From NCBI RefSeq assembly GCF_014695975.1, contig NZ_JACJPI010000058.1, positions 372,001 through 436,000 on the forward strand: a stretch of 64,000 bases of DNA. The letters are read 5' to 3'. The DNA is from Leptolyngbya sp. FACHB-321 (GTDB taxonomy: Bacteria; Cyanobacteriota; Cyanobacteriia; Leptolyngbyales; Leptolyngbyaceae). The stretch's first letter is position 1; every line of letters starts with the position of its first letter. Below the pieces are notes generated by a model. It made no database searches. It saw only the letters and a list, made by a program, of their open reading frames with translations, and was not told the origin of the DNA. Shown here piece by piece: positions 1 through 64,000 of this stretch. The position numbers and the translations under genes are program-made.

Positions 1-78
1 TACGATCGTCCATGCCTGCACTATAAGAACAGACTTACAAGGACAGACATACAAGGATAAATAGCAACGAAATCGTCT

Positions 79-1350
79 CTAACGGGTGCCAAAGGTCAGT
101 TTTGCAGTTTGACCAGTGCCGCAAAAACGATGAGCTTGTGTTTGCTGTGCTGAAGGCGGAATTTTCACCGTAACGCGCACCAGTGGTTGATTAATCAAGT
201 TGGCAGGGGTTGCTGGAGTAATTGCCTGTGTTTGTTCCTTGATTGTTTCAATAGTGCTAACGGATTCAATCAGGTCAACGTCTCCAATTAAAGTCTTGGG
301 TTCACCCGCCAGTTGCACCCGGACTGGCTGCTGGCTATCGATGCGGTTTGCCTGGTCTACACTAACTAGGGTTTCAACCCAAAGGTTACTGCAATCCAAC
401 ATCGTTAATAGATTGCTCGGACGGTTGACCTGTGCATCTTGCTCTTGCTCTGTGCGGTAAATCACCCCGCTAAAAGGAGCCTTAACTGTAAGGTCTTTTC
501 GGCTGGTGTAAATGGCTTGAGCTTGAGCAAGAAGATTTTTCTTGTTAACTCGCTGCACCTCTAACGTTTTAAGCAACGTTGATTGAGTTTGAATCGTCTG
601 TGCAAGGCTGACTCGCTGGCTCAACAAACTATCGTCTGCTTTAAATGCTGTGCCCTCTCGCAAGACAGTATGAGATGTTTTAGCTGAAGCTAAAACCGCC
701 TCTGCCTGTTTCACCTCAGCTTCAGTTGACTGCCAAAGCGCTTTCAATTGGTCAACCTTTTGCTGGGCAACAGCGCCTTCGCTCATTAGTTGAGAGTAGC
801 GTTCGTAATCTGAACGTGCAGAGCGAGCTTTAGCACTTGCTTCATCCACTGCTGCCTGGTAACGACGAATATCATTGCCCGCTAGCTCAACGTTGGCTCC
901 CTGGATTGATTGATCCTGAGATTCTAAGCCTCTTAATTGCTGTTGCAATAGGGCTAGAGATTGCTGACTAGCAGCTATCTGCGTGTCAAGAGAACTAATC
1001 TCACCTTGAAGCCGTAAAATGTTCTGCTCGTCTTGAGGTGTTGGCGCAATACGAGCAAGCACTTGCCCTTGTTTAACAACTGCTCCTGGCTGTGCATAAA
1101 ACGCTTTAATGGTGCCGTTGATTGGTGATTGTACGCGCACGGTTCGACCATTAACAATGCCAGTATCAATCGTTAAATGCGTTAGGCGGTAACTAATTGA
1201 AGATAGTCCAAAGGCTACTGCTGTAGCACCTAATGATACCAACGCGAGCGTTAGCATTAAACGCTGCCATCGAGACTGCTTTGGCTCAACCTCAAGAGGT
1301 AAACCGATTGCATGGTCAGAATAAGATCGCTTAACAGGAACTTCTAGCAT
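79..1350 (-). CDS. HlyD-family membrane fusion protein
   Basis: Periplasmic adaptor of a tripartite secretion or polysaccharide-export system. The 423-residue protein has a short cytoplasmic N-terminus, one membrane segment (about residues 30-52), and a biotinyl-lipoyl-like half-motif split by a long alpha-helical hairpin (about residues 110-285, rich in Q, A, L and E). The second lipoyl half includes VKAPFSGVIYR, and a beta-barrel domain follows. This order is diagnostic of HlyD/EmrA-like adaptors. The ATG is preceded by GGAG about 10 bases upstream. The partner transporter or glycosyltransferase would lie beyond the left edge, so the substrate cannot be assigned. Family call is firm; role is inferred. 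Confidence 0.85.
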   Translation of the reverse strand: MLEVPVKRSYSDHAIGLPLEVEPKQSRWQRLMLTLALVSLGATAVAFGLSSISYRLTHLTIDTGIVNGRTVRVQSPINGTIKAFYAQPGAVVKQGQVLARIAPTPQDEQNILRLQGEISSLDTQIAASQQSLALLQQQLRGLESQDQSIQGANVELAGNDIRRYQAAVDEASAKARSARSDYERYSQLMSEGAVAQQKVDQLKALWQSTEAEVKQAEAVLASAKTSHTVLREGTAFKADDSLLSQRVSLAQTIQTQSTLLKTLEVQRVNKKNLLAQAQAIYTSRKDLTVKAPFSGVIYRTEQEQDAQVNRPSNLLTMLDCSNLWVETLVSVDQANRIDSQQPVRVQLAGEPKTLIGDVDLIESVSTIETIKEQTQAITPATPANLINQPLVRVTVKIPPSAQQTQAHRFCGTGQTAKLTFGTR

Positions 1351-1981
1351 TCACTACGTTCTCCAATTCGAGAAGTATATTTAAGTACAGACTTGCAAAG
1401 AGAAAAATGCTGAAACAATCTGCGTGAAATTGCTGATGAATTACTCCTACAGCTAAGATTAGGCGCAAAAACTTCCCACAACATAAATATTCGGTAAACC
1501 TTCAATAAACTGAAAATGAAGGTTCTAAGAGTAAGTTAAATAACTTCTCTAAGAGTTTATTCTTGCTAATGCTAGCCAAGGTTTGAAATTGCAGCCCATC
1601 AGCAGTTTTGCCCGTTTTTAACCCATGTATAATTTGTGACATCGGTTCAAACTTTATGAACAGGTTAACAGCGCGATCGCTCGATTCAACAACTAAACCT
1701 GACTATTTGTAGAGCAGAAAATACTTAATTAGGCTCTATTAACTACGAGCGAAAAAATACTTCTTAAGACAGATAGACTCCTCCTTAAGAATAGGGAAAC
1801 TACTCCTTAAGATAGATGAATCGCTCGGTGGGATAGAAAAACTATTCCCTAAGATAGATAGAGTACGCCTTTACCTGTATAGGCTATTCCTTTAGATAGA
1901 AAATATTGTTTTGATACAGGCTAATGTCGAGAACCGTACAGACTAGACTGTCAAGCAGATGGTTCGATCAGGTTTAGCACT
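1351..1981. other. Intergenic region with phased repeats
   Basis: No gene is visible. The AT-rich stretch separates the minus-strand HlyD gene from the plus-strand regulator locus, so it must hold divergent promoters. Its right half contains the repeat cluster described separately at 1761-1902. Confidence 0.6.
1761..1902 (+). promoter_or_regulatory. Five phased CTTAAGATAGAT-like direct repeats
   Basis: Five degenerate copies of YYTAAGAYAGAT are seen, with cores TTAAGA at 1764, 1785 and 1807, CTAAGA at 1849 and TTTAGA at 1891. Core-to-core spacings are 21, 22, 42 and 42 bases, that is two or four turns of B-DNA, so all copies face the same side of the helix. Related copies in inverted orientation occur upstream of the kinase gene at 35420. 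This pattern suits cooperative binding by a transcription factor. The identity of the factor is unknown. Confidence 0.5.
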
Positions 1982-1999
1982 TTGGTTCAGGGCAAAAGG

Positions 2000-2191
2000 A
2001 TGCAGTTCTACTCGATCTACTTACTTGAAGAACGTATCGAACTTTACGTCTTGGAGCGAGAGCAAATTGCCGTTAACCAGAAAGGGCGGTTGATTTCGAC
2101 TCAGAAAGGTTATCAGTGTGCCTATGAAGTTGCTGTGGCACTATCCCAAGCAAAGCAAGTGCCGCTGGTTGATTATGCTCAGTTGGCGTAA
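2000..2191 (+). CDS. Small hypothetical protein before the NarL-type regulator
   Basis: A 63-residue protein starting MQFYSIYLLEERIELY. An in-frame TTG lies 18 bases upstream, but the ATG at 2000 is the more natural start. There is no membrane segment, signal peptide or known motif; composition suggests a small alpha/beta fold. It lies 92 bases upstream of the response-regulator gene in the same direction and downstream of the phased repeats, so it may be the first gene of that transcription unit. No function can be assigned. Confidence 0.5.
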   Translation: MQFYSIYLLEERIELYVLEREQIAVNQKGRLISTQKGYQCAYEVAVALSQAKQVPLVDYAQLA

Positions 2192-2283
2192 TAAGCGTGA
2201 GGCTGTAAGCTGACTATCGCTGCTAAAGTGCTTCATTCCAATGTTTCTCTGTTTGAACTCAACTCCTCTGGCATTGATAGTGC

Positions 2284-3012
2284 ATGAGTAAACTGCGTGT
2301 TGCCTTAATTGAAGATCACGATTTGACCCGCGTCGGTTTACGTTTGGTCTTTCAGCAGCATCCTACCGTTGAGATTGTTGGTGAGGCATCTGACGGATTT
2401 ACAGGCTTAAAGCTTCTCGAAACGTCTCAACCCGACGTTGCAGTGGTCGATCTAGACTTGCCTGGTTTGGATGGTATTGAGGTAACACGGCGCTTTAAGC
2501 AAAGTTTGAATGCGGCTGCGATCGCAACCAACTCCCAACCCAAAATCATGATCTTGACCATGCAAGGGACGGAGGACTCCGTTTTAGCCGCTTTTGCTGC
2601 CGGAGCCGACTCCTATTGCATGAAAGATTTGCCGGCAGAGCGACTGCTAGAGGCATTGCAGAGTACTCACGAGGGCAACAATTGGATTGACCCTGCGATC
2701 GCCCAGTTGGTTTTGCAGCACCATCGTCAGTTGCAAGCAGCTACAGCAGTTGGCACGAGCGCCACCAAGACGGTAGATATTCTGGCTGATGGGGAACAAG
2801 CGCCCGTCCTCCAAGCCTATCCTTTGACGCAACGAGAGCTTGAGATTTTAACCCTGGTGGTAACCGGTTACACTAACGCCAAAATTGCGAGTGAGTGTTA
2901 CATCACGATTGGCACTGTAAAAACTCATATTCGTAATATTCTGAATAAGCTTTGTGTGGACGATCGTACACAAGCGGCAGTACGCGCCTTGCGCTCTGGT
3001 TTAGTTGTCTGA
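2284..3012 (+). CDS. NarL/FixJ-type response regulator
   Basis: A 242-residue DNA-binding response regulator. The receiver domain (about residues 4-125) has acidic residues E10-D11, the phosphoacceptor D56 in VVDLDLPGLDG, and a conserved Lys in CMKDLPAE. A LuxR-type helix-turn-helix occupies about residues 178-240 (LTQRELEILTLVVTGYTNAK, then IGTVKTHIRNILNKL). A linker of about 50 residues joins them. No kinase gene is directly adjacent, so it is an orphan; the nearest kinases are the pseudogene at 4481 and the hybrid kinase at 4969. Start ATG follows a weak ribosome-binding context. Target genes are unknown. Confidence 0.92.
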   Translation: MSKLRVALIEDHDLTRVGLRLVFQQHPTVEIVGEASDGFTGLKLLETSQPDVAVVDLDLPGLDGIEVTRRFKQSLNAAAIATNSQPKIMILTMQGTEDSVLAAFAAGADSYCMKDLPAERLLEALQSTHEGNNWIDPAIAQLVLQHHRQLQAATAVGTSATKTVDILADGEQAPVLQAYPLTQRELEILTLVVTGYTNAKIASECYITIGTVKTHIRNILNKLCVDDRTQAAVRALRSGLVV

Positions 3013-3071
3013 GCCGTCTGCTGTTAGTTTTCTAGTTAAAGCGCCCGAAATGTTTTTGTGAAATAACGACA

Positions 3072-3425
3072 GTGACTCAGCCAACTATCAAGGTTTCAGC
3101 CGATCTTTCGGATGCATTGCTTACCGAGATTTGTGCTGCGGCTTCTGTCCTTACCTGCACCTGCCCCGGTTATTTAACCCGTTTATTACGACAAGTGCGT
3201 GCCTTTCGGTCTTACACCATTAATTGTATTGAACGCTTTCCAGAAGCCACTGAGACACATCATTGGTTAGACCAGCGAGGAGACCAACTCGAGCAGTTAC
3301 TCTTTCAGACGCTGCTAGAGTTGCTGCAAAAAGAGCAACTGTTGGATGCTACTAATCAGGTTTCGCTCAGCGAAATTGCAGAACGATCGCGAGCTAAGGC
3401 TCTTCAGCAGATCGAGCAACTCTAA
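3072..3425 (+). CDS. Conserved cyanobacterial hypothetical protein
   Basis: A 117-residue, probably cytosolic, largely helical protein with a GTG start. Its distinctive part is the segment CTCTCPGYLTRLLRQVRAFR at about residues 28-47, where closely spaced cysteines precede an amphipathic helix. I recognise this style from small cyanobacterial proteins of unknown function. It follows the response-regulator gene by 59 bases in the same direction and may be cotranscribed. The Cys cluster could be redox-active or bind a metal; that is inference only. Confidence 0.6.
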   Translation: MTQPTIKVSADLSDALLTEICAAASVLTCTCPGYLTRLLRQVRAFRSYTINCIERFPEATETHHWLDQRGDQLEQLLFQTLLELLQKEQLLDATNQVSLSEIAERSRAKALQQIEQL

Positions 3426-4048
3426 GGCAATTAACACTGCCAATGTTTGAAAGCGTACAGACGAGTTTGGTCAAAAAATGTTTAGATGGCGAGATCAGAC
3501 TTTGTGGCGAAGTTTAGCAACGTCGCTTTGACGGATTTGTCTGAAGCACTTATATAAACTGAACTCTATGTTTGCAGTGCTTCATCGTGATAAAGCGAAA
3601 GAGGCATCTACTTTATTATGAAAAAAACTAACGCTATATAGAAACAGTAGCAGCTATCTCATGGCTCAAAGTTGCTCAATAGTTTCAACTCTGATTTAGT
3701 TAAAAGTCATAAGCTTTTTTAGACTGAATTATCCTTTTTGCAATTGTTATTTCTCACTGTCCTCAAATAAAACAGCTTCATAATTTAGCTTAGAAGCAGA
3801 GTGGCAATGACATTACTTGTTTTGCCACCACGTCTTCGTTTAAAGAAACAAACTTATTTTTCCAAAGCAACAATTACGCCTGGTTGTGATAAGAATCACT
3901 TAGATCCTTTAAAATAGCTCTTAACTTAAGATATGGCATTCATACTTCTTAACAAAAGCTACTAATCTTAGTAAAGCTTCTTTTTTACTTCATCTTATGA
4001 GTTCAAACTTTCTTTGAGCAGCACTACGTTTTCTTTTCAAGTAACCTC
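3426..4048. other. AT-rich intergenic region
   Basis: No convincing gene is seen on either strand. It holds a short inverted repeat (GTGGCAA at 3801-3807 and TTGCCAC at 3822-3828) and a terminator-like hairpin at 3957-3986. The rest is AT-rich with no recognised motif. Confidence 0.5.
3957..3986 (+). terminator. Hairpin followed by T-run
   Basis: AGCTACTAA and TTAGTAAAGCT form an imperfect stem (3957-3978) followed by CTTCTTTTTT. It could end the 2000-3425 transcript or act as a leader structure for the gene at 4049, about 60 bases downstream. Confidence 0.4.
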
Positions 4049-4429
4049 ATGTATCCCTCTGTTGCTTCGGAACAACTGATTCACCGCTTTAAATTCTGGG
4101 CGGATGGCATGATCCAGACTGGAATGAGTCACGGACATCATCTTTATCGTCAAATAGCTTCATTCTCAATGTTGCAGAGGCAGCAAGCATACAGTTTGGG
4201 CATTGACTTGGTTCAACAGGGTCAAACAGTGATGCTAACCCATGCAGAAGATAGTTATACCGTTTGGGTTGCTTTAATTGACAGTGCCGGTGAAAGCCGC
4301 CTTAGCTGTTTTGCTGACAAAGGTAGAGAAGCTTCAACAGGTGCCTACCGCGATCGTTCCAGCTCGAATCAGTACATGAATTGCCTGCAAAAGGAAAGCC
4401 ATGAACCTTTAGTGCCTGAAACGCCTTAA
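4049..4429 (+). CDS. Hypothetical protein
   Basis: A 126-residue protein that I do not recognise. The first ~90 residues look folded, with helices (LIHRFKFWADGMI) and strands (TVMLTHAEDSYTVWVALID). The last ~35 residues are polar and probably disordered. No signal peptide or membrane segment is seen. It lies about 50 bases upstream of the decayed FIST/kinase gene in the same direction and may once have been its operon partner. Codon use fits its neighbours. Confidence 0.45.
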   Translation: MYPSVASEQLIHRFKFWADGMIQTGMSHGHHLYRQIASFSMLQRQQAYSLGIDLVQQGQTVMLTHAEDSYTVWVALIDSAGESRLSCFADKGREASTGAYRDRSSSNQYMNCLQKESHEPLVPETP

Positions 4430-4480
4430 AGCTTTCATCTATAAATATGAGAGAAGCGAACTGCCTATAAGGAGCACTTG

Positions 4481-4884
4481 ATGTTAAAAGTTGCTGTTGG
4501 TCATAGCAACGTCCCGATTCTCAATCAGCAATTTTGACGGTGCTGAAAGCCTGCCTTCACACATTAGCAGGCGCAAGACCCAAAGCTAGTTTGATGTTAG
4601 CCGCGATCGATCTTGATCATGCGCTCATTCTGAAACACATTCATAAAGCGTTTCCGGCGATCGAATTAATTTGTGGCACTACGAATAGCGACATCTTATC
4701 TGTTTTAGGGTTTTGACCCTTTTTTACTACTAAACCTATTATGCAAGGCGTTGGGCTGGGATTATCCATTAGCTATCAGATTGTGGTCGGCAAGCATGGT
4801 GGCACGTTGCAATGTTTCTCCGCACCTGGATAAGGAACAGCGTTTGTGATTGAAATTTCAGTGCAGCAGCAGACGATTAATTGA
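4481..4884 (+). pseudogene. Decayed FIST-domain / histidine kinase gene with a large internal deletion
   Basis: The reading starts at ATG 4481 behind AAGGAG (6-base spacer) with MLKVAVGHSN, the typical start of a FIST N-terminal sensor domain. A one-base deletion near 4511-4513 shifts the frame. The next frame continues PDSQSAILTVLKACLHTLAG and then ASLMLAAIDLDHALI and AFPAIELICGTTNSDILSVLGF, all classic FIST_N. At 4714 a TGA is met, and immediately afterwards the text becomes the end of a histidine-kinase ATPase domain: PFFTTKPIMQGVGLGLS, then HGGTLQCFSAPG, a TAA at 4831 where Gln is expected, then GTAFVIEIS, ending at 4884. The middle of the ancestral protein (FIST_C, sensor domains, HisKA, most of HATPase) is missing. 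Confidence 0.8.
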
Positions 4885-4968
4885 GTGTCTGCATCATTTT
4901 TCTAAAGTGCCGTTTTCCAAAGTGCCGTCAAATCATTGCTTTTGTGCAACTCTACCCTCCTTAAACCG

Positions 4969-7866
4969 ATGCCTCCAGCTAACTTACCTGAAAACGAAAC
5001 GGCTAGACTGGCAGCTCTGTGCCAGTACAATATTCTTGATACTCCGGCTGAAGCTGCCTTTGACGAGATTGCTACGCTAGCGGCAGCGCTGTGTGATACG
5101 CCGATCGCTCTCGTCAGCCTGGTTGACAGTACACGTCAGTGGTTCAAAGCCAAAATAGGCTTGGCGGTGGAGGAAACGGAACGAGAAGTTGCCTTTTGCG
5201 GTCATGCGATTCTTCAACCTGATTTACTGATCGTGCCGGATGCGTCCCAGGATCAACGGTTTGCTGACAATCCTTTCGTGCTTGACGATCCTCAAATTCG
5301 CTTTTATGCTGGCGCACCGTTGCTGACCGCCGAAGGGCATGCGATGGGAACCCTGTGCGTTATTGACAGCGTGCCTCGTGACCTTAGCTTAGAGCAAGCA
5401 CAAGCGCTGCGGGTTTTAGCACGTCAGGTGATGACCCAGCTTGAACTCCGTCGCCATGTAAAAGATCTAGCTCAGACCGTCACTCAAGTCACTGAGTCCG
5501 AGCGGGCATTGCAGATCGCGCAGGCTACTTTAGAAAGCCAAGTGAGCGATCGCACAGCCGCACTGGTGCAAACGAACGCCACCCTACAGGTTGAAATTAA
5601 TGAGCGGTTACAGGCTGAAAAGCAACTGCAACAACAGGTCGAGCATAACCGCTTGTTAGGGGCGATCGCGGCACGCATTCGGGAGTCACTACAGCTAGAT
5701 GACATCCTCCAGACGGCCGTGGCTGAAGTCCGTCACTTTTTGCAGGTAGACCGGGTTGCACTGTATGAAATCGAGGTCAACCAGGGTGGCAGGTTTGTGG
5801 TGGAATCTGTTGCTCCTGGCTGTCCGTCGATTCTCGGTTTGGTCTTGCACGATCATTGTTTTGAGACGGATTATGCTGCCCAATACCAACAGGGTCGCAT
5901 CAGTGCTATTGATGATATCGAGCAGGCAGAGCTAAGCCCTTGCTACCGTGAAGTGTTGGCTCCCTTAAAGTTACGCGCCTTACTGCTAGTTCCCATTATC
6001 TTTAAGGAGCAACTGTGGGGTTTGCTCTGTATGCACCACTGTTCGGCACCACGTCCCTGGCAAGACTTTGAGCTTAGTGCGCTGCAACAACTCGCTACCC
6101 AAGTCGCGATCGGGATGCAGCAAGCGCAACTGTTTCAACAGGTGCAACAGCAAGCCCAACGAGAGCAGTTGCTCAATCAAATCAGTCGAGCGCTTAATGC
6201 CAGCCTCGATCCAAACCACATCCTACAGGAAATTGTTAACCGGATTGGAGCCTGTTTCAGCGTTGAGCGAGTCGTTGTTTTTGCCCTCGTAGCCGAACAA
6301 ATGCAGGTGTTAAATGAATGGCGAGCCAACGATCAGGTTGCCTCTCTACTGCATTGCAGAGCGCCACTTAATCTGTGGACAGCATGGCTGGATCCAACGT
6401 CTGCTTGCTACGCTCCTCAGCTTTTTCAGATGCCGTTGCTTACGGCAGAGCAGCCCGTAAGTACCGAGCCAGGGCAACAGCCATCGCCATCGCTAGCGGT
6501 CTTGCATGTACCGATCAATATTGGCGACCAGTTCTTGGGAGGGCTTTGTCTCCACACGACAGCCAGCCAACATACCTTTACAGCCGATGAGTTGAGCTTG
6601 TTAGAACAGATTGCTGCACAAGCGGCGATCGCCCTTTGTAATGCTCAGAGCTACGAACGGCTGGAACAGTTAGTGCAGCAGCGCACTCAAGCCCTAGAGC
6701 AAGAAAAACTACGTTCAGAAGCAGCTAATCGTGCCAAAAGTGAATTTCTTGCCAACATGAGTCACGAACTGCGGACACCGCTCAACGCCGTTTTGGGACT
6801 CTCGCAGATGCTACAACGCGAGTTGTTTGGTTCGCTCAATCCTAAGCAGCAAGAATACGTTACTTGCATTCACAGCAGTGGTAATCATCTGCTCTTACTC
6901 ATTAATGACATTCTGGATCTAGCCAAAGTGGAGGCTGGCAAAGAAGAACTAGCACTGTTACCACTTTCAGTATCAAAACTTTGTGCGTACTGCCTCACTC
7001 TGGTACAGGAGCGAGCCTTTGAACAAGGCTTACGACTCATCAGCCATATTGATCCTAGAGTCAGCTTCTGCATGGCAGACGAGCGTCGCCTCAAGCAAAT
7101 CTTGATCAATCTGCTCTCGAATGCCATCAAGTTTACATCTGTTGGTGACGTGTCGCTGACTGTGCAAAAGCAGCCCCAAGGTCTGACCTTTACGGTGTCT
7201 GATACGGGTATTGGTATGGCTGAAGCGCAGATCCCCTTGCTGTTTCAGCCGTTTGTGCAGTTAGATAGCCGCTTGAATCGGCGGTATGAAGGCACGGGAC
7301 TGGGGTTAGCCCTGGCACGCGAGCTAGCGCAACTGCATGGTGGCGATATTACCGTCGAGTCAACATTAGGGCAGGGCAGCCAGTTTACGCTTTACCTACC
7401 GGACGAACCACCAGGGCTAAAGCAAATTCAACCCGTGACAAACCTCCTGATACCCTCTCCTCGCCGTACTCTCAGCCAGCGGCAAACAGCGTCTTCTCGT
7501 CGCATCTTAGTTGTGGAGGATGATATTGCTAGTGCGATGCTCCTCCAGGACTTTTTACAAGCTTTGGGGCACCGGGTTGAGCATTGGGCGGATGGCAGCA
7601 ACTTTCTAGAGCGGGTGCAGTTGTTCCGCCCAGCCTTGATTTTACTGGATGTCCAATTGCCCCACGGCATCACAGGGTTCGACTTGCTGACAGCGCTACG
7701 GCAGGAAGCCGCTTTGTACCAATTGCCAGTTGTGATGGTGACTGCAATGGCAATGCAAGGCGATCGCGAACGTTGTTTAGCAGCGGGCGCAACTGACTAT
7801 CTCAGTAAACCGATCCAAACTGTCCAAATTGAGTCGCTCTTGTCGCAGTATCTCTCTGTAACCTAA
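4969..7866 (+). CDS. GAF-GAF-GAF hybrid histidine kinase with C-terminal receiver
   Basis: A 965-residue soluble hybrid sensor kinase. An in-frame TTG lies at 4936, but ATG 4969 (MPPANLPENETARLAAL) matches the usual start of this family. Domains in order: GAF (about 25-165), a coiled coil, a phytochrome-like GAF (about 225-395), a third GAF (about 410-560), HisKA with [10 protein letters not shown] (His at about 599), HATPase_c with GTGLGLALARELAQLHGG, and a receiver with phosphoacceptor Asp at about 894 (LILLDVQLP). The second GAF has Cys325-Tyr326 at the position where bilin-binding GAFs carry Cys-His. No membrane segment. It directly follows the FIST/kinase pseudogene. Confidence 0.9.
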   Translation: MPPANLPENETARLAALCQYNILDTPAEAAFDEIATLAAALCDTPIALVSLVDSTRQWFKAKIGLAVEETEREVAFCGHAILQPDLLIVPDASQDQRFADNPFVLDDPQIRFYAGAPLLTAEGHAMGTLCVIDSVPRDLSLEQAQALRVLARQVMTQLELRRHVKDLAQTVTQVTESERALQIAQATLESQVSDRTAALVQTNATLQVEINERLQAEKQLQQQVEHNRLLGAIAARIRESLQLDDILQTAVAEVRHFLQVDRVALYEIEVNQGGRFVVESVAPGCPSILGLVLHDHCFETDYAAQYQQGRISAIDDIEQAELSPCYREVLAPLKLRALLLVPIIFKEQLWGLLCMHHCSAPRPWQDFELSALQQLATQVAIGMQQAQLFQQVQQQAQREQLLNQISRALNASLDPNHILQEIVNRIGACFSVERVVVFALVAEQMQVLNEWRANDQVASLLHCRAPLNLWTAWLDPTSACYAPQLFQMPLLTAEQPVSTEPGQQPSPSLAVLHVPINIGDQFLGGLCLHTTASQHTFTADELSLLEQIAAQAAIALCNAQSYERLEQLVQQRTQALEQEKLRSEAANRAKSEFLANMSHELRTPLNAVLGLSQMLQRELFGSLNPKQQEYVTCIHSSGNHLLLLINDILDLAKVEAGKEELALLPLSVSKLCAYCLTLVQERAFEQGLRLISHIDPRVSFCMADERRLKQILINLLSNAIKFTSVGDVSLTVQKQPQGLTFTVSDTGIGMAEAQIPLLFQPFVQLDSRLNRRYEGTGLGLALARELAQLHGGDITVESTLGQGSQFTLYLPDEPPGLKQIQPVTNLLIPSPRRTLSQRQTASSRRILVVEDDIASAMLLQDFLQALGHRVEHWADGSNFLERVQLFRPALILLDVQLPHGITGFDLLTALRQEAALYQLPVVMVTAMAMQGDRERCLAAGATDYLSKPIQTVQIESLLSQYLSVT

Positions 7867-7888
7867 AGACTGGCGTAACGGGACACCG

Positions 7889-8371
7889 CTACTGATGCAC
7901 AAAGTCTTCAAGTGTATGAGTGAGCCTATCCGCTAGCCCTTCTGGTGGTGGTGCTTCTGCTGCGACTGCTGCCTCGATTTGCTTCACAGTCTCAGGTGGC
8001 AAGCCTAAAAGTTGTACCAGGTTTTGATAAGCAGCGTCTTCCTCTGCGTTGATCCTAGCTTCACCAGGGGAACGGGCACTACAGCTAATGACCTCATAAC
8101 CCAAATGCAAAACGAGTGCTCGCTCCGCGTCGCTTTCTAGCTTAGACACCAGTTCACTAAGGGGAATATGCTGCATCAAATACTCACGCAGTTCGTGCTG
8201 TAAGGCTTTTTGCTGGGCGGCATCAGTAGCAAAAATGCGGCTCAGGCGGTCTAGCATTACCGTCACCTCTTCGGCAGCAAGATGACCATCAGACCAAGCC
8301 AAGGCAGCGACAATACGCAGCAAATTCATCTGACGCGGCGTAATGGAAGGGGGTGGAGGCATCTGTAGCAT
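7889..8371 (-). CDS. TerB-like protein
   Basis: A 160-residue helical protein resembling the TerB / tellurite-resistance-like family: early helices carry LLRIVAALAWSDGHLAAEEV, where the acidic SDGHLAAEE segment is typical. A second acidic segment, INAEEDAAYQNLVQLLGL, occurs near residue 115. An upstream in-frame ATG at 8392 exists, but ATG 8371 has CAGGAG six bases before it and is preferred. It converges with the hybrid kinase gene, 22 bases apart. TerB-like proteins bind metals in some systems; no ter cluster is present here, so the role is unknown. Confidence 0.65.
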   Translation of the reverse strand: MLQMPPPPSITPRQMNLLRIVAALAWSDGHLAAEEVTVMLDRLSRIFATDAAQQKALQHELREYLMQHIPLSELVSKLESDAERALVLHLGYEVISCSARSPGEARINAEEDAAYQNLVQLLGLPPETVKQIEAAVAAEAPPPEGLADRLTHTLEDFVHQ

Positions 8372-8702
8372 TACAAACTCCTGCTCTAGCATCTATGTGC
8401 AGCATCATGGAGCGGTAGAACCCATCGTTTGAATCAAGCTGTTGGCGATCGACAACTCTACTAGCTCCATCTTCTTTTAGTCTACAAGCGAACGAGCTGA
8501 TGAAAGCTAACAATATGTTTAGATTGCAACGAGGCTTCGGCTGCTACAGTTACATACCATTTGTAACTATCACACCCTATTTGTACAGCAAAAGGATGAA
8601 GGATGAGGAATGAATCGAAGCCCTTGCTCAAACGCAGTTTCAAAGCTTATATCTGTCCTAACGTTCTCTTCGGCTGTGATAGAAGCATTACGGTGGATAG
8701 CA
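8372..8702. other. Intergenic region with dispersed repeat copy
   Basis: No gene supported. About a third of the region is the dispersed repeat listed at 8567-8682; the remainder shows nothing recognisable. Confidence 0.5.
8567..8682 (-). repeat. Dispersed ~100-bp repeat, copy 1 of 3
   Basis: Read on the minus strand it contains CCGAAGAGAACGTTAGGACA, then TTTGAGCAAGGGCTT and a tail of CATCCTT heptamers. The same text with about 80-85% identity and no obvious indels is present at 18754-18852 and 28448-28547 on the plus strand. This copy is bounded by the inverted octamers CTATCACA (8567-8574) and TGTGATAG (8675-8682). Confidence 0.75.
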
Positions 8703-10484
8703 TTATGGATTGACTGATGGATTGAAAAGTCGATCGCCCGACTGCACCTGCCAGAGTCCGGCATAAATCCCGCCGAGCGCCAGCAGTTCTTCATGCGTTC
8801 CTTGCTCCACTACTTGTCCCCGATCCATCGCATAGATGCAATCACTGTGGCGGATGGTTGATAGGCGATGGGCGATCGCGATCGTCGTACGGTTTTGCGT
8901 GATCATGATCAGGGATTTTTGAATAGCTGCTTCTGTTTCATTGTCTACGGCAGAAGTCGCTTCATCCAAAATCAGAATCGGTGGATCTTTGAGGATGGCA
9001 CGGGCGATCGCCAAGCGCTGTCGCTGCCCTCCAGAGAGCTTCTGTCCTCGTTCACCCACAATTGTGTCGTAGCCCTGAGGCAGTTGCCGAATAAATTCAT
9101 CAGCTTCGGCTAATTTTGCCGCATGCACAATCTCCTCATGGCTGGTGCTGAAGCTGCCGTAGCTAATGTTTTCGGCAACTGTGCCATGAAACAAAAACAC
9201 ATCCTGGCTAACCCAGCCAATACAGCGGCGCAGGTCGGCTAAGTTCAATGTGCGAATATCAATGCCATCAATCAGGATTTTTCCATGTTGAATTTCATAG
9301 AACCGGAGTAAGAGCTTCACTAATGTACTTTTACCCGATCCTGTAGCACCCACAATGCCAATCGTCGATTTCGGTGGAATGTGCAGGGAAAGGCGTTTGA
9401 GCACACGATCGCGATCGCTATAGGCAAAGGTAATGTCATTAAAATGCACGTCGCCGCGTACCGTGTTGAGCGGAAGAGGATGATCGCCTGTGGTAATCGC
9501 AATTGGTGTATCCAACAAGCCCATCACCCGTCGTGTCGAAGCCATCGCCCGTTGATAGCTGTCTAGAATTTCACTTAAAGAGGCAAAGGGCCACAGCAAT
9601 TGCTGCACAATAAACACCAGAAACCCATAAGTACCGACTGTGATTTGATTATTTAGAGCCGCAACACCGCCAAAAAAGAGCGTTGCTACAAAACCCACCA
9701 CAATCACCATCCGAATCAGGGGAATAAAGGCTGCACTCAGCGCGATCGCTCTACCATTACTGCGGCGATACGCTTCGCTTTCGGTCAGCACGCGATCGCG
9801 CTCATACTTTTCAGCCGTAAAGCTTTTAATGGTGGCAATGCCAGACAGATTATTGGCTAACCGACTATTGATTAATCCAGCTTTTGCACGCACATCAGCA
9901 TAGCGAGGAGCCAGCCGCCGCTGAATTGCCATCGTGCCCCAAATAATGAATGGTATCGGCAACATTGCAACCCAGGCAACACTTGGAGCGATCGCCACAA
10001 ACGAACCACCGACGACTAAAACGGTCGTGAAAAAGTGCACAATTCTGGCTGCCCCAGAGTCGAGAAACCGCTCTAATTGATTAATGTCATCATTCAAAAT
10101 GGAGAGCATTTCTCCGGTACTGCGGTCTTCAAAATAGCTCAATTCCAACTCTTGCAAATGGCTGTAGGCATCCAACCGTAACTCGTGCTGCACGGTTTGT
10201 GCCAGGTTGCGCCAGAGGCGATCGTAGAAAAATTGAAAGAGCGATTCTAAACTCCAAATCAGTAGCGTCAAAAGAGACAAGACTGCCAGTTGCCCAACGG
10301 TATCCGTTACCCCCAGCCGTGCAACCACAGAGTTCTCTTTTTGCACTACCACATCGACCGCAACCCCAATGAGATAAGACGGTGCCAAGTCGAAGATTTT
10401 GTTCAGGATGGTGCAAATGGTTGCCAGCCATACTTGAGGGCGGTAGTTTTTGGCGTAGCGTAACAAGCGTAGGAGAGGATGCAC
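8703..10484 (-). CDS. ABC exporter, fused permease and ATPase
   Basis: A 593-residue half-transporter, probably a homodimer in the inner membrane. The N-terminal ~320 residues form the type-1 ABC exporter membrane domain with six segments. The ATPase domain has Walker A GATGSGKST, the Q-loop WVSQDVFLFHGT, signature [14 protein letters not shown], Walker B ILILDEATSAVD and the switch His in AIAHRLSTIRHSD. The start is GTG with AGG seven bases upstream. The substrate cannot be read from sequence; this subfamily includes lipid, peptide and drug exporters. It stands alone, divergent from the gene at 10682. Confidence 0.92.
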   Translation of the reverse strand: MHPLLRLLRYAKNYRPQVWLATICTILNKIFDLAPSYLIGVAVDVVVQKENSVVARLGVTDTVGQLAVLSLLTLLIWSLESLFQFFYDRLWRNLAQTVQHELRLDAYSHLQELELSYFEDRSTGEMLSILNDDINQLERFLDSGAARIVHFFTTVLVVGGSFVAIAPSVAWVAMLPIPFIIWGTMAIQRRLAPRYADVRAKAGLINSRLANNLSGIATIKSFTAEKYERDRVLTESEAYRRSNGRAIALSAAFIPLIRMVIVVGFVATLFFGGVAALNNQITVGTYGFLVFIVQQLLWPFASLSEILDSYQRAMASTRRVMGLLDTPIAITTGDHPLPLNTVRGDVHFNDITFAYSDRDRVLKRLSLHIPPKSTIGIVGATGSGKSTLVKLLLRFYEIQHGKILIDGIDIRTLNLADLRRCIGWVSQDVFLFHGTVAENISYGSFSTSHEEIVHAAKLAEADEFIRQLPQGYDTIVGERGQKLSGGQRQRLAIARAILKDPPILILDEATSAVDNETEAAIQKSLIMITQNRTTIAIAHRLSTIRHSDCIYAMDRGQVVEQGTHEELLALGGIYAGLWQVQSGDRLFNPSVNP

Positions 10485-10681
10485 GATGAACCTGAATTAG
10501 ACAATTACCGCTCCAGTGTAGGAAAGTAGAGGGAACGTTGTCTATGTAGACATTGACTGGCAGGGTCTGCTATTTAACCCTCCAGTATTAAGACGAGCGA
10601 TCGAATCTAACGTCTGGTATAGGCGCTGCCGTGAACTACAGTCCTACTATTGGTGCTTAGTAGTCTTTCAAACAGGTATAA

Positions 10682-11002
10682 ATGTCAACTCAATTGAATC
10701 CCGATCAAAAAACACTCGAGACGAAGGAAGCAACTTTATTCGATCGCACGTTTCGCGACAGTGAAGGTAATCTTGTGCTGGCTCAGGCACCCAATTTACC
10801 GCTTCTAGTTGGGTTAACAGGAACCTTACTTCAATATATACTTCCAGATGGCAAACCCCATACAGTCCTAGCTTTAGTAGCCTTCGGTGCTTCGTTCACT
10901 TGGGCATGGCAAGAACTTTTTGAGGGGGTCAACTACTTCCGCCGAGCGCTCGGCTTGATTGTGTTGGTAAGCCTGATCGCACTGGGGTTTAACTTCGACT
11001 AA
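10682..11002 (+). CDS. Small membrane protein, conserved hypothetical
   Basis: A 106-residue protein with a polar N-terminus (about 40 residues) and three hydrophobic stretches (about 40-55, 63-75 and 88-104: LPLLVGLTGTLLQYIL, VLALVAFGASFTW, ALGLIVLVSLIALGF). It resembles small inner-membrane proteins of unknown function in cyanobacteria. Monocistronic, since a strong terminator follows at 11159. No function assigned. Confidence 0.6.
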   Translation: MSTQLNPDQKTLETKEATLFDRTFRDSEGNLVLAQAPNLPLLVGLTGTLLQYILPDGKPHTVLALVAFGASFTWAWQELFEGVNYFRRALGLIVLVSLIALGFNFD

Positions 11003-11158
11003 ATGTGAAACCTTAGAAGGGAAACCGAGTGAGCTTAATACGATAGTGCTACTGGTTGAAGCATTACTGACTGATAGCACTTAAAATTGGTTTGACTAAG
11101 CATCACGGATTGTTACATCACAGATTGTTGCATTACGCATGATTGCTTGTGCTTGCAG

Positions 11159-11186
11159 AGAACGATCGTTTATAAACGATCGTTCT
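11159..11186. terminator. Perfect 28-bp palindromic terminator
   Basis: A perfect palindrome whose half-site is AGAACGATCGTTTA; it runs directly into TTTTTA on the plus strand. It should form a very stable hairpin and end transcription of the 10682-11002 gene. The downstream gene starts at 11295. Confidence 0.85.
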
Positions 11187-11294
11187 TTTTATAGTACAAT
11201 CGAACTAAATTTAACGCTTTTTGCTAGGCAGCGTCTTTGTAAACAAAGCAATTGAGCCTAGTCAGTCCATCCTTCGACCCTATCAATCAGCGCT

Positions 11295-11726
11295 ATGGCT
11301 TCTGCACTCACCGTTTCTGGAAAAGTGATGGGTAAAACGCAGCCCCTTTTTGCCAATTGGGAATTGCGTTTACCAGAACAAGCAGAGCAGGCTCCATTGA
11401 CGCTACGAGCATTGCTGACTCAGATTGTGTTGGCAGAGGTTGCAGGCTTTGTTGATCGCCAACGTCAACAACGCTTGCTACAGGTGCTTAGTCCTGCCCA
11501 AATTAGCCTGGGTGTAGAGCAAGGGAAAGTGGAGTCTGGTGGTAGCGATCTGGAGCAGGTTGTTGATCTGGAACAGGCAGTTGAAACCGCTTTGCAGGCG
11601 TTTATTGATGGCTTCTATTTTGTGTTTGTAGACGAGCAGCAGCAGGAAAATCTAGACGACGTTGTTACCTTACAACCGCATTCAGAACTATTGTTTCTAC
11701 GGTTAGTGCCATTGGTAGGTGGGTAA
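11295..11726 (+). CDS. Hypothetical protein, partner of the DUF4132 protein
   Basis: A 143-residue soluble protein beginning MASALTVSGKVMGKTQPLF. It is rich in E, Q and V, ends in hydrophobic strands (LFLRLVPLVGG), and contains FIDGFYFVFVDEQQQ near residue 110. I do not recognise a domain. It ends 33 bases before the start of the 1,650-residue DUF4132 gene, in the same direction, so the two almost certainly form an operon and may form a complex. That functional link is inferred from position only. Confidence 0.6.
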   Translation: MASALTVSGKVMGKTQPLFANWELRLPEQAEQAPLTLRALLTQIVLAEVAGFVDRQRQQRLLQVLSPAQISLGVEQGKVESGGSDLEQVVDLEQAVETALQAFIDGFYFVFVDEQQQENLDDVVTLQPHSELLFLRLVPLVGG

Positions 11727-11759
11727 TCTAGCAAAAGCCGATCGTTGAAGGATGGAACA

Positions 11760-14700
11760 ATGCTGAACCGCGAAGTTGCTCAGGCTCAATTGCGTACTGT
11801 TCATGTTACCGCTTGGCGATCGCAACGCATTCAACGCATGGGCAGTTTGCCCGAGCCATTACAAGTTGTCGGGTATGGCATTTTTGGCTGTAGCGCTGCG
11901 GGTCAGCGGTTAGACTCGCCTGAGTCCTATAAAGTGCAGGAGCGATCGCTAGAGCAACTTGATGCGCTGGCACCGAGCGATCGGCTCCAAATTCTAGCGG
12001 TCATTTTTCCTAAATTTGCGCTTACGGTTGAAGCCGCCTGGCAACTGAACGCGCATTTGCCCTATCAAACTGGTTACAGTCGGCGATCGTTTCGCAGTCC
12101 ATCGCATCCAGAACTCAGTGCAGACAGACGACGCAATTGGTTTCAGCAACTCATTACTGTAGTGGAGGGTTACGACCAGGATTTAGAGTGGTTCGTTGCT
12201 TGGACACCGTACCTGCATTACTATGCGTCTGATGTGTTGGGCATTTTGTTTGCAGCGGCGATCAATCAGAACGATATGCTAGGGCAAACCATTTTTGATA
12301 CCTTGCTTGCTTCAGCGAATGGCAATCATGAAATTGGAGCGATGGGACGGCATGTAACCCGTGCCTTGCTGGTTGCTAACCGAGAAGACGGTTGGGATTT
12401 TATGGAACGCTTGTTGCTGGCAGCGCAACGGCAAGAAGGACTGCGGCAAACCATTTTGGAGACGATCGACGAAGCCCATCCGATCGCGTTTCGGCGCATG
12501 GTGCGGCTAATCGTAGAGCACAATCTGACTCGCTTCAGTGCGACCATTCGCGCCGTGGATGTGTGGTTTGGCTTTGGGCTGGAAGCGCTCAACGAAAAAG
12601 TTGCCAAACAACTGCTGAGCCAGGTGCTTGAATTGCTGGAAAACCCTGAGGCTCAAGCCACTGCGTTACAGTCTGACGATTCTCAGACGGTGTATCTAGC
12701 GCTGTGGGCGATCGGCTTTGAGGATGCCATTGCCGCGATCGCCTGTGTCGTCCCATTACTTGACCATCCTCAGACAACCCATCGGTTTGTCGCCGTGCAT
12801 TTTCTGGCTCAGCTAGACATCACACCTGCCAGATTGCTGCTGCTGCCTGCGGTGAGCGATCGCGCGTTGGAAGTCACGACCTGTGCGGTGCAGGCACTAT
12901 GCGCCAACGATACAACGATTCAAAACGACTCAGATGCTTTTGAGCGACTGGAGCAGGCATTACCCTACTTTCCTGACAGACCAAAGCCGCTGTCGATCGT
13001 TTGGGAGTGGATTAAGCTTGAACCGAGTCAGCATTTAGTTGCGTCAGCACTGGTGCAAAATTTGGGGCAGCGATCGCCCAAACGGTTAATTCCCTATCTA
13101 CCCTATCTCGATTCATCTGGCCGTAGCCGCATTGCCCGACTGTTGGCAGAACTCAAGCCCTGGGACAGCGAGATTCGCGCTGTAATGTTTGATCTGGTCG
13201 GTGATGCCAGCAGTTGGGTGCGCGAACAGGTAATGCGACTTTTACAACAGCATGGTGCGATCGCTCCTGAAGAAGGCATCCAGCTCGAACAGTTGTTGAC
13301 TCGTAAGGCAAGCGATCTGCGACGGGGCATTCTGGGTTTACTGCTCAAACAACCGGATGAAGTGGCGATCGCGTCTGCACAGCGACTCGTAGAAGCCAAA
13401 CAAGCCCCTCAACGACAGGCAGGCTTGGAACTCCTGCGAGAGTTGGTGCAGCAGAACCGCTTGCTCGATCGCGCCCGTAGTTTGGCAACCGACTATCAAA
13501 CCACGCGCTCAAAACTCACCGTTACAGAAACGCAGTTGCTCAACGGCATTCTGCAAACCGAAACCGAAGCTACACTGACTGATGCGCTGGGTCTGGTCAA
13601 GCTTGATGACTTAACCCCGATCGCCCCTCCACAAGTCCTGTCAACTCCCATCATTAGCACTCCAGCCGCGATCAAATGTCTTGTCGCGTTGGATGAGCTA
13701 ATCCACGAGCATCGCCAAACGCCCATCCAACTGATTGACCACAACGAAGAAAACCTGTTGGGCAATCTCTCCTGGAAATTTCCTCGCGTTCATTTTCGTC
13801 TGTCACTAGAGGAAAACTTGGCACGCTTGCCATTGAGTGATGTTTGGGAAAACTGGTGGCGCGATCGACCCGATACTCTCCGCGATCAGGATGGGTTGGA
13901 ACTGCTGCGGGCGATCGCGCCGCGCTTTGATTACCGCACTAATTCGTTCGTATCGGACGTGGTGTCGAGTAGTGAATCAGATCCTAGCCTGAGCGATCGC
14001 GTCGTCACGGATCTGCAAGCGCTCACGAGGCAAGAGATGTCGTCCCTGCGCTATTCGCAACAGATAGACAGTGTGATTCGCTGGTTGCTGTATCTACATC
14101 CGCCTGCTCAGATCTTTAATTTTCTGCTAGATGCGATCAGTGAAATTCTTAATACCATTCCCCTCAAAGAACTTGATCGTGATCCGCAGTGGCGCGACCT
14201 TAACTTCGATGGCGTGAGAAGGCAGGTAAGTGGGTTTGCTGACAACTGGATTCGTTTCGCTCGATCTTACCAGTCTTACGAGGATGCCGATCAGCACGTC
14301 CGCTGGTGGCATCTAGTTCGGTGGGTCGATCAATTTTCGCCCACAGATCGAGGGTATCGGTATGCCATGACAACGCTCTGGGATGTGTTGAATGCTTATC
14401 AAGCTGGAGGCGCAACCGAAGCTGACCTGATGTTTTACCTGTTGGGTGCAGAGGAGCGCATCACTGAGGGTGATCAAACATCTGGAACAGCAGAGGCAAA
14501 AGCCAATCTTAGAACCTCGTTTCAGGATTTGTCACACCTGACGCGCCGTAAAGTGCCCGATGATTATGTAGCGCATCCGTTCTTGCTGTCACTGGCTGAT
14601 CGCGCCCGAAAGCGCATCCTGGCGATCGAACTGCAACGGGGTGATCTCCCAACCGCCGCCTCGAATGCCGCTCGTGCCTTGAAGTCGATCGTCGGCATGT

Positions 14701-16712
14701 CCACCGTCATCCAACTGCTTCAATCCTTCGATCGCAACAAGCTGGTACGCCACTACTCGTACAACAGTCTCAGCAAAGCCTCGGTCTTCAGTCATTTGAT
14801 GCGGATCAGCTTTCCCGCCGCAGACGACACCCCAGCTGAGTTTGCGCTGCGCGTGCAGTCGGCTCAAATCAAGCCAGAAAACCTGATTCAGTTTGCTTTC
14901 TACGCGCCTCAGTGGGTCAACTACATCGAACAGGCGCTCGGCTGGGATGGCTTTGCCGAAGTCGTCTGGTGGTTTCACGCTCACACTAAAGACAACGGCT
15001 GGACGGTCGAAGCCGATGTCCGCGAAACCTGGGTGGCGCAGATTAGTGAACGGACACCCCTCTCGGCTAGAAGCCTAGTTGAAGGTGCGGTGGATGTTGC
15101 CTGGTTTCATCGCCTCTACAAACTGTTGAACGCTGATCGCTGGCAGCAACTTTACGAAGCGGCGCAATACGCCTCCAGTGGTGCCGGGCACCAACGCGCC
15201 AAACTCTTTGCCGATGCCATGTTGGGCAACCTGGACACGAAGAATTTACGCGATCGCATTACCCAAAAACGGCATCAAGATTCGATTCGGGCATTAGGGT
15301 TGCTGCCGCTGGCAAAGGGCAAACAGCGCGATCGGGATATTCTCGATCGCTATCAAGTGCTGCAAGACTTTCTCCGCACCAGCAAAAAGTTCGGCTCCCA
15401 ACGACAGGCAAGTGAAAAACTAGCCGTCGCGATCGGCATGGAAAATTTGGCACGCACGGCTGGCTTTGTTGACCCCCAACGGCTCCAGTGGGCAATGGAA
15501 GCAGAGGCAATCGCCGATCTAGTTGGTCAAGCACAGGTGGTAACGATTGGGGAAGTCAGCGTCAGTCTGGCAATTACTACCGAGGGCACCCCAGAAATCA
15601 CCGTTGTCAAAGCAGGCAAACCGCTAAAAGCCATTCCCGCCAAGCTCAAAAAACAGCCTGAGATTCAAACGCTAACTGCTCGTAAACAAGAGATTACTCA
15701 GCAAGCTTCCCGCATTCGCCTCTCGCTAGAACAAGCCATGTGTCGCGGCGATCGCTTTACGGCAACTGAATTGGTGCAACTGGCGAAACATCCCGTGCTG
15801 TTTCCCATGCTGAGTCAGTTGGTATTAGTTGGCGACAGCGAAGTAGGCTATCTTGTTGAACAGGGAACAGCCCTGCAAGACCATAGCCAGGTTGTCACAC
15901 CCATTCAATCGGCTGAACTCCGCCTTGCCCATCCCCATGATTTGCTGCTGCAAGACTGGCATTTGTGGCAACAGGACTGTTTTAATGTCGATCGCATCCA
16001 GCCCTTCAAGCAAGTCTTTCGCGAACTCTACCTTACTACGGCTGCGGAGCAGTCAGAACCCGCTTGCCGCCGCTATGAAGGACATCAGGTGAATCCTCGA
16101 CAAGCACTGGCACTGTGGGGACAACGCGGTTGGATTGCGGCTCCTGAAGAAGGCGTTCGCCGTACCTTTCACGCTGAAGGGCTGATTGCTGCGGTGGAAT
16201 TTCTCAACGGCTTTTACACACCGCTTGAAGTGGAAGGGCTAACTATTGCAGGAGTGCGCTTCCATCACCGCGACGATTGGAAAGCTCTACCACTCAATGA
16301 GATTCCACCACGCCTCTTTAGCGAAGTGATGCGCGATCTCGATCTGGTCGTCAGTGTGGCGCATCAAGGCGGCGTTGATCCAGAGGCAACTGCTTCCACC
16401 ATTGAAATGAGAGCGGCTCTAGTACGCGAAACCTGTCGCCTGCTGAAGCTGCACAACGTTCAACTACAAAAGTCTCACGTGTTGATCGAAGGACAACTCG
16501 GCAGTTATTCGGTGCATTTGGGCAGCGCGATCGTGCATCGGCAACCAGGTGGCGCACTCTGCATCGTGCCCGTTCACTCTCAACATCGCGGCAGACTTTT
16601 TCTGCCCTTCGTTGACAATGATCCCAAAACGGCTGAAGTGGTTTCTAAAGTACTGCTACTAGCACGAGACAAAGAGATTCAAGACCCAACAGTTTTAGAG
16701 CAGCTTTTGTAA
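11760..16712 (+). CDS. Giant DUF4132 protein with HEAT-like helical repeats
   Basis: A 1,650-residue soluble protein. The ATG at 11760 has AAGGA seven bases upstream and is preferred over an in-frame TTG at 11745. The first ~650 residues are helical repeats of HEAT/armadillo type (VVPLLDHPQTTHRFVAVHFL, then MRLLQQHGAIAPEEG). The C-terminal ~450 residues carry the DUF4132 (MolR-like) signatures, including LLPLAKGKQRDRDILDRYQV, KKFGSQRQASEKLAVAIGM and IQPFKQVFRELYLTT. DUF4132 is of unknown biochemical role; homologues have been linked to molybdate metabolism and to conflict-type gene clusters. No AAA, vWA or SWIM partner is adjacent. HIP1 sites are dense within it. Confidence 0.8.
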   Translation: MLNREVAQAQLRTVHVTAWRSQRIQRMGSLPEPLQVVGYGIFGCSAAGQRLDSPESYKVQERSLEQLDALAPSDRLQILAVIFPKFALTVEAAWQLNAHLPYQTGYSRRSFRSPSHPELSADRRRNWFQQLITVVEGYDQDLEWFVAWTPYLHYYASDVLGILFAAAINQNDMLGQTIFDTLLASANGNHEIGAMGRHVTRALLVANREDGWDFMERLLLAAQRQEGLRQTILETIDEAHPIAFRRMVRLIVEHNLTRFSATIRAVDVWFGFGLEALNEKVAKQLLSQVLELLENPEAQATALQSDDSQTVYLALWAIGFEDAIAAIACVVPLLDHPQTTHRFVAVHFLAQLDITPARLLLLPAVSDRALEVTTCAVQALCANDTTIQNDSDAFERLEQALPYFPDRPKPLSIVWEWIKLEPSQHLVASALVQNLGQRSPKRLIPYLPYLDSSGRSRIARLLAELKPWDSEIRAVMFDLVGDASSWVREQVMRLLQQHGAIAPEEGIQLEQLLTRKASDLRRGILGLLLKQPDEVAIASAQRLVEAKQAPQRQAGLELLRELVQQNRLLDRARSLATDYQTTRSKLTVTETQLLNGILQTETEATLTDALGLVKLDDLTPIAPPQVLSTPIISTPAAIKCLVALDELIHEHRQTPIQLIDHNEENLLGNLSWKFPRVHFRLSLEENLARLPLSDVWENWWRDRPDTLRDQDGLELLRAIAPRFDYRTNSFVSDVVSSSESDPSLSDRVVTDLQALTRQEMSSLRYSQQIDSVIRWLLYLHPPAQIFNFLLDAISEILNTIPLKELDRDPQWRDLNFDGVRRQVSGFADNWIRFARSYQSYEDADQHVRWWHLVRWVDQFSPTDRGYRYAMTTLWDVLNAYQAGGATEADLMFYLLGAEERITEGDQTSGTAEAKANLRTSFQDLSHLTRRKVPDDYVAHPFLLSLADRARKRILAIELQRGDLPTAASNAARALKSIVGMSTVIQLLQSFDRNKLVRHYSYNSLSKASVFSHLMRISFPAADDTPAEFALRVQSAQIKPENLIQFAFYAPQWVNYIEQALGWDGFAEVVWWFHAHTKDNGWTVEADVRETWVAQISERTPLSARSLVEGAVDVAWFHRLYKLLNADRWQQLYEAAQYASSGAGHQRAKLFADAMLGNLDTKNLRDRITQKRHQDSIRALGLLPLAKGKQRDRDILDRYQVLQDFLRTSKKFGSQRQASEKLAVAIGMENLARTAGFVDPQRLQWAMEAEAIADLVGQAQVVTIGEVSVSLAITTEGTPEITVVKAGKPLKAIPAKLKKQPEIQTLTARKQEITQQASRIRLSLEQAMCRGDRFTATELVQLAKHPVLFPMLSQLVLVGDSEVGYLVEQGTALQDHSQVVTPIQSAELRLAHPHDLLLQDWHLWQQDCFNVDRIQPFKQVFRELYLTTAAEQSEPACRRYEGHQVNPRQALALWGQRGWIAAPEEGVRRTFHAEGLIAAVEFLNGFYTPLEVEGLTIAGVRFHHRDDWKALPLNEIPPRLFSEVMRDLDLVVSVAHQGGVDPEATASTIEMRAALVRETCRLLKLHNVQLQKSHVLIEGQLGSYSVHLGSAIVHRQPGGALCIVPVHSQHRGRLFLPFVDNDPKTAEVVSKVLLLARDKEIQDPTVLEQLL

Positions 16713-16720
16713 GCAGAGAA

Positions 16721-16838
16721 AAACCGCGATCGCCCTTATAGAAACACTTTCAAAAACATTTCCTAGATAGACGAGGAGCTTGAGGCTCTCTCGCCCTAGC
16801 TTCGCAAGATCAATGAAGCAAGGGGGCGATCGCGGTTT
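16721..16838. repeat. HIP1-containing 15-bp inverted repeat
   Basis: AAACCGCGATCGCCC (16721-16735) and its exact complement GGGCGATCGCGGTTT (16824-16838) bracket 88 bases. The structure lies between the ends of two converging genes and may act as a bidirectional transcription end or be a remnant of a small mobile repeat. Confidence 0.6.
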
Positions 16839-16872
16839 AACAGCGCTAACTTACTGCAAACGCAGTGCTAAC

Positions 16873-17154
16873 CTACTGCAAATAAGGTGCTAAACCAAAA
16901 ATAGTGAGTACGCCGAGAATGTGACCGAAGCTGACCGAAGCAAGAACAGTCGCCACACTGGGTCTGTTAAATATTGGGGCAAGAGGACCCAGTGGCATTT
17001 CAGGACCGACGTGAGGCAGCTTAATCGTACGCGACGCAATAAAAAGAACTAGAAGCGACCAACCAATGATGATCGGCGTGCCTTGCCAATGCCACAACTC
17101 AGTAGGAGTTTGACCAGCGGCTGTTTCTGCAACAAACCAAAACGAGTGAATCAA
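16873..17154 (-). CDS. psaK: Photosystem I PsaK-like subunit (TTG start)
   Basis: A 93-residue, two-helix membrane protein. The first helix (about 28-44, PIIIGWSLLVLFIASRT) leads into IKLPHVGPEMPLGP, and the C-terminal helix has VATVLASVSFGHILGVLTIF, the PsaK hallmark pattern (LA-x-S-FGH-x-LG). PsaK is a peripheral PSI subunit near the antenna edge. No ATG precedes the conserved part. The only start supported by a ribosome-binding site is TTG at 17154, with AAGGAG eight bases upstream. It may be a divergent paralogue of the main PsaK, which I cannot check here. Confidence 0.75.
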   Translation of the reverse strand: MIHSFWFVAETAAGQTPTELWHWQGTPIIIGWSLLVLFIASRTIKLPHVGPEMPLGPLAPIFNRPSVATVLASVSFGHILGVLTIFGLAPYLQ

Positions 17155-17178
17155 GCGTTACTCTCCTTTGTAATTAAG
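17155..17178 (-). promoter_or_regulatory. Shine-Dalgarno that decides the TTG start of the PsaK-like gene
   Basis: On the minus strand CAAAGGAGAGTAACGC immediately precedes TTG at 17154. The AAGGAG core is ideal and no other start codon is suitably spaced. Confidence 0.7.
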
Positions 17179-17294
17179 GCGCTAGGTTACTTAAGCGTGA
17201 CTAGGATAATCGTGTTTTCAATTACGGAATTGCACCTCAGTCCAACGGTGGATTTACCGATGCTAAACCCGATGACAAGCCAAGGTCTTTTACA

Positions 17295-17444
17295 TTACGC
17301 CGGATAGCGATCGCTAAAGCCATAGACAATAATTTGCTTACCCTTGCGTGGAGGCAACCACTTCAATACTTTTTCTGCATAGGTCAGAAGTGATAACCCT
17401 CCCCTTTCTAGTTCTCTTTGCTTCGTAAGGCAGAGTAATTGCAT
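17295..17444 (-). CDS. Unannotated small protein (49 residues)
   Basis: ATG 17444-17442 is preceded on the minus strand by GGGGGAGGAGAAAAAAG, one of the best ribosome-binding sites in the window. The frame gives 49 residues: MQLLCLTKQREL, then LLTYAEKVLKWLPPRKGKQ, ending IIVYGFSDRYPA. It is basic and amphipathic with no clear membrane segment. It lies 140 bases upstream of the PsaK-like gene on the same strand and divergent from the GlsB-like gene. It is too short for usual gene-calling cut-offs. The product is unknown; the strong ribosome-binding site and uninterrupted frame are the evidence. Confidence 0.55.
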   Translation of the reverse strand: MQLLCLTKQRELERGGLSLLTYAEKVLKWLPPRKGKQIIVYGFSDRYPA

Positions 17445-17463
17445 CTTTTTTCTCCTCCCCCCG

Positions 17464-17521
17464 GTTAACTTAGGTTCTTGCCAGAGGCAGGGACAAGCAA
17501 AAGGGCTTGCCTGTTAACTTA
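17464..17521. promoter_or_regulatory. Paired GTTAACTTA direct repeats in a divergent promoter region
   Basis: GTTAACTTA occurs at 17464-17472 and again at 17513-17521, 49 bases apart, between the 49-residue gene (minus) and the GlsB-like gene (plus). Between them a GC-rich hairpin can form (GGCAGGGACAAGC with GCTTGCC). Operator function is inferred. Confidence 0.35.
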
Positions 17522-17570
17522 AATACATGACAAACGTTTTTCAGCGTACTATTCAACCGGAGTTGACATT

Positions 17571-17846
17571 ATGAATATCTTGGCTTGGATTGTTTTAGGT
17601 TTGATTGCTGGAGCGATCGCAAAGGCTCTTTTCCCTGGACATCAGGGTGGCGGCATCCTGGGCACCATGATTTTGGGTATTGTTGGTGCATTCGTCGGTG
17701 GTAGTCTTTACAGCTTTTTGACCACTGGTACACTAGCTCTAACGTCAGCCGGACTAAGCTTGGGTGGCGTTGCAGTAGCAGTACTGGGTGCGATCGTAGC
17801 ACTGCTCATCTACTCTGCTGTGACCCGTCGTAGCGCTTCCTACTAA
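17571..17846 (+). CDS. GlsB/YeaQ/YmgE-family stress membrane protein
   Basis: A 91-residue small membrane protein of the transglycosylase-associated family. Three hydrophobic helices are visible: ILAWIVLGLIAGAIAKALF, then GGILGTMILGIVGAFVGGSL, then VAVLGAIVALLIYSAVTRR. The Gly-rich helix packing and the GHQGGGILGTM loop are typical. Members are often induced by stress. GGAG lies eight bases before the ATG. It is monocistronic, with a strong terminator at 17909. Confidence 0.88.
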   Translation: MNILAWIVLGLIAGAIAKALFPGHQGGGILGTMILGIVGAFVGGSLYSFLTTGTLALTSAGLSLGGVAVAVLGAIVALLIYSAVTRRSASY

Positions 17847-17908
17847 GCGTTTTGGTTCCCAAGTTGCCATAGTTGATGGTAACAACCACATATAAAATTT
17901 GATTGGAA

Positions 17909-17943
17909 GATGAGCGATCCGGCTGCTAAACGGGTCGCTCATC
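17909..17943 (+). terminator. Intrinsic terminator of the GlsB-like gene
   Basis: GATGAGCGA (17909-17917) pairs with TCGCTCATC (17935-17943), the stem extending inward through TCCG/CGGG, and is followed by TTTGTTT. Confidence 0.8.
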
Positions 17944-18030
17944 TTTGTTTATATTGTTCTTGTCTTTTGAAAATAAGCGCGATCGCTGCTCTCGGTAATA
18001 TGGTTTGACAAGAACTGCACCTTTTTGCTT

Positions 18031-18438
18031 TTACCCCCGTCCCTGAAGCAATCGCACGAACCAGACAGCAAGCCAACCTAATAGGGCGTACACGACGATC
18101 GCAATCAGCACATTCACATCAAAGATATTTGCGCCGCCACCCGTTACCGGACTGATAAACAAGGTGGAGAATGGTGCCACGAAAGGAGCTGAGAGGTTAT
18201 AGATGACTTGGGCAAATGTGTTGTCGGTATTTGCACCCAAGACACGCAATAAGAAGCGTAGCCCCAGCAGAATTTCTAAAAGCCCTACAAAAAAATAAAT
18301 GCTATTGATGATCCAGTTTGCTGTTGTTGCTCTGCGGGCAAGCTCAAGCCGCTGCTCTTCTTGCCGAAGCTGTAAGGCTTCCTGTTGACGGCGTAGTTCT
18401 TGCTGACGCTTAAAGTTAGACGGATCGTTGGGATTCAT
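18031..18438 (-). CDS. YggT-family membrane protein
   Basis: A 135-residue protein. An N-terminal Q/E/R-rich helix (about 10-38, RQQEALQLRQEEQRLE) precedes two membrane segments: WIINSIYFFVGLLEILLGLR followed by FLLRVLGA, and VNVLIAIVVYALLGWLAVWF. The loop APFVAPFSTLF is the YggT-type signature. YggT-related proteins act in membrane, septum or chloroplast thylakoid organisation in some organisms; the role here is not known. The charged coiled N-terminus is a cyanobacterial extension. Confidence 0.75.
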   Translation of the reverse strand: MNPNDPSNFKRQQELRRQQEALQLRQEEQRLELARRATTANWIINSIYFFVGLLEILLGLRFLLRVLGANTDNTFAQVIYNLSAPFVAPFSTLFISPVTGGGANIFDVNVLIAIVVYALLGWLAVWFVRLLQGRG

Positions 18439-18981
18439 AACAGTACTCTCAATAAGACTAGTAGGCTGTCAGTTTTCAATCTGTGTGTAAAGATGCTTGA
18501 ACCATTGCTAATCTACTGCTTTCTGCCTCTGCTTACGCTCCATGTCCCAGGCGTTGTTTATCTATCTTTCACAGCAATTAACCACACAGAATCAGAATAG
18601 AGGGCTTCCCACACGCCTTATTTGCAGAAAGGTGCAAAATGGCAAACGCAAGGAAACGATCGCCAGAGCTATGACTGCTTCGCTGAACACCTTAACTCGC
18701 ATTCTTTGAAAGTACGCTTTGATATACTCCAGTTTCCCTTGTTGGAGCTTCAACATATAGCAGTCGAAGAGAAAGTTAGGACAGACATAAACCTTGAAAC
18801 TTCCTTTGAGCAAGGGTTTCCATTCGTCCTTTATCCTTCATCCTCTCGCTCTTGCTCTTAGCGAATTTAGTAGCGGCAAGCGGCTAGAACGAAAGCGGTC
18901 AATACGAAACCAACCCACACATACCATGACATTCGGCACGCTTTCCATACAGGAACGCTAGAGTGGGCTGTTAGATCCCTT
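18439..18981. other. Intergenic region with dispersed repeat copy
   Basis: No gene supported. Contains repeat copy 2 (18754-18852). The remainder carries no recognised motif. Confidence 0.5.
18754..18852 (+). repeat. Dispersed ~100-bp repeat, copy 2 of 3
   Basis: Contains CAGTCGAAGAGAAAGTTAGG, then CTTCCTTTGAGCAAGGG and a TTATCCTTCATCCTCT tail. It matches the copies at 8567-8682 (inverted) and 28448-28547. Confidence 0.75.
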
Positions 18982-20115
18982 TTAACTCGACGCCGTTCTT
19001 TCTAGTTGACCGTTTATCGTTTGGCGTTGGGGTAGTTTAACGGTAATGCTTGTTCCTACGCCCTCTTCACTTTCTATGGCAATTTGCCCATTGTGCAAAT
19101 CCAAGCATCGTTTTACCATCGTCAGCCCTAGCCCAGTACCAGGAATATCGCCGACGTTATCTGCTCGCTGAAAAGGTTCAAATAAATGCTTTTGTGTATC
19201 AAGCGGAATGCCAATGCCCGTGTCTCGCACTTGGAACGTAACTTCTTCAGCCATGCAGGAAAGATCGAAATCGATCGGGCTACCTGGATGAGAATATTTG
19301 ACTGCGTTTGAAATTAAATTCGTCAGAATGTGTCTGAGGAGCTTAGGATCTAAACAAGCATCCTCACATTGCCCCTGGCTACGGAACGTGATGGCATGGT
19401 TTAATCCTGCACTAAATTGAACTTCCTCCACCAGTCCTCGACAGAACTCTTCTAAATCTAATGGTGCTGGCTCAAACCTTAAACTTCCGCCTTCGACGCG
19501 ACCCACAGACAATAGATCGTTCAACAATTGATCCATCGAGCGGACTGATTGTTGAATCATGTATAAGAATTCGCGTCGTCGTTCTTCTGTTAGCCTGTGA
19601 TTTTCCTGCTCAAGTAGTTGGGCACAACTCAAAATCGATGTCATTGGGCTTCTAAGCTCATGCGCTGCCATCGACCAGAACCGGGATCTTAGCTCACTCA
19701 ACTCTTTTTCTTTTTCTAGGGCGACCCGAATAGCCATTTCTGATAAGCGGCGGCGGAGTGCAATTTCGATCGCCACTTGTAAGTCTCGCTCATCAAACGG
19801 CTTCACGATATACCCAAAGGGTTCTGTTACTTTTGCCCGCTGTAGGGTGGTTGCATCAGCATAGGCTGACAAATAAATAACCGGCGTACCAAAAACGACT
19901 CGAATTTGTTCCGCTGCTTCGATACCATCCATGCGACCTTTGAGTCGGATATCCATCAAAACTAAATCGGGTCGGCATTCCGCTACCTTTTCAAGCGCTG
20001 CTTCTCCAGAGGCAACCGATGCGGCTACGACATACCCCAGCTTTTTTAAGCGCTTCTCGATGTCTCGAGCAACAACTCTTTCATCCTCAACAACTAAAAT
20101 CTTTTCAGCAGCCAC
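18982..20115 (-). CDS. Receiver-HisKA-HATPase signalling protein
   Basis: A 377-residue protein with an N-terminal receiver (about 5-120; phosphoacceptor Asp in LVLMDIRLKGRMDG, Lys in YIVKPFDERD), a HisKA helix pair (MAAHELRSPMTSILSCAQLL) and a HATPase_c domain (NLISNAVKYSHPG, then GTGLGLTMVKRCLDLHNG). It receives a phosphoryl group and can probably phosphorylate itself. It starts with GTG only a few bases after the stop of the upstream kinase gene at 20119, so the two form one operon and the upstream kinase is its likely phosphodonor. Confidence 0.9.
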   Translation of the reverse strand: MAAEKILVVEDERVVARDIEKRLKKLGYVVAASVASGEAALEKVAECRPDLVLMDIRLKGRMDGIEAAEQIRVVFGTPVIYLSAYADATTLQRAKVTEPFGYIVKPFDERDLQVAIEIALRRRLSEMAIRVALEKEKELSELRSRFWSMAAHELRSPMTSILSCAQLLEQENHRLTEERRREFLYMIQQSVRSMDQLLNDLLSVGRVEGGSLRFEPAPLDLEEFCRGLVEEVQFSAGLNHAITFRSQGQCEDACLDPKLLRHILTNLISNAVKYSHPGSPIDFDLSCMAEEVTFQVRDTGIGIPLDTQKHLFEPFQRADNVGDIPGTGLGLTMVKRCLDLHNGQIAIESEEGVGTSITVKLPQRQTINGQLERTASS

Positions 20116-20118
20116 TTA

Positions 20119-22320
20119 TTATCCCTTCCCAGTAGTTTCTAGTTCTGAAAATTGAATCGTAAAGGTTGTCCCCGTTCCGTTAGTCTGATGGCATTCGATC
20201 TTCCCCTCTAGCTGCTCGGTGAAGATACAGACTAATTCTAAGCCAAGTGATTCTGTGTTGCGGAAGTCTACGTCTGGTGGAAAGCCAATCCCATTATCTT
20301 GAACGGTTAATGTATAGCGATTGTCAGTGATGGGAGAAAGCTTAATGAAGATTTGGTTTTCTAACTTTGGGGCTGGAAAGGCATGTTTTAAGGCATTAGA
20401 AACTAACTCATTGATGATTAAGCCACAGGGGATGGCTGTATCAATATTGAGCCAAACGTCGATCGCCTCGGTGCTCAGCGTTGCAGACTGCGAACTCGCC
20501 GTATAAGACCGCAGCAGAGTGTCTGCTAAGTCGCGGATGTATTCATCAAAGTTTATCTTGAGCAGGTTATTCGATTGATGCAGCTTTTCATGAATCAGCG
20601 CCATGGAACGAATCCGGCTTTGGCTGTCCTTGAACAGTGCGAGCACTCGATCGTCCTTGATATAGTCTGATTGCAGTCTTAAGACACTCGAAATCACCTG
20701 GAGATTATTCTTGACCCGGTGATGGATTTCTTTCAGTAAGACTTCCTTTTCTTTCAAGGATTGCTTTAGTTGCTCCTCCGTTCGCTTGCGCTCCTTGAGT
20801 TCGTTCTGAACCTGCTGATACAGCTCTGATTGTTGAATGGCGATCGCCATATGTGTTGCCAGTTGCTTCAGTAGGTCAACTTCAAACTGCCGCCATCGTC
20901 TGGGTCCAGAGCAGTGATAGGCGCACAACAAACCCCACAGATGGTCTCCTTGCAGGATTGGTACGACTAAGCTAGCCCGAACATCATATAAAACCAGAAT
21001 GTCGATATGACACTGCGTTAAACCAGCAGTGTAAATATCCTCACAAACTTGAGTCCGTCCTTCTTTGTACGCCCGGGCGTAGTTTTGTCCAAAGCACGTA
21101 TCCCGAATGCTGCTGTTGAGTGCTGGTCTCCAGCCCTTCTCTACCGACTCGACTACGGTTGTGCCGCTCCAGTCAGGGTGAAACTGGTAGATAATCACTC
21201 GATCGCTTTTAAGGAACTGTCGGACCTCTTCTACACTCCTTTGAAGGATCTCATTAAGGTTAAGGGACTCCCGAATATGTAGCGCCATCGCAGCTAGAAT
21301 GCGGCTGCACTGCAATTGTTCTAGCAAACTTACCGGATTCTCTAGCAACTGAATGTCTAGGGTGGGTGCCGAGTTTGGATCGGGTTCGGCGCTTGAGACC
21401 TCAAACTGCTTGATCGATCGATGCAGTTGCTCTACAGCGTTGTGCATCTCGTCTATGTCCAACGCCTCCAGGAAACTTGTTGGTGAGACAACTCCTAAAA
21501 GCTCACCCTGATTACCGTACACCCCAAACCGCTGTACTTTTGTTTGCTGCATTTCCCAGTAGGCAACTAAGACTGATTCAGAGGACGCAAAGTGCAGGAA
21601 GGGAGCGCTCATCACTGCTTGAGCTTGTATCTGCGCTAAGTTCAGCCCTAACGCCCAAAGCTGAAGCATATGCCGCTCTAAAATTAATCCTACGGGGTGA
21701 GCATCATCCTGGCTATCGTCCGTTAGCACAATGTAATCAACTTGATGGTTCATCATCAGTTGAGCTAACTCAAAAATGGACGTTTTTGCGGGTGCTTGAA
21801 CAACTGGCGGAGAAACAAGCTCTGCTAAGGACTTTGCTTTTAGTAATTCGTCTAGCTGTAAGACATTACGAAGACTTGCCGGAGTAACGATGCCGAGCCA
21901 TTGCCCCTCCTCATTCATTACAGGCAGATGATGAATCTGATGTTGACGCAACTGAGCTAGGGCAGTAAAAACAGTTTGATCAGCCGCTTGAGTCAAGACA
22001 ATGGCAGGTTGTCGCACCACGTCAGCGATTTTTGTCGCCGTTAAATCTCGTCCTAAGACGATCGCCTGTAGTGCGTCTTGCTCGGCGAATACCCCCACGA
22101 CCTGCGTCCCTTCCACAATTAGAAGACCACTTGCGCGTGCTTCGCTCATCAATATGGTACTGAGCGAGAGTTCTAAACCTGGCAGAACGCAACTGCTCTG
22201 CGCTTTGCTCATCATCATGATTGCGTCACTAAGGGATGTATCAGGAGATACGGTCAGCGGACGTCGATCAATGGCAGGGTCTAACGACAGAAAAGAGTTT
22301 GATACGTTTTGCGAATTCAT
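20119..22320 (-). CDS. CBS-CBS-GAF-HisKA_2 sensor histidine kinase, candidate photoreceptor
   Basis: A 733-residue soluble sensor. ATG 22320 is preferred over a TTG 12 bases upstream. Two Bateman modules (four CBS motifs, about residues 20-290; for example QHQIHHLPVMNEEGQWLGIV) are followed by a phytochrome-like GAF (about 340-505), a short coiled coil and a HisKA_2-type dimerisation domain with EIHHRVKNNLQVISS (His at about 533-534), then HATPase_c (LVSNALKHAFP). The GAF domain carries Cys437-His438 in AGLTQCHIDILVLYDVRASL, the position of the bilin-attaching Cys-His of cyanobacteriochromes. CBS modules commonly bind adenine nucleotides. First gene of a two-gene operon. Confidence 0.9.
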   Translation of the reverse strand: MNSQNVSNSFLSLDPAIDRRPLTVSPDTSLSDAIMMMSKAQSSCVLPGLELSLSTILMSEARASGLLIVEGTQVVGVFAEQDALQAIVLGRDLTATKIADVVRQPAIVLTQAADQTVFTALAQLRQHQIHHLPVMNEEGQWLGIVTPASLRNVLQLDELLKAKSLAELVSPPVVQAPAKTSIFELAQLMMNHQVDYIVLTDDSQDDAHPVGLILERHMLQLWALGLNLAQIQAQAVMSAPFLHFASSESVLVAYWEMQQTKVQRFGVYGNQGELLGVVSPTSFLEALDIDEMHNAVEQLHRSIKQFEVSSAEPDPNSAPTLDIQLLENPVSLLEQLQCSRILAAMALHIRESLNLNEILQRSVEEVRQFLKSDRVIIYQFHPDWSGTTVVESVEKGWRPALNSSIRDTCFGQNYARAYKEGRTQVCEDIYTAGLTQCHIDILVLYDVRASLVVPILQGDHLWGLLCAYHCSGPRRWRQFEVDLLKQLATHMAIAIQQSELYQQVQNELKERKRTEEQLKQSLKEKEVLLKEIHHRVKNNLQVISSVLRLQSDYIKDDRVLALFKDSQSRIRSMALIHEKLHQSNNLLKINFDEYIRDLADTLLRSYTASSQSATLSTEAIDVWLNIDTAIPCGLIINELVSNALKHAFPAPKLENQIFIKLSPITDNRYTLTVQDNGIGFPPDVDFRNTESLGLELVCIFTEQLEGKIECHQTNGTGTTFTIQFSELETTGKG

Positions 22321-22332
22321 ACAAACGGTCAA

Positions 22333-23162
22333 TTTTTAGCGACAGGTGCTGTATTGGCGCAGGACTCAAAGGGAATTAGCAGAGAAAAAGAGGTGAAAGA
22401 GAATAAAGCCTAGCTGACCCTATTCTATTTAAAGATGGAGAAAAATTTATGGTTAGTTTTCTACCGCATGAGCAAAACAGTCTGCCTACAGACTTTACGA
22501 ATACTATTCCCCGCAAACCTTCAGGGTTTACAGCTCTGCTCAAGTTCCCTTAAAGAGACACTAGGGCTATGAAAGCAGAACTGTTATGAAGCAGGAAGGC
22601 TAATGATCTGGAAGCTTTGCAGCGAGATGCTTTAAATCTCAATATTTCTTTATAAAACTTAGTCTTTTGCAAAGGTCTCGTCAGCGCGATCGTCATACTA
22701 CAAGATCGCAATGCTATTACCTGTGCTTGAGATTGTTTTTAGTGCTTGAAGGCTTTAAGTTCTGAGTCGCGATCGTTAAAAAGTGCTTTATCACACTTGG
22801 AATCTGCTCACCGTTCTTTAAAGCGAAAGTTTGCATCCTAAGAAACTGACGAAAGATTTAAATAGGGCATTTTTAGTGGTGTCTCGATCGCAAAGGCAGA
22901 AGATTGCACATTTTTGTTTCGCTAGCAAGCGTGATGAACTTTCTGTGAGGATGCTTGACAAACGATCCTGTTTATCTAGGCGTGGTAAGTTTTACAGGCA
23001 ATTTCTCTCTCGCAAAATTGGAGTCTTTTTTAACTCGATTTAACCCTTGCTTCACGTTCCCATAACTAAGGAATGGGATTATCAATAAGGTTGAAGTTTA
23101 TGGGCTTGAGAAAGATTTTAATCAATTTTTTCTTAAATTGCCTGAGGTAAGTTTTCGGTTTT
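22333..23162. other. Long intergenic region between divergent genes
   Basis: About 830 bases with at most one weak small ORF (22449-22553). It must contain the promoters of the minus-strand kinase operon and of the plus-strand exported protein. No riboswitch, tRNA or repeat is recognised. Confidence 0.5.
22449..22553 (+). CDS. Possible 34-residue peptide
   Basis: ATG 22449 follows GATGGAG with an eight-base spacer; the frame MVSFLPHEQNSLPTDF runs to TAA at 22551. Only the ribosome-binding site supports it. No hydrophobic segment. It may equally be chance. Confidence 0.2.
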   Translation: MVSFLPHEQNSLPTDFTNTIPRKPSGFTALLKFP

Positions 23163-23684
23163 ATGGCGCAAAAGATTTTAATTCGCCAGCTTCTCATTGC
23201 TTTAACGGCGGCGTGGAGTCTGGAACTGCTTAAGGGTAGTTATCAACCTGCACATGCAGAAATGCAAGGTCTCGTAATTGAGCTACCTGTATATGGTCAA
23301 GCCGTACCTGGTAGTTTAACGGCGCAAGCAGAATTATTAGTTAGCAGTGCTATTGAGCGTCAATTCAAACAAAATCCTGGCTTGTCAACGATTCAAGTTG
23401 TTGTTACGGGCGATCGAAATGGTGAAATCATACCAATTCTGACGACAACAGCTTCTCGCGCTCAGTGGCAAGCAAATCCACAGGTAAAAGCTTGGACTAA
23501 GTACTACAGTGCGTCCTACGCACTTCTGCAACGGCATGAGCAGAAAACAGAAGTAGCTGTATCTTCCCCAGCCAGTGCCATTGCTAGCAGTAACCTGAAC
23601 GATACCGCCCAGATCGATGCAGCCTTTGATTCAGGCGTTCTCACTGGGCAAGCGGCTCAGAAATACCTGAATGACTTGGATTGA
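23163..23684 (+). CDS. Exported hypothetical protein
   Basis: A 173-residue protein with a signal peptide of roughly 32 residues (MAQKILIRQLLIALTAAWSL, cleavage likely after AHA). The mature part has a small alpha/beta domain (LLVSSAIERQFKQNPGLSTI, then VVVTGDRNGEIIPILTTTAS) and a flexible C-terminus. It resembles cyanobacterial exported proteins of unknown function. It precedes the PhoX-type gene by about 210 bases in the same direction, which could indicate shared phosphate-related expression, but this is speculation. Confidence 0.65.
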   Translation: MAQKILIRQLLIALTAAWSLELLKGSYQPAHAEMQGLVIELPVYGQAVPGSLTAQAELLVSSAIERQFKQNPGLSTIQVVVTGDRNGEIIPILTTTASRAQWQANPQVKAWTKYYSASYALLQRHEQKTEVAVSSPASAIASSNLNDTAQIDAAFDSGVLTGQAAQKYLNDLD

Positions 23685-23893
23685 TTTTTGGGTTGCCGAA
23701 CTAATGTGATTCACACGTAAACGTCATCACGCTGCTAGTAGCAAAACGTTCTAGCCGTTGATGAATGCGGTTTTACAGAAGGACTAAGCTGCAAGTTTTG
23801 AGTTAGGGAGATTAGCTGTGCGTTAGTGCAAAGTCGAGCTTCGTCCACGTTTTCAATAGTTCAATACGATTCAATATGGAGAGGAGAACACAG

Positions 23894-25789
23894 ATGATTC
23901 ATGACAATGGCAGCAGTAATAAGTCGGGTAATCGTTCCTTTGAAGATGTTCTGAATGTCAGGATGTCTCGACGGAGCACCCTTGCTCGCGGAGCAGCCTT
24001 ATCCGCTACTGGCTTTTTAGCAGCGCTGGCTGGCAACAAGCTTTTTGCTCCAGGTGCTGAGGCAGCTACAGCTCAGGGCTTTAGTAATACCGTGGCTCAA
24101 GGGGCTGGAACTGCGATCGCCCAGGCTGGTGGGAGCCAGTTGATTAATTTTGCCTTTCTTCCCGCTGCTGCGGCAACGGGTCCCGTTCCCAACATTTCGT
24201 CCGACTATCAGTATGATGTGCTGATTCCCTGGGGCACCCCACTGCAGCCGGGTGGTCCTGTCTATGATGGCAATCCGGCTACGCGACCCACTGCGGAGCA
24301 ACAAACTCAACAGGTGGGTATTGGTCATGATGGGATGTGGCTTTTCCCAATTGGCACAGGCAATGATCACGGCATCCTTGCTATCAACCACGAATACGGT
24401 ACAAATCAGCATGTCTTAGGCAAAGAGGTACCAGCAAGTCTTGAAGATGTGCGTCTGTCTCAACATGCCCATGGCGTATCAGTTGTTGAAATTAAGAAGA
24501 CCAACGGCAAGTGGCAGGTCGCCAAGAGCAATAAGTCTAGACGCATCCATGGCAATACACCTGTAACCTTTAGCGGCCCCGTAGCCGGAAGTGCACTGCT
24601 GAAGACGGCGGCGGGAAATGCTCCCCTAGGCACGTTGAATAACTGCTCCAACGGTAAAACACCTTGGGGCACCTACTTGACCTGTGAGGAGAACTTCAAC
24701 GGGTACTTTGGTGCAACGGGTCAGTGGACACGATCGCCAGCACAAGCCCGCTACGGCTTTAGTGCAGCAGGTGCTGGCTATGGTTGGCACCTTTTTGACC
24801 CTCGTTTCGATCTCTCAAACCCTAGCTATAAAAATGAAGAGAACCGCTTTGGTTGGGTGGTTGAGATTGATCCAATGAATCCGGCTCAAACACCTGTGAA
24901 GCGCACTGCGCTGGGCCGCTTCAAGCATGAAAATGCAGAGCTTGTGATTGGCAAAAGCAAGCGTGCCGTCGTCTATATGGGTGATGACGAACGTTTTGAC
25001 TATATCTATAAGTTTGTTTCAGACGGCAACTGGCGTTTGATGCAGGCTCGTGGTATCAGTCCTCTCGATCAGGGCAAGCTCTACGTTGCTAAGTTTAATG
25101 ATGATGGCACAGGCAACTGGCTAGAACTGACGATCGATAACCCCGTGCTGAAAGCTAAGTTTGCAGACCAGGCTGAAGTGCTGACCTACACCCGTCTCGC
25201 TGCCGATGCCCTGGGTGCCACACGCATGGATCGTCCAGAATGGATTGCTGCTGCCCCCAATGGCGACATCTACTGCACCCTCACTAACAACACCCAACGG
25301 ACAGCACCGGATGCCCCTAACCCCTTAGCGCCAAACCCTTTTGGTCACATTATTAAGTGGAGAGATCGGAATAACCACGTTGGTCTCACCTTCAAATGGG
25401 ACATTGTTGTTCTTGCCAAAGATACTCACAGTATCGAGAAGAGTGCTTTTGGTAGCCCAGATGGTCTCTGGGGCGATCCAGATGGTCGGCTCTTTATTCA
25501 AACCGACGGCAATCAACCAACTGTGAATGGTGTGCAGCTAAATGACCAGATGCTCGTTGCTGACCCAAACACGGATGAAATTCGCCGGATCTTCTCGGGG
25601 GTAACAGGCTCTGAAGTTACAGGTATTACAGTCACACCTGATCGCCGCACTATGTTTGTCAACCTCCAGCATCCCGGTGATGGCGATCCCAGCGTGACAA
25701 ACTTCCCAGCACCACAAGGTAGTGGAAGAGTACCCCGCGACTCAACCATTGTCATCACCCGGAAGAACGGCGGCATCATCGGTTCTTAA
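23894..25789 (+). CDS. phoX: PhoX-family phosphatase (DUF839), Tat-exported
   Basis: A 631-residue exported phosphatase. ATG 23894 has an excellent GGAGAGGAG seven bases upstream and is chosen over ATG 23876. The N-terminus holds a twin-arginine signal (SRRSTLARGAALSATGFLA) with cleavage near AEA. The mature protein shows DUF839/PhoX motifs: NHEYGTNQHVLG, CSNGKTPWGTYLTCEENFNG, ALGRFKHENAELV, MGDDERFDYIYKF and SPDGLWGDPDGRLFIQTDGN. Characterised PhoX enzymes are Ca/Fe-dependent monoesterases that release phosphate from organic phosphate; folding before export suits Tat. No clear Pho box is seen upstream. A terminator follows at 25871. Confidence 0.88.
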   Translation: MIHDNGSSNKSGNRSFEDVLNVRMSRRSTLARGAALSATGFLAALAGNKLFAPGAEAATAQGFSNTVAQGAGTAIAQAGGSQLINFAFLPAAAATGPVPNISSDYQYDVLIPWGTPLQPGGPVYDGNPATRPTAEQQTQQVGIGHDGMWLFPIGTGNDHGILAINHEYGTNQHVLGKEVPASLEDVRLSQHAHGVSVVEIKKTNGKWQVAKSNKSRRIHGNTPVTFSGPVAGSALLKTAAGNAPLGTLNNCSNGKTPWGTYLTCEENFNGYFGATGQWTRSPAQARYGFSAAGAGYGWHLFDPRFDLSNPSYKNEENRFGWVVEIDPMNPAQTPVKRTALGRFKHENAELVIGKSKRAVVYMGDDERFDYIYKFVSDGNWRLMQARGISPLDQGKLYVAKFNDDGTGNWLELTIDNPVLKAKFADQAEVLTYTRLAADALGATRMDRPEWIAAAPNGDIYCTLTNNTQRTAPDAPNPLAPNPFGHIIKWRDRNNHVGLTFKWDIVVLAKDTHSIEKSAFGSPDGLWGDPDGRLFIQTDGNQPTVNGVQLNDQMLVADPNTDEIRRIFSGVTGSEVTGITVTPDRRTMFVNLQHPGDGDPSVTNFPAPQGSGRVPRDSTIVITRKNGGIIGS

Positions 25790-26365
25790 CAGGGCAGAGC
25801 TAACGAAGCTACTGTTGGCGCGTTACGAAAGATGAGGAAAAGTCTCTAACTTCCTGTTTGTAACTGCAATGGGGTGTTGAAATTATTTCAACACCCCATC
25901 TTTACAAGAATTGGAGTTCAGCCAAATTGACTTTTAGCTAGCGAATGCGTCAATAGCCTCTAGCGTGATACCAGCAACAATCAAATTTTGGTTGACAAGG
26001 CCGCAAGTCAGGTGGGTGCATTGCCTGGAGCTATACCAATTCCCTTTTTACACGCTACAAACCAAGATCCCCCGACTACGGCTTCCTTCATAGGGGAAAT
26101 TGAGAGTGCTGAAACGGGGAATGCTGTAGCCAGCACTTTTTGTTGAAATTGGTCTGACTGCCTCTTCTCAAGCTTTTCCTGAATGAAGTGATAGCGTCCG
26201 TAGATAGCCGAGTGGCGCGCTGGCTGCATGACTGCGGCAACGTAGAGAAGACTTGAGCATCGAGACATTAGTTTTAAGGGGCTGTGCAAAGAACCCCAGA
26301 AAAGGCTCCACCCTGTGAAAGACCGCAACAGATTCACCTCAGTAGCAAGTTGATTAAGGAATTTT
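25790..26365. other. Intergenic region, possibly with decayed coding sequence
   Basis: Contains a terminator (25871-25897). On the minus strand, frame pieces such as NQNLIVAGITLEAIDAF (ending about 25939) and a 73-residue open frame at 26008-26229 look somewhat protein-like, but no intact gene with a ribosome-binding site is visible. Confidence 0.35.
25871..25897 (+). terminator. Terminator of the PhoX-type gene
   Basis: Perfect inverted repeat GGGGTGTTGAAAT / ATTTCAACACCCC (25871-25897) with a minimal loop, followed by ATCTTT. Confidence 0.8.
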
Positions 26366-28027
26366 ATGCAAACGCTTACTCCTCCCACGTCTGTCTTTAA
26401 GCAACTGAAGAATCGTGAGATTACTTGTGAAGAAGCGCTGAAACTGCTGGTTAATCACCAAGGTGTGATCAGATTCGATCTGCTGGATGCCGAAGTGAGC
26501 GATCGCTTCTTCCGCCAGATTTCTGATCGCAGCTCGCTTCATCCAGTGGTGCCACTGCTGCTATGGCGCAACTGTTATTACCTGGGTAGCCCGTTGCCGA
26601 TGTCGGCTGAAGCAGTGCAGCGGATCAGCGATCGACTGGCAACCGAGATCAAAATCATTCCCATCCATGAGAAGAGTTACCGCGACTGGTTTCGCTTACA
26701 AAACCTGGACACAAACCGGATCTGCGGCACAAATTTTGCTAATCCCCTCACTGGCAAGTTTGAACAAGAAGACATTACGCAAACGACAGAACTCTATCTT
26801 TCGCAAACAGATAACCAGATTGAGCGCATTAGAGCCATCATTGCCGGCGCACTGAGGAACCGCGCTAGTGATATTCACTTGGAACCGACTGAGGTTGGCT
26901 TGCGCGTGCGTTACCGCATTGATGGTATTCTCCGCCATGTCACAACCCTCCCGCCAGACATTAGCCGTCGAGCGATCGTCTCGCTCAAAGTCATGTGTGA
27001 TATGGATATCTCAGAAAGCCGTCGCCCGCAAGATGGACGCATTGGCGAAAAATACACCTCTGGACAGGAAGAACAGGGGTTGGATCTGCGGGTCAGTACC
27101 CTACCATGCGTGAGCGGCAAAAAAGGTGAACCGGGTGAGAAAGCAGTCTTACGGTTACTGCGTCAGCAAAACACGTTCAACACGATCGATGACTTAGGTT
27201 TTTCTCAAGAGACGTTGCCCATCTACAAAAGCTGGCTAGAACAGCCGCAGGGCATGGTCATCTTTACAGGACCGACTGGTTCTGGCAAAACCAGCACCCT
27301 CTACACCAGCTTGTTAGCTATCTCGACGGAATCCGTCAACATTGTTACGGTCGAAGATCCGGTGGAGTATGTTCTTTCAGGCATTACCCAAACCCAGGTC
27401 AATGAGGCAGCAGGCATGACCTTTGCAAGTGGGTTGCGGGCGATTCTTCGTCAAGATCCCGACATTGTGATGCTAGGCGAAATCCGGGATAGCGAAACCG
27501 CCGAAACGGGCATTCGTGCCGCCTTAACAGGTCATTTAGTCTTGACCACCTTGCATACTAACGATGCCGTTGGGGCGATTCCCCGTCTCAAAGATATTGG
27601 ACCCGATCCAGGGCTCATCAGCGATGCGCTCCTAGGGGTCGTGGCTCAACGCCTGGTGCGGCGGGTGTGTCCTCATTGTGCTGAGGCTCATGTGCCAACG
27701 GATGCCGAGCTAAACGTTCTGGGTTTAAAGCGTGAGGAAGCCAATACACAAGCTTGGCGACGCGGCAAGGGTTGTTCTCATTGCTTTAACTCTGGTTACT
27801 TAGGGCGAGAAGCGGTGATTGAGCTACTCCATGTTGATGACACCGTGCGCCAAATCATTTACGAAGGTTCGCTGACGCAGCTTAACCGTTATCTTAGCGA
27901 GATTCGCTTTGCTTCCTTTCGGGTGGCAGCGACCGAAAAAGTGACCACTGGCGTCACCACTGTCGAAGAGGTTAAACGGGTACTGCCCCACAGTGCTTTA
28001 AGCCGTAAGACTGCCTTAGAGCGATAG
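26366..28027 (+). CDS. PilB/GspE-type secretion ATPase
   Basis: A 553-residue cytoplasmic ATPase that drives type IV pilus extension or type II secretion. An N-terminal MshEN-like region (about 1-150) precedes the N2 domain and the ATPase core: Walker A GPTGSGKTSTLY, Asp box VNIVTVEDPVEY, Walker B DPDIVMLGEIRD and His box ALTGHLVLTTLHTNDA. The Zn-binding tetracysteine (CPHC ... CSHC) typical of extension ATPases is present. It is an orphan: no pilT, pilC or pilin gene is nearby, so it is probably a second PilB paralogue rather than part of the main pilus operon. Confidence 0.88.
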   Translation: MQTLTPPTSVFKQLKNREITCEEALKLLVNHQGVIRFDLLDAEVSDRFFRQISDRSSLHPVVPLLLWRNCYYLGSPLPMSAEAVQRISDRLATEIKIIPIHEKSYRDWFRLQNLDTNRICGTNFANPLTGKFEQEDITQTTELYLSQTDNQIERIRAIIAGALRNRASDIHLEPTEVGLRVRYRIDGILRHVTTLPPDISRRAIVSLKVMCDMDISESRRPQDGRIGEKYTSGQEEQGLDLRVSTLPCVSGKKGEPGEKAVLRLLRQQNTFNTIDDLGFSQETLPIYKSWLEQPQGMVIFTGPTGSGKTSTLYTSLLAISTESVNIVTVEDPVEYVLSGITQTQVNEAAGMTFASGLRAILRQDPDIVMLGEIRDSETAETGIRAALTGHLVLTTLHTNDAVGAIPRLKDIGPDPGLISDALLGVVAQRLVRRVCPHCAEAHVPTDAELNVLGLKREEANTQAWRRGKGCSHCFNSGYLGREAVIELLHVDDTVRQIIYEGSLTQLNRYLSEIRFASFRVAATEKVTTGVTTVEEVKRVLPHSALSRKTALER

Positions 28028-28269
28028 GCACTCTGATCTGCTTGACTTGCTTGGCTACAGACAAGAGACGAGAGAGCAAGGGGGGTAAGTAGCATCGGGT
28101 GCTGCTGGTGAATGTATGACAACGTTCCTTGCAAGCACACTGTAAGGCTAATTTGGCAACACAAGAGCAAGCGCGTTAGCGACAAGCACTCAAAGTTGCT
28201 CTACAAAAGCTTGCTAGACCTATTGCTCTACAAAAACTAAATAAATGGTCATAAGTAAACAGGGCTTTT

Positions 28270-28371
28270 CGTAGGATGGGTAAAGCCGTTCCGGCATTCT
28301 AGAAAAGCAATTGCGTAACCCATGCCGCTCAAGGATTTGATGCGTTACGGCTACGCCCAACACATCCCACG
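28270..28371. repeat. Imperfect inverted-repeat element
   Basis: Begins CGTAGGATGGGTAAAGCCG and ends CGGCTACGCCCAACACATCC plus CACG; the ends are imperfect complements (CGTAGGATGGGT against CGTGGGATGTGT). An inner GCGTAACCCATGCCG resembles widespread bacterial intergenic repeats with the same GTAGGATGGGT start. Function unknown. Confidence 0.5.
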
Positions 28372-28447
28372 TTTAATTAAGGCGACCTATTTAGTCAAAG
28401 CCTCTGCATACAGGGCTACTCCAGCAGCGTGTCCTCATCCCGATCGC

Positions 28448-28547
28448 CATAGCTAGTCGAAGAGAATGTTAGGACAGACATCAACCTTGCAACTTCCTTT
28501 GAGCAAGAACTTCTCTTCATCCCTTATCCTCTATCCTTTTGCTATAG
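28448..28547 (+). repeat. Dispersed ~100-bp repeat, copy 3 of 3
   Basis: Contains TAGTCGAAGAGAATGTTAGG, then CTTCCTTTGAGCAAGAACTT and a tail of degenerate ATCCTT units; bounded by CATAGC (28448) and GCTATAG (28541-28547). Matches copies at 8567 and 18754. Confidence 0.75.
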
Positions 28548-28621
28548 AGCTTCTCTCGGATGATGGATTGACCTTGCTTCCGAACTCACTAAGACTTATA
28601 AAGTAATGAACTTTATAATTC

Positions 28622-28921
28622 GTGAGTGCTGTGGCGTTTCATCAGGACTATTTAGGGGTGGAACAGCCAGCCATTGGTCAGCTTATTCGAGCACTGCGGC
28701 AAACCTTGCCGCTACTTCAAGAGAAGTTTGTCGCGCAACTGGGATTCAGCTTTCCCACTATCAATCGTTGGGAAAACGGTCATGCTACTCCTTCTCCCTT
28801 AGCCTCGAGACAAATTGAGATCTTGCTTAACCAGTTGGCTGCGTTACCTGAGGCGATTTTACGGGAACGTAGTCAGGCAAGCCGAGGCAAATACTGTTTC
28901 TCAAGGACGCTCAAAGCATGA
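28622..28921 (+). CDS. XRE-type helix-turn-helix protein
   Basis: A 99-residue DNA-binding protein with GTG start (a second in-frame GTG lies at 28631). The HTH occupies about residues 19-70: IGQLIRALRQTLPLLQEKFV then FSFPTINRWENGHATPSPLA, where PTINRWENG is the recognition helix of the Cro/CI type. Its stop codon overlaps the ATG of the following hybrid kinase (ATGA at 28918-28921), showing translational coupling. This pairing of a small HTH protein with a PAS hybrid kinase suggests a regulator and sensor acting on one pathway. Confidence 0.8.
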   Translation: MSAVAFHQDYLGVEQPAIGQLIRALRQTLPLLQEKFVAQLGFSFPTINRWENGHATPSPLASRQIEILLNQLAALPEAILRERSQASRGKYCFSRTLKA

Positions 28922-31905
28922 GTGTAGAGGAACATATGGAACTGCCTGAAGATCGCTTTGTCGGTGGTGGTGAGTTAGGTGCATTTCTACGATCGCACGA
29001 TTGGTCACAAACGCCGTTAGGTGCTGTCGAAACGTGGACAGAGGGCTTAAAAGCGGGTGTGCAGATACTGTTGACAGAGCTTGATCAAGCCCAGCAGCCA
29101 GAGAAAACACAATTAAAAACCGAGTCACAGCCACCCTGCAACAGTAACCCAGCAGCACCCGTTGAACCTACCCGTGCGGCAGCCAAGTGGCGCGAATCGG
29201 AAGCAAAATACTGCATGGTGTTGGAGTCCCTTGATGAAGGGTTCTGCCTCTGCGAACTGCTGTTTGATGAGCACGGTGAACCGACTGATTATCGCTTTCT
29301 CAAAGTGAATGCGGCGTTTGAACGGTTAACAGGACTGGAGCAAGTGATCGGTAAAACGATACGGGAGTTGGTGCCCGATTACGAAGCCTACTGGTTTGAG
29401 ATCTATGGCAGAGTTGTGCGAACCAGGGAACCCGCTCGCTTTGAGCAGCAAGCGATCGCTAGCAACCGCTGGTTTAATGTCCACGCCTTTTGCCTTGGTG
29501 AGCCGCAAAGTCATCAGTTTGCCGCTTTGTTTACCAACATTACTGAGGCGAAGCATATTGAAGCCGAACGCCAAAAAGTGGAGCAGGAACGCGATCGCTT
29601 TCTTGCCGTTGGGTCAGATTTGCAAATAATCATGAGCAGCCACGGGTATTTCCACTGGGTCAGCCCAGCTTTTGAGCATATTCTCGGCTGGACACCTGAG
29701 GAAATGACATCCCGCCCCTGGACTGATTTTCTTCATCCAGACGACATTCTTGTCTCTGTTGCGGAAAGCGTCAACGTGCTGTCTGGCTCCGAAACGTTTG
29801 CCTTTGAAAACCGCTATCGACACAAAGACGGCTCCTACCGCTGGTTGCTCTGGAGAGCGCAGCCACACCTAGAAGCACAAGTGCTTTACGCAACGGCAGT
29901 AGATATCCACGATCGCAAACAGGCAGAAGAAGCGTTGCGGGAAAGTGAAATCCGACTACGATTCATGTTGGATGCCTCCCAAATTGGCGAGTGGGATCTC
30001 GACCTGACAACGGAACCTTACACGGCTCACCACTCGCTGGGACACGATCAAATCTTTGGTTATGCATCGCTGCTGCCGGAATGGAGCTACGAAATCTTTT
30101 TAGCCCATGTGCATCCGGACGATCGCGTTAGTGTGAATGAAAAGTTTCAAGAAACCCTCTCCGCTAGTACCAATTGGAACTTTGAATGTCGAATCCTTCA
30201 CCCAGATCAGAGTATCCATTGGATTTGGGTTCGCAGCAGTATTTACTGTGACTCTGACGGCACGCCCACTCGATTATTGGGCATGGTCGTCGATATTACT
30301 GATCGCAAGCAGGCAGAAGCCACTATTTTGCAACGGGAAGCGGAGTTTCGCCAACTCGCAGATGCGATGCCACAACAGGTTTGGATCACCGATGCTCAAG
30401 GCAACACGCAATATGTGAACCAGCAATGGACAACTTACACCGGGCTAACCCTAGAGCAGACTCAAGACATTCACTATGCCACTCAAGTGATTCATCCGGA
30501 TGACTTTGAGGGCACGAGTGCTCTGTGGCAGACAGCGCTGGCAACAGGGACACTCTACCAAGCGGAATTTCGCTTGAAACACAGGACTGCTCAGACCTAT
30601 CGTTGGTTTCTGTCACGAGCGATCGCTATTCAGAACGAACAAGGACAAATTGTGCAGTGGTTTGGCACGAGCACAGACATTGAAGAGTTTAGACGCGCCC
30701 AGGCTGAACGAGAACAGCTCTTACAACAAGAACAAATCGCACGCGAAGCCGCCGAAAACGCCAATCGGATCAAAGATGAATTTCTGGCGGTGCTGTCCCA
30801 CGAGTTGCGATCGCCCCTCAACCCTATCTTGGGCTGGGCGCGGTTGTTACGCACTGGCAACCTCGATCCGGCTCGTCAAAGGGATGCCTTAGCCACGATC
30901 GAACGCAATGCCAAACTGCAATCACAACTGATTGAAGATTTGCTCGACATTTCCCGCATTATGCAGGGCAAAATGACCTTGACAGCAACTCCAGTTAGTT
31001 TGGCATTGATCATTTCTGCAGCAGTCGAAACCGTTCGCTTGGCGGCAGATGCTAAGCAGGTTGCGATCGTACTTGACCTCGATGCAGCCGTCTCTTTTGT
31101 CTCTGGTGATGCGAGTCGCTTGCAGCAAGTGGTCTGGAATCTGCTGACCAATGCCGTCAAATTCACGCCCAATGGCGGACAAGTGACAGTTAAACTGCGG
31201 CAAGTGGAGCAATTAGCTCAGATTCGAGTAATTGATACAGGCATCGGCATCAAGGCTCCCTTCCTTCCTTATGTGTTTGAGTATTTTCGGCAGGAAGATG
31301 GTTCCACCACTCGCAGCTTTGGAGGCTTGGGTTTAGGATTGGCGATCGTGCGGCAAATTGTGACGCTACATGGCGGCACCGTTACAGCAGAGAGTCCGGG
31401 TGAGCAGCAAGGTGCCATCTTTACTGTACAGCTACCAACTCTGCCACAAACAACACCGCTTATGGCTGCGGTCACCAACCTTCAATCAGCCTCGGAACGG
31501 CTCTTAGATAACGTTCACATTTTACTGGTAGATGACGATACAGACACCCGTAAATTTGAAGCTTTTCTGCTAGAACAACAGGGGGCAACGGTCACAGCAG
31601 TTGACTCTGGTTTCGCTGCGTTGCAAGCATTGGAGCACTTTACACCGGCTGTAGTTATCAGCGATGTGGGTATGCCAGACATGGATGGCTACCAATTGAT
31701 GCAGCGGCTTCGCTTACGTCCACCTACTCAGGGCAGTACAGTACCCGCGATCGCTCTTACTGCCTATGCTACCGATGTTGACCAACAACGAGCTATGCAA
31801 GCTGGCTTTCAAAGACACTTGACGAAGCCGCTAGACCCAGAACGCTTCGTAAGCACAATCATCAGCCTGCTTAAACCAAACCAGAGTGAGGATGCAGGCA
31901 GGTGA
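28918..31905 (+). CDS. Multi-PAS hybrid histidine kinase with receiver
   Basis: A 995-residue cytoplasmic hybrid kinase. After the N-terminal DWSQTPLGAVETW motif, four PAS-type sensor domains follow (about 95-225, 235-345, 350-470 and 475-595), several ending in the PAC pattern DITDRKQAEA. HisKA has VLSHELRSPLNPILGWARLL; HATPase_c has NLLTNAVKFTPNGG and GLGLGLAIVRQIVTLHGG; the C-terminal receiver has Asp in VVISDVGMPDMDG and Lys in HLTKPLDPERF. No membrane segment. Translationally coupled to the HTH gene (4-base overlap). PAS ligands cannot be read from sequence. Confidence 0.92.
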   Translation: MSVEEHMELPEDRFVGGGELGAFLRSHDWSQTPLGAVETWTEGLKAGVQILLTELDQAQQPEKTQLKTESQPPCNSNPAAPVEPTRAAAKWRESEAKYCMVLESLDEGFCLCELLFDEHGEPTDYRFLKVNAAFERLTGLEQVIGKTIRELVPDYEAYWFEIYGRVVRTREPARFEQQAIASNRWFNVHAFCLGEPQSHQFAALFTNITEAKHIEAERQKVEQERDRFLAVGSDLQIIMSSHGYFHWVSPAFEHILGWTPEEMTSRPWTDFLHPDDILVSVAESVNVLSGSETFAFENRYRHKDGSYRWLLWRAQPHLEAQVLYATAVDIHDRKQAEEALRESEIRLRFMLDASQIGEWDLDLTTEPYTAHHSLGHDQIFGYASLLPEWSYEIFLAHVHPDDRVSVNEKFQETLSASTNWNFECRILHPDQSIHWIWVRSSIYCDSDGTPTRLLGMVVDITDRKQAEATILQREAEFRQLADAMPQQVWITDAQGNTQYVNQQWTTYTGLTLEQTQDIHYATQVIHPDDFEGTSALWQTALATGTLYQAEFRLKHRTAQTYRWFLSRAIAIQNEQGQIVQWFGTSTDIEEFRRAQAEREQLLQQEQIAREAAENANRIKDEFLAVLSHELRSPLNPILGWARLLRTGNLDPARQRDALATIERNAKLQSQLIEDLLDISRIMQGKMTLTATPVSLALIISAAVETVRLAADAKQVAIVLDLDAAVSFVSGDASRLQQVVWNLLTNAVKFTPNGGQVTVKLRQVEQLAQIRVIDTGIGIKAPFLPYVFEYFRQEDGSTTRSFGGLGLGLAIVRQIVTLHGGTVTAESPGEQQGAIFTVQLPTLPQTTPLMAAVTNLQSASERLLDNVHILLVDDDTDTRKFEAFLLEQQGATVTAVDSGFAALQALEHFTPAVVISDVGMPDMDGYQLMQRLRLRPPTQGSTVPAIALTAYATDVDQQRAMQAGFQRHLTKPLDPERFVSTIISLLKPNQSEDAGR

Positions 31906-31969
31906 GCGGTAATGTTGGGTTTGAGGCGCAGTGGAACGTAAAACCGGGTAGAAAGGTCAGACCCATGGC

Positions 31970-32140
31970 TTAAGCCTGAAACATAGGCAACAGCCAGAGC
32001 AGCGATCGCACACGGAAAGGGACTGCCGAAGCTTCAGAAGGACATGAAGGTTGTCCCGCTCGACGCGCTTGCTTGCCTGCTAAATAGTCATCGTACGCCT
32101 TCAAGAGCATCTCAGCCCGTTCTCGGTTTGTAGTGGTCAC
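31970..32140 (-). CDS. Unannotated small protein (56 residues)
   Basis: GTG 32140-32138 is preceded on the minus strand by AAGGGAG with an eight-base spacer. The frame reads MTTTNRERAEMLLKAYDDYL, then GKQARRAGQPSCPSEASAV, and ends in the hydrophobic VRSLLWLLPMFQA. It lies between the hybrid kinase and glgX with no same-strand neighbour nearby. The N-terminus looks like a helix, and the C-terminus could touch a membrane. No homologue recognised. Confidence 0.45.
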   Translation of the reverse strand: MTTTNRERAEMLLKAYDDYLAGKQARRAGQPSCPSEASAVPFRVRSLLWLLPMFQA

Positions 32141-32533
32141 TGTACTGCTCCCTTAGTATCTTGCTTTGAAAATATGATCACATTTTCCTTCTTAGCCTTA
32201 CGTCGTCCTATCGGTTGATTGCCTAGTAGTCCTCCCATTTAGATGGATAGTGATATGGGTTTGAAATCCTGCTTGCAGCGCCTTCAGACAGTCGCCTGCG
32301 GTGGCATAATACCAAATCCAAAAGACGTTACAGATCAATCGATCCACACTCAATTCCTCTCCCAAGGAGAGAGGGACTTTGCCTTTAGCACCCTTCTCCT
32401 CCAGGAGAGGGGCTGGGATGAGGGCAAAGGATCTGTACCCCTTACAATTTGATTTGGTATTACACCCACTGCTGTAGCCATCAAAGCTGATTGCTGACCG
32501 CTGACCGCTGGCAATGATCAACAGTGCTATCGC
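32141..32533. other. Intergenic region mostly taken up by a MITE
   Basis: No gene. Holds the 156-bp MITE at 32307-32462 and, near 32490, a short run of GCTGACC heptamers of the kind common in cyanobacterial tandem repeats. Confidence 0.55.
32307..32462. mobile_element. MITE with 12-bp terminal inverted repeats
   Basis: TAATACCAAATC (32307-32318) and its exact complement GATTTGGTATTA (32451-32462) bound a 156-bp non-coding element. If the outer TA is a target duplication, the ends are ATACCAAATC, in the style of IS630/Tc1-mariner elements that insert at TA. Inside are purine/pyrimidine-rich hairpins (CCTCTCC with GGAGAGAGG; TTCTCCTCCAGGAGAG). It lacks a transposase and would depend on one elsewhere. 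Confidence 0.75.
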
Positions 32534-34663
32534 TTATAGCGGCTTTAGCACCATAAGCACCACAATGGAGCGTCCCGCTACAGGTAACACTTGTTCGCCT
32601 GTAAAGACTCGTTCATCCTGGATAAAGCGCGACTCTTTTGTATCAATTATCATCTTCCACTTTTGGTTGGCAAAGCCGTTGGGTAAAACAAACTCGATCG
32701 TTTCCCAATGTGCATTAAAGAACAGCAAAAAACTATCATCGCTAATCTTTTGACCTTGCGGACCCGGGCTCGGAATCATATTGCCATTGAGGAAAAGTGC
32801 AATTGACTTCGTGTAGCCCACATCCCACTGCTCTGGCATCATCTCTGTACCATCGGGGTTATACCAACCAATATCAGGTACCCCACGAATAGCCTGCCCC
32901 TGAAACCACTTCCGCCGTCGAAAAACAGGATGCCGTCGCCGGAAATAGATGAGTTCACGGCAAAAATCTAACAGCTCTGCATTTTCTTTGACTAGCTCCC
33001 AGTTAAACCAGGAAAGTTCGCTATCCTGACAATAGCCATTGTTATTTCCTTGCTGAGTGCGTCCCATCTCATCACCGCCTAACAGCATCGGAATGCCCTG
33101 CGATAGCATCAGCGTTGTCAGAAAATTACGCCGCTGGCGCTCTCGCAACTGCAAAACATCTGGATCATCAGTCTCACCTTCAACGCCACAATTCCACGAA
33201 CGGTTATGACTTTCACCGTCGCGATTATCTTCACCATTCGCCTCATTGTGTTTCTCGTTGTAGCTCACGACATCATTTAGCGTGAAACCATCATGCGCCG
33301 TAATAAAGTTGATGCTGGCGTTCGGTCGCCGTCCGTTTTGCTGGAAGTACAAATCAGGGCTACCAGTGAGACGGTAAGCAAATTCGCCTAATGTTTCATC
33401 CTCGCCGCGCCAAAAGTCGCGCACTGTGTCACGATACTTCCCATTCCACTCCGACCACAGTACTGGAAAGTTGCCTACCTGATAGCCACCATCACCGACA
33501 TCCCACGGTTCCGCAATCAACTTCACATCTGCTAGCACTGGATCTTGGTGGATAATATCGAAGAATGCCGCCAGGCTGTTAACTTCGTAAAGCTCACGTG
33601 CAAGAGCAGATGCTAGGTCAAAGCGGAAGCCATCCACATGCATCTCCGTGACCCAGTAACGCAAACTGTCAGTAATAAGCTTTAGCACTTGTGGATGACG
33701 CACATACAGAGAATTGCCACAGCCTGTAAAGTCCATGTAGTAGCGCTCATTACCTTCCATCAGTCGGTAATAGTTGCAATTATCAATACCGCGTAAGGAA
33801 AGAGTCGGTCCCAGATGATTACCTTCACCAGTATGGTTATAAACAACATCCAGAATCACTTCGATGCCAGCCCGATGGAGTGCTTTTACCATCGCCTTGA
33901 ACTCAACGACTTGTTGCCCTAAAGTACCGCTGGCGCTGTAGCCTGCATAAGGTGAAAAATAGTTGATTGAATCGTAGCCCCAGTAGTTTCTCAACCCTTT
34001 ATCAGCAAGATGACCTGGGTTAGCAAGGAAATGATGGATGGGCATCAGTTCCACAGCGGTAATGCCAAGTCGCTGTAGGTGCTGAATGGCTGCTGTATGC
34101 CCTAGCCCAGCATAGGTGCCACGCCATGCCGCTGGAATCTCTGGATGGTTTTTGGTGAAGCCTTTAACGTGCGTCTCATAAATAATGGTTTCGTGCCAGG
34201 GAGTTCGCAGTAGCGTATCACCTTCCCAATCAAACGTTTGATCCACCACAACCGATTTCGGCACAAAAGGAGCACTATCACTGTCCGAGAACGATAGATC
34301 TTCTGCCGGATCTTCCCAGTTGTAGCCTGAGAGTGCTGCATCAGGAAGCACATCCCCATCAATGGCTTTGCCATAAGGGTCAATCAAGAGCTTATTTGGG
34401 TTAAAACGAAACCCTTTCTCTGGTTCATAAGGTCCGTGAACCCGAAAGCCATAGCGCTGTCCCGGTCCAACGCCCGGTAGATAGCCGTGCCAAACAAAGT
34501 TACTCACTTCTGTGAAAGCGATCCGTGTTTCTTGATCGTCACGATCGAACAAACAGAGTTCTACACCCGTAGCGTACTCCGAAAAAAGCGCGAAGTTAGT
34601 GCCTTTGCCGTTCCAAGATGCACCCAGAGGATAAACATTGCCAGGCCAAAGGGGAAGATACAT
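32534..34663 (-). CDS. glgX: Glycogen debranching enzyme GlgX (isoamylase type)
   Basis: A 709-residue GH13 enzyme that hydrolyses alpha-1,6 branches during glycogen breakdown. The start MYLPLWPGNVYPLGASWNG (ATG 34663) matches the family; an upstream in-frame extension to 34711 is unlikely. An N-terminal CBM48-like domain (about 10-120) precedes the barrel. Catalytic motifs are visible: DVVYNHTGEGN, the nucleophile Asp at about 349 in DGFRFDLASAL, the acid Glu at about 385 in AEPWDVGDGG and the third Asp in ITAHDGFTLND. The C-terminal beta domain is complete. Stands alone; regulation unknown. Confidence 0.93.
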   Translation of the reverse strand: MYLPLWPGNVYPLGASWNGKGTNFALFSEYATGVELCLFDRDDQETRIAFTEVSNFVWHGYLPGVGPGQRYGFRVHGPYEPEKGFRFNPNKLLIDPYGKAIDGDVLPDAALSGYNWEDPAEDLSFSDSDSAPFVPKSVVVDQTFDWEGDTLLRTPWHETIIYETHVKGFTKNHPEIPAAWRGTYAGLGHTAAIQHLQRLGITAVELMPIHHFLANPGHLADKGLRNYWGYDSINYFSPYAGYSASGTLGQQVVEFKAMVKALHRAGIEVILDVVYNHTGEGNHLGPTLSLRGIDNCNYYRLMEGNERYYMDFTGCGNSLYVRHPQVLKLITDSLRYWVTEMHVDGFRFDLASALARELYEVNSLAAFFDIIHQDPVLADVKLIAEPWDVGDGGYQVGNFPVLWSEWNGKYRDTVRDFWRGEDETLGEFAYRLTGSPDLYFQQNGRRPNASINFITAHDGFTLNDVVSYNEKHNEANGEDNRDGESHNRSWNCGVEGETDDPDVLQLRERQRRNFLTTLMLSQGIPMLLGGDEMGRTQQGNNNGYCQDSELSWFNWELVKENAELLDFCRELIYFRRRHPVFRRRKWFQGQAIRGVPDIGWYNPDGTEMMPEQWDVGYTKSIALFLNGNMIPSPGPQGQKISDDSFLLFFNAHWETIEFVLPNGFANQKWKMIIDTKESRFIQDERVFTGEQVLPVAGRSIVVLMVLKPL

Positions 34664-34829
34664 GATAGTTATACCAGTAGAAAGGTGGAGCTTCAGTAGG
34701 GACGACAGCACATTAAGTCGTTAAACAGACAGCGCTGCTTAACGGTAATGTGTCGCTATAGCGACTTTGGAAGAATATGGTAAGCCCAAAAGCTTTACAT
34801 TAGACTGTAGCGATCCTTATTTCTTTTGC

Positions 34830-35396
34830 CTATCTATCTCAAGCCAGAGCAAATTCATTTGCCGCCCTTGCCCCTCTTGCGTTTGGCTAAAACTCCAACA
34901 AGTGAAGTCTTAGAGCAGGCTTTAACCAAGATTATTAACAAATGCTTTCCCGCTATTAATCGCCTCGACTGGTTCGCTCACTGTCGCTGATTCATCTAAG
35001 AACTGCTGTAAATCATACAATGAGCCTACTTCTTAAATGTTAAGAAGTGAAGTAATATTGCTGCCGCACTGATTCAAAAGCGCGTCATCTATCTTAGGTA
35101 TAAGGATAAGCGTATACTGGTAGATTATTTAAGCTTAAAAGCCTATCAAATTACCGTTCCTACACTGAGCGTGATGAACGCCGACCATTTACTTAAATAC
35201 AAGCATAAGTAAGTAGGTGCATATAATTAATTTGTGCATATTGATAGCGCGAACATCTCACTGTTAAGGCAAGTAATTTACGCTGCATCGATAATCTGAT
35301 CTGGGCTGCCTATCTAATCCTCTTTCTTAAAGAATGGTCCTATTCCTAAAGTTTTTACACGATAAAGCTCCCGAAACCAGACTTTTTCTATCTAAG
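34830..35396 (-). promoter_or_regulatory. Three AGATAGAT-type motifs upstream of the giant kinase operon
   Basis: CTATCTATCTCAAG (34830-34843), TCATCTATCTTAGG (35085-35098) and TTTTTCTATCTAAG (35383-35396) read on the minus strand as CTTGAGATAGATAG, CCTAAGATAGATGA and CTTAGATAGAAAAA. They match the repeat cluster at 1761-1902, including the A-rich tail of its fifth copy. The last one ends 23 bases before the kinase ATG. Confidence 0.4.
35028..35048. promoter_or_regulatory. Perfect 9-bp inverted repeat
   Basis: ACTTCTTAA (35028-35036) and TTAAGAAGT (35040-35048) with a three-base spacer. No T-run follows, so it is more likely a dimeric-protein binding site than a terminator. Confidence 0.4.
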
Positions 35397-35419
35397 CGTA
35401 CTACCTAGGCAAAAAAATA

Positions 35420-38400
35420 ATGAGTACTACGATCACGGGCTATAAATTGCTCGATGTCCTTCATGAAGGAGCCACCACTTGCGTTTATCGGGCAAAGACA
35501 GTGTCTGAAAGCGAGTTAGGAGAAACGTCTGTCATTATAAAAACGTTGAAAGCCGAGTATCCAACAATTGAGCAACTGAATCGCTTAAGACGCGAGTACC
35601 AAATTCTACAAGACCTAGAAATCGAAGAAGTTGTCAAGCCTTTAGCGTTAGAAAGTGATGGTAACGGGCTAGCTCTGATCTTGTCTGATTTTGATGGGGA
35701 ATCGTTGGCAAAAGTGATTGCAGAAAAACGGTTTACCTTAAACAATTTTTTACAAATTGCAATTCGCCTAGCCTCAATTTTGGTACAGCTTCATCAGCAA
35801 ACTATTATTCACAAAGATATTAAATCTCATAACATCCTTATTAACGAAACAACGGGTGAAATCAGACTGATTGATTTTGGTATTTCTACACGCCTGTCGA
35901 GAGAAAACTCAACGATTAGTCATGTCAATGCCCTTGAGGGAACGCTTTCCTATATGTCTCCCGAACAGACTGGGAGAATGAACCGCTCGATCGACTACCG
36001 CACAGATTTTTATTCTCTGGGTGTTACGTTTTACGAGATGCTAACTGGGCAGTTGCCATTTGCCGCTGTTGATGTCTTAGAGATTATTCACTGCCACATT
36101 GCTAAAACACCAATTCCGCCCCACTTTGTCCATGCGGATATTCCAGAGCCTGCATCTAACATTGTCCTGAAGCTACTAGCTAAAACGGCGGAAGACCGCT
36201 ATCAAAGTGCCCTAGGGCTGAAGGCTGACTTAGAGATTTGTCTAGAGATGCTGCAAACCTCGGGTGCGGTTTCTCATTTTGAGGTGGGAGAGTTCGATTT
36301 ATTTAGCCAGTTTTCGATTCCAGAGAAGTTATATGGACGCAATCACGAAGTTGGGTTGTTGATGGAAACCTTCGATCGCGTCAGTACTGGCACCACGGAA
36401 GTTATGTTGGTGAAGGGCTACTCCGGCATTGGTAAATCGTCGCTAGTCCATGAAATTCACAAACCCATTGTTGGAGCAAGAGGCTACTTCATCTCTGGTA
36501 AATTTGACCAATTTCAACGAAATGTTCCTTACTCTGCCATGATTATGGCTTTTCAATCATTAGTGAAACAGCTTTTGACTGAAAGCGAAATTCAACTGAC
36601 GCAATGGCGCACTGATCTTTTGACTGCTCTTGGTAGCAATGCTCAAGTCATTATTGATGTGGTTCCAGAAGTAGAACTAATCGTTGGTAAACAACCTGTC
36701 CCTTTAAACTTGGCACCCACTGAAGCACAAAATCGATTTAACCTCATTTTCCAAAACTTTATTCGTGTCTTCTGCTCACCAGAGCATCCTTTAGTTTTGT
36801 TTCTCGACGATTTGCAATGGGCTGATTCCGCTACGCTGAGGTTGCTGGAGGTAATCCTGACCAATACAGAAGCGGGCTATTTGTTTTTGATTGGAGCCTA
36901 TCGAGATAATGAAGTTAGCCTGAGTCATCCTTTGAGCATGGCATTAAATGCTCTTCGGTCTAAAGCCGTTGTCATGCATGAAGTCAGCCTAGCTCCCTTG
37001 GGGATTGTGGATATTAGCAATCTTGTTGCTGATACGCTTCACACTGATGCAATGGCTGCCCAGCACTTAGCCGAATTAGTTAACCGCAAAACATCGGGCA
37101 ATCCCTTTTTTGTAAATCAATTTCTCAGAACGCTGTATCAGGAAAACTTGTTGACTTTTAAGCCTCTACCGAATCAAGTGAAGGCTTGCTGGCAATGGTC
37201 TATAGACCAAATTGAAGCGCTTGATATTACAGATAATGTTGTTGAACTGATGATTCATAAGTTACGAAAATTACCTGAATCGACTCAGCGTCTCTTGCAG
37301 TTAGCAGCATGTGTGGGGAATATCTTTGACTTGCAGACGCTTTCAATAATTTATAAGCGATCGCCAGCTGAGACATATCAAGATCTTTGGTCAGCAATTG
37401 AAGAAGATTTAATCTTTCCAACCTCTGAGTTAACACTTGCACCAGCAGTTTTGACCGATCCGTATTTAGTGGACTTGGAATTGAGGTTTCTCCACGATCG
37501 TGTACAACAGGCAGCATACGCATTAATTGATGACAGTTCTAAGCAGGCTACTCATTTACAAGTAGGTCGATTGCTGTGGCAAAACACATCACCAGAGACG
37601 TTATCAGAAAAGTTATTTGAGATCGTTGATCACCTTAATTTAGGAATCAGGCGAATTACAGACAAAGCAGAACGAACGGCGATCGCTCAACTAAACTTAA
37701 TGGCTGGGCAGAAAGCAAAAGCTGCCATAGCTTATGCTGTGGCAACAGCATATCTGCGGGTAGGGATAGGATTGTTAGCAGACGATAGCTGGACTGATCA
37801 GTACCACTTAGCATTGGCACTTCATACTGAAGTCACTGAATCAGCCTATTTGAGCGGTGATTTTGAAGCGATTCCAAAATTCGTTGATGTCGTACAGCAG
37901 TGCGCCAAAAATCTATTAGATAAAGTAAAAGTACACGAAATTCAGATTCAAGCGTGTGTATTGCAGAACAAACTGCTAGAAGCCGTTAACATAGCACAAC
38001 AAACCTTAAAATTGTTAGGGGTAGATTTTCCCGAAAATCCTGCACTTTCTGACGTGGGGAAAGCACTTTCTGAAACAGCGGCAATAGTCCATAACAAGCG
38101 AATTGAGGCTTTAATTGATCTGCCTCAAATGAGTGATCCCTACCAGCTAGCTACTATCAGACTCCTAGCCAGGATCTTTGCTCCCGCCTATATTGCGGCT
38201 CCTGCACTGTTGCCATTGACGGTATGCAAACAAGTTAATTTATCAGTCCAATATGGAAATGCTTCTGTTTCCCCGATCGCTTATGCCAACTATGGTCTTT
38301 TGCTCTGTGGAGTGGTAGGAGACATTGATTCAGGCTATCAATTTGGTCAATTAGCATTGAATCTGCTGTCAACATTAAATGTTCAGGATATTAAAACTAA

Positions 38401-41400
38401 AACAATTGTTATAGTCAACATCTTTATCCGACCCTGGAAAGAGCATCTGAGACAAACTCTAGCGTCTTTGATGTCAGCCTACTCTAGCGGTATGGAAACC
38501 GGAGATTTAGAGTTTGGTGCATTTGGTCTGTTGGTGTACTCCTACTTCGCTTACTACAGCGGTAAAGAACTGACAGGTTTAGAAAAGGAGATGGCAATTA
38601 ATAGAGATGCTATTGCTAAAATCAACCAAAAAACAGCACTGAATTATCACGAAATTTATTGGCAAGCTACTTTAAATTTGCTTAGAAAAAGTAAAAATCC
38701 TTGCCGTCTTCAAGGTGAAGCCTGTGATGAGCAGATAAGACTGCCAATTCATGAGCAAGCAGCTGATAAAGCAGCGATCGCCTACATCTATTTAAATAAA
38801 CTTTTACTGTGTTATTGGTTTGAAAGTTACTCAGAGGCGATTGAAAATGCTGCGATAACAGAGAATTATTTAGACGCCGTTGTTGCCACACCGCATGTTC
38901 CGCTCTTCCATTTCTACGATTCTCTAACTAAGCTGGCGATATATTCTAATATGCCACAGACAGAGCAAAAAAACTTTCTTGATAGAGTAAACGCAAATCA
39001 AGAAAAGATGCAGAAATGGGCGCGCCATGCCCCAATGAATTATTTGCATAAGCTTTATCTTGTAGAAGCAGAACGCTACCGTGTACTCGACGAAAAAGTT
39101 AAAGCTGCGGAACTGTACGATGAAGCCATTGCTTTAGCTAAAGAAAACGAATATTTGAATGAAGAAGCACTTGCTTGTGAGCTTGCTGCTAAATTTTATT
39201 TGACATGGGGTAGAGACGCGATCGGTCAACTCTATCTACAGAAGGCATACCACGCGTATCAGGTTTGGGGTGCTCAAGCTAAAGTTGAGCATTTAGAAGA
39301 AAAATATCCTCAACTTCTAGCTAGAACTTCAGTTAAGAGCGGCACAGCAACAACAAGTCCTCAAAGAACGACTACTCATCCTGAAACGGATCACAACCTG
39401 GATTTAGCCACTGTGATGAAGGCAGCTCAAGCTCTTTCAGGTGAGATTGTTTTAGACAAGTTGCTGACAACCTTAATGCAGATTTTGCTTGAAAATGCAG
39501 GTGCAGAAACAGGGGTCTTAATTCTAGAAAAGGCTGGAAAACTCTTGATCGAAGCAACCGGACGTGTTGATCAAGGTGATATAACCGTTCAACAATCACT
39601 TGCTGTAGAAATGAGTCAGCTACCGCTTTCAATCATCAACTATGTACGACAGACTCAGGAGAATGTGGTTCTGAATGAGGCGGCCCGTGAGGGGCTTTTT
39701 ACAACAGATGGCTATATTCTTAATCATCAGCCAAAGTCTGTTTTGTGTACGCCGATCGTTCATCAAGGCAAACTCATTGGCATTCTTTATCTAGAAAACA
39801 ATTTGACGGCCGGTGCTTTCACGTCAGAGCGCGTCGAAATTTTACAGCTTTTATCATCACAAGCTGCTATCTCCATTGAGAATGCTCGTTTGTACACTGA
39901 CTTGGAAGATGCCAATATCAATTTGAAACGATCGCATGAACAGTTAGAGGATTATAGTAAAACCCTGGAAGCGAAAGTAGAAGAACGGACAATACAACTA
40001 CAGCAAGAGGTGCGCGATCGCCAGCGGGCTGAAGAAATCGCTCAATCTGCCAATCGAGCCAAGAGCGAATTTTTGGCAAACATGAGCCATGAACTTCGTA
40101 CACCGCTCAATGGCATCTTAGGATATACCCAAATTTGTCGAAAAGACCGAGCGTTGTCTGAACAGCAAAAGAATCGTATTGCGATCATTCATCAGTGCGG
40201 AGAACATCTGCTAACGCTGATTAATGATGTTTTAGATCTGGCTAAAGTTGAAGCTCGGAAGATGGAATTGTATCCGAGAGAGGTTCATTTGGATGAATTA
40301 TTACAAAGCATTATAGAAATCTGCAAAATCAAAGCTGAACAAAAGGGCATTCCATTAATTTATCAAACGCGATCGCCTTTGCCCAAAGTGATTCAAGCTG
40401 ATGACCAACGCTTACGTCAGGTCTTGCTGAACCTGCTCGGCAATGCCATCAAGTTCACCGAAAAGGGAGCGATCGTCTTTAAGGTGGGCTATCACAAACA
40501 AAAGCTTCGCTTTGAAGTTGAAGACTCAGGCGTTGGTGTCGCTTCTGACCAACTTGATGAGATTTTTCAGCCGTTTCACCAGGTTGGCGAAAATAACCGT
40601 AAGACAGAAGGCACAGGCTTAGGACTAGCTATCAGTCGTCAACTGCTTGAGATGATGGGAGGACGGCTTCAGGTCAAGAGTGTCCTGGGCACAGGGAGCA
40701 CCTTCTGGTTTGATCTAGACCTACGCGTACTTCCTTCGACTGATGTTGCAAATGTCTTAAAACGTACAATTACTGGAGTCAAAGGCGACAAGCGAAAAGT
40801 TCTCATCGTGGACGACAAACCAACTAATCGCTCTATCCTTGTCAATCTCTTAGAGCCGATCGGGTTTGACGTGCTAGACGCTGTAGATGGTGAAGACGGA
40901 CTAAAGAAGGCACAAACATTTCAACCGGATGCCATCTTAATTGATTTAGTAATGCCAAACATAGATGGGTTTGAGGCAACTCGTCGGCTTAGAACAATGC
41001 CAGCTCTAAAAGATGTGGTCGTGATCGCAATCTCGGCTAGTGTCTTTGAATTCGATCAGCAACAGAGCCTTAAAGTGGGCTGCAACGATTTTCTACCGAA
41101 ACCGATTCGGGAAGACGAGCTGCTTCAGAAGTTGCAAGACCATCTAAAACTAGAATGGGTTTACGAGTATGAGAGCGAATCTAGGGAACCCCAAAAAGCA
41201 GGAGCTAAAGCGGAAAATGAGTCAGCGAGTTTTTCCTCTGCTCCCTCTGAATTCGCTATTCCACCCGCAGAAGAGATTGCTATCTTTCTAGATTTAGCTA
41301 TGCGAGGAGACTTACGAGCGATCGCCAAACGAGCAACCCGATTAGAGGAGTCGAACCAGCAGTGGAGCCCTTTTGCCAGCCACTTGCGGCAGCTTGCCAA

Positions 41401-41446
41401 AGAATTTAAGGGACGGCAAATTTTAGAGTTTTTGAAGCAAGTTTGA
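35420..41446 (+). CDS. Ser/Thr kinase - AAA ATPase - GAF - hybrid histidine kinase
   Basis: A 2,008-residue multi-output signalling protein. Domains in order: eukaryotic-type Ser/Thr kinase (about 5-275; catalytic Asp133 in [30 protein letters not shown]); AAA_16-like ATPase (Walker [10 protein letters not shown] with Lys339, Walker [13 protein letters not shown]); a long helical TPR-like region (about 600-1310); GAF (about 1335-1500); a coiled coil; HisKA with His1557 in [10 protein letters not shown]; HATPase_c ([18 protein letters not shown]); receiver with Asp1842 in [13 protein letters not shown]; and an ~80-residue helical tail. All catalytic residues look intact, so both phosphorylation chemistries are possible. 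First gene of an operon with the hybrid kinase that starts nine bases after its stop. Confidence 0.93.
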
Positions 41447-41455
41447 GAGGAGTCC

Positions 41456-43813
41456 ATGAATACAGAGATTGCCGAAAAAGGTGTCATCTTGATCGTGGAT
41501 GATACGCCCACAAACTTAAATGTGCTGCTTGATCTGCTAGAGACTGCTGAGTTCAAAGTGGTGATCGCTGAAGATGGAGAAAGAGCGATCGCTCTAGCAG
41601 AGTATGCTCCACCTGATTTAATTTTGCTAGACGTTCTCATGCCTGGAATCGATGGGTTTGAAACGTGCCGCCGCTTAAAAACAAACTCAGCTACACAAGA
41701 GATTCCAGTCATTTTTCTGACCGCCGTTAGCGATAACGTTGATAAGGTCAAAGGCTTGAATCTTGGAGCCGTTGATTACATCACTAAACCGCTGAATCAT
41801 GAAGAGGTTTTAGCGCGAGTCAATACCCACTTTCGGCTGCAAACCCTGGCTAAGCGATTAACGGAACAGAATGAGCGACTAGAAAAGGAAATCCGGCAGC
41901 GTCAGCAGGTAGAAGCAGAACGCGAGCAAGCCTTTAGAGCACTACAGCGTAGTGAAGCTCGATTTAGACGTTTAATTGAATCTAATGTAATTGGCATTAT
42001 CTTTAGCAAGATGGATGGCAGCATTACAGATGCCAATGATGCCTTTCTCCGAATTATTGGCTACGATCGCGCCGATATGGAAGCTGGGGCTATTAATTGG
42101 CAGGCAATGACGCCTCCAGAATATGCCCATTTGCATCAAGCAGCATTGGCAGAATTAAGCACTACTGGAGCGTTTACCGCCTTTGAGAAGGAATACGTTT
42201 GCAAAGATGGTCACCGCATTCCTGTCCTCATTGGCGGAGCGTTGCTTGATGAATCTCAGGCTATCGTTGCTTTTATTCTTGACCTAACTCAGCATAAGCA
42301 AGCAGAAGACAAAATTCGTGAACAAGCGGCTTTGCTCAACATCACAACAGATGCCATTCTAGTGAGAGATTTAGACAACAAAATTCAGTATTGGAACAAG
42401 GGCGCAGAGCACGTCTATGGGTGGAAGGCTGAAGAAGCGATCGACCAAAATGCGAATCAACTTCTGTATCGACCAGACTCGCTCAAGCAACTTGAAATTG
42501 CTCAAAGCAGTTTAATCGAGTCTGGTACATGGCAAGGTGAATTGTATCAAATTAATAAACAGGGTAAGGAAACCATTGTTGCTAGCCGTTGGACCCTCAT
42601 GCGTGATGCACAGGGGCAACCTAAATCTGTCTTAACGGTTAATACAGACATCACTGAAAAGAAACAGCTCGAAAGCCAGTTTCTGCGGATGCAACGGCTC
42701 GAAAGTTTGGGTACCTTAGCAGGTGGCATTGCTCATGATCTCAACAATATTCTGACCCCTGTTCTTAGTACGGCTCAACTGTTACAACTTAAGTTTCCTG
42801 ATGCCGGTGAGCAAAGTCAGCATTTGCTTAAAATTGTTGAAACAAACACTAGACGCGGGGCTGCTTTGGTTAAGCAAGTACTTCAATTTGCTCGTGGTGT
42901 AGAGGGTAAACGGGCGATCGTGGACGTGAAACATCTGATCCATGAAGTTAAGCAGATTGCTGAGAAGACGTTTCCTAAATCCATTGAGCTGCTGACCAAT
43001 GTAGAACCAGGACTTTGGTTGGTTTCTGGAGATGCAACCCACCTGCATCAAGTGCTGATGAATCTGTTCGTTAATGCTCGTGATGCGATGCCCCATGGCG
43101 GTACACTCACCATTTCTGCCGAAAATCTATTTGTCGATGAATACTATGCCCGTATGAATCTTGATGCATCTGTTGGTTCATATATTGGTATCACAGTCAA
43201 AGACACTGGCATTGGCATGCCAGCCGAAATTATGGATAGAATTTTTGAACCATTTTTTACAACGAAAGAGATTGGTAAAGGGACAGGGTTAGGGCTTTCT
43301 ACTGTAAGGGGTATTGTTAAAAGTCACGACGGGTTCATTAATGTGTTTAGCAGGGTTGGTCAAGGAACTGAGTTCAAAGTATTTTTACCAGCTGTAGAAG
43401 CGACTGTTTCTCCACAAGTAGAACCTCCTAATCTGTTTGATGGAAATCAACAATGGATCCTTGTTGTCGATGATGAAATCGAAATTTTAGAAACAACAAA
43501 AGTTTCGCTAGAAGCCTACAACTACCACGTGCTGACAGCTAATGATGGCATTGAAGCGATTTCACTTTATGCTCGATACAAGCACAGAATTGCTGTTGCA
43601 CTGGTGGATATGATGATGCCATCAATGGACGGCATAACAACAATTCAAACCCTGCAAAAAATCAACCCGCAGCTCAAAGCAATTGTAATCAGTGGCTTTG
43701 TACCTAATGATAAATTGAGAGGGGTAGGCGAAATCAAAAACTTTATCGCTAAGCCCTACACCATTCAACAACTGCTGCAAACAATACAGACCGTATTAGA
43801 ACAACCTTTTTAA
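41456..43813 (+). CDS. Receiver-PAS-PAS-histidine kinase-receiver
   Basis: A 785-residue soluble hybrid kinase. The N-terminal receiver (about 8-125) has Asp in [13 protein letters not shown] and Lys in [12 protein letters not shown] short coiled coil, two PAS domains (about 165-285 and 290-405), and an NtrB-type HisKA ([19 protein letters not shown]) follow, then HATPase_c ([32 protein letters not shown]) and a second receiver with Asp in [13 protein letters not shown] and Lys in [10 protein letters not shown]. It begins nine bases after the giant kinase gene, with GAGAGGAG before the ATG, so they are cotranscribed; its first receiver is a natural target of the upstream kinase. Confidence 0.92.
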
Positions 43814-44143
43814 GCAGAAATTTGAACGTTGATCAGCTTCATACCTACACCATCTCTACGCTTCTTGAAGGTATGGGAGTCGGGCAATTGTTGATCGTTT
43901 GGCAACGGCACAGTCAGCTTATGCAAAACGAAGAAATAAGTGTCATAACTGAAGGAATAAATGCCACAGCCGCTTTTGCCTCAAAGCTTTACAGAGCAAG
44001 GCTTGAGACTTTTTAGTCGCCAGTTTTTAGAAAAACGCAACTAAAAGATTCCATGTCATTTTGTGGGGGCTGAAGGAATAAACGTCTTCAATCTGTCTCA
44101 ATAGAATGGAAGGAGATGAGCAAACCGCTGTCGAGCTGAGTTG
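43814..44143. other. Intergenic region
   Basis: About 330 bases downstream of the kinase operon with no supported gene. A weak stem (CTTTTTAGT with ACTAAAAG, about 44007-44048) might end the operon transcript. Confidence 0.4.
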
Positions 44144-44311
44144 ATGGAGAGTGATGATCGCCTCCCAAAAGGTCATTCACTTTATCATGAAGTCAATCCT
44201 TGCAGGCTGTGTGTTGGAGGTAAACCGAATGAGTTGGTAGTGTCGTACCCGAGGGCGATCGCTAAGATCAAGTTACGTGTCACTGTTCCGCACCATCCAC
44301 TGAATTTCTAA
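44144..44311 (+). CDS. Possible 55-residue protein directly upstream of the HNH gene
   Basis: Open frame from ATG 44144 to TAA 44309-44311, ending three bases before the HNH start codon, as in an operon. It contains NPCRLCVGGKPNELV and AIAKIKLRVTVPHHP. The ribosome-binding site is weak. The stretch AIAKIKL recurs in a second small frame on the other side of the HNH gene with only synonymous codon differences. Confidence 0.35.
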   Translation: MESDDRLPKGHSLYHEVNPCRLCVGGKPNELVVSYPRAIAKIKLRVTVPHHPLNF

Positions 44312-44314
44312 GCG

Positions 44315-44599
44315 ATGCCGCAACTCTGCGAACTTTGCCAGCGCGAGATGTCTGCGCTCACCGAACATCACCTGATTCCGCGTCAAAAGACGAAACGCAA
44401 GGGGCTTGCCCCCAGCCCCACGATTCAAATTTGCTCTGCCTGTCACCGACAAATTCACACGCTCTACGACAACTCCCATTTAGCACTACACCTGAATACT
44501 CTAGAAAAGCTAAAGCAAGACATACAGCTACAAAAATTTCTCGCCTGGGTTCACAAGCAAGACCCAAATAAACGAGTGAAAATAGATCGAAAGCGGTAG
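44315..44599 (+). CDS. HNH endonuclease-like protein
   Basis: A 94-residue protein with a compact HNH/zinc fold: LCELCQREM (first Cys pair), EHHLIPRQ (central His pair), ICSACHRQIHTLY (second Cys pair and final His), followed by a basic C-terminus. The order C-x2-C ... HH ... C-x2-C-x-x-x-H is typical of HNH nucleases and related small zinc proteins. No restriction or toxin partner is nearby. It could be a free-standing nuclease, a mobile-element leftover or a non-catalytic nucleic-acid binder. Confidence 0.78.
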   Translation: MPQLCELCQREMSALTEHHLIPRQKTKRKGLAPSPTIQICSACHRQIHTLYDNSHLALHLNTLEKLKQDIQLQKFLAWVHKQDPNKRVKIDRKR

Positions 44600-44662
44600 A
44601 TTTCGCCTGAAGCCGTTACAATCGGTTCCAGATTGGCAATCTGTCGCGGGTGAACTGAAGTC

Positions 44663-44791
44663 GTGAAACTCACTGCTCCGGTTCACCTCACGCTCAAGGA
44701 GAGCGGGTTGGATCGCATTGGTGGAGCGATCGCCAAGATAAAATTGCTTTTCACTTCTGACAATGAATCGTCATTTCGGGATATTAAGTAG
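44663..44791 (+). CDS. Possible 42-residue peptide downstream of the HNH gene
   Basis: GTG 44663 to TAG 44789-44791. Contains HLTLKESGLDRIGGAIAKIK and ends FRDIK. No strong ribosome-binding site. It shares AIAKIKL, encoded with different synonymous codons, with the small frame at 44144-44311. Confidence 0.3.
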   Translation: MKLTAPVHLTLKESGLDRIGGAIAKIKLLFTSDNESSFRDIK

Positions 44792-44858
44792 AGTGCCAAA
44801 GCTTTAAGACTGTTTTGCGTTACACCAGTAGATGGTGTTTGGACGTTAGCTGAAGCCT

Positions 44859-46313
44859 GTGAAATTAAACTATAAACGCTTGGGACTCCTGATATTCGCG
44901 ATTCTGCTGGTTGTCTCGTCCTGGTTGGGAATCGCGACCGCCCGATCGGGACTGGCGGTGCGGTCGTTCCAAAAAGAGGGTATTCCTCTGCTCTACCTGA
45001 CTCCTCAAGGGGCAAAGGCAGTCCCAGGAGTGTTGGTTGCACATGGGTTTGCAGGCTCCAAACAGCTGATGTTGGGCTATGCACACGTTCTGGCTCATGC
45101 AGGCTACGCAGTCATGCTCTGGGATTTTGACGGGCATGGCGCGAATGGAACTCGCTTACAGCGTTATGAGCTACAGCAGAATCTAGATGTTGCTTTGCAA
45201 GCTCTCCTAGAACAACCCCAGGTTGACCCAAATCGCTTGGCATTGCTGGGACACTCGATGGGCAGCGGGATTGTGATGACGGCTGGGATTCGTAACCCTA
45301 ATCGCTTCGCCGCAACAGTTGCCGTTTCCCCAACCGGGGCGAACGTGACTCCCCAATCTCCCCGCAATTTGCAACTACAGGCAGGGAGTGGAGAGGGACG
45401 TTTTGTGAGCAATGCCGAACGCTTGCTGGCACAGGCGGGGGGTGAAAACACGAACCTGGCAACAGGGCAGGGGCGGTCATTGGTAGTCATTCCCGGTGTT
45501 GAACACATCACCATTTTGTTTAGTGATAGGAGTCATGAGGCAGCACTGCGCTGGCTGGATGCAACATTTGGCAAAACCAACGGTAGTCAGTACGTTGATC
45601 GCCGCATGGCTTGGTACGGCTTACATTTACTGGGCTGGCTAGTGGGGTTGGCAGCCATCGCACCGCTTCTAACCCAACCCCAAACGCTTGTCACAAAAAT
45701 AGCTCCTGTCCGACGCTGGGCAGGCTTAATCGTTGCACCACTGGCGGCAACCGCAGGGTTAGTCCTTCTAAGCCAACGGTTTGAACTCCAGAATTTAGGT
45801 GGGGTTCAAGTGGGTGGAGCGGTTGGAGTCTGGTTTTTGCTTGCCGGGTTAACCTGGCTGGGAGTACTAGCGCGTCTACCTCGTCCGACCCTGCGTGCCG
45901 TTGGGCTGGGAGTTTTACTGTTTGTTATCCTCTGGGTTGCCTTTGGGGCAATGGCGCAGGTAGTGTGGCTTCAGTGGTGGCTCATTCCCATTCGACTGAA
46001 GGTGTGGTTGCCAATCGCGATCGCCTGTTTTCCCTGGTTTCTGGCAGTGGGAATCGTGCAAGAGCATATTGGGGTCCGCAAACGTCTTCTCTGGTGGTTG
46101 GGACAGAGCGTCGTTTTGATTGGCGGCTTCGTGTTAACGCTCAACTTTTTACCGCAATTGGGCTTTATGTTTTTGCTTCTGCCGCTCTTTCCGCTATTGA
46201 TGGGCATCTTGTCTCTGGTTGCTGGCTTGCTAAATCGAGCATGGGTCTACGCGATCGGCTCTGCTTTGTTCTTTGGTTGGTTATTGGCAGCAGGCTTTTC
46301 CCTCTCTGCTTGA
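44859..46313 (+). CDS. Membrane-anchored alpha/beta hydrolase
   Basis: A 484-residue protein with GTG start. One N-terminal membrane segment (about 8-27, LLIFAILLVVSSWLGIA) is followed by an alpha/beta hydrolase domain (about 45-245): oxyanion segment LVAHGFAGSKQ, nucleophile elbow GHSMGSG, and catalytic His probably in VIPGVEHITILF. The C-terminal ~230 residues hold about seven hydrophobic helices. The hydrolase thus sits on a polytopic membrane domain. Substrate unknown; esters or peptides are possible. Stands alone upstream of an IS982 remnant. Confidence 0.82.
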   Translation: MKLNYKRLGLLIFAILLVVSSWLGIATARSGLAVRSFQKEGIPLLYLTPQGAKAVPGVLVAHGFAGSKQLMLGYAHVLAHAGYAVMLWDFDGHGANGTRLQRYELQQNLDVALQALLEQPQVDPNRLALLGHSMGSGIVMTAGIRNPNRFAATVAVSPTGANVTPQSPRNLQLQAGSGEGRFVSNAERLLAQAGGENTNLATGQGRSLVVIPGVEHITILFSDRSHEAALRWLDATFGKTNGSQYVDRRMAWYGLHLLGWLVGLAAIAPLLTQPQTLVTKIAPVRRWAGLIVAPLAATAGLVLLSQRFELQNLGGVQVGGAVGVWFLLAGLTWLGVLARLPRPTLRAVGLGVLLFVILWVAFGAMAQVVWLQWWLIPIRLKVWLPIAIACFPWFLAVGIVQEHIGVRKRLLWWLGQSVVLIGGFVLTLNFLPQLGFMFLLLPLFPLLMGILSLVAGLLNRAWVYAIGSALFFGWLLAAGFSLSA

Positions 46314-46411
46314 TCTGTGTGCGCTGGCAATTCGCCCTTGAGACTCAGCCCCTCTTGCAACGATTTGGTTACAGTCACGAAGCAGTCTCCATCGCGCAAG
46401 GCAGTCTCTAT

Positions 46412-46777
46412 CTAACGTGATTGGATAAGGAAAGGGGAGGGAAGTACGCTGAAATTAACCAAAATACTCAGCCCCATGTTTAGCTTAGAAGCCTTGTTCT
46501 GCTCAATCGCTGACTGCTGCCAACGCTTTAAACCGAGCTGGCAACGGCAGTGACTCACCAGCGTTTGTATAAACAGGCTTGCAAATGCGCCATCATTGAA
46601 TCGATCATTGACCAACTCAAGAACATCTCCCAGATCGAGCATTCGCGCCATCGTAGCCCCGTTCACTTCTGCGTCAATGTTCTGTACGGTTTGATTGCTT
46701 ACTGTCGTCAGCCTAAGAAACCCACCCTTAACCTGGACGACGTTTTAGTCTATGCCCTTAGCCAAAACTCACGTTAG
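46412..46777 (+). mobile_element. IS982-family element with large internal deletion
   Basis: Inverted ends CTAACGTGA (46412-46420) and TCACGTTAG (46769-46777) enclose two transposase fragments. The first, from ATG 46476, reads [20 protein letters not shown], the N-terminus of IS982 transposases. About six residues later it meets the C-terminal part in another frame (46550-46777): [20 protein letters not shown], then [19 protein letters not shown]. About 600-700 bases including most of the DDE core are missing. The result is a 366-bp non-autonomous element. Confidence 0.8.
46550..46777 (+). pseudogene. IS982 transposase C-terminal fragment
   Basis: Contains the conserved [20 protein letters not shown] and [18 protein letters not shown] segments of IS982 transposases. 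The N-terminal fragment ends just before it in a different frame. Not functional. Confidence 0.8.
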
Positions 46778-47235
46778 TACGCCCTTGACGCCTTGTAGTA
46801 TGTTGTATTATATTGTGGTATGAGGTGAGGCACCAAGCAGCTAAAGCAATGACCACTCGCGCCCTTCCAAACACAAAGCTGCTCTTGAAGCCTTTAGGGT
46901 CTAGCAAGACTCATGCTGCGGGTAACGCTGCCCCCCTTTAAGAGGAGCGATTCAGCAGTTTCGTCTTTCGCCCCAAAACGCATTCACGTTAGTGTGCCGT
47001 AGGCGATCGTGATGTAACGGCTAGCATCTGAGTCTGCCAGTCTCAGCGTATGGGTATCCTCTTTGGAAACGCTTACGCGAACGAGTCCCATCGATCGCTT
47101 GGGCGTGCCGCTAGGCAATCGCTCTTGTCTTCCCCTAGCGCTTACCCGGAGCCGTTCACTGGATGGCAGCAACAGGAATGGGAACCCATCCACTCATACA
47201 GAGTAAACCCGCAAGATCAACAAGGATACGAAACC

Positions 47236-48417
47236 ATGCCTTACGAAACTTTGCCTTTAGACACTCGCGCCCCCGTCCTCTCTTGGGCAGGGCACGCGCT
47301 GGGACACGAAGAAGCGCGGATGGCACGCAATGTTGCCTCACTTCCGTTTGTGTTTAAGCACGTCTCCCTGATGCCCGATGTGCATCTTGGCAAAGGGGCG
47401 CTGGTCGGTTCCGTGGTGGCAACCAAGGACGCGATCGTGCCGGCTGCGGTCGGTGTGGATATCGGTTGTGGGATGGCAGCGGTCAAAACGCCTTACACTG
47501 CCGCGCAATTAGAAGGAAAGCTCAAGCAGATCCGCCTGGACATTGAGGCGGCAATTCCCACGGGCTTTAACGATAATAAGGAAATTGAAAAGACCGTCTC
47601 CAACTGGCAGGGCTGGCAGGATTTCAAGCATCTGCATCCCAAGGTGCAAGGATTGGAAGGAAAGGCAAGCAAACAGATGGGTTCACTTGGCGGCGGCAAC
47701 CACTTTATTGAGGTTTGCCTCGACACCGAGGATCAGGTCTGGTTGATGCTGCACTCTGGTTCGCGGCACATTGGTAACGTCTTGGCGCAACGGCACATCG
47801 AAACCGCAAAGGAGTTAGCGAAGCTGGCGGGAGCCAAACTGCCCGATCCTGACCTGGCTCACTTTGTGCAGGGCACACCAGAGTTTGCTGCCTATTGGCA
47901 TGACCTGCAATGGGCACAGGGTTATGCCCTCTACAACCGAGTGGTGATGATGGCACGCTTCCAACGGATTGTTGAACGTCATCTGGCAGGCGGGAAGCCT
48001 ATGAAAGCGTTGCTGACGGTGAACTGCCACCACAACTACGCGGAACAGGAAACCCACTACGGCGAGCCTGTGTATGTAACTCGCAAGGGTGCAGTGCGTG
48101 CTCGTGAAGCGGATTACGGCATCATCCCTGGTTCGATGGGTGCCCAGTCATTCATCGTCAAGGGCAAAGGCAACACCCACAGCTATTGCTCGTGTTCGCA
48201 TGGGGCGGGACGGCTAATGTCACGCAACAAGGCGAAACTCCACTTCAGCCTAGATGACTTGATTCAGCAAACAGCGGGTGTGGAGTGTCGTAAGGATGCT
48301 GGGGTCATTGATGAGATTCCGGGCGCTTACAAGCCGATCGCCCAGGTTATGGCAAATCAGTCCGACTTGGTTGAGGTGGTTGCGACGCTCAAGCAGGTTG
48401 TCTGTGTCAAAGGTTAG
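47236..48417 (+). CDS. rtcB: RtcB-type RNA ligase
   Basis: A 393-residue Mn/GTP-dependent RNA ligase that joins 3'-phosphate or 2',3'-cyclic phosphate to 5'-OH RNA ends. ATG 47236 (MPYETLPLDTRAPVLSW) has AAGGA nine bases upstream and gives a length close to bacterial homologues. Metal- and guanylate-site motifs are present: LMPDVHLGKG, VGVDIGCGMAAV, SLGGGNHFIEV, LMLHSGSRHIG, LTVNCHHNYAEQ and YCSCSHGAGRLMSRNKA, where the His of SHGAGR is the guanylation residue. No archease or rtcA neighbour. A terminator follows. Likely RNA repair rather than tRNA splicing, by analogy. Confidence 0.92.
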   Translation: MPYETLPLDTRAPVLSWAGHALGHEEARMARNVASLPFVFKHVSLMPDVHLGKGALVGSVVATKDAIVPAAVGVDIGCGMAAVKTPYTAAQLEGKLKQIRLDIEAAIPTGFNDNKEIEKTVSNWQGWQDFKHLHPKVQGLEGKASKQMGSLGGGNHFIEVCLDTEDQVWLMLHSGSRHIGNVLAQRHIETAKELAKLAGAKLPDPDLAHFVQGTPEFAAYWHDLQWAQGYALYNRVVMMARFQRIVERHLAGGKPMKALLTVNCHHNYAEQETHYGEPVYVTRKGAVRAREADYGIIPGSMGAQSFIVKGKGNTHSYCSCSHGAGRLMSRNKAKLHFSLDDLIQQTAGVECRKDAGVIDEIPGAYKPIAQVMANQSDLVEVVATLKQVVCVKG

Positions 48418-48457
48418 CCTTAGCGGCGGCAATTAGCCTGCTGTTCAGTAGCGCAAT

Positions 48458-48481
48458 GAGCGATCGTCATGGCGATCGCTC
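48458..48481. terminator. Terminator between rtcB and ssuB (convergent)
   Basis: GAGCGATCG (48458-48466) and CGATCGCTC (48473-48481) form a 9-bp stem followed by TTATAAT. It contains HIP1 half-sites. Confidence 0.65.
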
Positions 48482-48588
48482 TTATAATCCTGTAACGCAG
48501 TAGGGAGAGTGCCTCCCTTACAAAGCCAAATGCATGTTCAAATTCAAACTTTGACAAAACCCTGTGCTTAATCTTTGCAACAGAACCA

Positions 48589-49386
48589 CTAAGTGTGGGA
48601 ACGCGATGCATGGGATTCTAGAACTTCAGTTTGAGCCAGTTCTAAACCGGAACTTGTAATGTGTTTGAGAATTTTTTCGACTAGGCTAACGAAGCGAGCA
48701 TCTTGCCGATAGCGAGGGCGTGGCAAATTAATCGGTAGATCGAGAGCAGGGCGACCTTCATCTAGCATAATGACGCGATCGCCTAATGCTACTGCTTCTT
48801 CCACATCATGAGTGACCAACAGTGCCGTAAATTGTTGCTGCTGCCACAGCGACTCAATCAAGCTCTGCATTTCGGTGCGAGTTAACGCATCCAAAGCACC
48901 CAAGGGTTCGTCTAATAGCAGCAAGCGAGGCTGTCGCGCAAGGGCACGTGCCAGAGCTACCCGTTGTCGCTGTCCACCTGATAGCTTTGCCACCCAATCA
49001 CGAGTACGAGCCGCCAGACCAACTTGTTGCAGTGCCCAGAGCGCTTGTTCTTGCCAATTGTCACGTAGACCTAAGCCAACATTTTCGAGGACTCGCTTCC
49101 AGGGCAACAGCCGAGCATCCTGAAACATTACCCGTGCGTCGCTATTCAACTTTTTAATGGGTTGCCCATCCTGCAACACACCGCCAGCAGTAGGTCGATC
49201 AAGTCCAGCAACTAACCGCAACAATGTGCTTTTGCCGCAACCGCTGCGCCCGACGATCGCCACAAATTGCCCCGGTGGAATTTCTAAGTTAATGCCTCGC
49301 AGCACTGGATGTTGTCCAAAGCGTTTCTCAAGCCCGATAAGGTTCAAGCTTGCGCCCTTGGCTGAAGTTGTTACTACTGTTGTCAT
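48589..49386 (-). CDS. ssuB: Aliphatic sulfonate ABC transporter, ATPase
   Basis: A 265-residue ATPase of the nitrate/sulfonate/taurine importer family. Motifs: Walker [15 protein letters not shown]-loop [10 protein letters not shown], signature [15 protein letters not shown], Walker [13 protein letters not shown] and switch His in [14 protein letters not shown]. The [20 protein letters not shown] run is typical of SsuB. It is the last gene of the ssu operon and starts 11 bases after the permease gene. Confidence 0.9.
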
Positions 49387-49397
49387 TGCCTACGTCC

Positions 49398-50183
49398 TTA
49401 CGCTTGTGCCGATTGATAGCTTGGATGCCATTGCAGCAGCCATTGTTCTAGGAGTCGTGCCAAAATATCCGCTAGCTTGCCCAGCAGTGCATAGAGCAAG
49501 ATACTAAAGACCACTACATCCGTTTGTAAAAACTCGCGAGCATTCATTGCCATATATCCAATGCCCGAGTCAGCCGCGATCGTTTCTGACACAATCAACG
49601 TGAGCCACATAATGCCCAGCGAAAAGCGCACACCGACCAAAATCGCTGGCAACGCACTTGGCAAGATGATTTGCCAAAACAATTCAAAAGGCTTTAGCCC
49701 GTAAACTTTACCCATCTCCAACAAGCCTTGATCAACGGTGTGTACTCCGTGATAAGTGTTGAGATAAATCGGAAACAAAACCCCGATCGACACTAAAAAA
49801 ATCTTCGCCTCTTCATCAATGCCAAACCACAAAATCACTAATGGAATCAGTGCTAAGTGTGGAATATTTCGCAACATCTGTAACGAGGTATCGAGCAGCT
49901 TTTCGGCAAAGGGAAAAATACCGTTGAGCAAGCCCAAAATAAAGCCAAGGCTGCCCCCGATCGCAAAGCCGATTAGCGCTCGGGCTGTACTGACATACAA
50001 GTTTCGCCACAGTTCACCAGTTGCAGCAAGATTCAACCCTGCTTGCACAACCGCCGTTGGTGCAGGTAGCACCCGTGACGGAACGATGCCCGTTTGCACA
50101 AGCAGTTGCCAACTCAGGAGGAGAAGAACCGGAACACTCCACGGAATCAGTCGCTGTAACTGTTTAGAAAGGAAATTAGACAT
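49398..50183 (-). CDS. ssuC: Aliphatic sulfonate ABC transporter, permease
   Basis: A 261-residue inner-membrane permease with six membrane segments (for example VPVLLLLSWQLLVQTGIVPS near the start and FSLGIMWLTLIVSETIAADS later). The EAA loop is PFELFWQIILPSALPAILVG, typical of SsuC/TauC/NrtB. It forms the channel with SsuB and receives substrate from one of the two SsuA proteins encoded upstream. Confidence 0.9.
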   Translation of the reverse strand: MSNFLSKQLQRLIPWSVPVLLLLSWQLLVQTGIVPSRVLPAPTAVVQAGLNLAATGELWRNLYVSTARALIGFAIGGSLGFILGLLNGIFPFAEKLLDTSLQMLRNIPHLALIPLVILWFGIDEEAKIFLVSIGVLFPIYLNTYHGVHTVDQGLLEMGKVYGLKPFELFWQIILPSALPAILVGVRFSLGIMWLTLIVSETIAADSGIGYMAMNAREFLQTDVVVFSILLYALLGKLADILARLLEQWLLQWHPSYQSAQA

Positions 50184-50265
50184 TGATGGAAAGGTACGGT
50201 AAGAGAAAGATGTTTGGTGAGTTAAGTGGCGGTCGTGTCGCAGACAAACAGTCTGCTAGCAGCAT

Positions 50266-51423
50266 TTAATCGACCGTTAATTGAGAAATTTGTTGTTGCT
50301 GAGGAAACGCCTCATTGGCGACCACTTCACCAAAGGGACTGAAGAGAACTTGTTGCTGAGTGGTTGGTAGATTGTCTAGTGGCAAGCGGGGAAAGAGTAA
50401 TTCGGCGACACGGTAGGCTTCTTCTAAGTGGGGATAGCCAGAAAGGATGAAGGTGTCGATACCAAGCTCGCTGTATTCCAGCATGCGTGCTGCGACAGTA
50501 GCGGGATCACCAACCAACGCTGTGCCAGCACCGCCACGCACTAGCCCAACCCCTGCCCACAAATTAGGGCTGATTTCTAAGGCAGAGCGATCGCCCCCAT
50601 GTAGTTGAGTCATCCGGCTCTGTCCCACTGAATCCATCCGAGCGTAGGCTTTTTGGGCAGTGGCGATCGCGGCTTCATCCACATAGCGAATGAGTTGATC
50701 GGCAGCATCCCAGGCTTCGCTTGTGGTTTCGCGGACAATCACATGCAGACGAATGCCAAACTTGAGTGTGCGTCCTTCAATTTCTGCCAACCTACGAGCG
50801 GCTGCAATCTTTGCTGCAACTTGCTCAGGTGGTTCGCCCCAGGTGAGATACACATCGACATGCTTCGCTGCGATTTGTTGTGCGATCGGAGACGAACCGC
50901 CAAACCACAAGGGTGGATAAGGGGTTTGTACAGGCAAAAACAGCAATTTGCTCTCTTCTACCTGGATGTGTTCGCCGCTAAAATCGGTCACGTTGCCCGT
51001 CATCATTTGTCGCCAAATGGTGAGAAATTCATCGGTGACATGGTAGCGATCGTCATGGCTGAGATGCACACCATCCCCTGCCAGTTCGACTGGATCACCG
51101 CCTGTCACTACGTTGATCAACAAACGCCCACCAGAGAGACGATCGAACGTTGCTGCCATGCGCGCTGCGACACCAGGCGACATCAGCCCAGGGCGAATTG
51201 CCACAAGAAACCGCATCCGCTGGGTATGCGTTACGAGGGTAGAGGCTACAACCCATGCATCTTCACACGATCGACCAGTAGGTAAGAGCGCACCTGTATA
51301 ACCAAGATGATCGACCGCCTGAGCAATCTGGCGCAGGTAGGCAAAATCGGTACTGCGTCCCCCTGTACTCGTTGCCAGGTAGCGTCCATCGCCATGAGTT
51401 GGAATAAACCAAAGTAGCTGCAT
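50266..51423 (-). CDS. ssuD: FMNH2-dependent alkanesulfonate monooxygenase
   Basis: A 385-residue flavin-dependent enzyme of the luciferase-like fold that cleaves C-S bonds of alkanesulfonates to release sulfite. SsuD signatures are visible: [18 protein letters not shown] at the N-terminus, [51 protein letters not shown] and the C-terminal [19 protein letters not shown]. It needs reduced FMN from a reductase (SsuE); no such gene is in the window. It lies between the SsuA and SsuC genes in one operon. Confidence 0.92.
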
Positions 51424-51558
51424 AGTAAATCTAGTGAATCTTTGTGGCGCGATCGAGGACTACTTAGAAACAGCAAAAAATCATTGCTGCTTTAACTGTT
51501 AGCGGTTAGCTATCAACCTTTCTCCAACCGCTGACCGCCGCTGCATGATTAACCACAG

Positions 51559-52608
51559 CTATTTCGTTATTTGAGCAACAGTTTTGACTTCCACAGGTTT
51601 TGGCAAGAGCTTCAATTCGTAGAAGGTGTCAGCAATTTTTTGTTGGTCAGCAATGACATTGGGTTTAATGAGTTGAATGCCATAGGGCAGATGCTGAGCA
51701 ATTTCTTGTAGTGTTGGCTCATCAATACCAAGCTGCGGTGAAAGAATTTTAGCAACCTCATTAGGGTTTGCTTTTGCCCACTCACCTGTTTTTTCCAAGC
51801 TGGTAATAATTGCTTTCACCCGCTCAGGATATTTCTCACTAAAGGGTTTTGCTGCCAAATAAAACTGCCGATTGGGGGCTAAACCGTCAGCATCTTTAAG
51901 AATACGAGCATTCAATGATCGCTTTGCCGCGGTCAAATACGGGTCCCAAATGACCCAGGCGTCAGCATCACCTTTTTCAAACACGGCGCGTGCATCTGCG
52001 GGTGGCAAAAAGATGGTCTTGACATCGGTGTACTTCAAACCAGCATCTTCCAAAGCTCTGACCAGCAAATAGTGGACGTTGGAGCCTTTGTTGAGCACAA
52101 CTTTTTTGCCTTTTAGGTCTGCCACTGTTTTAAGCGCTGCATCCTGTTTAACAAGAATGGCTTCACCTTTGGGGTCGGGCAATTCATTAGCAATGTAGAG
52201 TAACGGCGCACCCGCAGCCTGAGCAAAAATGGGTGGCGTTTCCCCCGTGTTGCCAAAGTCAAGATTGCCTGTATTCAATGCCTCTAGCAGTTGCGGTCCA
52301 CCTGGAAACTGCACCCACTGCACCGAAACGCCCTGCGCTTTGAACTCTTGCTCTAGTTCACCTCGCGCTTTAAGTAGTGCCAGCGTGCCGTATTTTTGAT
52401 AGCCAATTCTCACAACCGTGCTGGTTTCACCCTGTGGTGCGCTACTGGCTACTGAGGCTGCACTGGGGGCATTTGCAGGCGATGTTGCCGTCTGCTTGCC
52501 GCAAGCGGTGAGGGAGATCCCAACACCCAGGGCGATCGCTAGCGCGACTGTTCGCCCTAAGCTATGCCATTGCTTAACTGAACCTTTAAGCGTTTGGATT
52601 GAAGCCAT
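51559..52608 (-). CDS. ssuA: Aliphatic sulfonate-binding protein SsuA (copy 1)
   Basis: A 349-residue periplasmic binding protein. The ATG has AGGA upstream. The signal (ALAIALGVGISLTACGKQT) ends in a lipobox-like LTAC, so it may be a lipoprotein. The mature domain has VRIGYQKYGTLALLKARGEL, VQFPGGPQLLEALNTGNLDF, DLKGKKVVLNKGSNVHYLLV and DADAWVIWDPYLTAA, all typical of SsuA. About 45-50% similar by eye to the neighbouring copy 2. It feeds sulfonates to SsuBC. Confidence 0.9.
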   Translation of the reverse strand: MASIQTLKGSVKQWHSLGRTVALAIALGVGISLTACGKQTATSPANAPSAASVASSAPQGETSTVVRIGYQKYGTLALLKARGELEQEFKAQGVSVQWVQFPGGPQLLEALNTGNLDFGNTGETPPIFAQAAGAPLLYIANELPDPKGEAILVKQDAALKTVADLKGKKVVLNKGSNVHYLLVRALEDAGLKYTDVKTIFLPPADARAVFEKGDADAWVIWDPYLTAAKRSLNARILKDADGLAPNRQFYLAAKPFSEKYPERVKAIITSLEKTGEWAKANPNEVAKILSPQLGIDEPTLQEIAQHLPYGIQLIKPNVIADQQKIADTFYELKLLPKPVEVKTVAQITK

Positions 52609-52676
52609 AATGAATCCTGTTAAATGAGTTGAATCAATGCATTGAAACGCTGTTTTGAAGCTCTGTGATGCTGCTG

Positions 52677-53720
52677 TTACACCGCTTTCCAGATTGCATT
52701 CTTAACGTCGATGGGTTTGGGAATCAGCTTGAGTGTGTGAAAGGTATCAGCGATCGCTTGCTGTTCGGCGATCATTTCAGGCGTAATTGCTTCAAAGCCA
52801 TAGTTCCGGCGCTGGTTTACTGTTTCTAAGATGGGTTGGTCGATCTTCAATAGCGGTGATAGCAGCGCCGCTACCTCACTAGGGTTAGCATCTGCCCACT
52901 TGGCAACGGCTTGAACTTCCTCGCCGATCGCTTTGATCACATCAGGATACTTGTCAGCAAACTTGCGGGTCGCCAGATAAAAATCACGATTAGCAACCAA
53001 GCCAGCACTATCACGAACGACGCGTGCCCCTGCCTGCTTTTGTGCCGCTGCGTAGAAAGGATCCCAGATCACCCAAGCATCCACGTTGCCTTGCTCAAAA
53101 GCCGAGCGCGCATCTGATGGCGATAGATAAACAGGTTTAATGTCTTCCCATTTCAAGCCACCCGCTTCCAACGCTTTAACAGCTAAATAATTAGCGCTCG
53201 AGCTTTTAGCAAAAGCAACTTTCTTACCCCTCAAATCAGCGATCGCTTGAATGGGAGAATCTTGCTTGACAAGCACTGCTGAACTTTTATCTTTAGGAGC
53301 GCTACCACCTACATAAACCAGCGGTACTCCTGCGGCTTGAGCAATGACAGGCGGCGCATCACCTGTGCGGGCAATGTCGATGCTGTCAGCATTTAGTGCC
53401 TCTAACATAGGTGGTCCTGACTGAAACTCGATCCATTCGACCGCCGTAATACCCAGCGGCTTGAGTCGCTCTTCCAGCTTGCCTTTTGCTCTCACCAGCG
53501 TTAGTGGATCAAACTTTTGCCGACCGATACGTAAAACAACTGGTGCAGCCGATGCGGTGCTTGTACTGTCTGCTGACGTAGTGGTTGCAGTCTGACTACA
53601 GGCAGCAGTGGTCAGCGTTAGAACCAAGGCGATCACAAATAACATCGGCAAAACTGGCAGCGATCGCTGCAATCTCCCAATGCGTTGCCACCACACACTG
53701 ACCTTTTGCCAGAGTCTCAT
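52677..53720 (-). CDS. ssuA: Aliphatic sulfonate-binding protein SsuA (copy 2)
   Basis: A 347-residue paralogue of the adjacent SsuA and the first gene of the operon; the ATG follows GAGGAG with an eight-base spacer. The signal ends in LTTAACSQT, lipobox-like. SsuA motifs: LRIGRQKFDPLTLVRAKGKL, EFQSGPPMLEALNADSIDIA, LRGKKVAFAKSSSANYLAVK and DAWVIWDPFYAAA. The differences in the pocket-forming segments between the two copies suggest different sulfonate preferences sharing one SsuBC transporter, which is inference. Confidence 0.9.
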   Translation of the reverse strand: MRLWQKVSVWWQRIGRLQRSLPVLPMLFVIALVLTLTTAACSQTATTTSADSTSTASAAPVVLRIGRQKFDPLTLVRAKGKLEERLKPLGITAVEWIEFQSGPPMLEALNADSIDIARTGDAPPVIAQAAGVPLVYVGGSAPKDKSSAVLVKQDSPIQAIADLRGKKVAFAKSSSANYLAVKALEAGGLKWEDIKPVYLSPSDARSAFEQGNVDAWVIWDPFYAAAQKQAGARVVRDSAGLVANRDFYLATRKFADKYPDVIKAIGEEVQAVAKWADANPSEVAALLSPLLKIDQPILETVNQRRNYGFEAITPEMIAEQQAIADTFHTLKLIPKPIDVKNAIWKAV

Positions 53721-54125
53721 TACATTAACTCCTCAACTTACTTTAAAACTGCAACACTTCCTAAACCACAGTAAGCCGATCAAATTAGTGTACTTACCTT
53801 GTTGAAAAGGCAGTATGGCACAAATAAAAAATCATTTCAAGATACTCTCAATAAAAAGTATGGTTTGTCGATTGACTTACCGGACTATAGAATTTTCAAG
53901 GCATACGGTCAAGTCACAAGGCAGTTCTTTTGAACGCATACTGGGCTTGTTTCCTGAGAAATGGACTTGCTTTCCCAAAAAGCTTATGTGATGATAAATC
54001 ACTAAACTACGGTAAGTCGATAGATTTAATTGTTATTTGCTTGTAGTATTGGCGGTTGTGCACTCAGCGAGTTGCCAAACCTTTTTCTAGGTAAATCAAT
54101 ATTCTCGGTTGTGAGGGGTTAAGAC
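53721..54125. promoter_or_regulatory. Divergent ssu/porin promoter region with repeated CGGTAAGTC motif
   Basis: A 405-base gap between the ssu operon (minus) and the porin gene (plus). Related motifs: CAGTAAGCCGAT (53769-53780), TGTACTTACC (inverted, 53789-53798), GTCGATTGACTTACCGG (inverted, 53867-53883) and CGGTAAGTCGAT (54010-54021). The consensus is CGGTAAGTCRAT. Both genes can be served. A LysR-type sulfur regulator would fit this kind of site, but none is encoded nearby. Confidence 0.5.
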
Positions 54126-55787
54126 ATGGCAAAAGCGCCGTGGAATTTTGGCTGGATAATCGTTACAGTTCTGGGCATTGGTGTCGTTATGCCTGCGGCA
54201 AGGGCAGGCGATCGATCAATCAGCCTCACTCAGGCTGCACCAGTACTCATCAGCAACATCCAGACGGTAGATGCGCCCGAATCAACGCTTACCGCATCAA
54301 ACGAAGCGCAGCTAGATGTCGTGGATCAAGTGACATCTGTTTCACAGCTTTCTGATATTCAACCTACAGATTGGGCTTTTCAAGCATTGCAATCACTGGT
54401 TGAACGCTATGGAGTGATTGCTGGTTATCCCGATCAAACCTACCGTGGTAATCGTGCCCTAACACGTTATGAATTCGCAGCAGGTTTAAATGCTGCGCTA
54501 AACCGCATTGATGAACTATTAGCAGCCGGAACGGCTGATCTGGTGAAGAAGGAAGATCTAGCGGCAGTGCAGAAATTGCAAGAGGAGTTTGCAGCCGAAT
54601 TGGCAACGCTGCGCGGTCGAGTTGATGCACTAGAAGTTCGTGCTGCTACACTCGAAAAACAGCAGTTTTCAACTACGACAAAGCTGGTAGGAGAGGCGAT
54701 TTTTGCGGTTGTTGATTTATTTGGCGATGCTAGCAGTAATTCCCCTAATAGAGACCAAGACAATTACAACACTACAGTCTCTGATCGTATTCGGTTAAAT
54801 TTGTTAACGAGCTTTAGTGGTAAGGATTTACTCTTCACTCGTTTACAAGCTAATAACGTCATTGATCCTGGTCCGACTGCTGCCAGCGGCTTTACGGCTC
54901 CTGGCAATGAGGCGCGAATAAGTTTTGATCAACCCATTGACGACAACTCAGTTGCTATCCAACAACTGCGCTATAGCTTTCCACTTACTGACAATGTGCG
55001 TGTCACGCTTGTCGGTGCTGGTGTGAGTTACGTTGACATCATTGATGTAATCAATCCTTTGCAGAGCGACTCGGGCGGCACCATTTCTCGCTTTGGTCGC
55101 TTTAGCCCACTTTATCGCTACGGCAGTGGTGCTGGCATTGCAACCAATATTAGCTTGAGCAAGTCTTTGAAGCTTGAACTCGGTTATCTGGCAGGTGAAG
55201 CGGAGAATCCTAGCTTTGGCAATGGCTTGTTCAATGGCGATTATGCTGCTTTAGCACAGATAGTTTTTTCGCCTGGAAATTTAGGCAAAATCGCTTTTAC
55301 CTACGTTAATGCCTATAACGATAATGGTTTGGGGCATGGCACTGGCAGCTTGCTCTCGAATCTATCAGGTAGAACTGTTTCGTCTAACTCTTACGGGGTT
55401 GAGGCTAACTTTAAGCTGATTAAAGGTCTAGAGGTAGGCGGCTGGGTTGGTTACACAAGCGCTCGTTCTTTGACCCGTGGTAGAAGAGGTGATGCCGATA
55501 TCTGGAACTTTGCCTTAACGCTGGCACTACCTGATTTAGGTAAGCGAGGGAACCTGGGTGGCATTATTTTTGGGATGCAGCCCCGCTTGACTGGCTCTGA
55601 TCGTTCAATTGGTTTAGCGCAGAGACGCGATTCTGATACAGGTTTCCATCTTGAAGCGTTTTATCGCTACCGCATTAACAACAATATTGCCATTACACCA
55701 GGCATAATCTGGCTCACGGCACCCAATCACAACGATAGCAACGGTGACATTGTGGTTGGCGTGCTACGGACGACCTTTACATTTTAG
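54126..55787 (+). CDS. SLH-domain outer-membrane porin
   Basis: A 553-residue cyanobacterial porin of the SLH-OprB type. Signal peptide of about 27 residues, cleavage near ARA. An SLH domain (about 80-140, IQPTDWAFQALQSLVERYGV then GYPDQTYRGNRALTRYEFAA) anchors it to the wall. A coiled coil (about 140-175, LQEEFAAELATLRGRVDALE) leads to a beta-barrel (about 180-553) ending in the porin-like aromatic VGVLRTTFTF. Some family members take up iron or inorganic ions. Its position opposite the ssu operon, with shared motifs, suggests a role in sulfonate passage, as inference. GAGGGG precedes the ATG. Confidence 0.88.
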   Translation: MAKAPWNFGWIIVTVLGIGVVMPAARAGDRSISLTQAAPVLISNIQTVDAPESTLTASNEAQLDVVDQVTSVSQLSDIQPTDWAFQALQSLVERYGVIAGYPDQTYRGNRALTRYEFAAGLNAALNRIDELLAAGTADLVKKEDLAAVQKLQEEFAAELATLRGRVDALEVRAATLEKQQFSTTTKLVGEAIFAVVDLFGDASSNSPNRDQDNYNTTVSDRIRLNLLTSFSGKDLLFTRLQANNVIDPGPTAASGFTAPGNEARISFDQPIDDNSVAIQQLRYSFPLTDNVRVTLVGAGVSYVDIIDVINPLQSDSGGTISRFGRFSPLYRYGSGAGIATNISLSKSLKLELGYLAGEAENPSFGNGLFNGDYAALAQIVFSPGNLGKIAFTYVNAYNDNGLGHGTGSLLSNLSGRTVSSNSYGVEANFKLIKGLEVGGWVGYTSARSLTRGRRGDADIWNFALTLALPDLGKRGNLGGIIFGMQPRLTGSDRSIGLAQRRDSDTGFHLEAFYRYRINNNIAITPGIIWLTAPNHNDSNGDIVVGVLRTTFTF

Positions 55788-55857
55788 GTCGATCGCAGGA
55801 CTTTCCATCCGAGGCAGCACACGCTGCAAGTTTATAGAGTCAGAGTTGAGCATAGCC

Positions 55858-55882
55858 AAAACCTTTCTGCACCAAAGGTTTT
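55858..55882 (+). terminator. Terminator of the porin gene
   Basis: AAAACCTTT (55858-55866) pairs with AAAGGTTTT (55874-55882) across a seven-base loop; the trailing TTTT lies within the stem end. Confidence 0.65.
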
Positions 55883-56040
55883 GAGGCTAACGCTCTGAAT
55901 GTATAGGATTTGTAAGCTCATTCTGCAAACGCTGCGTTAACAAAATTGGCTCAACTAAGGCTGACATTGTGTCTCAGATACGCCTTCCTCTCATGTGCTT
56001 CAAAAATACGGTTAATCGATTGAATAATAGGAGTATACAG

Positions 56041-57378
56041 ATGGACTACGGTGGCAAGATTGGTCGGCTTTCAATCAAACGGTTTGGACACTACGTTTTA
56101 GCCTCTTTGTTTGCAGTTTTAGCAGTAACAAGCCTTTTGCAAATCGCCGCTCCAACTCAGGCTCAAGGAACTCAGGCTCCGGTGACTCAGGTTGCTCAAC
56201 CTAACAAGCCGACTGACGCTGTGCTGGATTGGAATGCGATCGCCCAAACTACCGTACTGACAGCAGCGGCACCTGCGCCGCAGCAATATCGCACACTAGC
56301 TATTGTTCATGCTGCCATCTTTGACGCTGTGAATGCGATCGATCGACAATACACTCCGTATGCTGTCGATATCAAAGCAGCAGGAGCCTCCCCTGATGCA
56401 GCTGTTGCAGCAGCGGCGCACACTGTTTTAACAAACTTGTATCCACTCCAAAAAGCCACACTGGATGCAGCGTTTACTAAAGCATTGGCAAAGCTTAGCG
56501 AAGGGCAGCCAAAAACGGACGGCATTACCCTGGGTCAAACCGTTGCCGAAAAGCTGCTGTCGCTTCGCAACAATGATGGTGCTGATCAGAAAGTAGGCTA
56601 CAGTGCCGAGCAAAAGGTTGGCGTATGGCAACCAACGCCACCACTCTTCCTACCAGCTATGTTGCCGTACTGGAGCACGGTCACGCCATTTGTGATTAAA
56701 CGCGCTGACCAATTTAAGATTCCGGCACCATTGCCTCTAAACAGTGCCGCTTATGCAAAAGAGCTGAATGAGGTGAAACGGCTTGGAGGTAAAAACAGTG
56801 CCGCTCGCACTCCTGACCAAACAGCCGCCGCCATTTGGTCAGCGGTTTCTCCAGTCGTCCTCTGGAATACAACTGCGAAAGCCGCCGCTACCGCGAAAGG
56901 AAATAGCCTTAGCGAGAATGCTCGACTGTTTGCACTACTCAACCTGGCAGGGGTTGATGCCTATATTGCTGGCTACGACGTGAAGTACAAATACAAACTC
57001 TGGCGACCTGCGATCGCCATCCCACAGGCAGAGCAACTGGGCAATCCTGGTATCACAGCCGATCCAAACTGGGAAGCCTTGATCGTCACGCCGAACCACC
57101 CAGACTATATCTCTGGGCACTGCGTTACCGCTGGTGCGGATGAACGCATCTTAGAAAACTTCTTTGGTAGTGATGCCGTGAAAGTCAACATCATTTTTCC
57201 GGCAAACGCAGGCGTAACCCGCAGTTTTACTAGCTTCTCGCAGATCTCTAAGGAGCTTGGAGAAACCCGCATTTGGGCGGGTGTTCATACCCGTACTGCT
57301 GATACTCAGGGTGATGTCTTGGGCAAAGCAGTGGGTGACTACGTTTTTCAAAATGCGCTCCGTCCTCTGAAAAGTTAG
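56041..57378 (+). CDS. Exported vanadium-dependent haloperoxidase-like protein (PAP2 fold)
   Basis: A 445-residue exported protein. ATG 56041 has AGGAG eight bases upstream and begins a clear signal peptide (VLASLFAVLAVTSLLQIAAP, cleavage near TQA), so the frame extending to 55969 is not used. Vanadate/phosphate-site motifs of the PAP2/haloperoxidase superfamily are all visible: KYKLWRPAIAI (Lys and Arg), PDYISGHCVTAGAD (Ser-Gly-His) and TRIWAGVHTRTADTQG (Arg and axial His). Members oxidise halides with H2O2 or act as acid phosphatases. Which activity applies cannot be read from sequence. Confidence 0.85.
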   Translation: MDYGGKIGRLSIKRFGHYVLASLFAVLAVTSLLQIAAPTQAQGTQAPVTQVAQPNKPTDAVLDWNAIAQTTVLTAAAPAPQQYRTLAIVHAAIFDAVNAIDRQYTPYAVDIKAAGASPDAAVAAAAHTVLTNLYPLQKATLDAAFTKALAKLSEGQPKTDGITLGQTVAEKLLSLRNNDGADQKVGYSAEQKVGVWQPTPPLFLPAMLPYWSTVTPFVIKRADQFKIPAPLPLNSAAYAKELNEVKRLGGKNSAARTPDQTAAAIWSAVSPVVLWNTTAKAAATAKGNSLSENARLFALLNLAGVDAYIAGYDVKYKYKLWRPAIAIPQAEQLGNPGITADPNWEALIVTPNHPDYISGHCVTAGADERILENFFGSDAVKVNIIFPANAGVTRSFTSFSQISKELGETRIWAGVHTRTADTQGDVLGKAVGDYVFQNALRPLKS

Positions 57379-57554
57379 TGAGCACTAACCTTTCAGATTT
57401 TTACCACCCTAAAACGTGTTCAGCTACAGCCTCCTGGGATGTCTAAACTACTTTGTCAAAGTCGCTTTGCCAAAAGTTTTGGCATCCCCACATGAGGCAA
57501 GCATTTTAATCGTTGCACGGCACTTCATTGCAGTTTTGCTACCCTTACCCCTTT

Positions 57555-58853
57555 ATGCTGTATGACTCTCAAGGGCTTGCGGTGACGACTGATTCACCAG
57601 CCGCCATTGCCCAGATCAATCGCTTCATCGACCAGGCACTAAGCTACGGCAAAGAGGCAGAAGATGCCATTCTCAAAGCAGTGATTGCCGATCGCACCTG
57701 CGCGATTGCTCATGCGTATGCTGCCGCCTACTTTCTGTGTCAAGAGAATGCCAACGATCGCCAGCACGCAACGCCACACTTGAAGGCAGCGCAACGCCAT
57801 CGTCCTGAAACGACACGTGAGCAGTGGTATATACAGGCGATCGCGGCATGGGCAGTTGGCGACATTGATGAGGCGCTGCGGCTGCACTGGGCGATCGCTC
57901 AAGATTATCCGCAAGACCTGCTTTCAGTCCAACAGGGACAATATCATCACTTCTACCGGGGGGATGCCACAAACCTGCTACGGCTTGCCGAAACGGTGTT
58001 GCCTGCCAACCAGTCAAAGCCTTACCTGTACGGCATGATGGCTTTTGGGTTGGAGCAGTGCGGTGATTTAAGCCAAGCAGAAGCGATCGGGCGACAGGCA
58101 GTTGCCTTGAACCGTTACGACCCGTGGGCACAGCACGCCGTCGCCCATGTGCTGGAAACGCAAGGTCGGGTGGCAGAAGGTCTCGCCTGGATGGAGAGCC
58201 ATGCCGATACCTGGGAAAGTTGCAACTCTATGCTCTACACCCATAACTGGTGGCATATTGCGTTGTATTACCTGGCATTAGGAGACTTGCAAATGGTGCT
58301 GCGGCTCTATGACACCCATATCTGGGGCAAGGCAAACAAGACCTCACCCAAAGATCAGGTGGGTGCGATCGCCACATTGCTGCGTCTAGAATTGCGAGGA
58401 GTCAATGTGGGAAACCATTGGCAGGAGCTTGCCCCTTATCTTCATCAGCGTTTACACGAACATACCCTGCCCTTTCAAGATCTGCATTACATCTGTGCCC
58501 TATCCCGTGCTGGCTACTCTGATTGGGTAACGGAAATGCTCGACAGCTTAAACCACGTTGCAACTGTCAAGGCTTCCCGACAAAAAACTTGGTCTGACAT
58601 TGTTCTCCCTGCGGCGAAAGGGATGGTTGCCTATGCCAACGGTGATTGGACAGCCGCCGTAACTCAACTGAAGCCCGTTTTGCCACAAATGCCTGATGTT
58701 GGTGGCAGTCGGACGCAACAGGCATTGTTTCAGCAGCTTTATCAGAAGGCGTTGTTCCATTGTGAGCACGGTGATGGAGCGCTGTCGTCTTTGAGCCGTG
58801 TGCCTTTGCGAAAGCAGCCATCAGGCTACAAGCTGTCAGCCTTATCAGCCTAA
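57555..58853 (+). CDS. TPR protein of the TTC38-like family
   Basis: A 432-residue soluble helical-repeat protein. ATG 57555 (MLYDSQGLAVTTDSPAAI) matches the family start better than the in-frame TTG at 57513. Tetratricopeptide-like helices run through the protein, for example LYGMMAFGLEQCGDLSQAEA, then PWAQHAVAHVLETQGRVAEG, and the motif SMLYTHNWWHIALYYLALGD. TTC38-like proteins lack an assigned biochemical role. It converges with the PhnD-like gene, ending 40 bases away. Confidence 0.75.
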   Translation: MLYDSQGLAVTTDSPAAIAQINRFIDQALSYGKEAEDAILKAVIADRTCAIAHAYAAAYFLCQENANDRQHATPHLKAAQRHRPETTREQWYIQAIAAWAVGDIDEALRLHWAIAQDYPQDLLSVQQGQYHHFYRGDATNLLRLAETVLPANQSKPYLYGMMAFGLEQCGDLSQAEAIGRQAVALNRYDPWAQHAVAHVLETQGRVAEGLAWMESHADTWESCNSMLYTHNWWHIALYYLALGDLQMVLRLYDTHIWGKANKTSPKDQVGAIATLLRLELRGVNVGNHWQELAPYLHQRLHEHTLPFQDLHYICALSRAGYSDWVTEMLDSLNHVATVKASRQKTWSDIVLPAAKGMVAYANGDWTAAVTQLKPVLPQMPDVGGSRTQQALFQQLYQKALFHCEHGDGALSSLSRVPLRKQPSGYKLSALSA

Positions 58854-58893
58854 AAGCCAGTCAAGCGGTGGTTACCATTCCATCACAGGCAAC

Positions 58894-59811
58894 TCACAAC
58901 GCACAGCCTGCATTTACCACCACATCAAACATTTGAGCGATCGCGCCGTACTCGTGATCAGTCACAGCGGCGTAGCGTTCCATTGCCATCCGGTTCATTG
59001 CTGCTTGCAGTAGTACATCCGGTTTGAGCAAAGCTGCTTGCACCTGTTGGATAAGCGCCTCACCCAAATGTTGAGCGAGCACAACAGGCGGCATCATGCA
59101 GGGACCAATGGATTCAATTACACGCAGCCCGGATAGCTCTGGAAAGAGGCGACATTCTTGTTCCAGGACGGTGCTATCAATCGCAGCACAAGCCACCTTT
59201 CCCTCTAAAACCCAACGCATTGAGTGCTGGTGTGAACCCGATTGCATCGCGCTGCTGAAAAAACGAGGGGCATTTTCTTGCAGCAGACGATCGCACAATA
59301 AATAGTAGCCACTGTTAGAACCAGGATCGTTGTAACAAACAGTGGCACCTGCCAGATCGACAAAGCTGTGGAAGCCACTGTCAGCTTTAACAACCACATC
59401 GGCAAAGTAAAAAGGACGGTTTTGATAACGAGATGCTTGCATGATCGGTGCGGCGATCGCACGTAGCTGCTTGGGTGCCATCCGTTGATAACGAACCAAC
59501 GGTAGACCACAGATAAATGCGAGATCCCATTGATCCTGCTCTAATAAAGGGTCATGAAGTGGATCACTATGAGCCTGCACAAGCTGAGTCTCTACTTGCA
59601 GCCTGCGCCCCAAAGAGGAAACGACTGCTTGATAAAACTCAAACCAATTCGGTGCAAGGTAAGAAACTGCTCTCAATTTAATTGGTGTTGTCGTGGGTGA
59701 TCCTTGAGATTGCAGTTCGGCATCGCTGAAGGTATGAAGCATATCGGCATGAGATCTGGGTTTTAGCAGTGGTTGTGTCGCAAATACTTCTGCTGGATGA
59801 ACGCTCTGCAT
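58894..59811 (-). CDS. PhnD-like substrate-binding protein without signal peptide
   Basis: A 305-residue protein of the phosphate/phosphonate/sulfur-oxyanion type-2 binding superfamily: LRAVSYLAPNWFEFYQAVVS, WDLAFICGLPLVRYQ, LAGATVCYNDPGSNSGYYLL and VACAAIDSTVLEQE are the usual motifs. A signal peptide is not evident, and no permease or ATPase gene is adjacent. It may be a cytoplasmic sensor or an orphan binding protein. An ATG at 59742 would shorten it by 23 residues. Start choice is uncertain. Confidence 0.75.
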   Translation of the reverse strand: MQSVHPAEVFATQPLLKPRSHADMLHTFSDAELQSQGSPTTTPIKLRAVSYLAPNWFEFYQAVVSSLGRRLQVETQLVQAHSDPLHDPLLEQDQWDLAFICGLPLVRYQRMAPKQLRAIAAPIMQASRYQNRPFYFADVVVKADSGFHSFVDLAGATVCYNDPGSNSGYYLLCDRLLQENAPRFFSSAMQSGSHQHSMRWVLEGKVACAAIDSTVLEQECRLFPELSGLRVIESIGPCMMPPVVLAQHLGEALIQQVQAALLKPDVLLQAAMNRMAMERYAAVTDHEYGAIAQMFDVVVNAGCAL

Positions 59812-59824
59812 CGTTCACATTGTT

Positions 59825-60140
59825 CTAAGCAGCAGTGTTAAAGAGGGCTTCGATAACTTTCACTTGAGACATGCTGTCCCCTCGATCGAATCCTTGCACT
59901 TGTCTTTTGCAAATCATACTCATCGCTTCAATTTCACTCAAGGTTTGTCCTGCCGTATTGAACGTCTTAAATCTCAGCATCGGCTTCACTATGCGTTTGC
60001 TCGCTCTATGCTCCTGCTTAGTGATGTTTTTCCAAGATGTCATTCCAAGCGGTTATTCCAATCTTTGCTCTGCCGTAATTCAGTATGTCCGGCGAGCGTC
60101 TTGCAACGTCTCGAGCAAGGCTAGCTTCTTAATCAACGGT
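59825..60140 (-). pseudogene. IS6-family transposase remnant
   Basis: The minus-strand frame at 59825-60043 encodes the C-terminus of an IS6-type transposase: EHRASKRIVKPMLRFKTFNT, TAGQTLSEIEAMSMICKRQV and SQVKVIEALFNTAA. Just upstream, in another frame, ELRQSKDWNNRLE corresponds to the preceding conserved ELRQSKYLNN-type segment, so there is a frameshift near 60040. The N-terminal two thirds are gone. Confidence 0.72.
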
Positions 60141-60377
60141 TCGCCAAAGCAATTACTTGAATTGTGTAGAGGTAACGCTCAGTACTGAGACTGAATCTCC
60201 GCCATTGCAATGGTACATGTAGTGCAATAAGCGTTGCTCGATCGACAAATTGCATTTTTTTATCAAAATTCCTTGCATCCGATGTTTTCCTATGGCAGTA
60301 TGCATAAGGCGTAGAAAATACGGTTTCTCTACAAGGTTGCCGTAGTATTAAATTCATTCACTCTTGAAGGACCGATC
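60141..60377. other. Promoter region of the rhodanese cluster
   Basis: No gene. AT-rich just upstream of the rhodanese start, where GAAGGACC precedes ATG 60378. No specific operator recognised. Confidence 0.4.
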
Positions 60378-61370
60378 ATGCGACTGAACTCTCTTTGGGC
60401 GAAGTTGAAGAAGCCGCGTACATTTGCGTTTCTCGCGACTCTAGTTGCCAGTTTGCTTGTGATTCCGGTGTTGCCTGCCTCTATTCAAGCTGCCACCTCT
60501 AAGGCAACGATTCAGTTTGTCGCTCCTGACTGGGTTGCGGCTCATGCTAAAGATGCTAATCTGAGCGTCTTGGATGTCCGAACAGCTCCATTGGAGTACA
60601 TTGCTGGACATCTGCCCCGTGCAGTTAATATTGCTGATAGCAATTTTAGAGGACCTAACGGCGTTTTACCTGTTCAATACTGGGATAACACCAAGTTGGC
60701 TGATACCTTTTCAAAGGCGGGCGTATCCAATCGCAGTAAGGTGCTGGTCTATTCCAGTGGCAATGATGTGTTGGGTGCAACGATGGTAGCTTACCTACTA
60801 GAGCGCTCTGGGGTAAAGGAGATCGCTGTTTTAGATGGCGGTTACGCTGGCTATAAAAACGCTAACCAGCCTGTCACCAAAGAGTTTCCCCGTTATTCCC
60901 CTGGTAAATTTGTCTTGAAAGATGATCCTTCAATTCGAGTGAATCTAAGCCAGGTGCAGAATTTGATCGGTAAGCCAGGAGTAGTGTTTATCGATCCACG
61001 CCCACCGGAACTATTCCGGGGCGAGAAAGACATCTGGATTCGTAACGGGCATATTCCTGGTGCTAAAAACATTCCGTGGCCTACCTTCACTGAAGCTAAC
61101 AATGCTCAGGAAAGCTTAAAGAATCCACACAAACTAAAATCTCTTAGTGAGATCCGTGCGTTGCTCGCTGAGCGGGGTATTAAGCCATCTGATGACATCA
61201 TCGTCTCTTGCAGCACGGGACGCGAGGCAACTCTACAGTACGTTGTGCTGAAGCACCTGTTAGGTTATCCCAAAGTTCGAGTCTATGAAGGCTCCTGGAC
61301 AGAGTACAGCACAACCGATTTACCAGTTGCGACTGGACCTGAAAAAACGTTAACCTCAACAACAAATTGA
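60378..61370 (+). CDS. Exported two-domain sulfurtransferase (rhodanese)
   Basis: A 330-residue exported sulfurtransferase. Signal peptide of about 38 residues (FAFLATLVASLLVIPVLPAS, cleavage near IQA). The first rhodanese domain (about 45-170; LSVLDVRTAPLEYIAGHLPR) has no Cys in its active loop (VYSSGNDVLG) and is structural. The second (about 185-315) has the active Cys278 in VSCSTGREATLQYV. Such tandem enzymes move sulfane sulfur from thiosulfate or persulfides to an acceptor. It is the first gene of a cluster with a small exported peptide and a YeeE/YedE transporter. Confidence 0.9.
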   Translation: MRLNSLWAKLKKPRTFAFLATLVASLLVIPVLPASIQAATSKATIQFVAPDWVAAHAKDANLSVLDVRTAPLEYIAGHLPRAVNIADSNFRGPNGVLPVQYWDNTKLADTFSKAGVSNRSKVLVYSSGNDVLGATMVAYLLERSGVKEIAVLDGGYAGYKNANQPVTKEFPRYSPGKFVLKDDPSIRVNLSQVQNLIGKPGVVFIDPRPPELFRGEKDIWIRNGHIPGAKNIPWPTFTEANNAQESLKNPHKLKSLSEIRALLAERGIKPSDDIIVSCSTGREATLQYVVLKHLLGYPKVRVYEGSWTEYSTTDLPVATGPEKTLTSTTN

Positions 61371-61380
61371 GAGATTTACC

Positions 61381-61524
61381 ATGAATTTTGTGCGTTCAAT
61401 GACGATCGCGCTTGCACTGAGCCTGGGAACCATTGCCCTGATCAACACAATGGGTCATCCCGTTGCCCAAGCAAGCTGCGATCCACCACCCTCTGACCCT
61501 CCTAAGCAACCTCCAAAGAAGTGA
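61381..61524 (+). CDS. Small exported Pro-rich peptide with a single Cys
   Basis: A 47-residue ORF between the rhodanese (10-base gap) and the YeeE/YedE gene (overlapping stop and start, GTGA). It begins with a signal peptide (MTIALALSLGTIALINTMGH, cleavage near AQA) and leaves a mature tail of about 16 residues, SCDPPPSDPPKQPPKK. The single Cys lies at the second mature position. Cotranscription and export suggest it works with its neighbours, perhaps as a sulfur-carrying or scaffolding peptide; this is inference. I know of no described family. Confidence 0.6.
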   Translation: MNFVRSMTIALALSLGTIALINTMGHPVAQASCDPPPSDPPKQPPKK

Positions 61525-62699
61525 TTCAGACTGATTCGTTCACAACCCCTCTGAGATCGCAACGTTTGATTGTTGCGATCGCACTTTCTCTCTTTACAGC
61601 AGGCGCGATTGCCCTCACCCCTTATGGATGGAAGCAAAGTGCTCTCTTTTTAATTGGTGGTTTGCTGGGCATGACGCTTTACCACGCTAGCTTTGGCTTT
61701 GCGTCAGCTTACCGCAAGCTGCTGGTTGATTGCGATGTGCGTGGTATGTATGCCCAACTTGTGATGCTGGCGATCGCAACCCTTCTATTTGCTCCTGTTC
61801 TGGCGAATGGCTCTGTCTTTGACCAGTCGGTACGAGGGGCAATTTCCCCAGTAGGGGTACAGGGAGCGATCGGTGCCTTTCTATTCGGCATTGGGATGCA
61901 GCTAGGTGGAGCCTGTGGCTGTGGCACACTCTACACTCTTGGCGGTGGCAGTCTTCCAATGGTGATTACCCTGATTACTTTCTGCATCGGTGCCTTTTGG
62001 GCAAGTCTGACTCGTCAGCTATGGGCTGGCTTACCCGCCACCCCACCGATCGCGCTCGGTACGAGCATCGGCTGGGTGGGGGCAGTCGTGCTTCAACTTG
62101 TAGTGTTCATGCTACTTGCTGGAGTTTTGCGCTGGTGGAGCAATCGTAGGCAAGAGGCACCAAGCAGTGAACAGACAAAATCAGCGCAACCATTTTCTCT
62201 CTTGCGCGGTCCCTGGTCTTTGGTCACAGGGGCGATCGTTCTGGCTGTGCTTAACTGGCTGACACTAATATTATCTGGGCAGCCTTGGCGCGTTACATGG
62301 GGCTTTGCTCTCTGGTCAGCCGAAGTTGCCAGTTCTCTAGGTTGGGACTCAACCACTAGCCCCTTCTGGAGTAGTGAAGCGGCACAGCAGTCTCTTAGCC
62401 GGGGAGTGTTTGCCGATGTCAGTTCCGTGATGAATATGGGGATTGTTTTGGGGGCACTATCGGCAGCAGCCTTAGCAGGACGGTTGCTATTCAAATTCCA
62501 GCTTTCACGCTTATCGTTAGTAGCAACCTTGATCGGCGGTTTAGTGATGGGCTATGGCGCATTTCTTGCCTACGGTTGTAATGTCAGCGCCTTTTTTGGT
62601 GGGATTGCTTCAACCAGCCTGCACGGTTGGGTTTGGATTCTCTGCGCTCTAGTTGGAACAGCGGTAGGACTACGTTTGCGTCCCTTGTTTCACTACTAG
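61521..62699 (+). CDS. YeeE/YedE-family sulfur-compound transporter
   Basis: A 392-residue polytopic inner-membrane protein with about nine or ten hydrophobic segments. GTG start overlaps the stop of the small peptide gene. Two internally related halves each carry the family signature with conserved cysteines: QLGGACGCGTLYTLGGGS (about 132-149) and YGAFLAYGCNVSAFFGGIAS (about 340-359). Characterised members (TsuA) take up thiosulfate using such cysteines. The upstream exported rhodanese fits a thiosulfate or sulfane-sulfur route. It could also act on selenium compounds, as some YedE proteins do. Confidence 0.88.
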   Translation: MIQTDSFTTPLRSQRLIVAIALSLFTAGAIALTPYGWKQSALFLIGGLLGMTLYHASFGFASAYRKLLVDCDVRGMYAQLVMLAIATLLFAPVLANGSVFDQSVRGAISPVGVQGAIGAFLFGIGMQLGGACGCGTLYTLGGGSLPMVITLITFCIGAFWASLTRQLWAGLPATPPIALGTSIGWVGAVVLQLVVFMLLAGVLRWWSNRRQEAPSSEQTKSAQPFSLLRGPWSLVTGAIVLAVLNWLTLILSGQPWRVTWGFALWSAEVASSLGWDSTTSPFWSSEAAQQSLSRGVFADVSSVMNMGIVLGALSAAALAGRLLFKFQLSRLSLVATLIGGLVMGYGAFLAYGCNVSAFFGGIASTSLHGWVWILCALVGTAVGLRLRPLFHY

Positions 62700-63284
62700 T
62701 TGTCTAACCTGTTGGCATTATCTTGATACCGTTTGAGGCGATCGATATGTTCCAGAACAGATCAAAAGAACGTCATCTCAAACAAGAACTTTTAATGGGT
62801 GTGGCAGTTTCACACCCTTCTTATTGTGCTGACGGTGGAACTAAAAATTGTAGATATTTCAGCCTTTATTGGTGATGAGCAGATATTAAATCTAGATACT
62901 CTGTTACCTTCCGCTTACTCAGCCAAGTGATAGGAGAAGTGATGACAGATACCCTACTAGAGGTGGTGGCGCATCTCTCATAACGCCAATGTTGATTTTT
63001 GTCTTTCAGGTTCCGGGGGCGATCGCTGTTCCTTCCAACGTAGTTGCCACCAGCTAATGAAAGTGGTTGGTGGTTGGAAACATTGGCAGCAGGGAACTTT
63101 AAGATTGGCATATCGTATGCTGGCTGACAACGGGCAGCGTACCCGGTGCAATGATTAGAGTTAGCATTTTACAGGTGCTCAAACAATCTCACACCTTTGA
63201 CTTAGATGCAGTTCTACTGCAATTGATTGGTTTTGCAATGCTGTTTGTTAACGTAAGTTCCTTGAACGCCGGAGCCTTTCTCGC
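62700..63284. other. Intergenic region
   Basis: About 585 bases. A terminator lies at 62797-62817. A minus-strand open frame at 62866-63111 is not supported by a ribosome-binding site or recognisable domain. Nothing else is seen. Confidence 0.45.
62797..62817 (+). terminator. Terminator of the rhodanese/YeeE cluster
   Basis: GGGTGTG (62797-62803) and CACACCC (62811-62817) form a stem with a seven-base loop, followed by TTCTTATT. Confidence 0.65.
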
Positions 63285-63880
63285 TTGAGCTTGAGCGAAG
63301 TGATGACGATGCTCCAAAGGAGCGGCTTCGCCAATGCTGGTGCCTTTCACGGCTCTGGTTTTCGCACCTTCAAGGCGTTTTATACCTTATGTATGTTGCT
63401 GCACTGGCGATGTGCCTTTCCTAATGTGTTTCGTTACACCCGTTTTATCGAGCTGATGCCGTGGTGCTTGATGCGCTTGTGCTGCTTCTGACACACGCGC
63501 CAAGGCAACTGCACCGGAAGCGCGTTAGTTGCTGATGTTTAAGCTTACGCCTGCGAACACCGACAACCGTAAGCCCGTGCCTGACTTGAGTCAGGTCTTA
63601 CTGGGCGAACTGTTCGACGACCGTGGCTATGTCTCGCAAGCCTTGTTTCAACAGCTATACGAGCGCGGCTTACAACTCATCACGAAGTCCGAGAAGAACA
63701 TGAAAAGCTGCCTGGTTAAGCGCATCGACAAAATCTTGCTACACAAGCAAGCACTCATTGCATCAACTAACAACTAGCTCAAGCACATAAATCAGATTAA
63801 ATACTCACGCCTCAGTGACACCCTTGGCGAACGCCGTTGGTTCAAATTTCCTAGTCAACTTGCTGACCATACCTTGAAAT
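63282..63880 (+). pseudogene. Decayed IS982-family transposase with deletion and small-repeat insertion
   Basis: Plus-strand pieces line up with an IS982 transposase: SLSEVMTM, then FHGSGFRTFKAFYTLCMLLH and CAFPNVFRYTRFIELMPWCL (63285-63490), a stop at 63489, HTRQGNCTGS, then after a gap in another frame LTPANTDNRKPVPDLSQVLL and LFDDRGYVSQALFQQLY to 63777. The next codons LKHINQIKYSRL continue past a TAG. About 45-50 residues around the first catalytic Asp are missing. A ~27-base insert (about 63316-63342, CTCCAAAGGAGCGGCTTCGC) interrupts MTM...AFHGSG in frame. The 5' end of the element is not found. Confidence 0.75.
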
Positions 63881-64000
63881 CACGTTTGCCTATAGCAGCA
63901 ACAATGCTAAGGCTGCCGTCCTTTCATCATTGAGCTTAGGCAGCACCTAAGGACTTTTCGTGCGATCGTGCCCCCCTTGACCCAGTCTCTTATTAGCATT

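Follow-up and report, generated by a model that had tools for sequence, protein, structure and literature searches.

Cyanobacteriochrome domains of the DXCF type hold two cysteines, a canonical one and a second one that bonds reversibly to C10 of the bilin (PMC11284453, PMC4067208, PMC4223177), and typical members are described as forming phycoviolobilin and switching between blue and green (PMC11284453). In Tlr0924 (SesA) the two cysteines, Cys499 and Cys527, lie 28 residues apart (PMC4067208, PMC4223177) and the output is a diguanylate cyclase (PMC8846402). On the CBS side, CNNM2 fixes a nucleotide in its CBS domains by Thr and Asp residues that contact the ribose (PMC6429129), and CBS2 of AMPK gamma, with Arg for the ribose-binding Asp, binds no nucleotide (PMC5535039).

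Several solved structures offer comparisons for the protein studied here. The blue/green DXCF domain of TePixJ (3vv4, 4glq) was deposited as a methyl-accepting chemotaxis protein. The closest solved GAF domain by sequence (47% identity over 175 residues) belongs to a dual-sensor histidine kinase (6oap/6oaq/6ob8), which has DQYF in place of DXCF and hence no second cysteine. A related kinase module is found in EL346 (blue-light-activated histidine kinase 2, 4r39; E 3e-15, residues 528-727 of the 737-residue query), the photoreceptor domain of which is of another kind. We take the EL346 sensor to be a LOV domain and the other sensor domain of the 6oap/6oaq/6ob8 kinase to be PAS, not CBS; Tlr0924 presumably has CBS domains ahead of its GAF domain. 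CBS is not mentioned in the text of PMC4067208.

The locus described here lies in a 64,000-nucleotide stretch of the Leptolyngbya sp. FACHB-321 genome (the window) and very probably encodes a histidine kinase of the cyanobacteriochrome family that senses colour and has four CBS repeats in its N-terminal part. The best explanation, to which we assign a probability of about 0.8, is that the protein is a cyanobacteriochrome histidine kinase of the dual-cysteine DXCF type, the CBS scaffold of which is degenerate and the partner of which is a REC-kinase. No described example of a CBS-cyanobacteriochrome kinase was recognised in a search that covered part of the literature. The GAF domain shares its D-X-C-F and C-H motifs, 28-residue spacing and predicted fold with TePixJ (4glq, Z 24.3, rmsd 2.1 over 149 residues), and its DXCF motif and cysteine spacing with Tlr0924, but it is joined to a HisKA_2 histidine kinase. 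The CBS repeats have the predicted four-CBS fold of sso3205 (3ddj), MJ1225 (3lfz) and AMPK gamma (Z about 22-25), but differ in that the T/S-x-x-D ribose-binding signature is incomplete in all four motifs.

Domain layout and the bilin-type GAF domain

The gene occupies 20119..22320 on the minus strand, as do all features given below unless marked (+), and is an open reading frame of 733 codons plus stop, with an ATG start, encoding 733 aa. The ATG at 22320 was preferred over an in-frame TTG at 22332 because the orthologues also have Met there. The initial annotation had placed CBS modules ahead of a GAF domain and a HisKA_2 kinase after it, and Pfam agrees, with four CBS motifs, one GAF, HisKA_2 and HATPase. 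The whole protein scored above the curated cut-offs for CBS (93.5 bits, two stretches passing), GAF (93.8), HisKA_2 (98.9) and HATPase_c (52.5); when the CBS region was split, its halves scored 57.7 and 49.7 bits (cut-off 24), with three and two CBS stretches once the E-value limit was relaxed to 10. The first Bateman module (CBS1-CBS2, residues 20-155, 21856..22263) and the second (CBS3-CBS4, residues 158-300, 21421..21849) are supported by these halves, the motif alignment and a predicted four-CBS, AMPK-gamma-like fold. They are followed by the bilin-type GAF domain (residues 341-505, 20806..21300; Pfam, solved-structure matches, tree and predicted fold), a linker helix to the kinase (residues 506-528, 20737..20805) within a predicted helix spanning 478-551, the HisKA_2 dimerisation/phosphoacceptor domain (residues 531-606, 20503..20730) and the HATPase_c domain (residues 634-725, 20146..20421; Pfam). 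The H-box, EIHHRVKNN, is identical in all eight family members with sequence extending that far; L061 is truncated before it. Structure prediction from 59 aligned sequences gave a mean pLDDT of 82.6 and a pTM of 0.45; at this low pTM, the model predicts the folds of the domains but not their relative placement.

Eight distinct orthologues were found besides the window protein: L058 (Phormidium tanganyikae), L059 (Phormidium tenue FACHB-886), L060 (FACHB-502), L061 (FACHB-63, cut by a contig end), L029, L030, L151 and L152. L150 and L153 have the sequences of L058 and L061 respectively, and each pair was counted once. The distribution of the gene is patchy. There was no full-length match in any of six other genomes of the genus; at family level 7 of 42 genomes (counting that of the window) had a match at E 1e-100 or better, with that in G066 being a longer, different frame and that in G412 a contig-end fragment; and in a phylum sample members occurred in 3 of 386 genomes (the window's included; G000, G191 and G068). 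Across seven aligned rows (the window protein and six others, of which one stops at the end of its GAF domain), invariant positions number 105/165 in the GAF domain, 56/78 in HisKA_2, 48/98 in HATPase, 49/136 in the first CBS pair and 43/143 in the second. Conservation is much stronger in GAF and HisKA_2 than in the CBS pairs.

Cys437-His438 (21007..21012) does sit at the position of bilin attachment, as the initial annotation had it, according to both a residue check and alignment with solved cyanobacteriochrome GAF domains; Cys437 is the canonical cysteine and His438 the histidine next to it. That annotation overlooked a second cysteine, Cys409, in the DXCF motif D407-T408-C409-F410 (21091..21102). 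The spacing of 28 between Cys409 and Cys437 equals that in the TePixJ row of the 3vv4 alignment. D407, C409, F410, C437 and H438 are identical in 9/9 proteins (window protein and eight orthologues), and the key residues are kept even in the orthologue least similar to the window protein (58% identity overall). The first matches of the GAF domain among solved structures are cyanobacteriochromes, with E-values from 3.8e-52 (6oap) to 9.6e-28 (RcaE) and 6.3e-35 for TePixJ (3vv4). The predicted fold of residues ~328-505 matches 6oaq (Z 26.1, rmsd 1.6 over 175 residues), and the 6oaq/6oap/6ob8 GAF is among the two best by predicted fold. Against the dual-cysteine reading, the two top-scoring solved GAF domains, 6oap and miRFP670nano, have no second cysteine. 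The homology of the GAF domain to known cyanobacteriochromes, its canonical Cys followed by His and the absence of PHY from the families listed in the Pfam scan, together with a second Cys in Asp-X-Cys-Phe, place the protein by sequence among the DXCF cyanobacteriochromes.

Three other assignments were dropped. A chance Cys-His pair does not fit the matches to solved cyanobacteriochromes or the 9/9 conservation of key residues; the red/green (XRG) type would carry W-X-D-X-X-L, in place of which stands I405-R-D-T-C-F; and a phytochrome was set aside as PHY was not among the eight families listed in the Pfam scan.

The remaining pocket residues gave a divided answer. Arg422, which corresponds to Arg507 of TePixJ, is kept and is invariant in the seven aligned rows. 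However, Asn413, Tyr414 and Ile441 stand at the positions of TePixJ His498, Trp499 and Gln526, the first two of which are described as propionate contacts (PMC6955287), and the bilin pocket therefore differs in part from that of TePixJ. This difference could be taken to mean that the GAF domain is degenerate, having lost bilin binding in favour of another ligand or a role as spacer, with the cysteines as relics. Such loss does happen, as one or both cysteines are missing in 8 of the 37 other CBS-GAF proteins sampled and in 21 of the 33 other aligned GAF domains of this genome. We nevertheless regard it as very improbable for the window protein, in the family of which both cysteines, the Asp and the His are fixed in all nine members while the CBS and HATPase parts drift, and the nearest solved relatives of which are bilin proteins.

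The window GAF falls in one large tree group (97/91) with TePixJ and red/green domains, within which the inner, deep branches lack resolution; TePixJ was the sole characterised DXCF domain included, and the tree does not pick out the nearest DXCF lineage. Because cysteine-less GAF domains share the same tree region, tree position alone is not proof of bilin binding. Sequence, predicted fold and conservation among orthologues nonetheless give strong support to the reading as a photoreceptor, and the predicted type, a DXCF dual-cysteine domain, is narrower than the one initially proposed.

The genome is rich in GAF domains. From 110 GAF matches, 48 loci or stretches were taken and 36 domains passed the filter; among the 33 others in the alignment, 12 have both cysteines, 11 of them with the Asp as well. 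L116 (contig C54:545993) combines W-N-D-T-H-L with C-H, is red/green-like and groups with red/green domains in the tree. Within the window, a hybrid kinase at 4936-7866 (+) contains GAF domains, HisKA, HATPase and REC, and one of its GAF domains (L110), with D-H-C-F and C-Y, is a possible dual-cysteine cyanobacteriochrome.

CBS repeats and their nucleotide signature

According to the initial annotation, sensing of both light and adenylate by one polypeptide would be notable. Among the cyanobacteria sampled, it is common for a CBS-GAF protein to have both cysteines (29 of 37 others, some with another residue for the Asp or Phe of D-X-C-F), and the genomes thus show the combination of CBS and cyanobacteriochrome to be an established one. 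These regions were hand-picked, not random, from matches with E-values up to 1e-60; L084 and L085 failed the filter and are outside the 37, and five of the 37 frames are cut by a stretch end. Nine of the 37 were scanned with Pfam and are HisKA kinases (mostly after PAS), hybrid kinases, GGDEF-EAL proteins or HisKA_2 proteins. By a simple H-box pattern, HisKA_2 occurs among the 37 in L086 only, where a further GAF and a PAS lie ahead of it; among the proteins sampled, the direct CBS-GAF-HisKA_2 fusion is found in the window family only. Seven shorter CBS-GAF proteins (L071, L072 and L079-L083; 805-839 aa), with a GAF domain lacking both cysteines, form one tree group (100/99) and are probably a non-bilin branch; the two scanned end in HisKA kinases.

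The CBS motifs of the window protein come with a predicted CBS fold over residues 9-298, matching 3ddj, an AMP complex (Z 24.9, rmsd 2.8 over 261), and MJ1225 3lfz (Z 23.9, rmsd 2.9 over 252). By alignment, T/S-x-x-D is incomplete in each of the four: CBS1 (GVFAEQD, A79/D82) lacks the Thr, CBS2 (GIVTPAS, T146/S149) and CBS4 (GVVSPTS, S279/S282) lack the Asp, and CBS3 (GLILERH, L214/H217) lacks both. Relatives were compared in 36 rows, seven from the window family and the 29 other dual-cysteine proteins, leaving out the eight of 37 without one or both cysteines. The signature is intact in CBS1 of 27/29 and in CBS3 of 29/29 of the others; in CBS2 and CBS4 the Thr/Ser is present in every one of the 36 rows, but the Asp in 0 and 1 respectively.

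These counts bear on the model of the initial annotation, in which the protein combines light and adenylate sensing and a CBS-bound nucleotide sets the gain of a light-regulated kinase. The AMPK-gamma/MJ1225-like fold of the four repeats speaks for it, as does the Thr/Ser kept in CBS2 and CBS4, and the intact CBS1 and CBS3 signatures of the other proteins suggest that the wider CBS-GAF family may sense nucleotides. For the window protein, however, adenylate sensing is left unsupported because none of its motifs keeps the signature that its dual-cysteine relatives keep. In addition, CBS1 is whole in two of the nine family members (L059 and L030) and CBS3 in one (L030), and no other domain is as poorly conserved as the CBS halves. 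We therefore consider the combined sensor improbable, and the branch of the window protein probably does not sense nucleotides, or not by the usual means. Loss of the motif does not prove loss of binding, and the CBS sites may bind a ligand despite the change. With this reservation, the window protein appears to sense light and not light and energy together.

The signature loss is not uniform, since L059 retains CBS1 and L030 both CBS1 and CBS3. In place of the CBS3 signature, L152 has S-x-x-N and the other seven of the nine have Arg-His. In a CBS-GAF tree with 10 of the 29 other dual-cysteine proteins as outgroup, L030 splits first (other eight 100/99) and L152 next (other seven 97/99). From this branching and the motif states, the simplest history has the signature intact in the ancestor, the CBS3 Asp lost once L030 had split off, and the CBS1 signature lost piecemeal. 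A more speculative proposal, which we hold to be rather unlikely, is that an ancestral integrator of light and nucleotide turned into a kinase that senses light alone or binds a different ligand, the four-CBS fold being kept and the CBS3 Arg-His (7/9) forming a new contact or ligand site. L030, which splits off first among the nine, still has the intact signature, as do most of the outgroup proteins.

The adjoining REC-kinase

The receiver-kinase noted initially as the next gene was recovered as REC-HisKA-HATPase by Pfam (18982..20115, 377 aa; REC D55 and HisKA H152 by orthologue alignment). Its GTG start lies three bases past the stop of the first gene. The pair is kept in all seven other loci with downstream DNA (L029, L030, L058, L059, L060, L151 and L152), with the REC-HisKA-HATPase gene no more than 10 bases downstream, as judged from sequence at five junctions and from coordinates at the other two. 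Receiver Asp55 and HisKA His152 are kept in 6/6 aligned partner proteins, the window's included. The window's partner starts with GTG; in the five aligned orthologues an ATG stands at this position or is shifted by one residue.

Outside the pair, the long flanks of L058, L059 and L060 gave only weak or short matches to window frames at 12000-34000, besides antisense frames of the pair itself. A separate frame at 11745-16712 (+) encodes a 1655-aa protein with DUF5724, DUF4132 and DUF7737. That the two genes stay together while their surroundings differ argues for the REC-HisKA-HATPase protein as a functional partner of the light-sensor kinase. We infer that phosphate may pass between the two kinases; the "complete relay" of the initial annotation may likewise operate, but no output protein acting beyond the REC-kinase was identified.

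Proposed photocycle and significance

The genome encodes one heme oxygenase and one Fe-bilin reductase family protein (PF05996), each gene being found once, and both are needed for making bilin. From the computed domains, both cysteines, their conservation, the predicted domain folds, the gene pairing and the loss of the CBS signature, we infer chromophore binding, colour, signal direction and phosphotransfer as follows. The GAF domain would attach phycocyanobilin via Cys437, and addition of Cys409 to the C10 bridge would give a blue-absorbing dark state. Upon illumination the bilin would isomerise and the second thioether break, giving a longer-wavelength state, probably green, so that the protein is probably a blue-absorbing, blue/green light-regulated kinase. 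The change would travel along helix 478-551 and alter autophosphorylation of the HisKA_2 kinase, with the phosphate most likely going to Asp55 in the receiver of the adjoining REC-HisKA kinase. The four CBS repeats would form an AMPK-gamma-like disc that has lost the canonical nucleotide signature and probably serves as a dimer scaffold, or binds another ligand.

The colour itself leaves room for a bilin photoreceptor with another photocycle, one that retains phycocyanobilin (blue/orange or blue/red) or in which the second cysteine forms no adduct. This overlaps with the best explanation, colour being the sole difference, and we treat it as a possible, if tentative, alternative. We know of no rule for reading DXCF colour from sequence alone. 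Tlr0924 itself is mixed, one population carrying phycoviolobilin (blue/green) and another phycocyanobilin (blue/red) (PMC4223177). On the other hand, the DXCF motif here is shared with domains for which phycoviolobilin formation and blue/green switching are described as typical (PMC11284453), and TePixJ carries the same C-H pair. The blue/green dual-cysteine kinase thus remains our preferred reading.

Many cyanobacteriochrome GAF domains are preceded by CBS modules, and no description of what these modules sense there was found in the part of the literature covered. The most useful new point is the apparent loss of a nucleotide signature within one orthologous family. This group offers intact and degenerate CBS versions alongside a conserved dual-cysteine switch and a fixed partner kinase, and the role of nucleotides in colour sensing is therefore open to comparison. 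If the proposed passage from an ancestral integrator were true, L030 and the window protein would represent the states before and after the change, a natural contrast from which to measure the function of CBS modules in cyanobacteriochromes.
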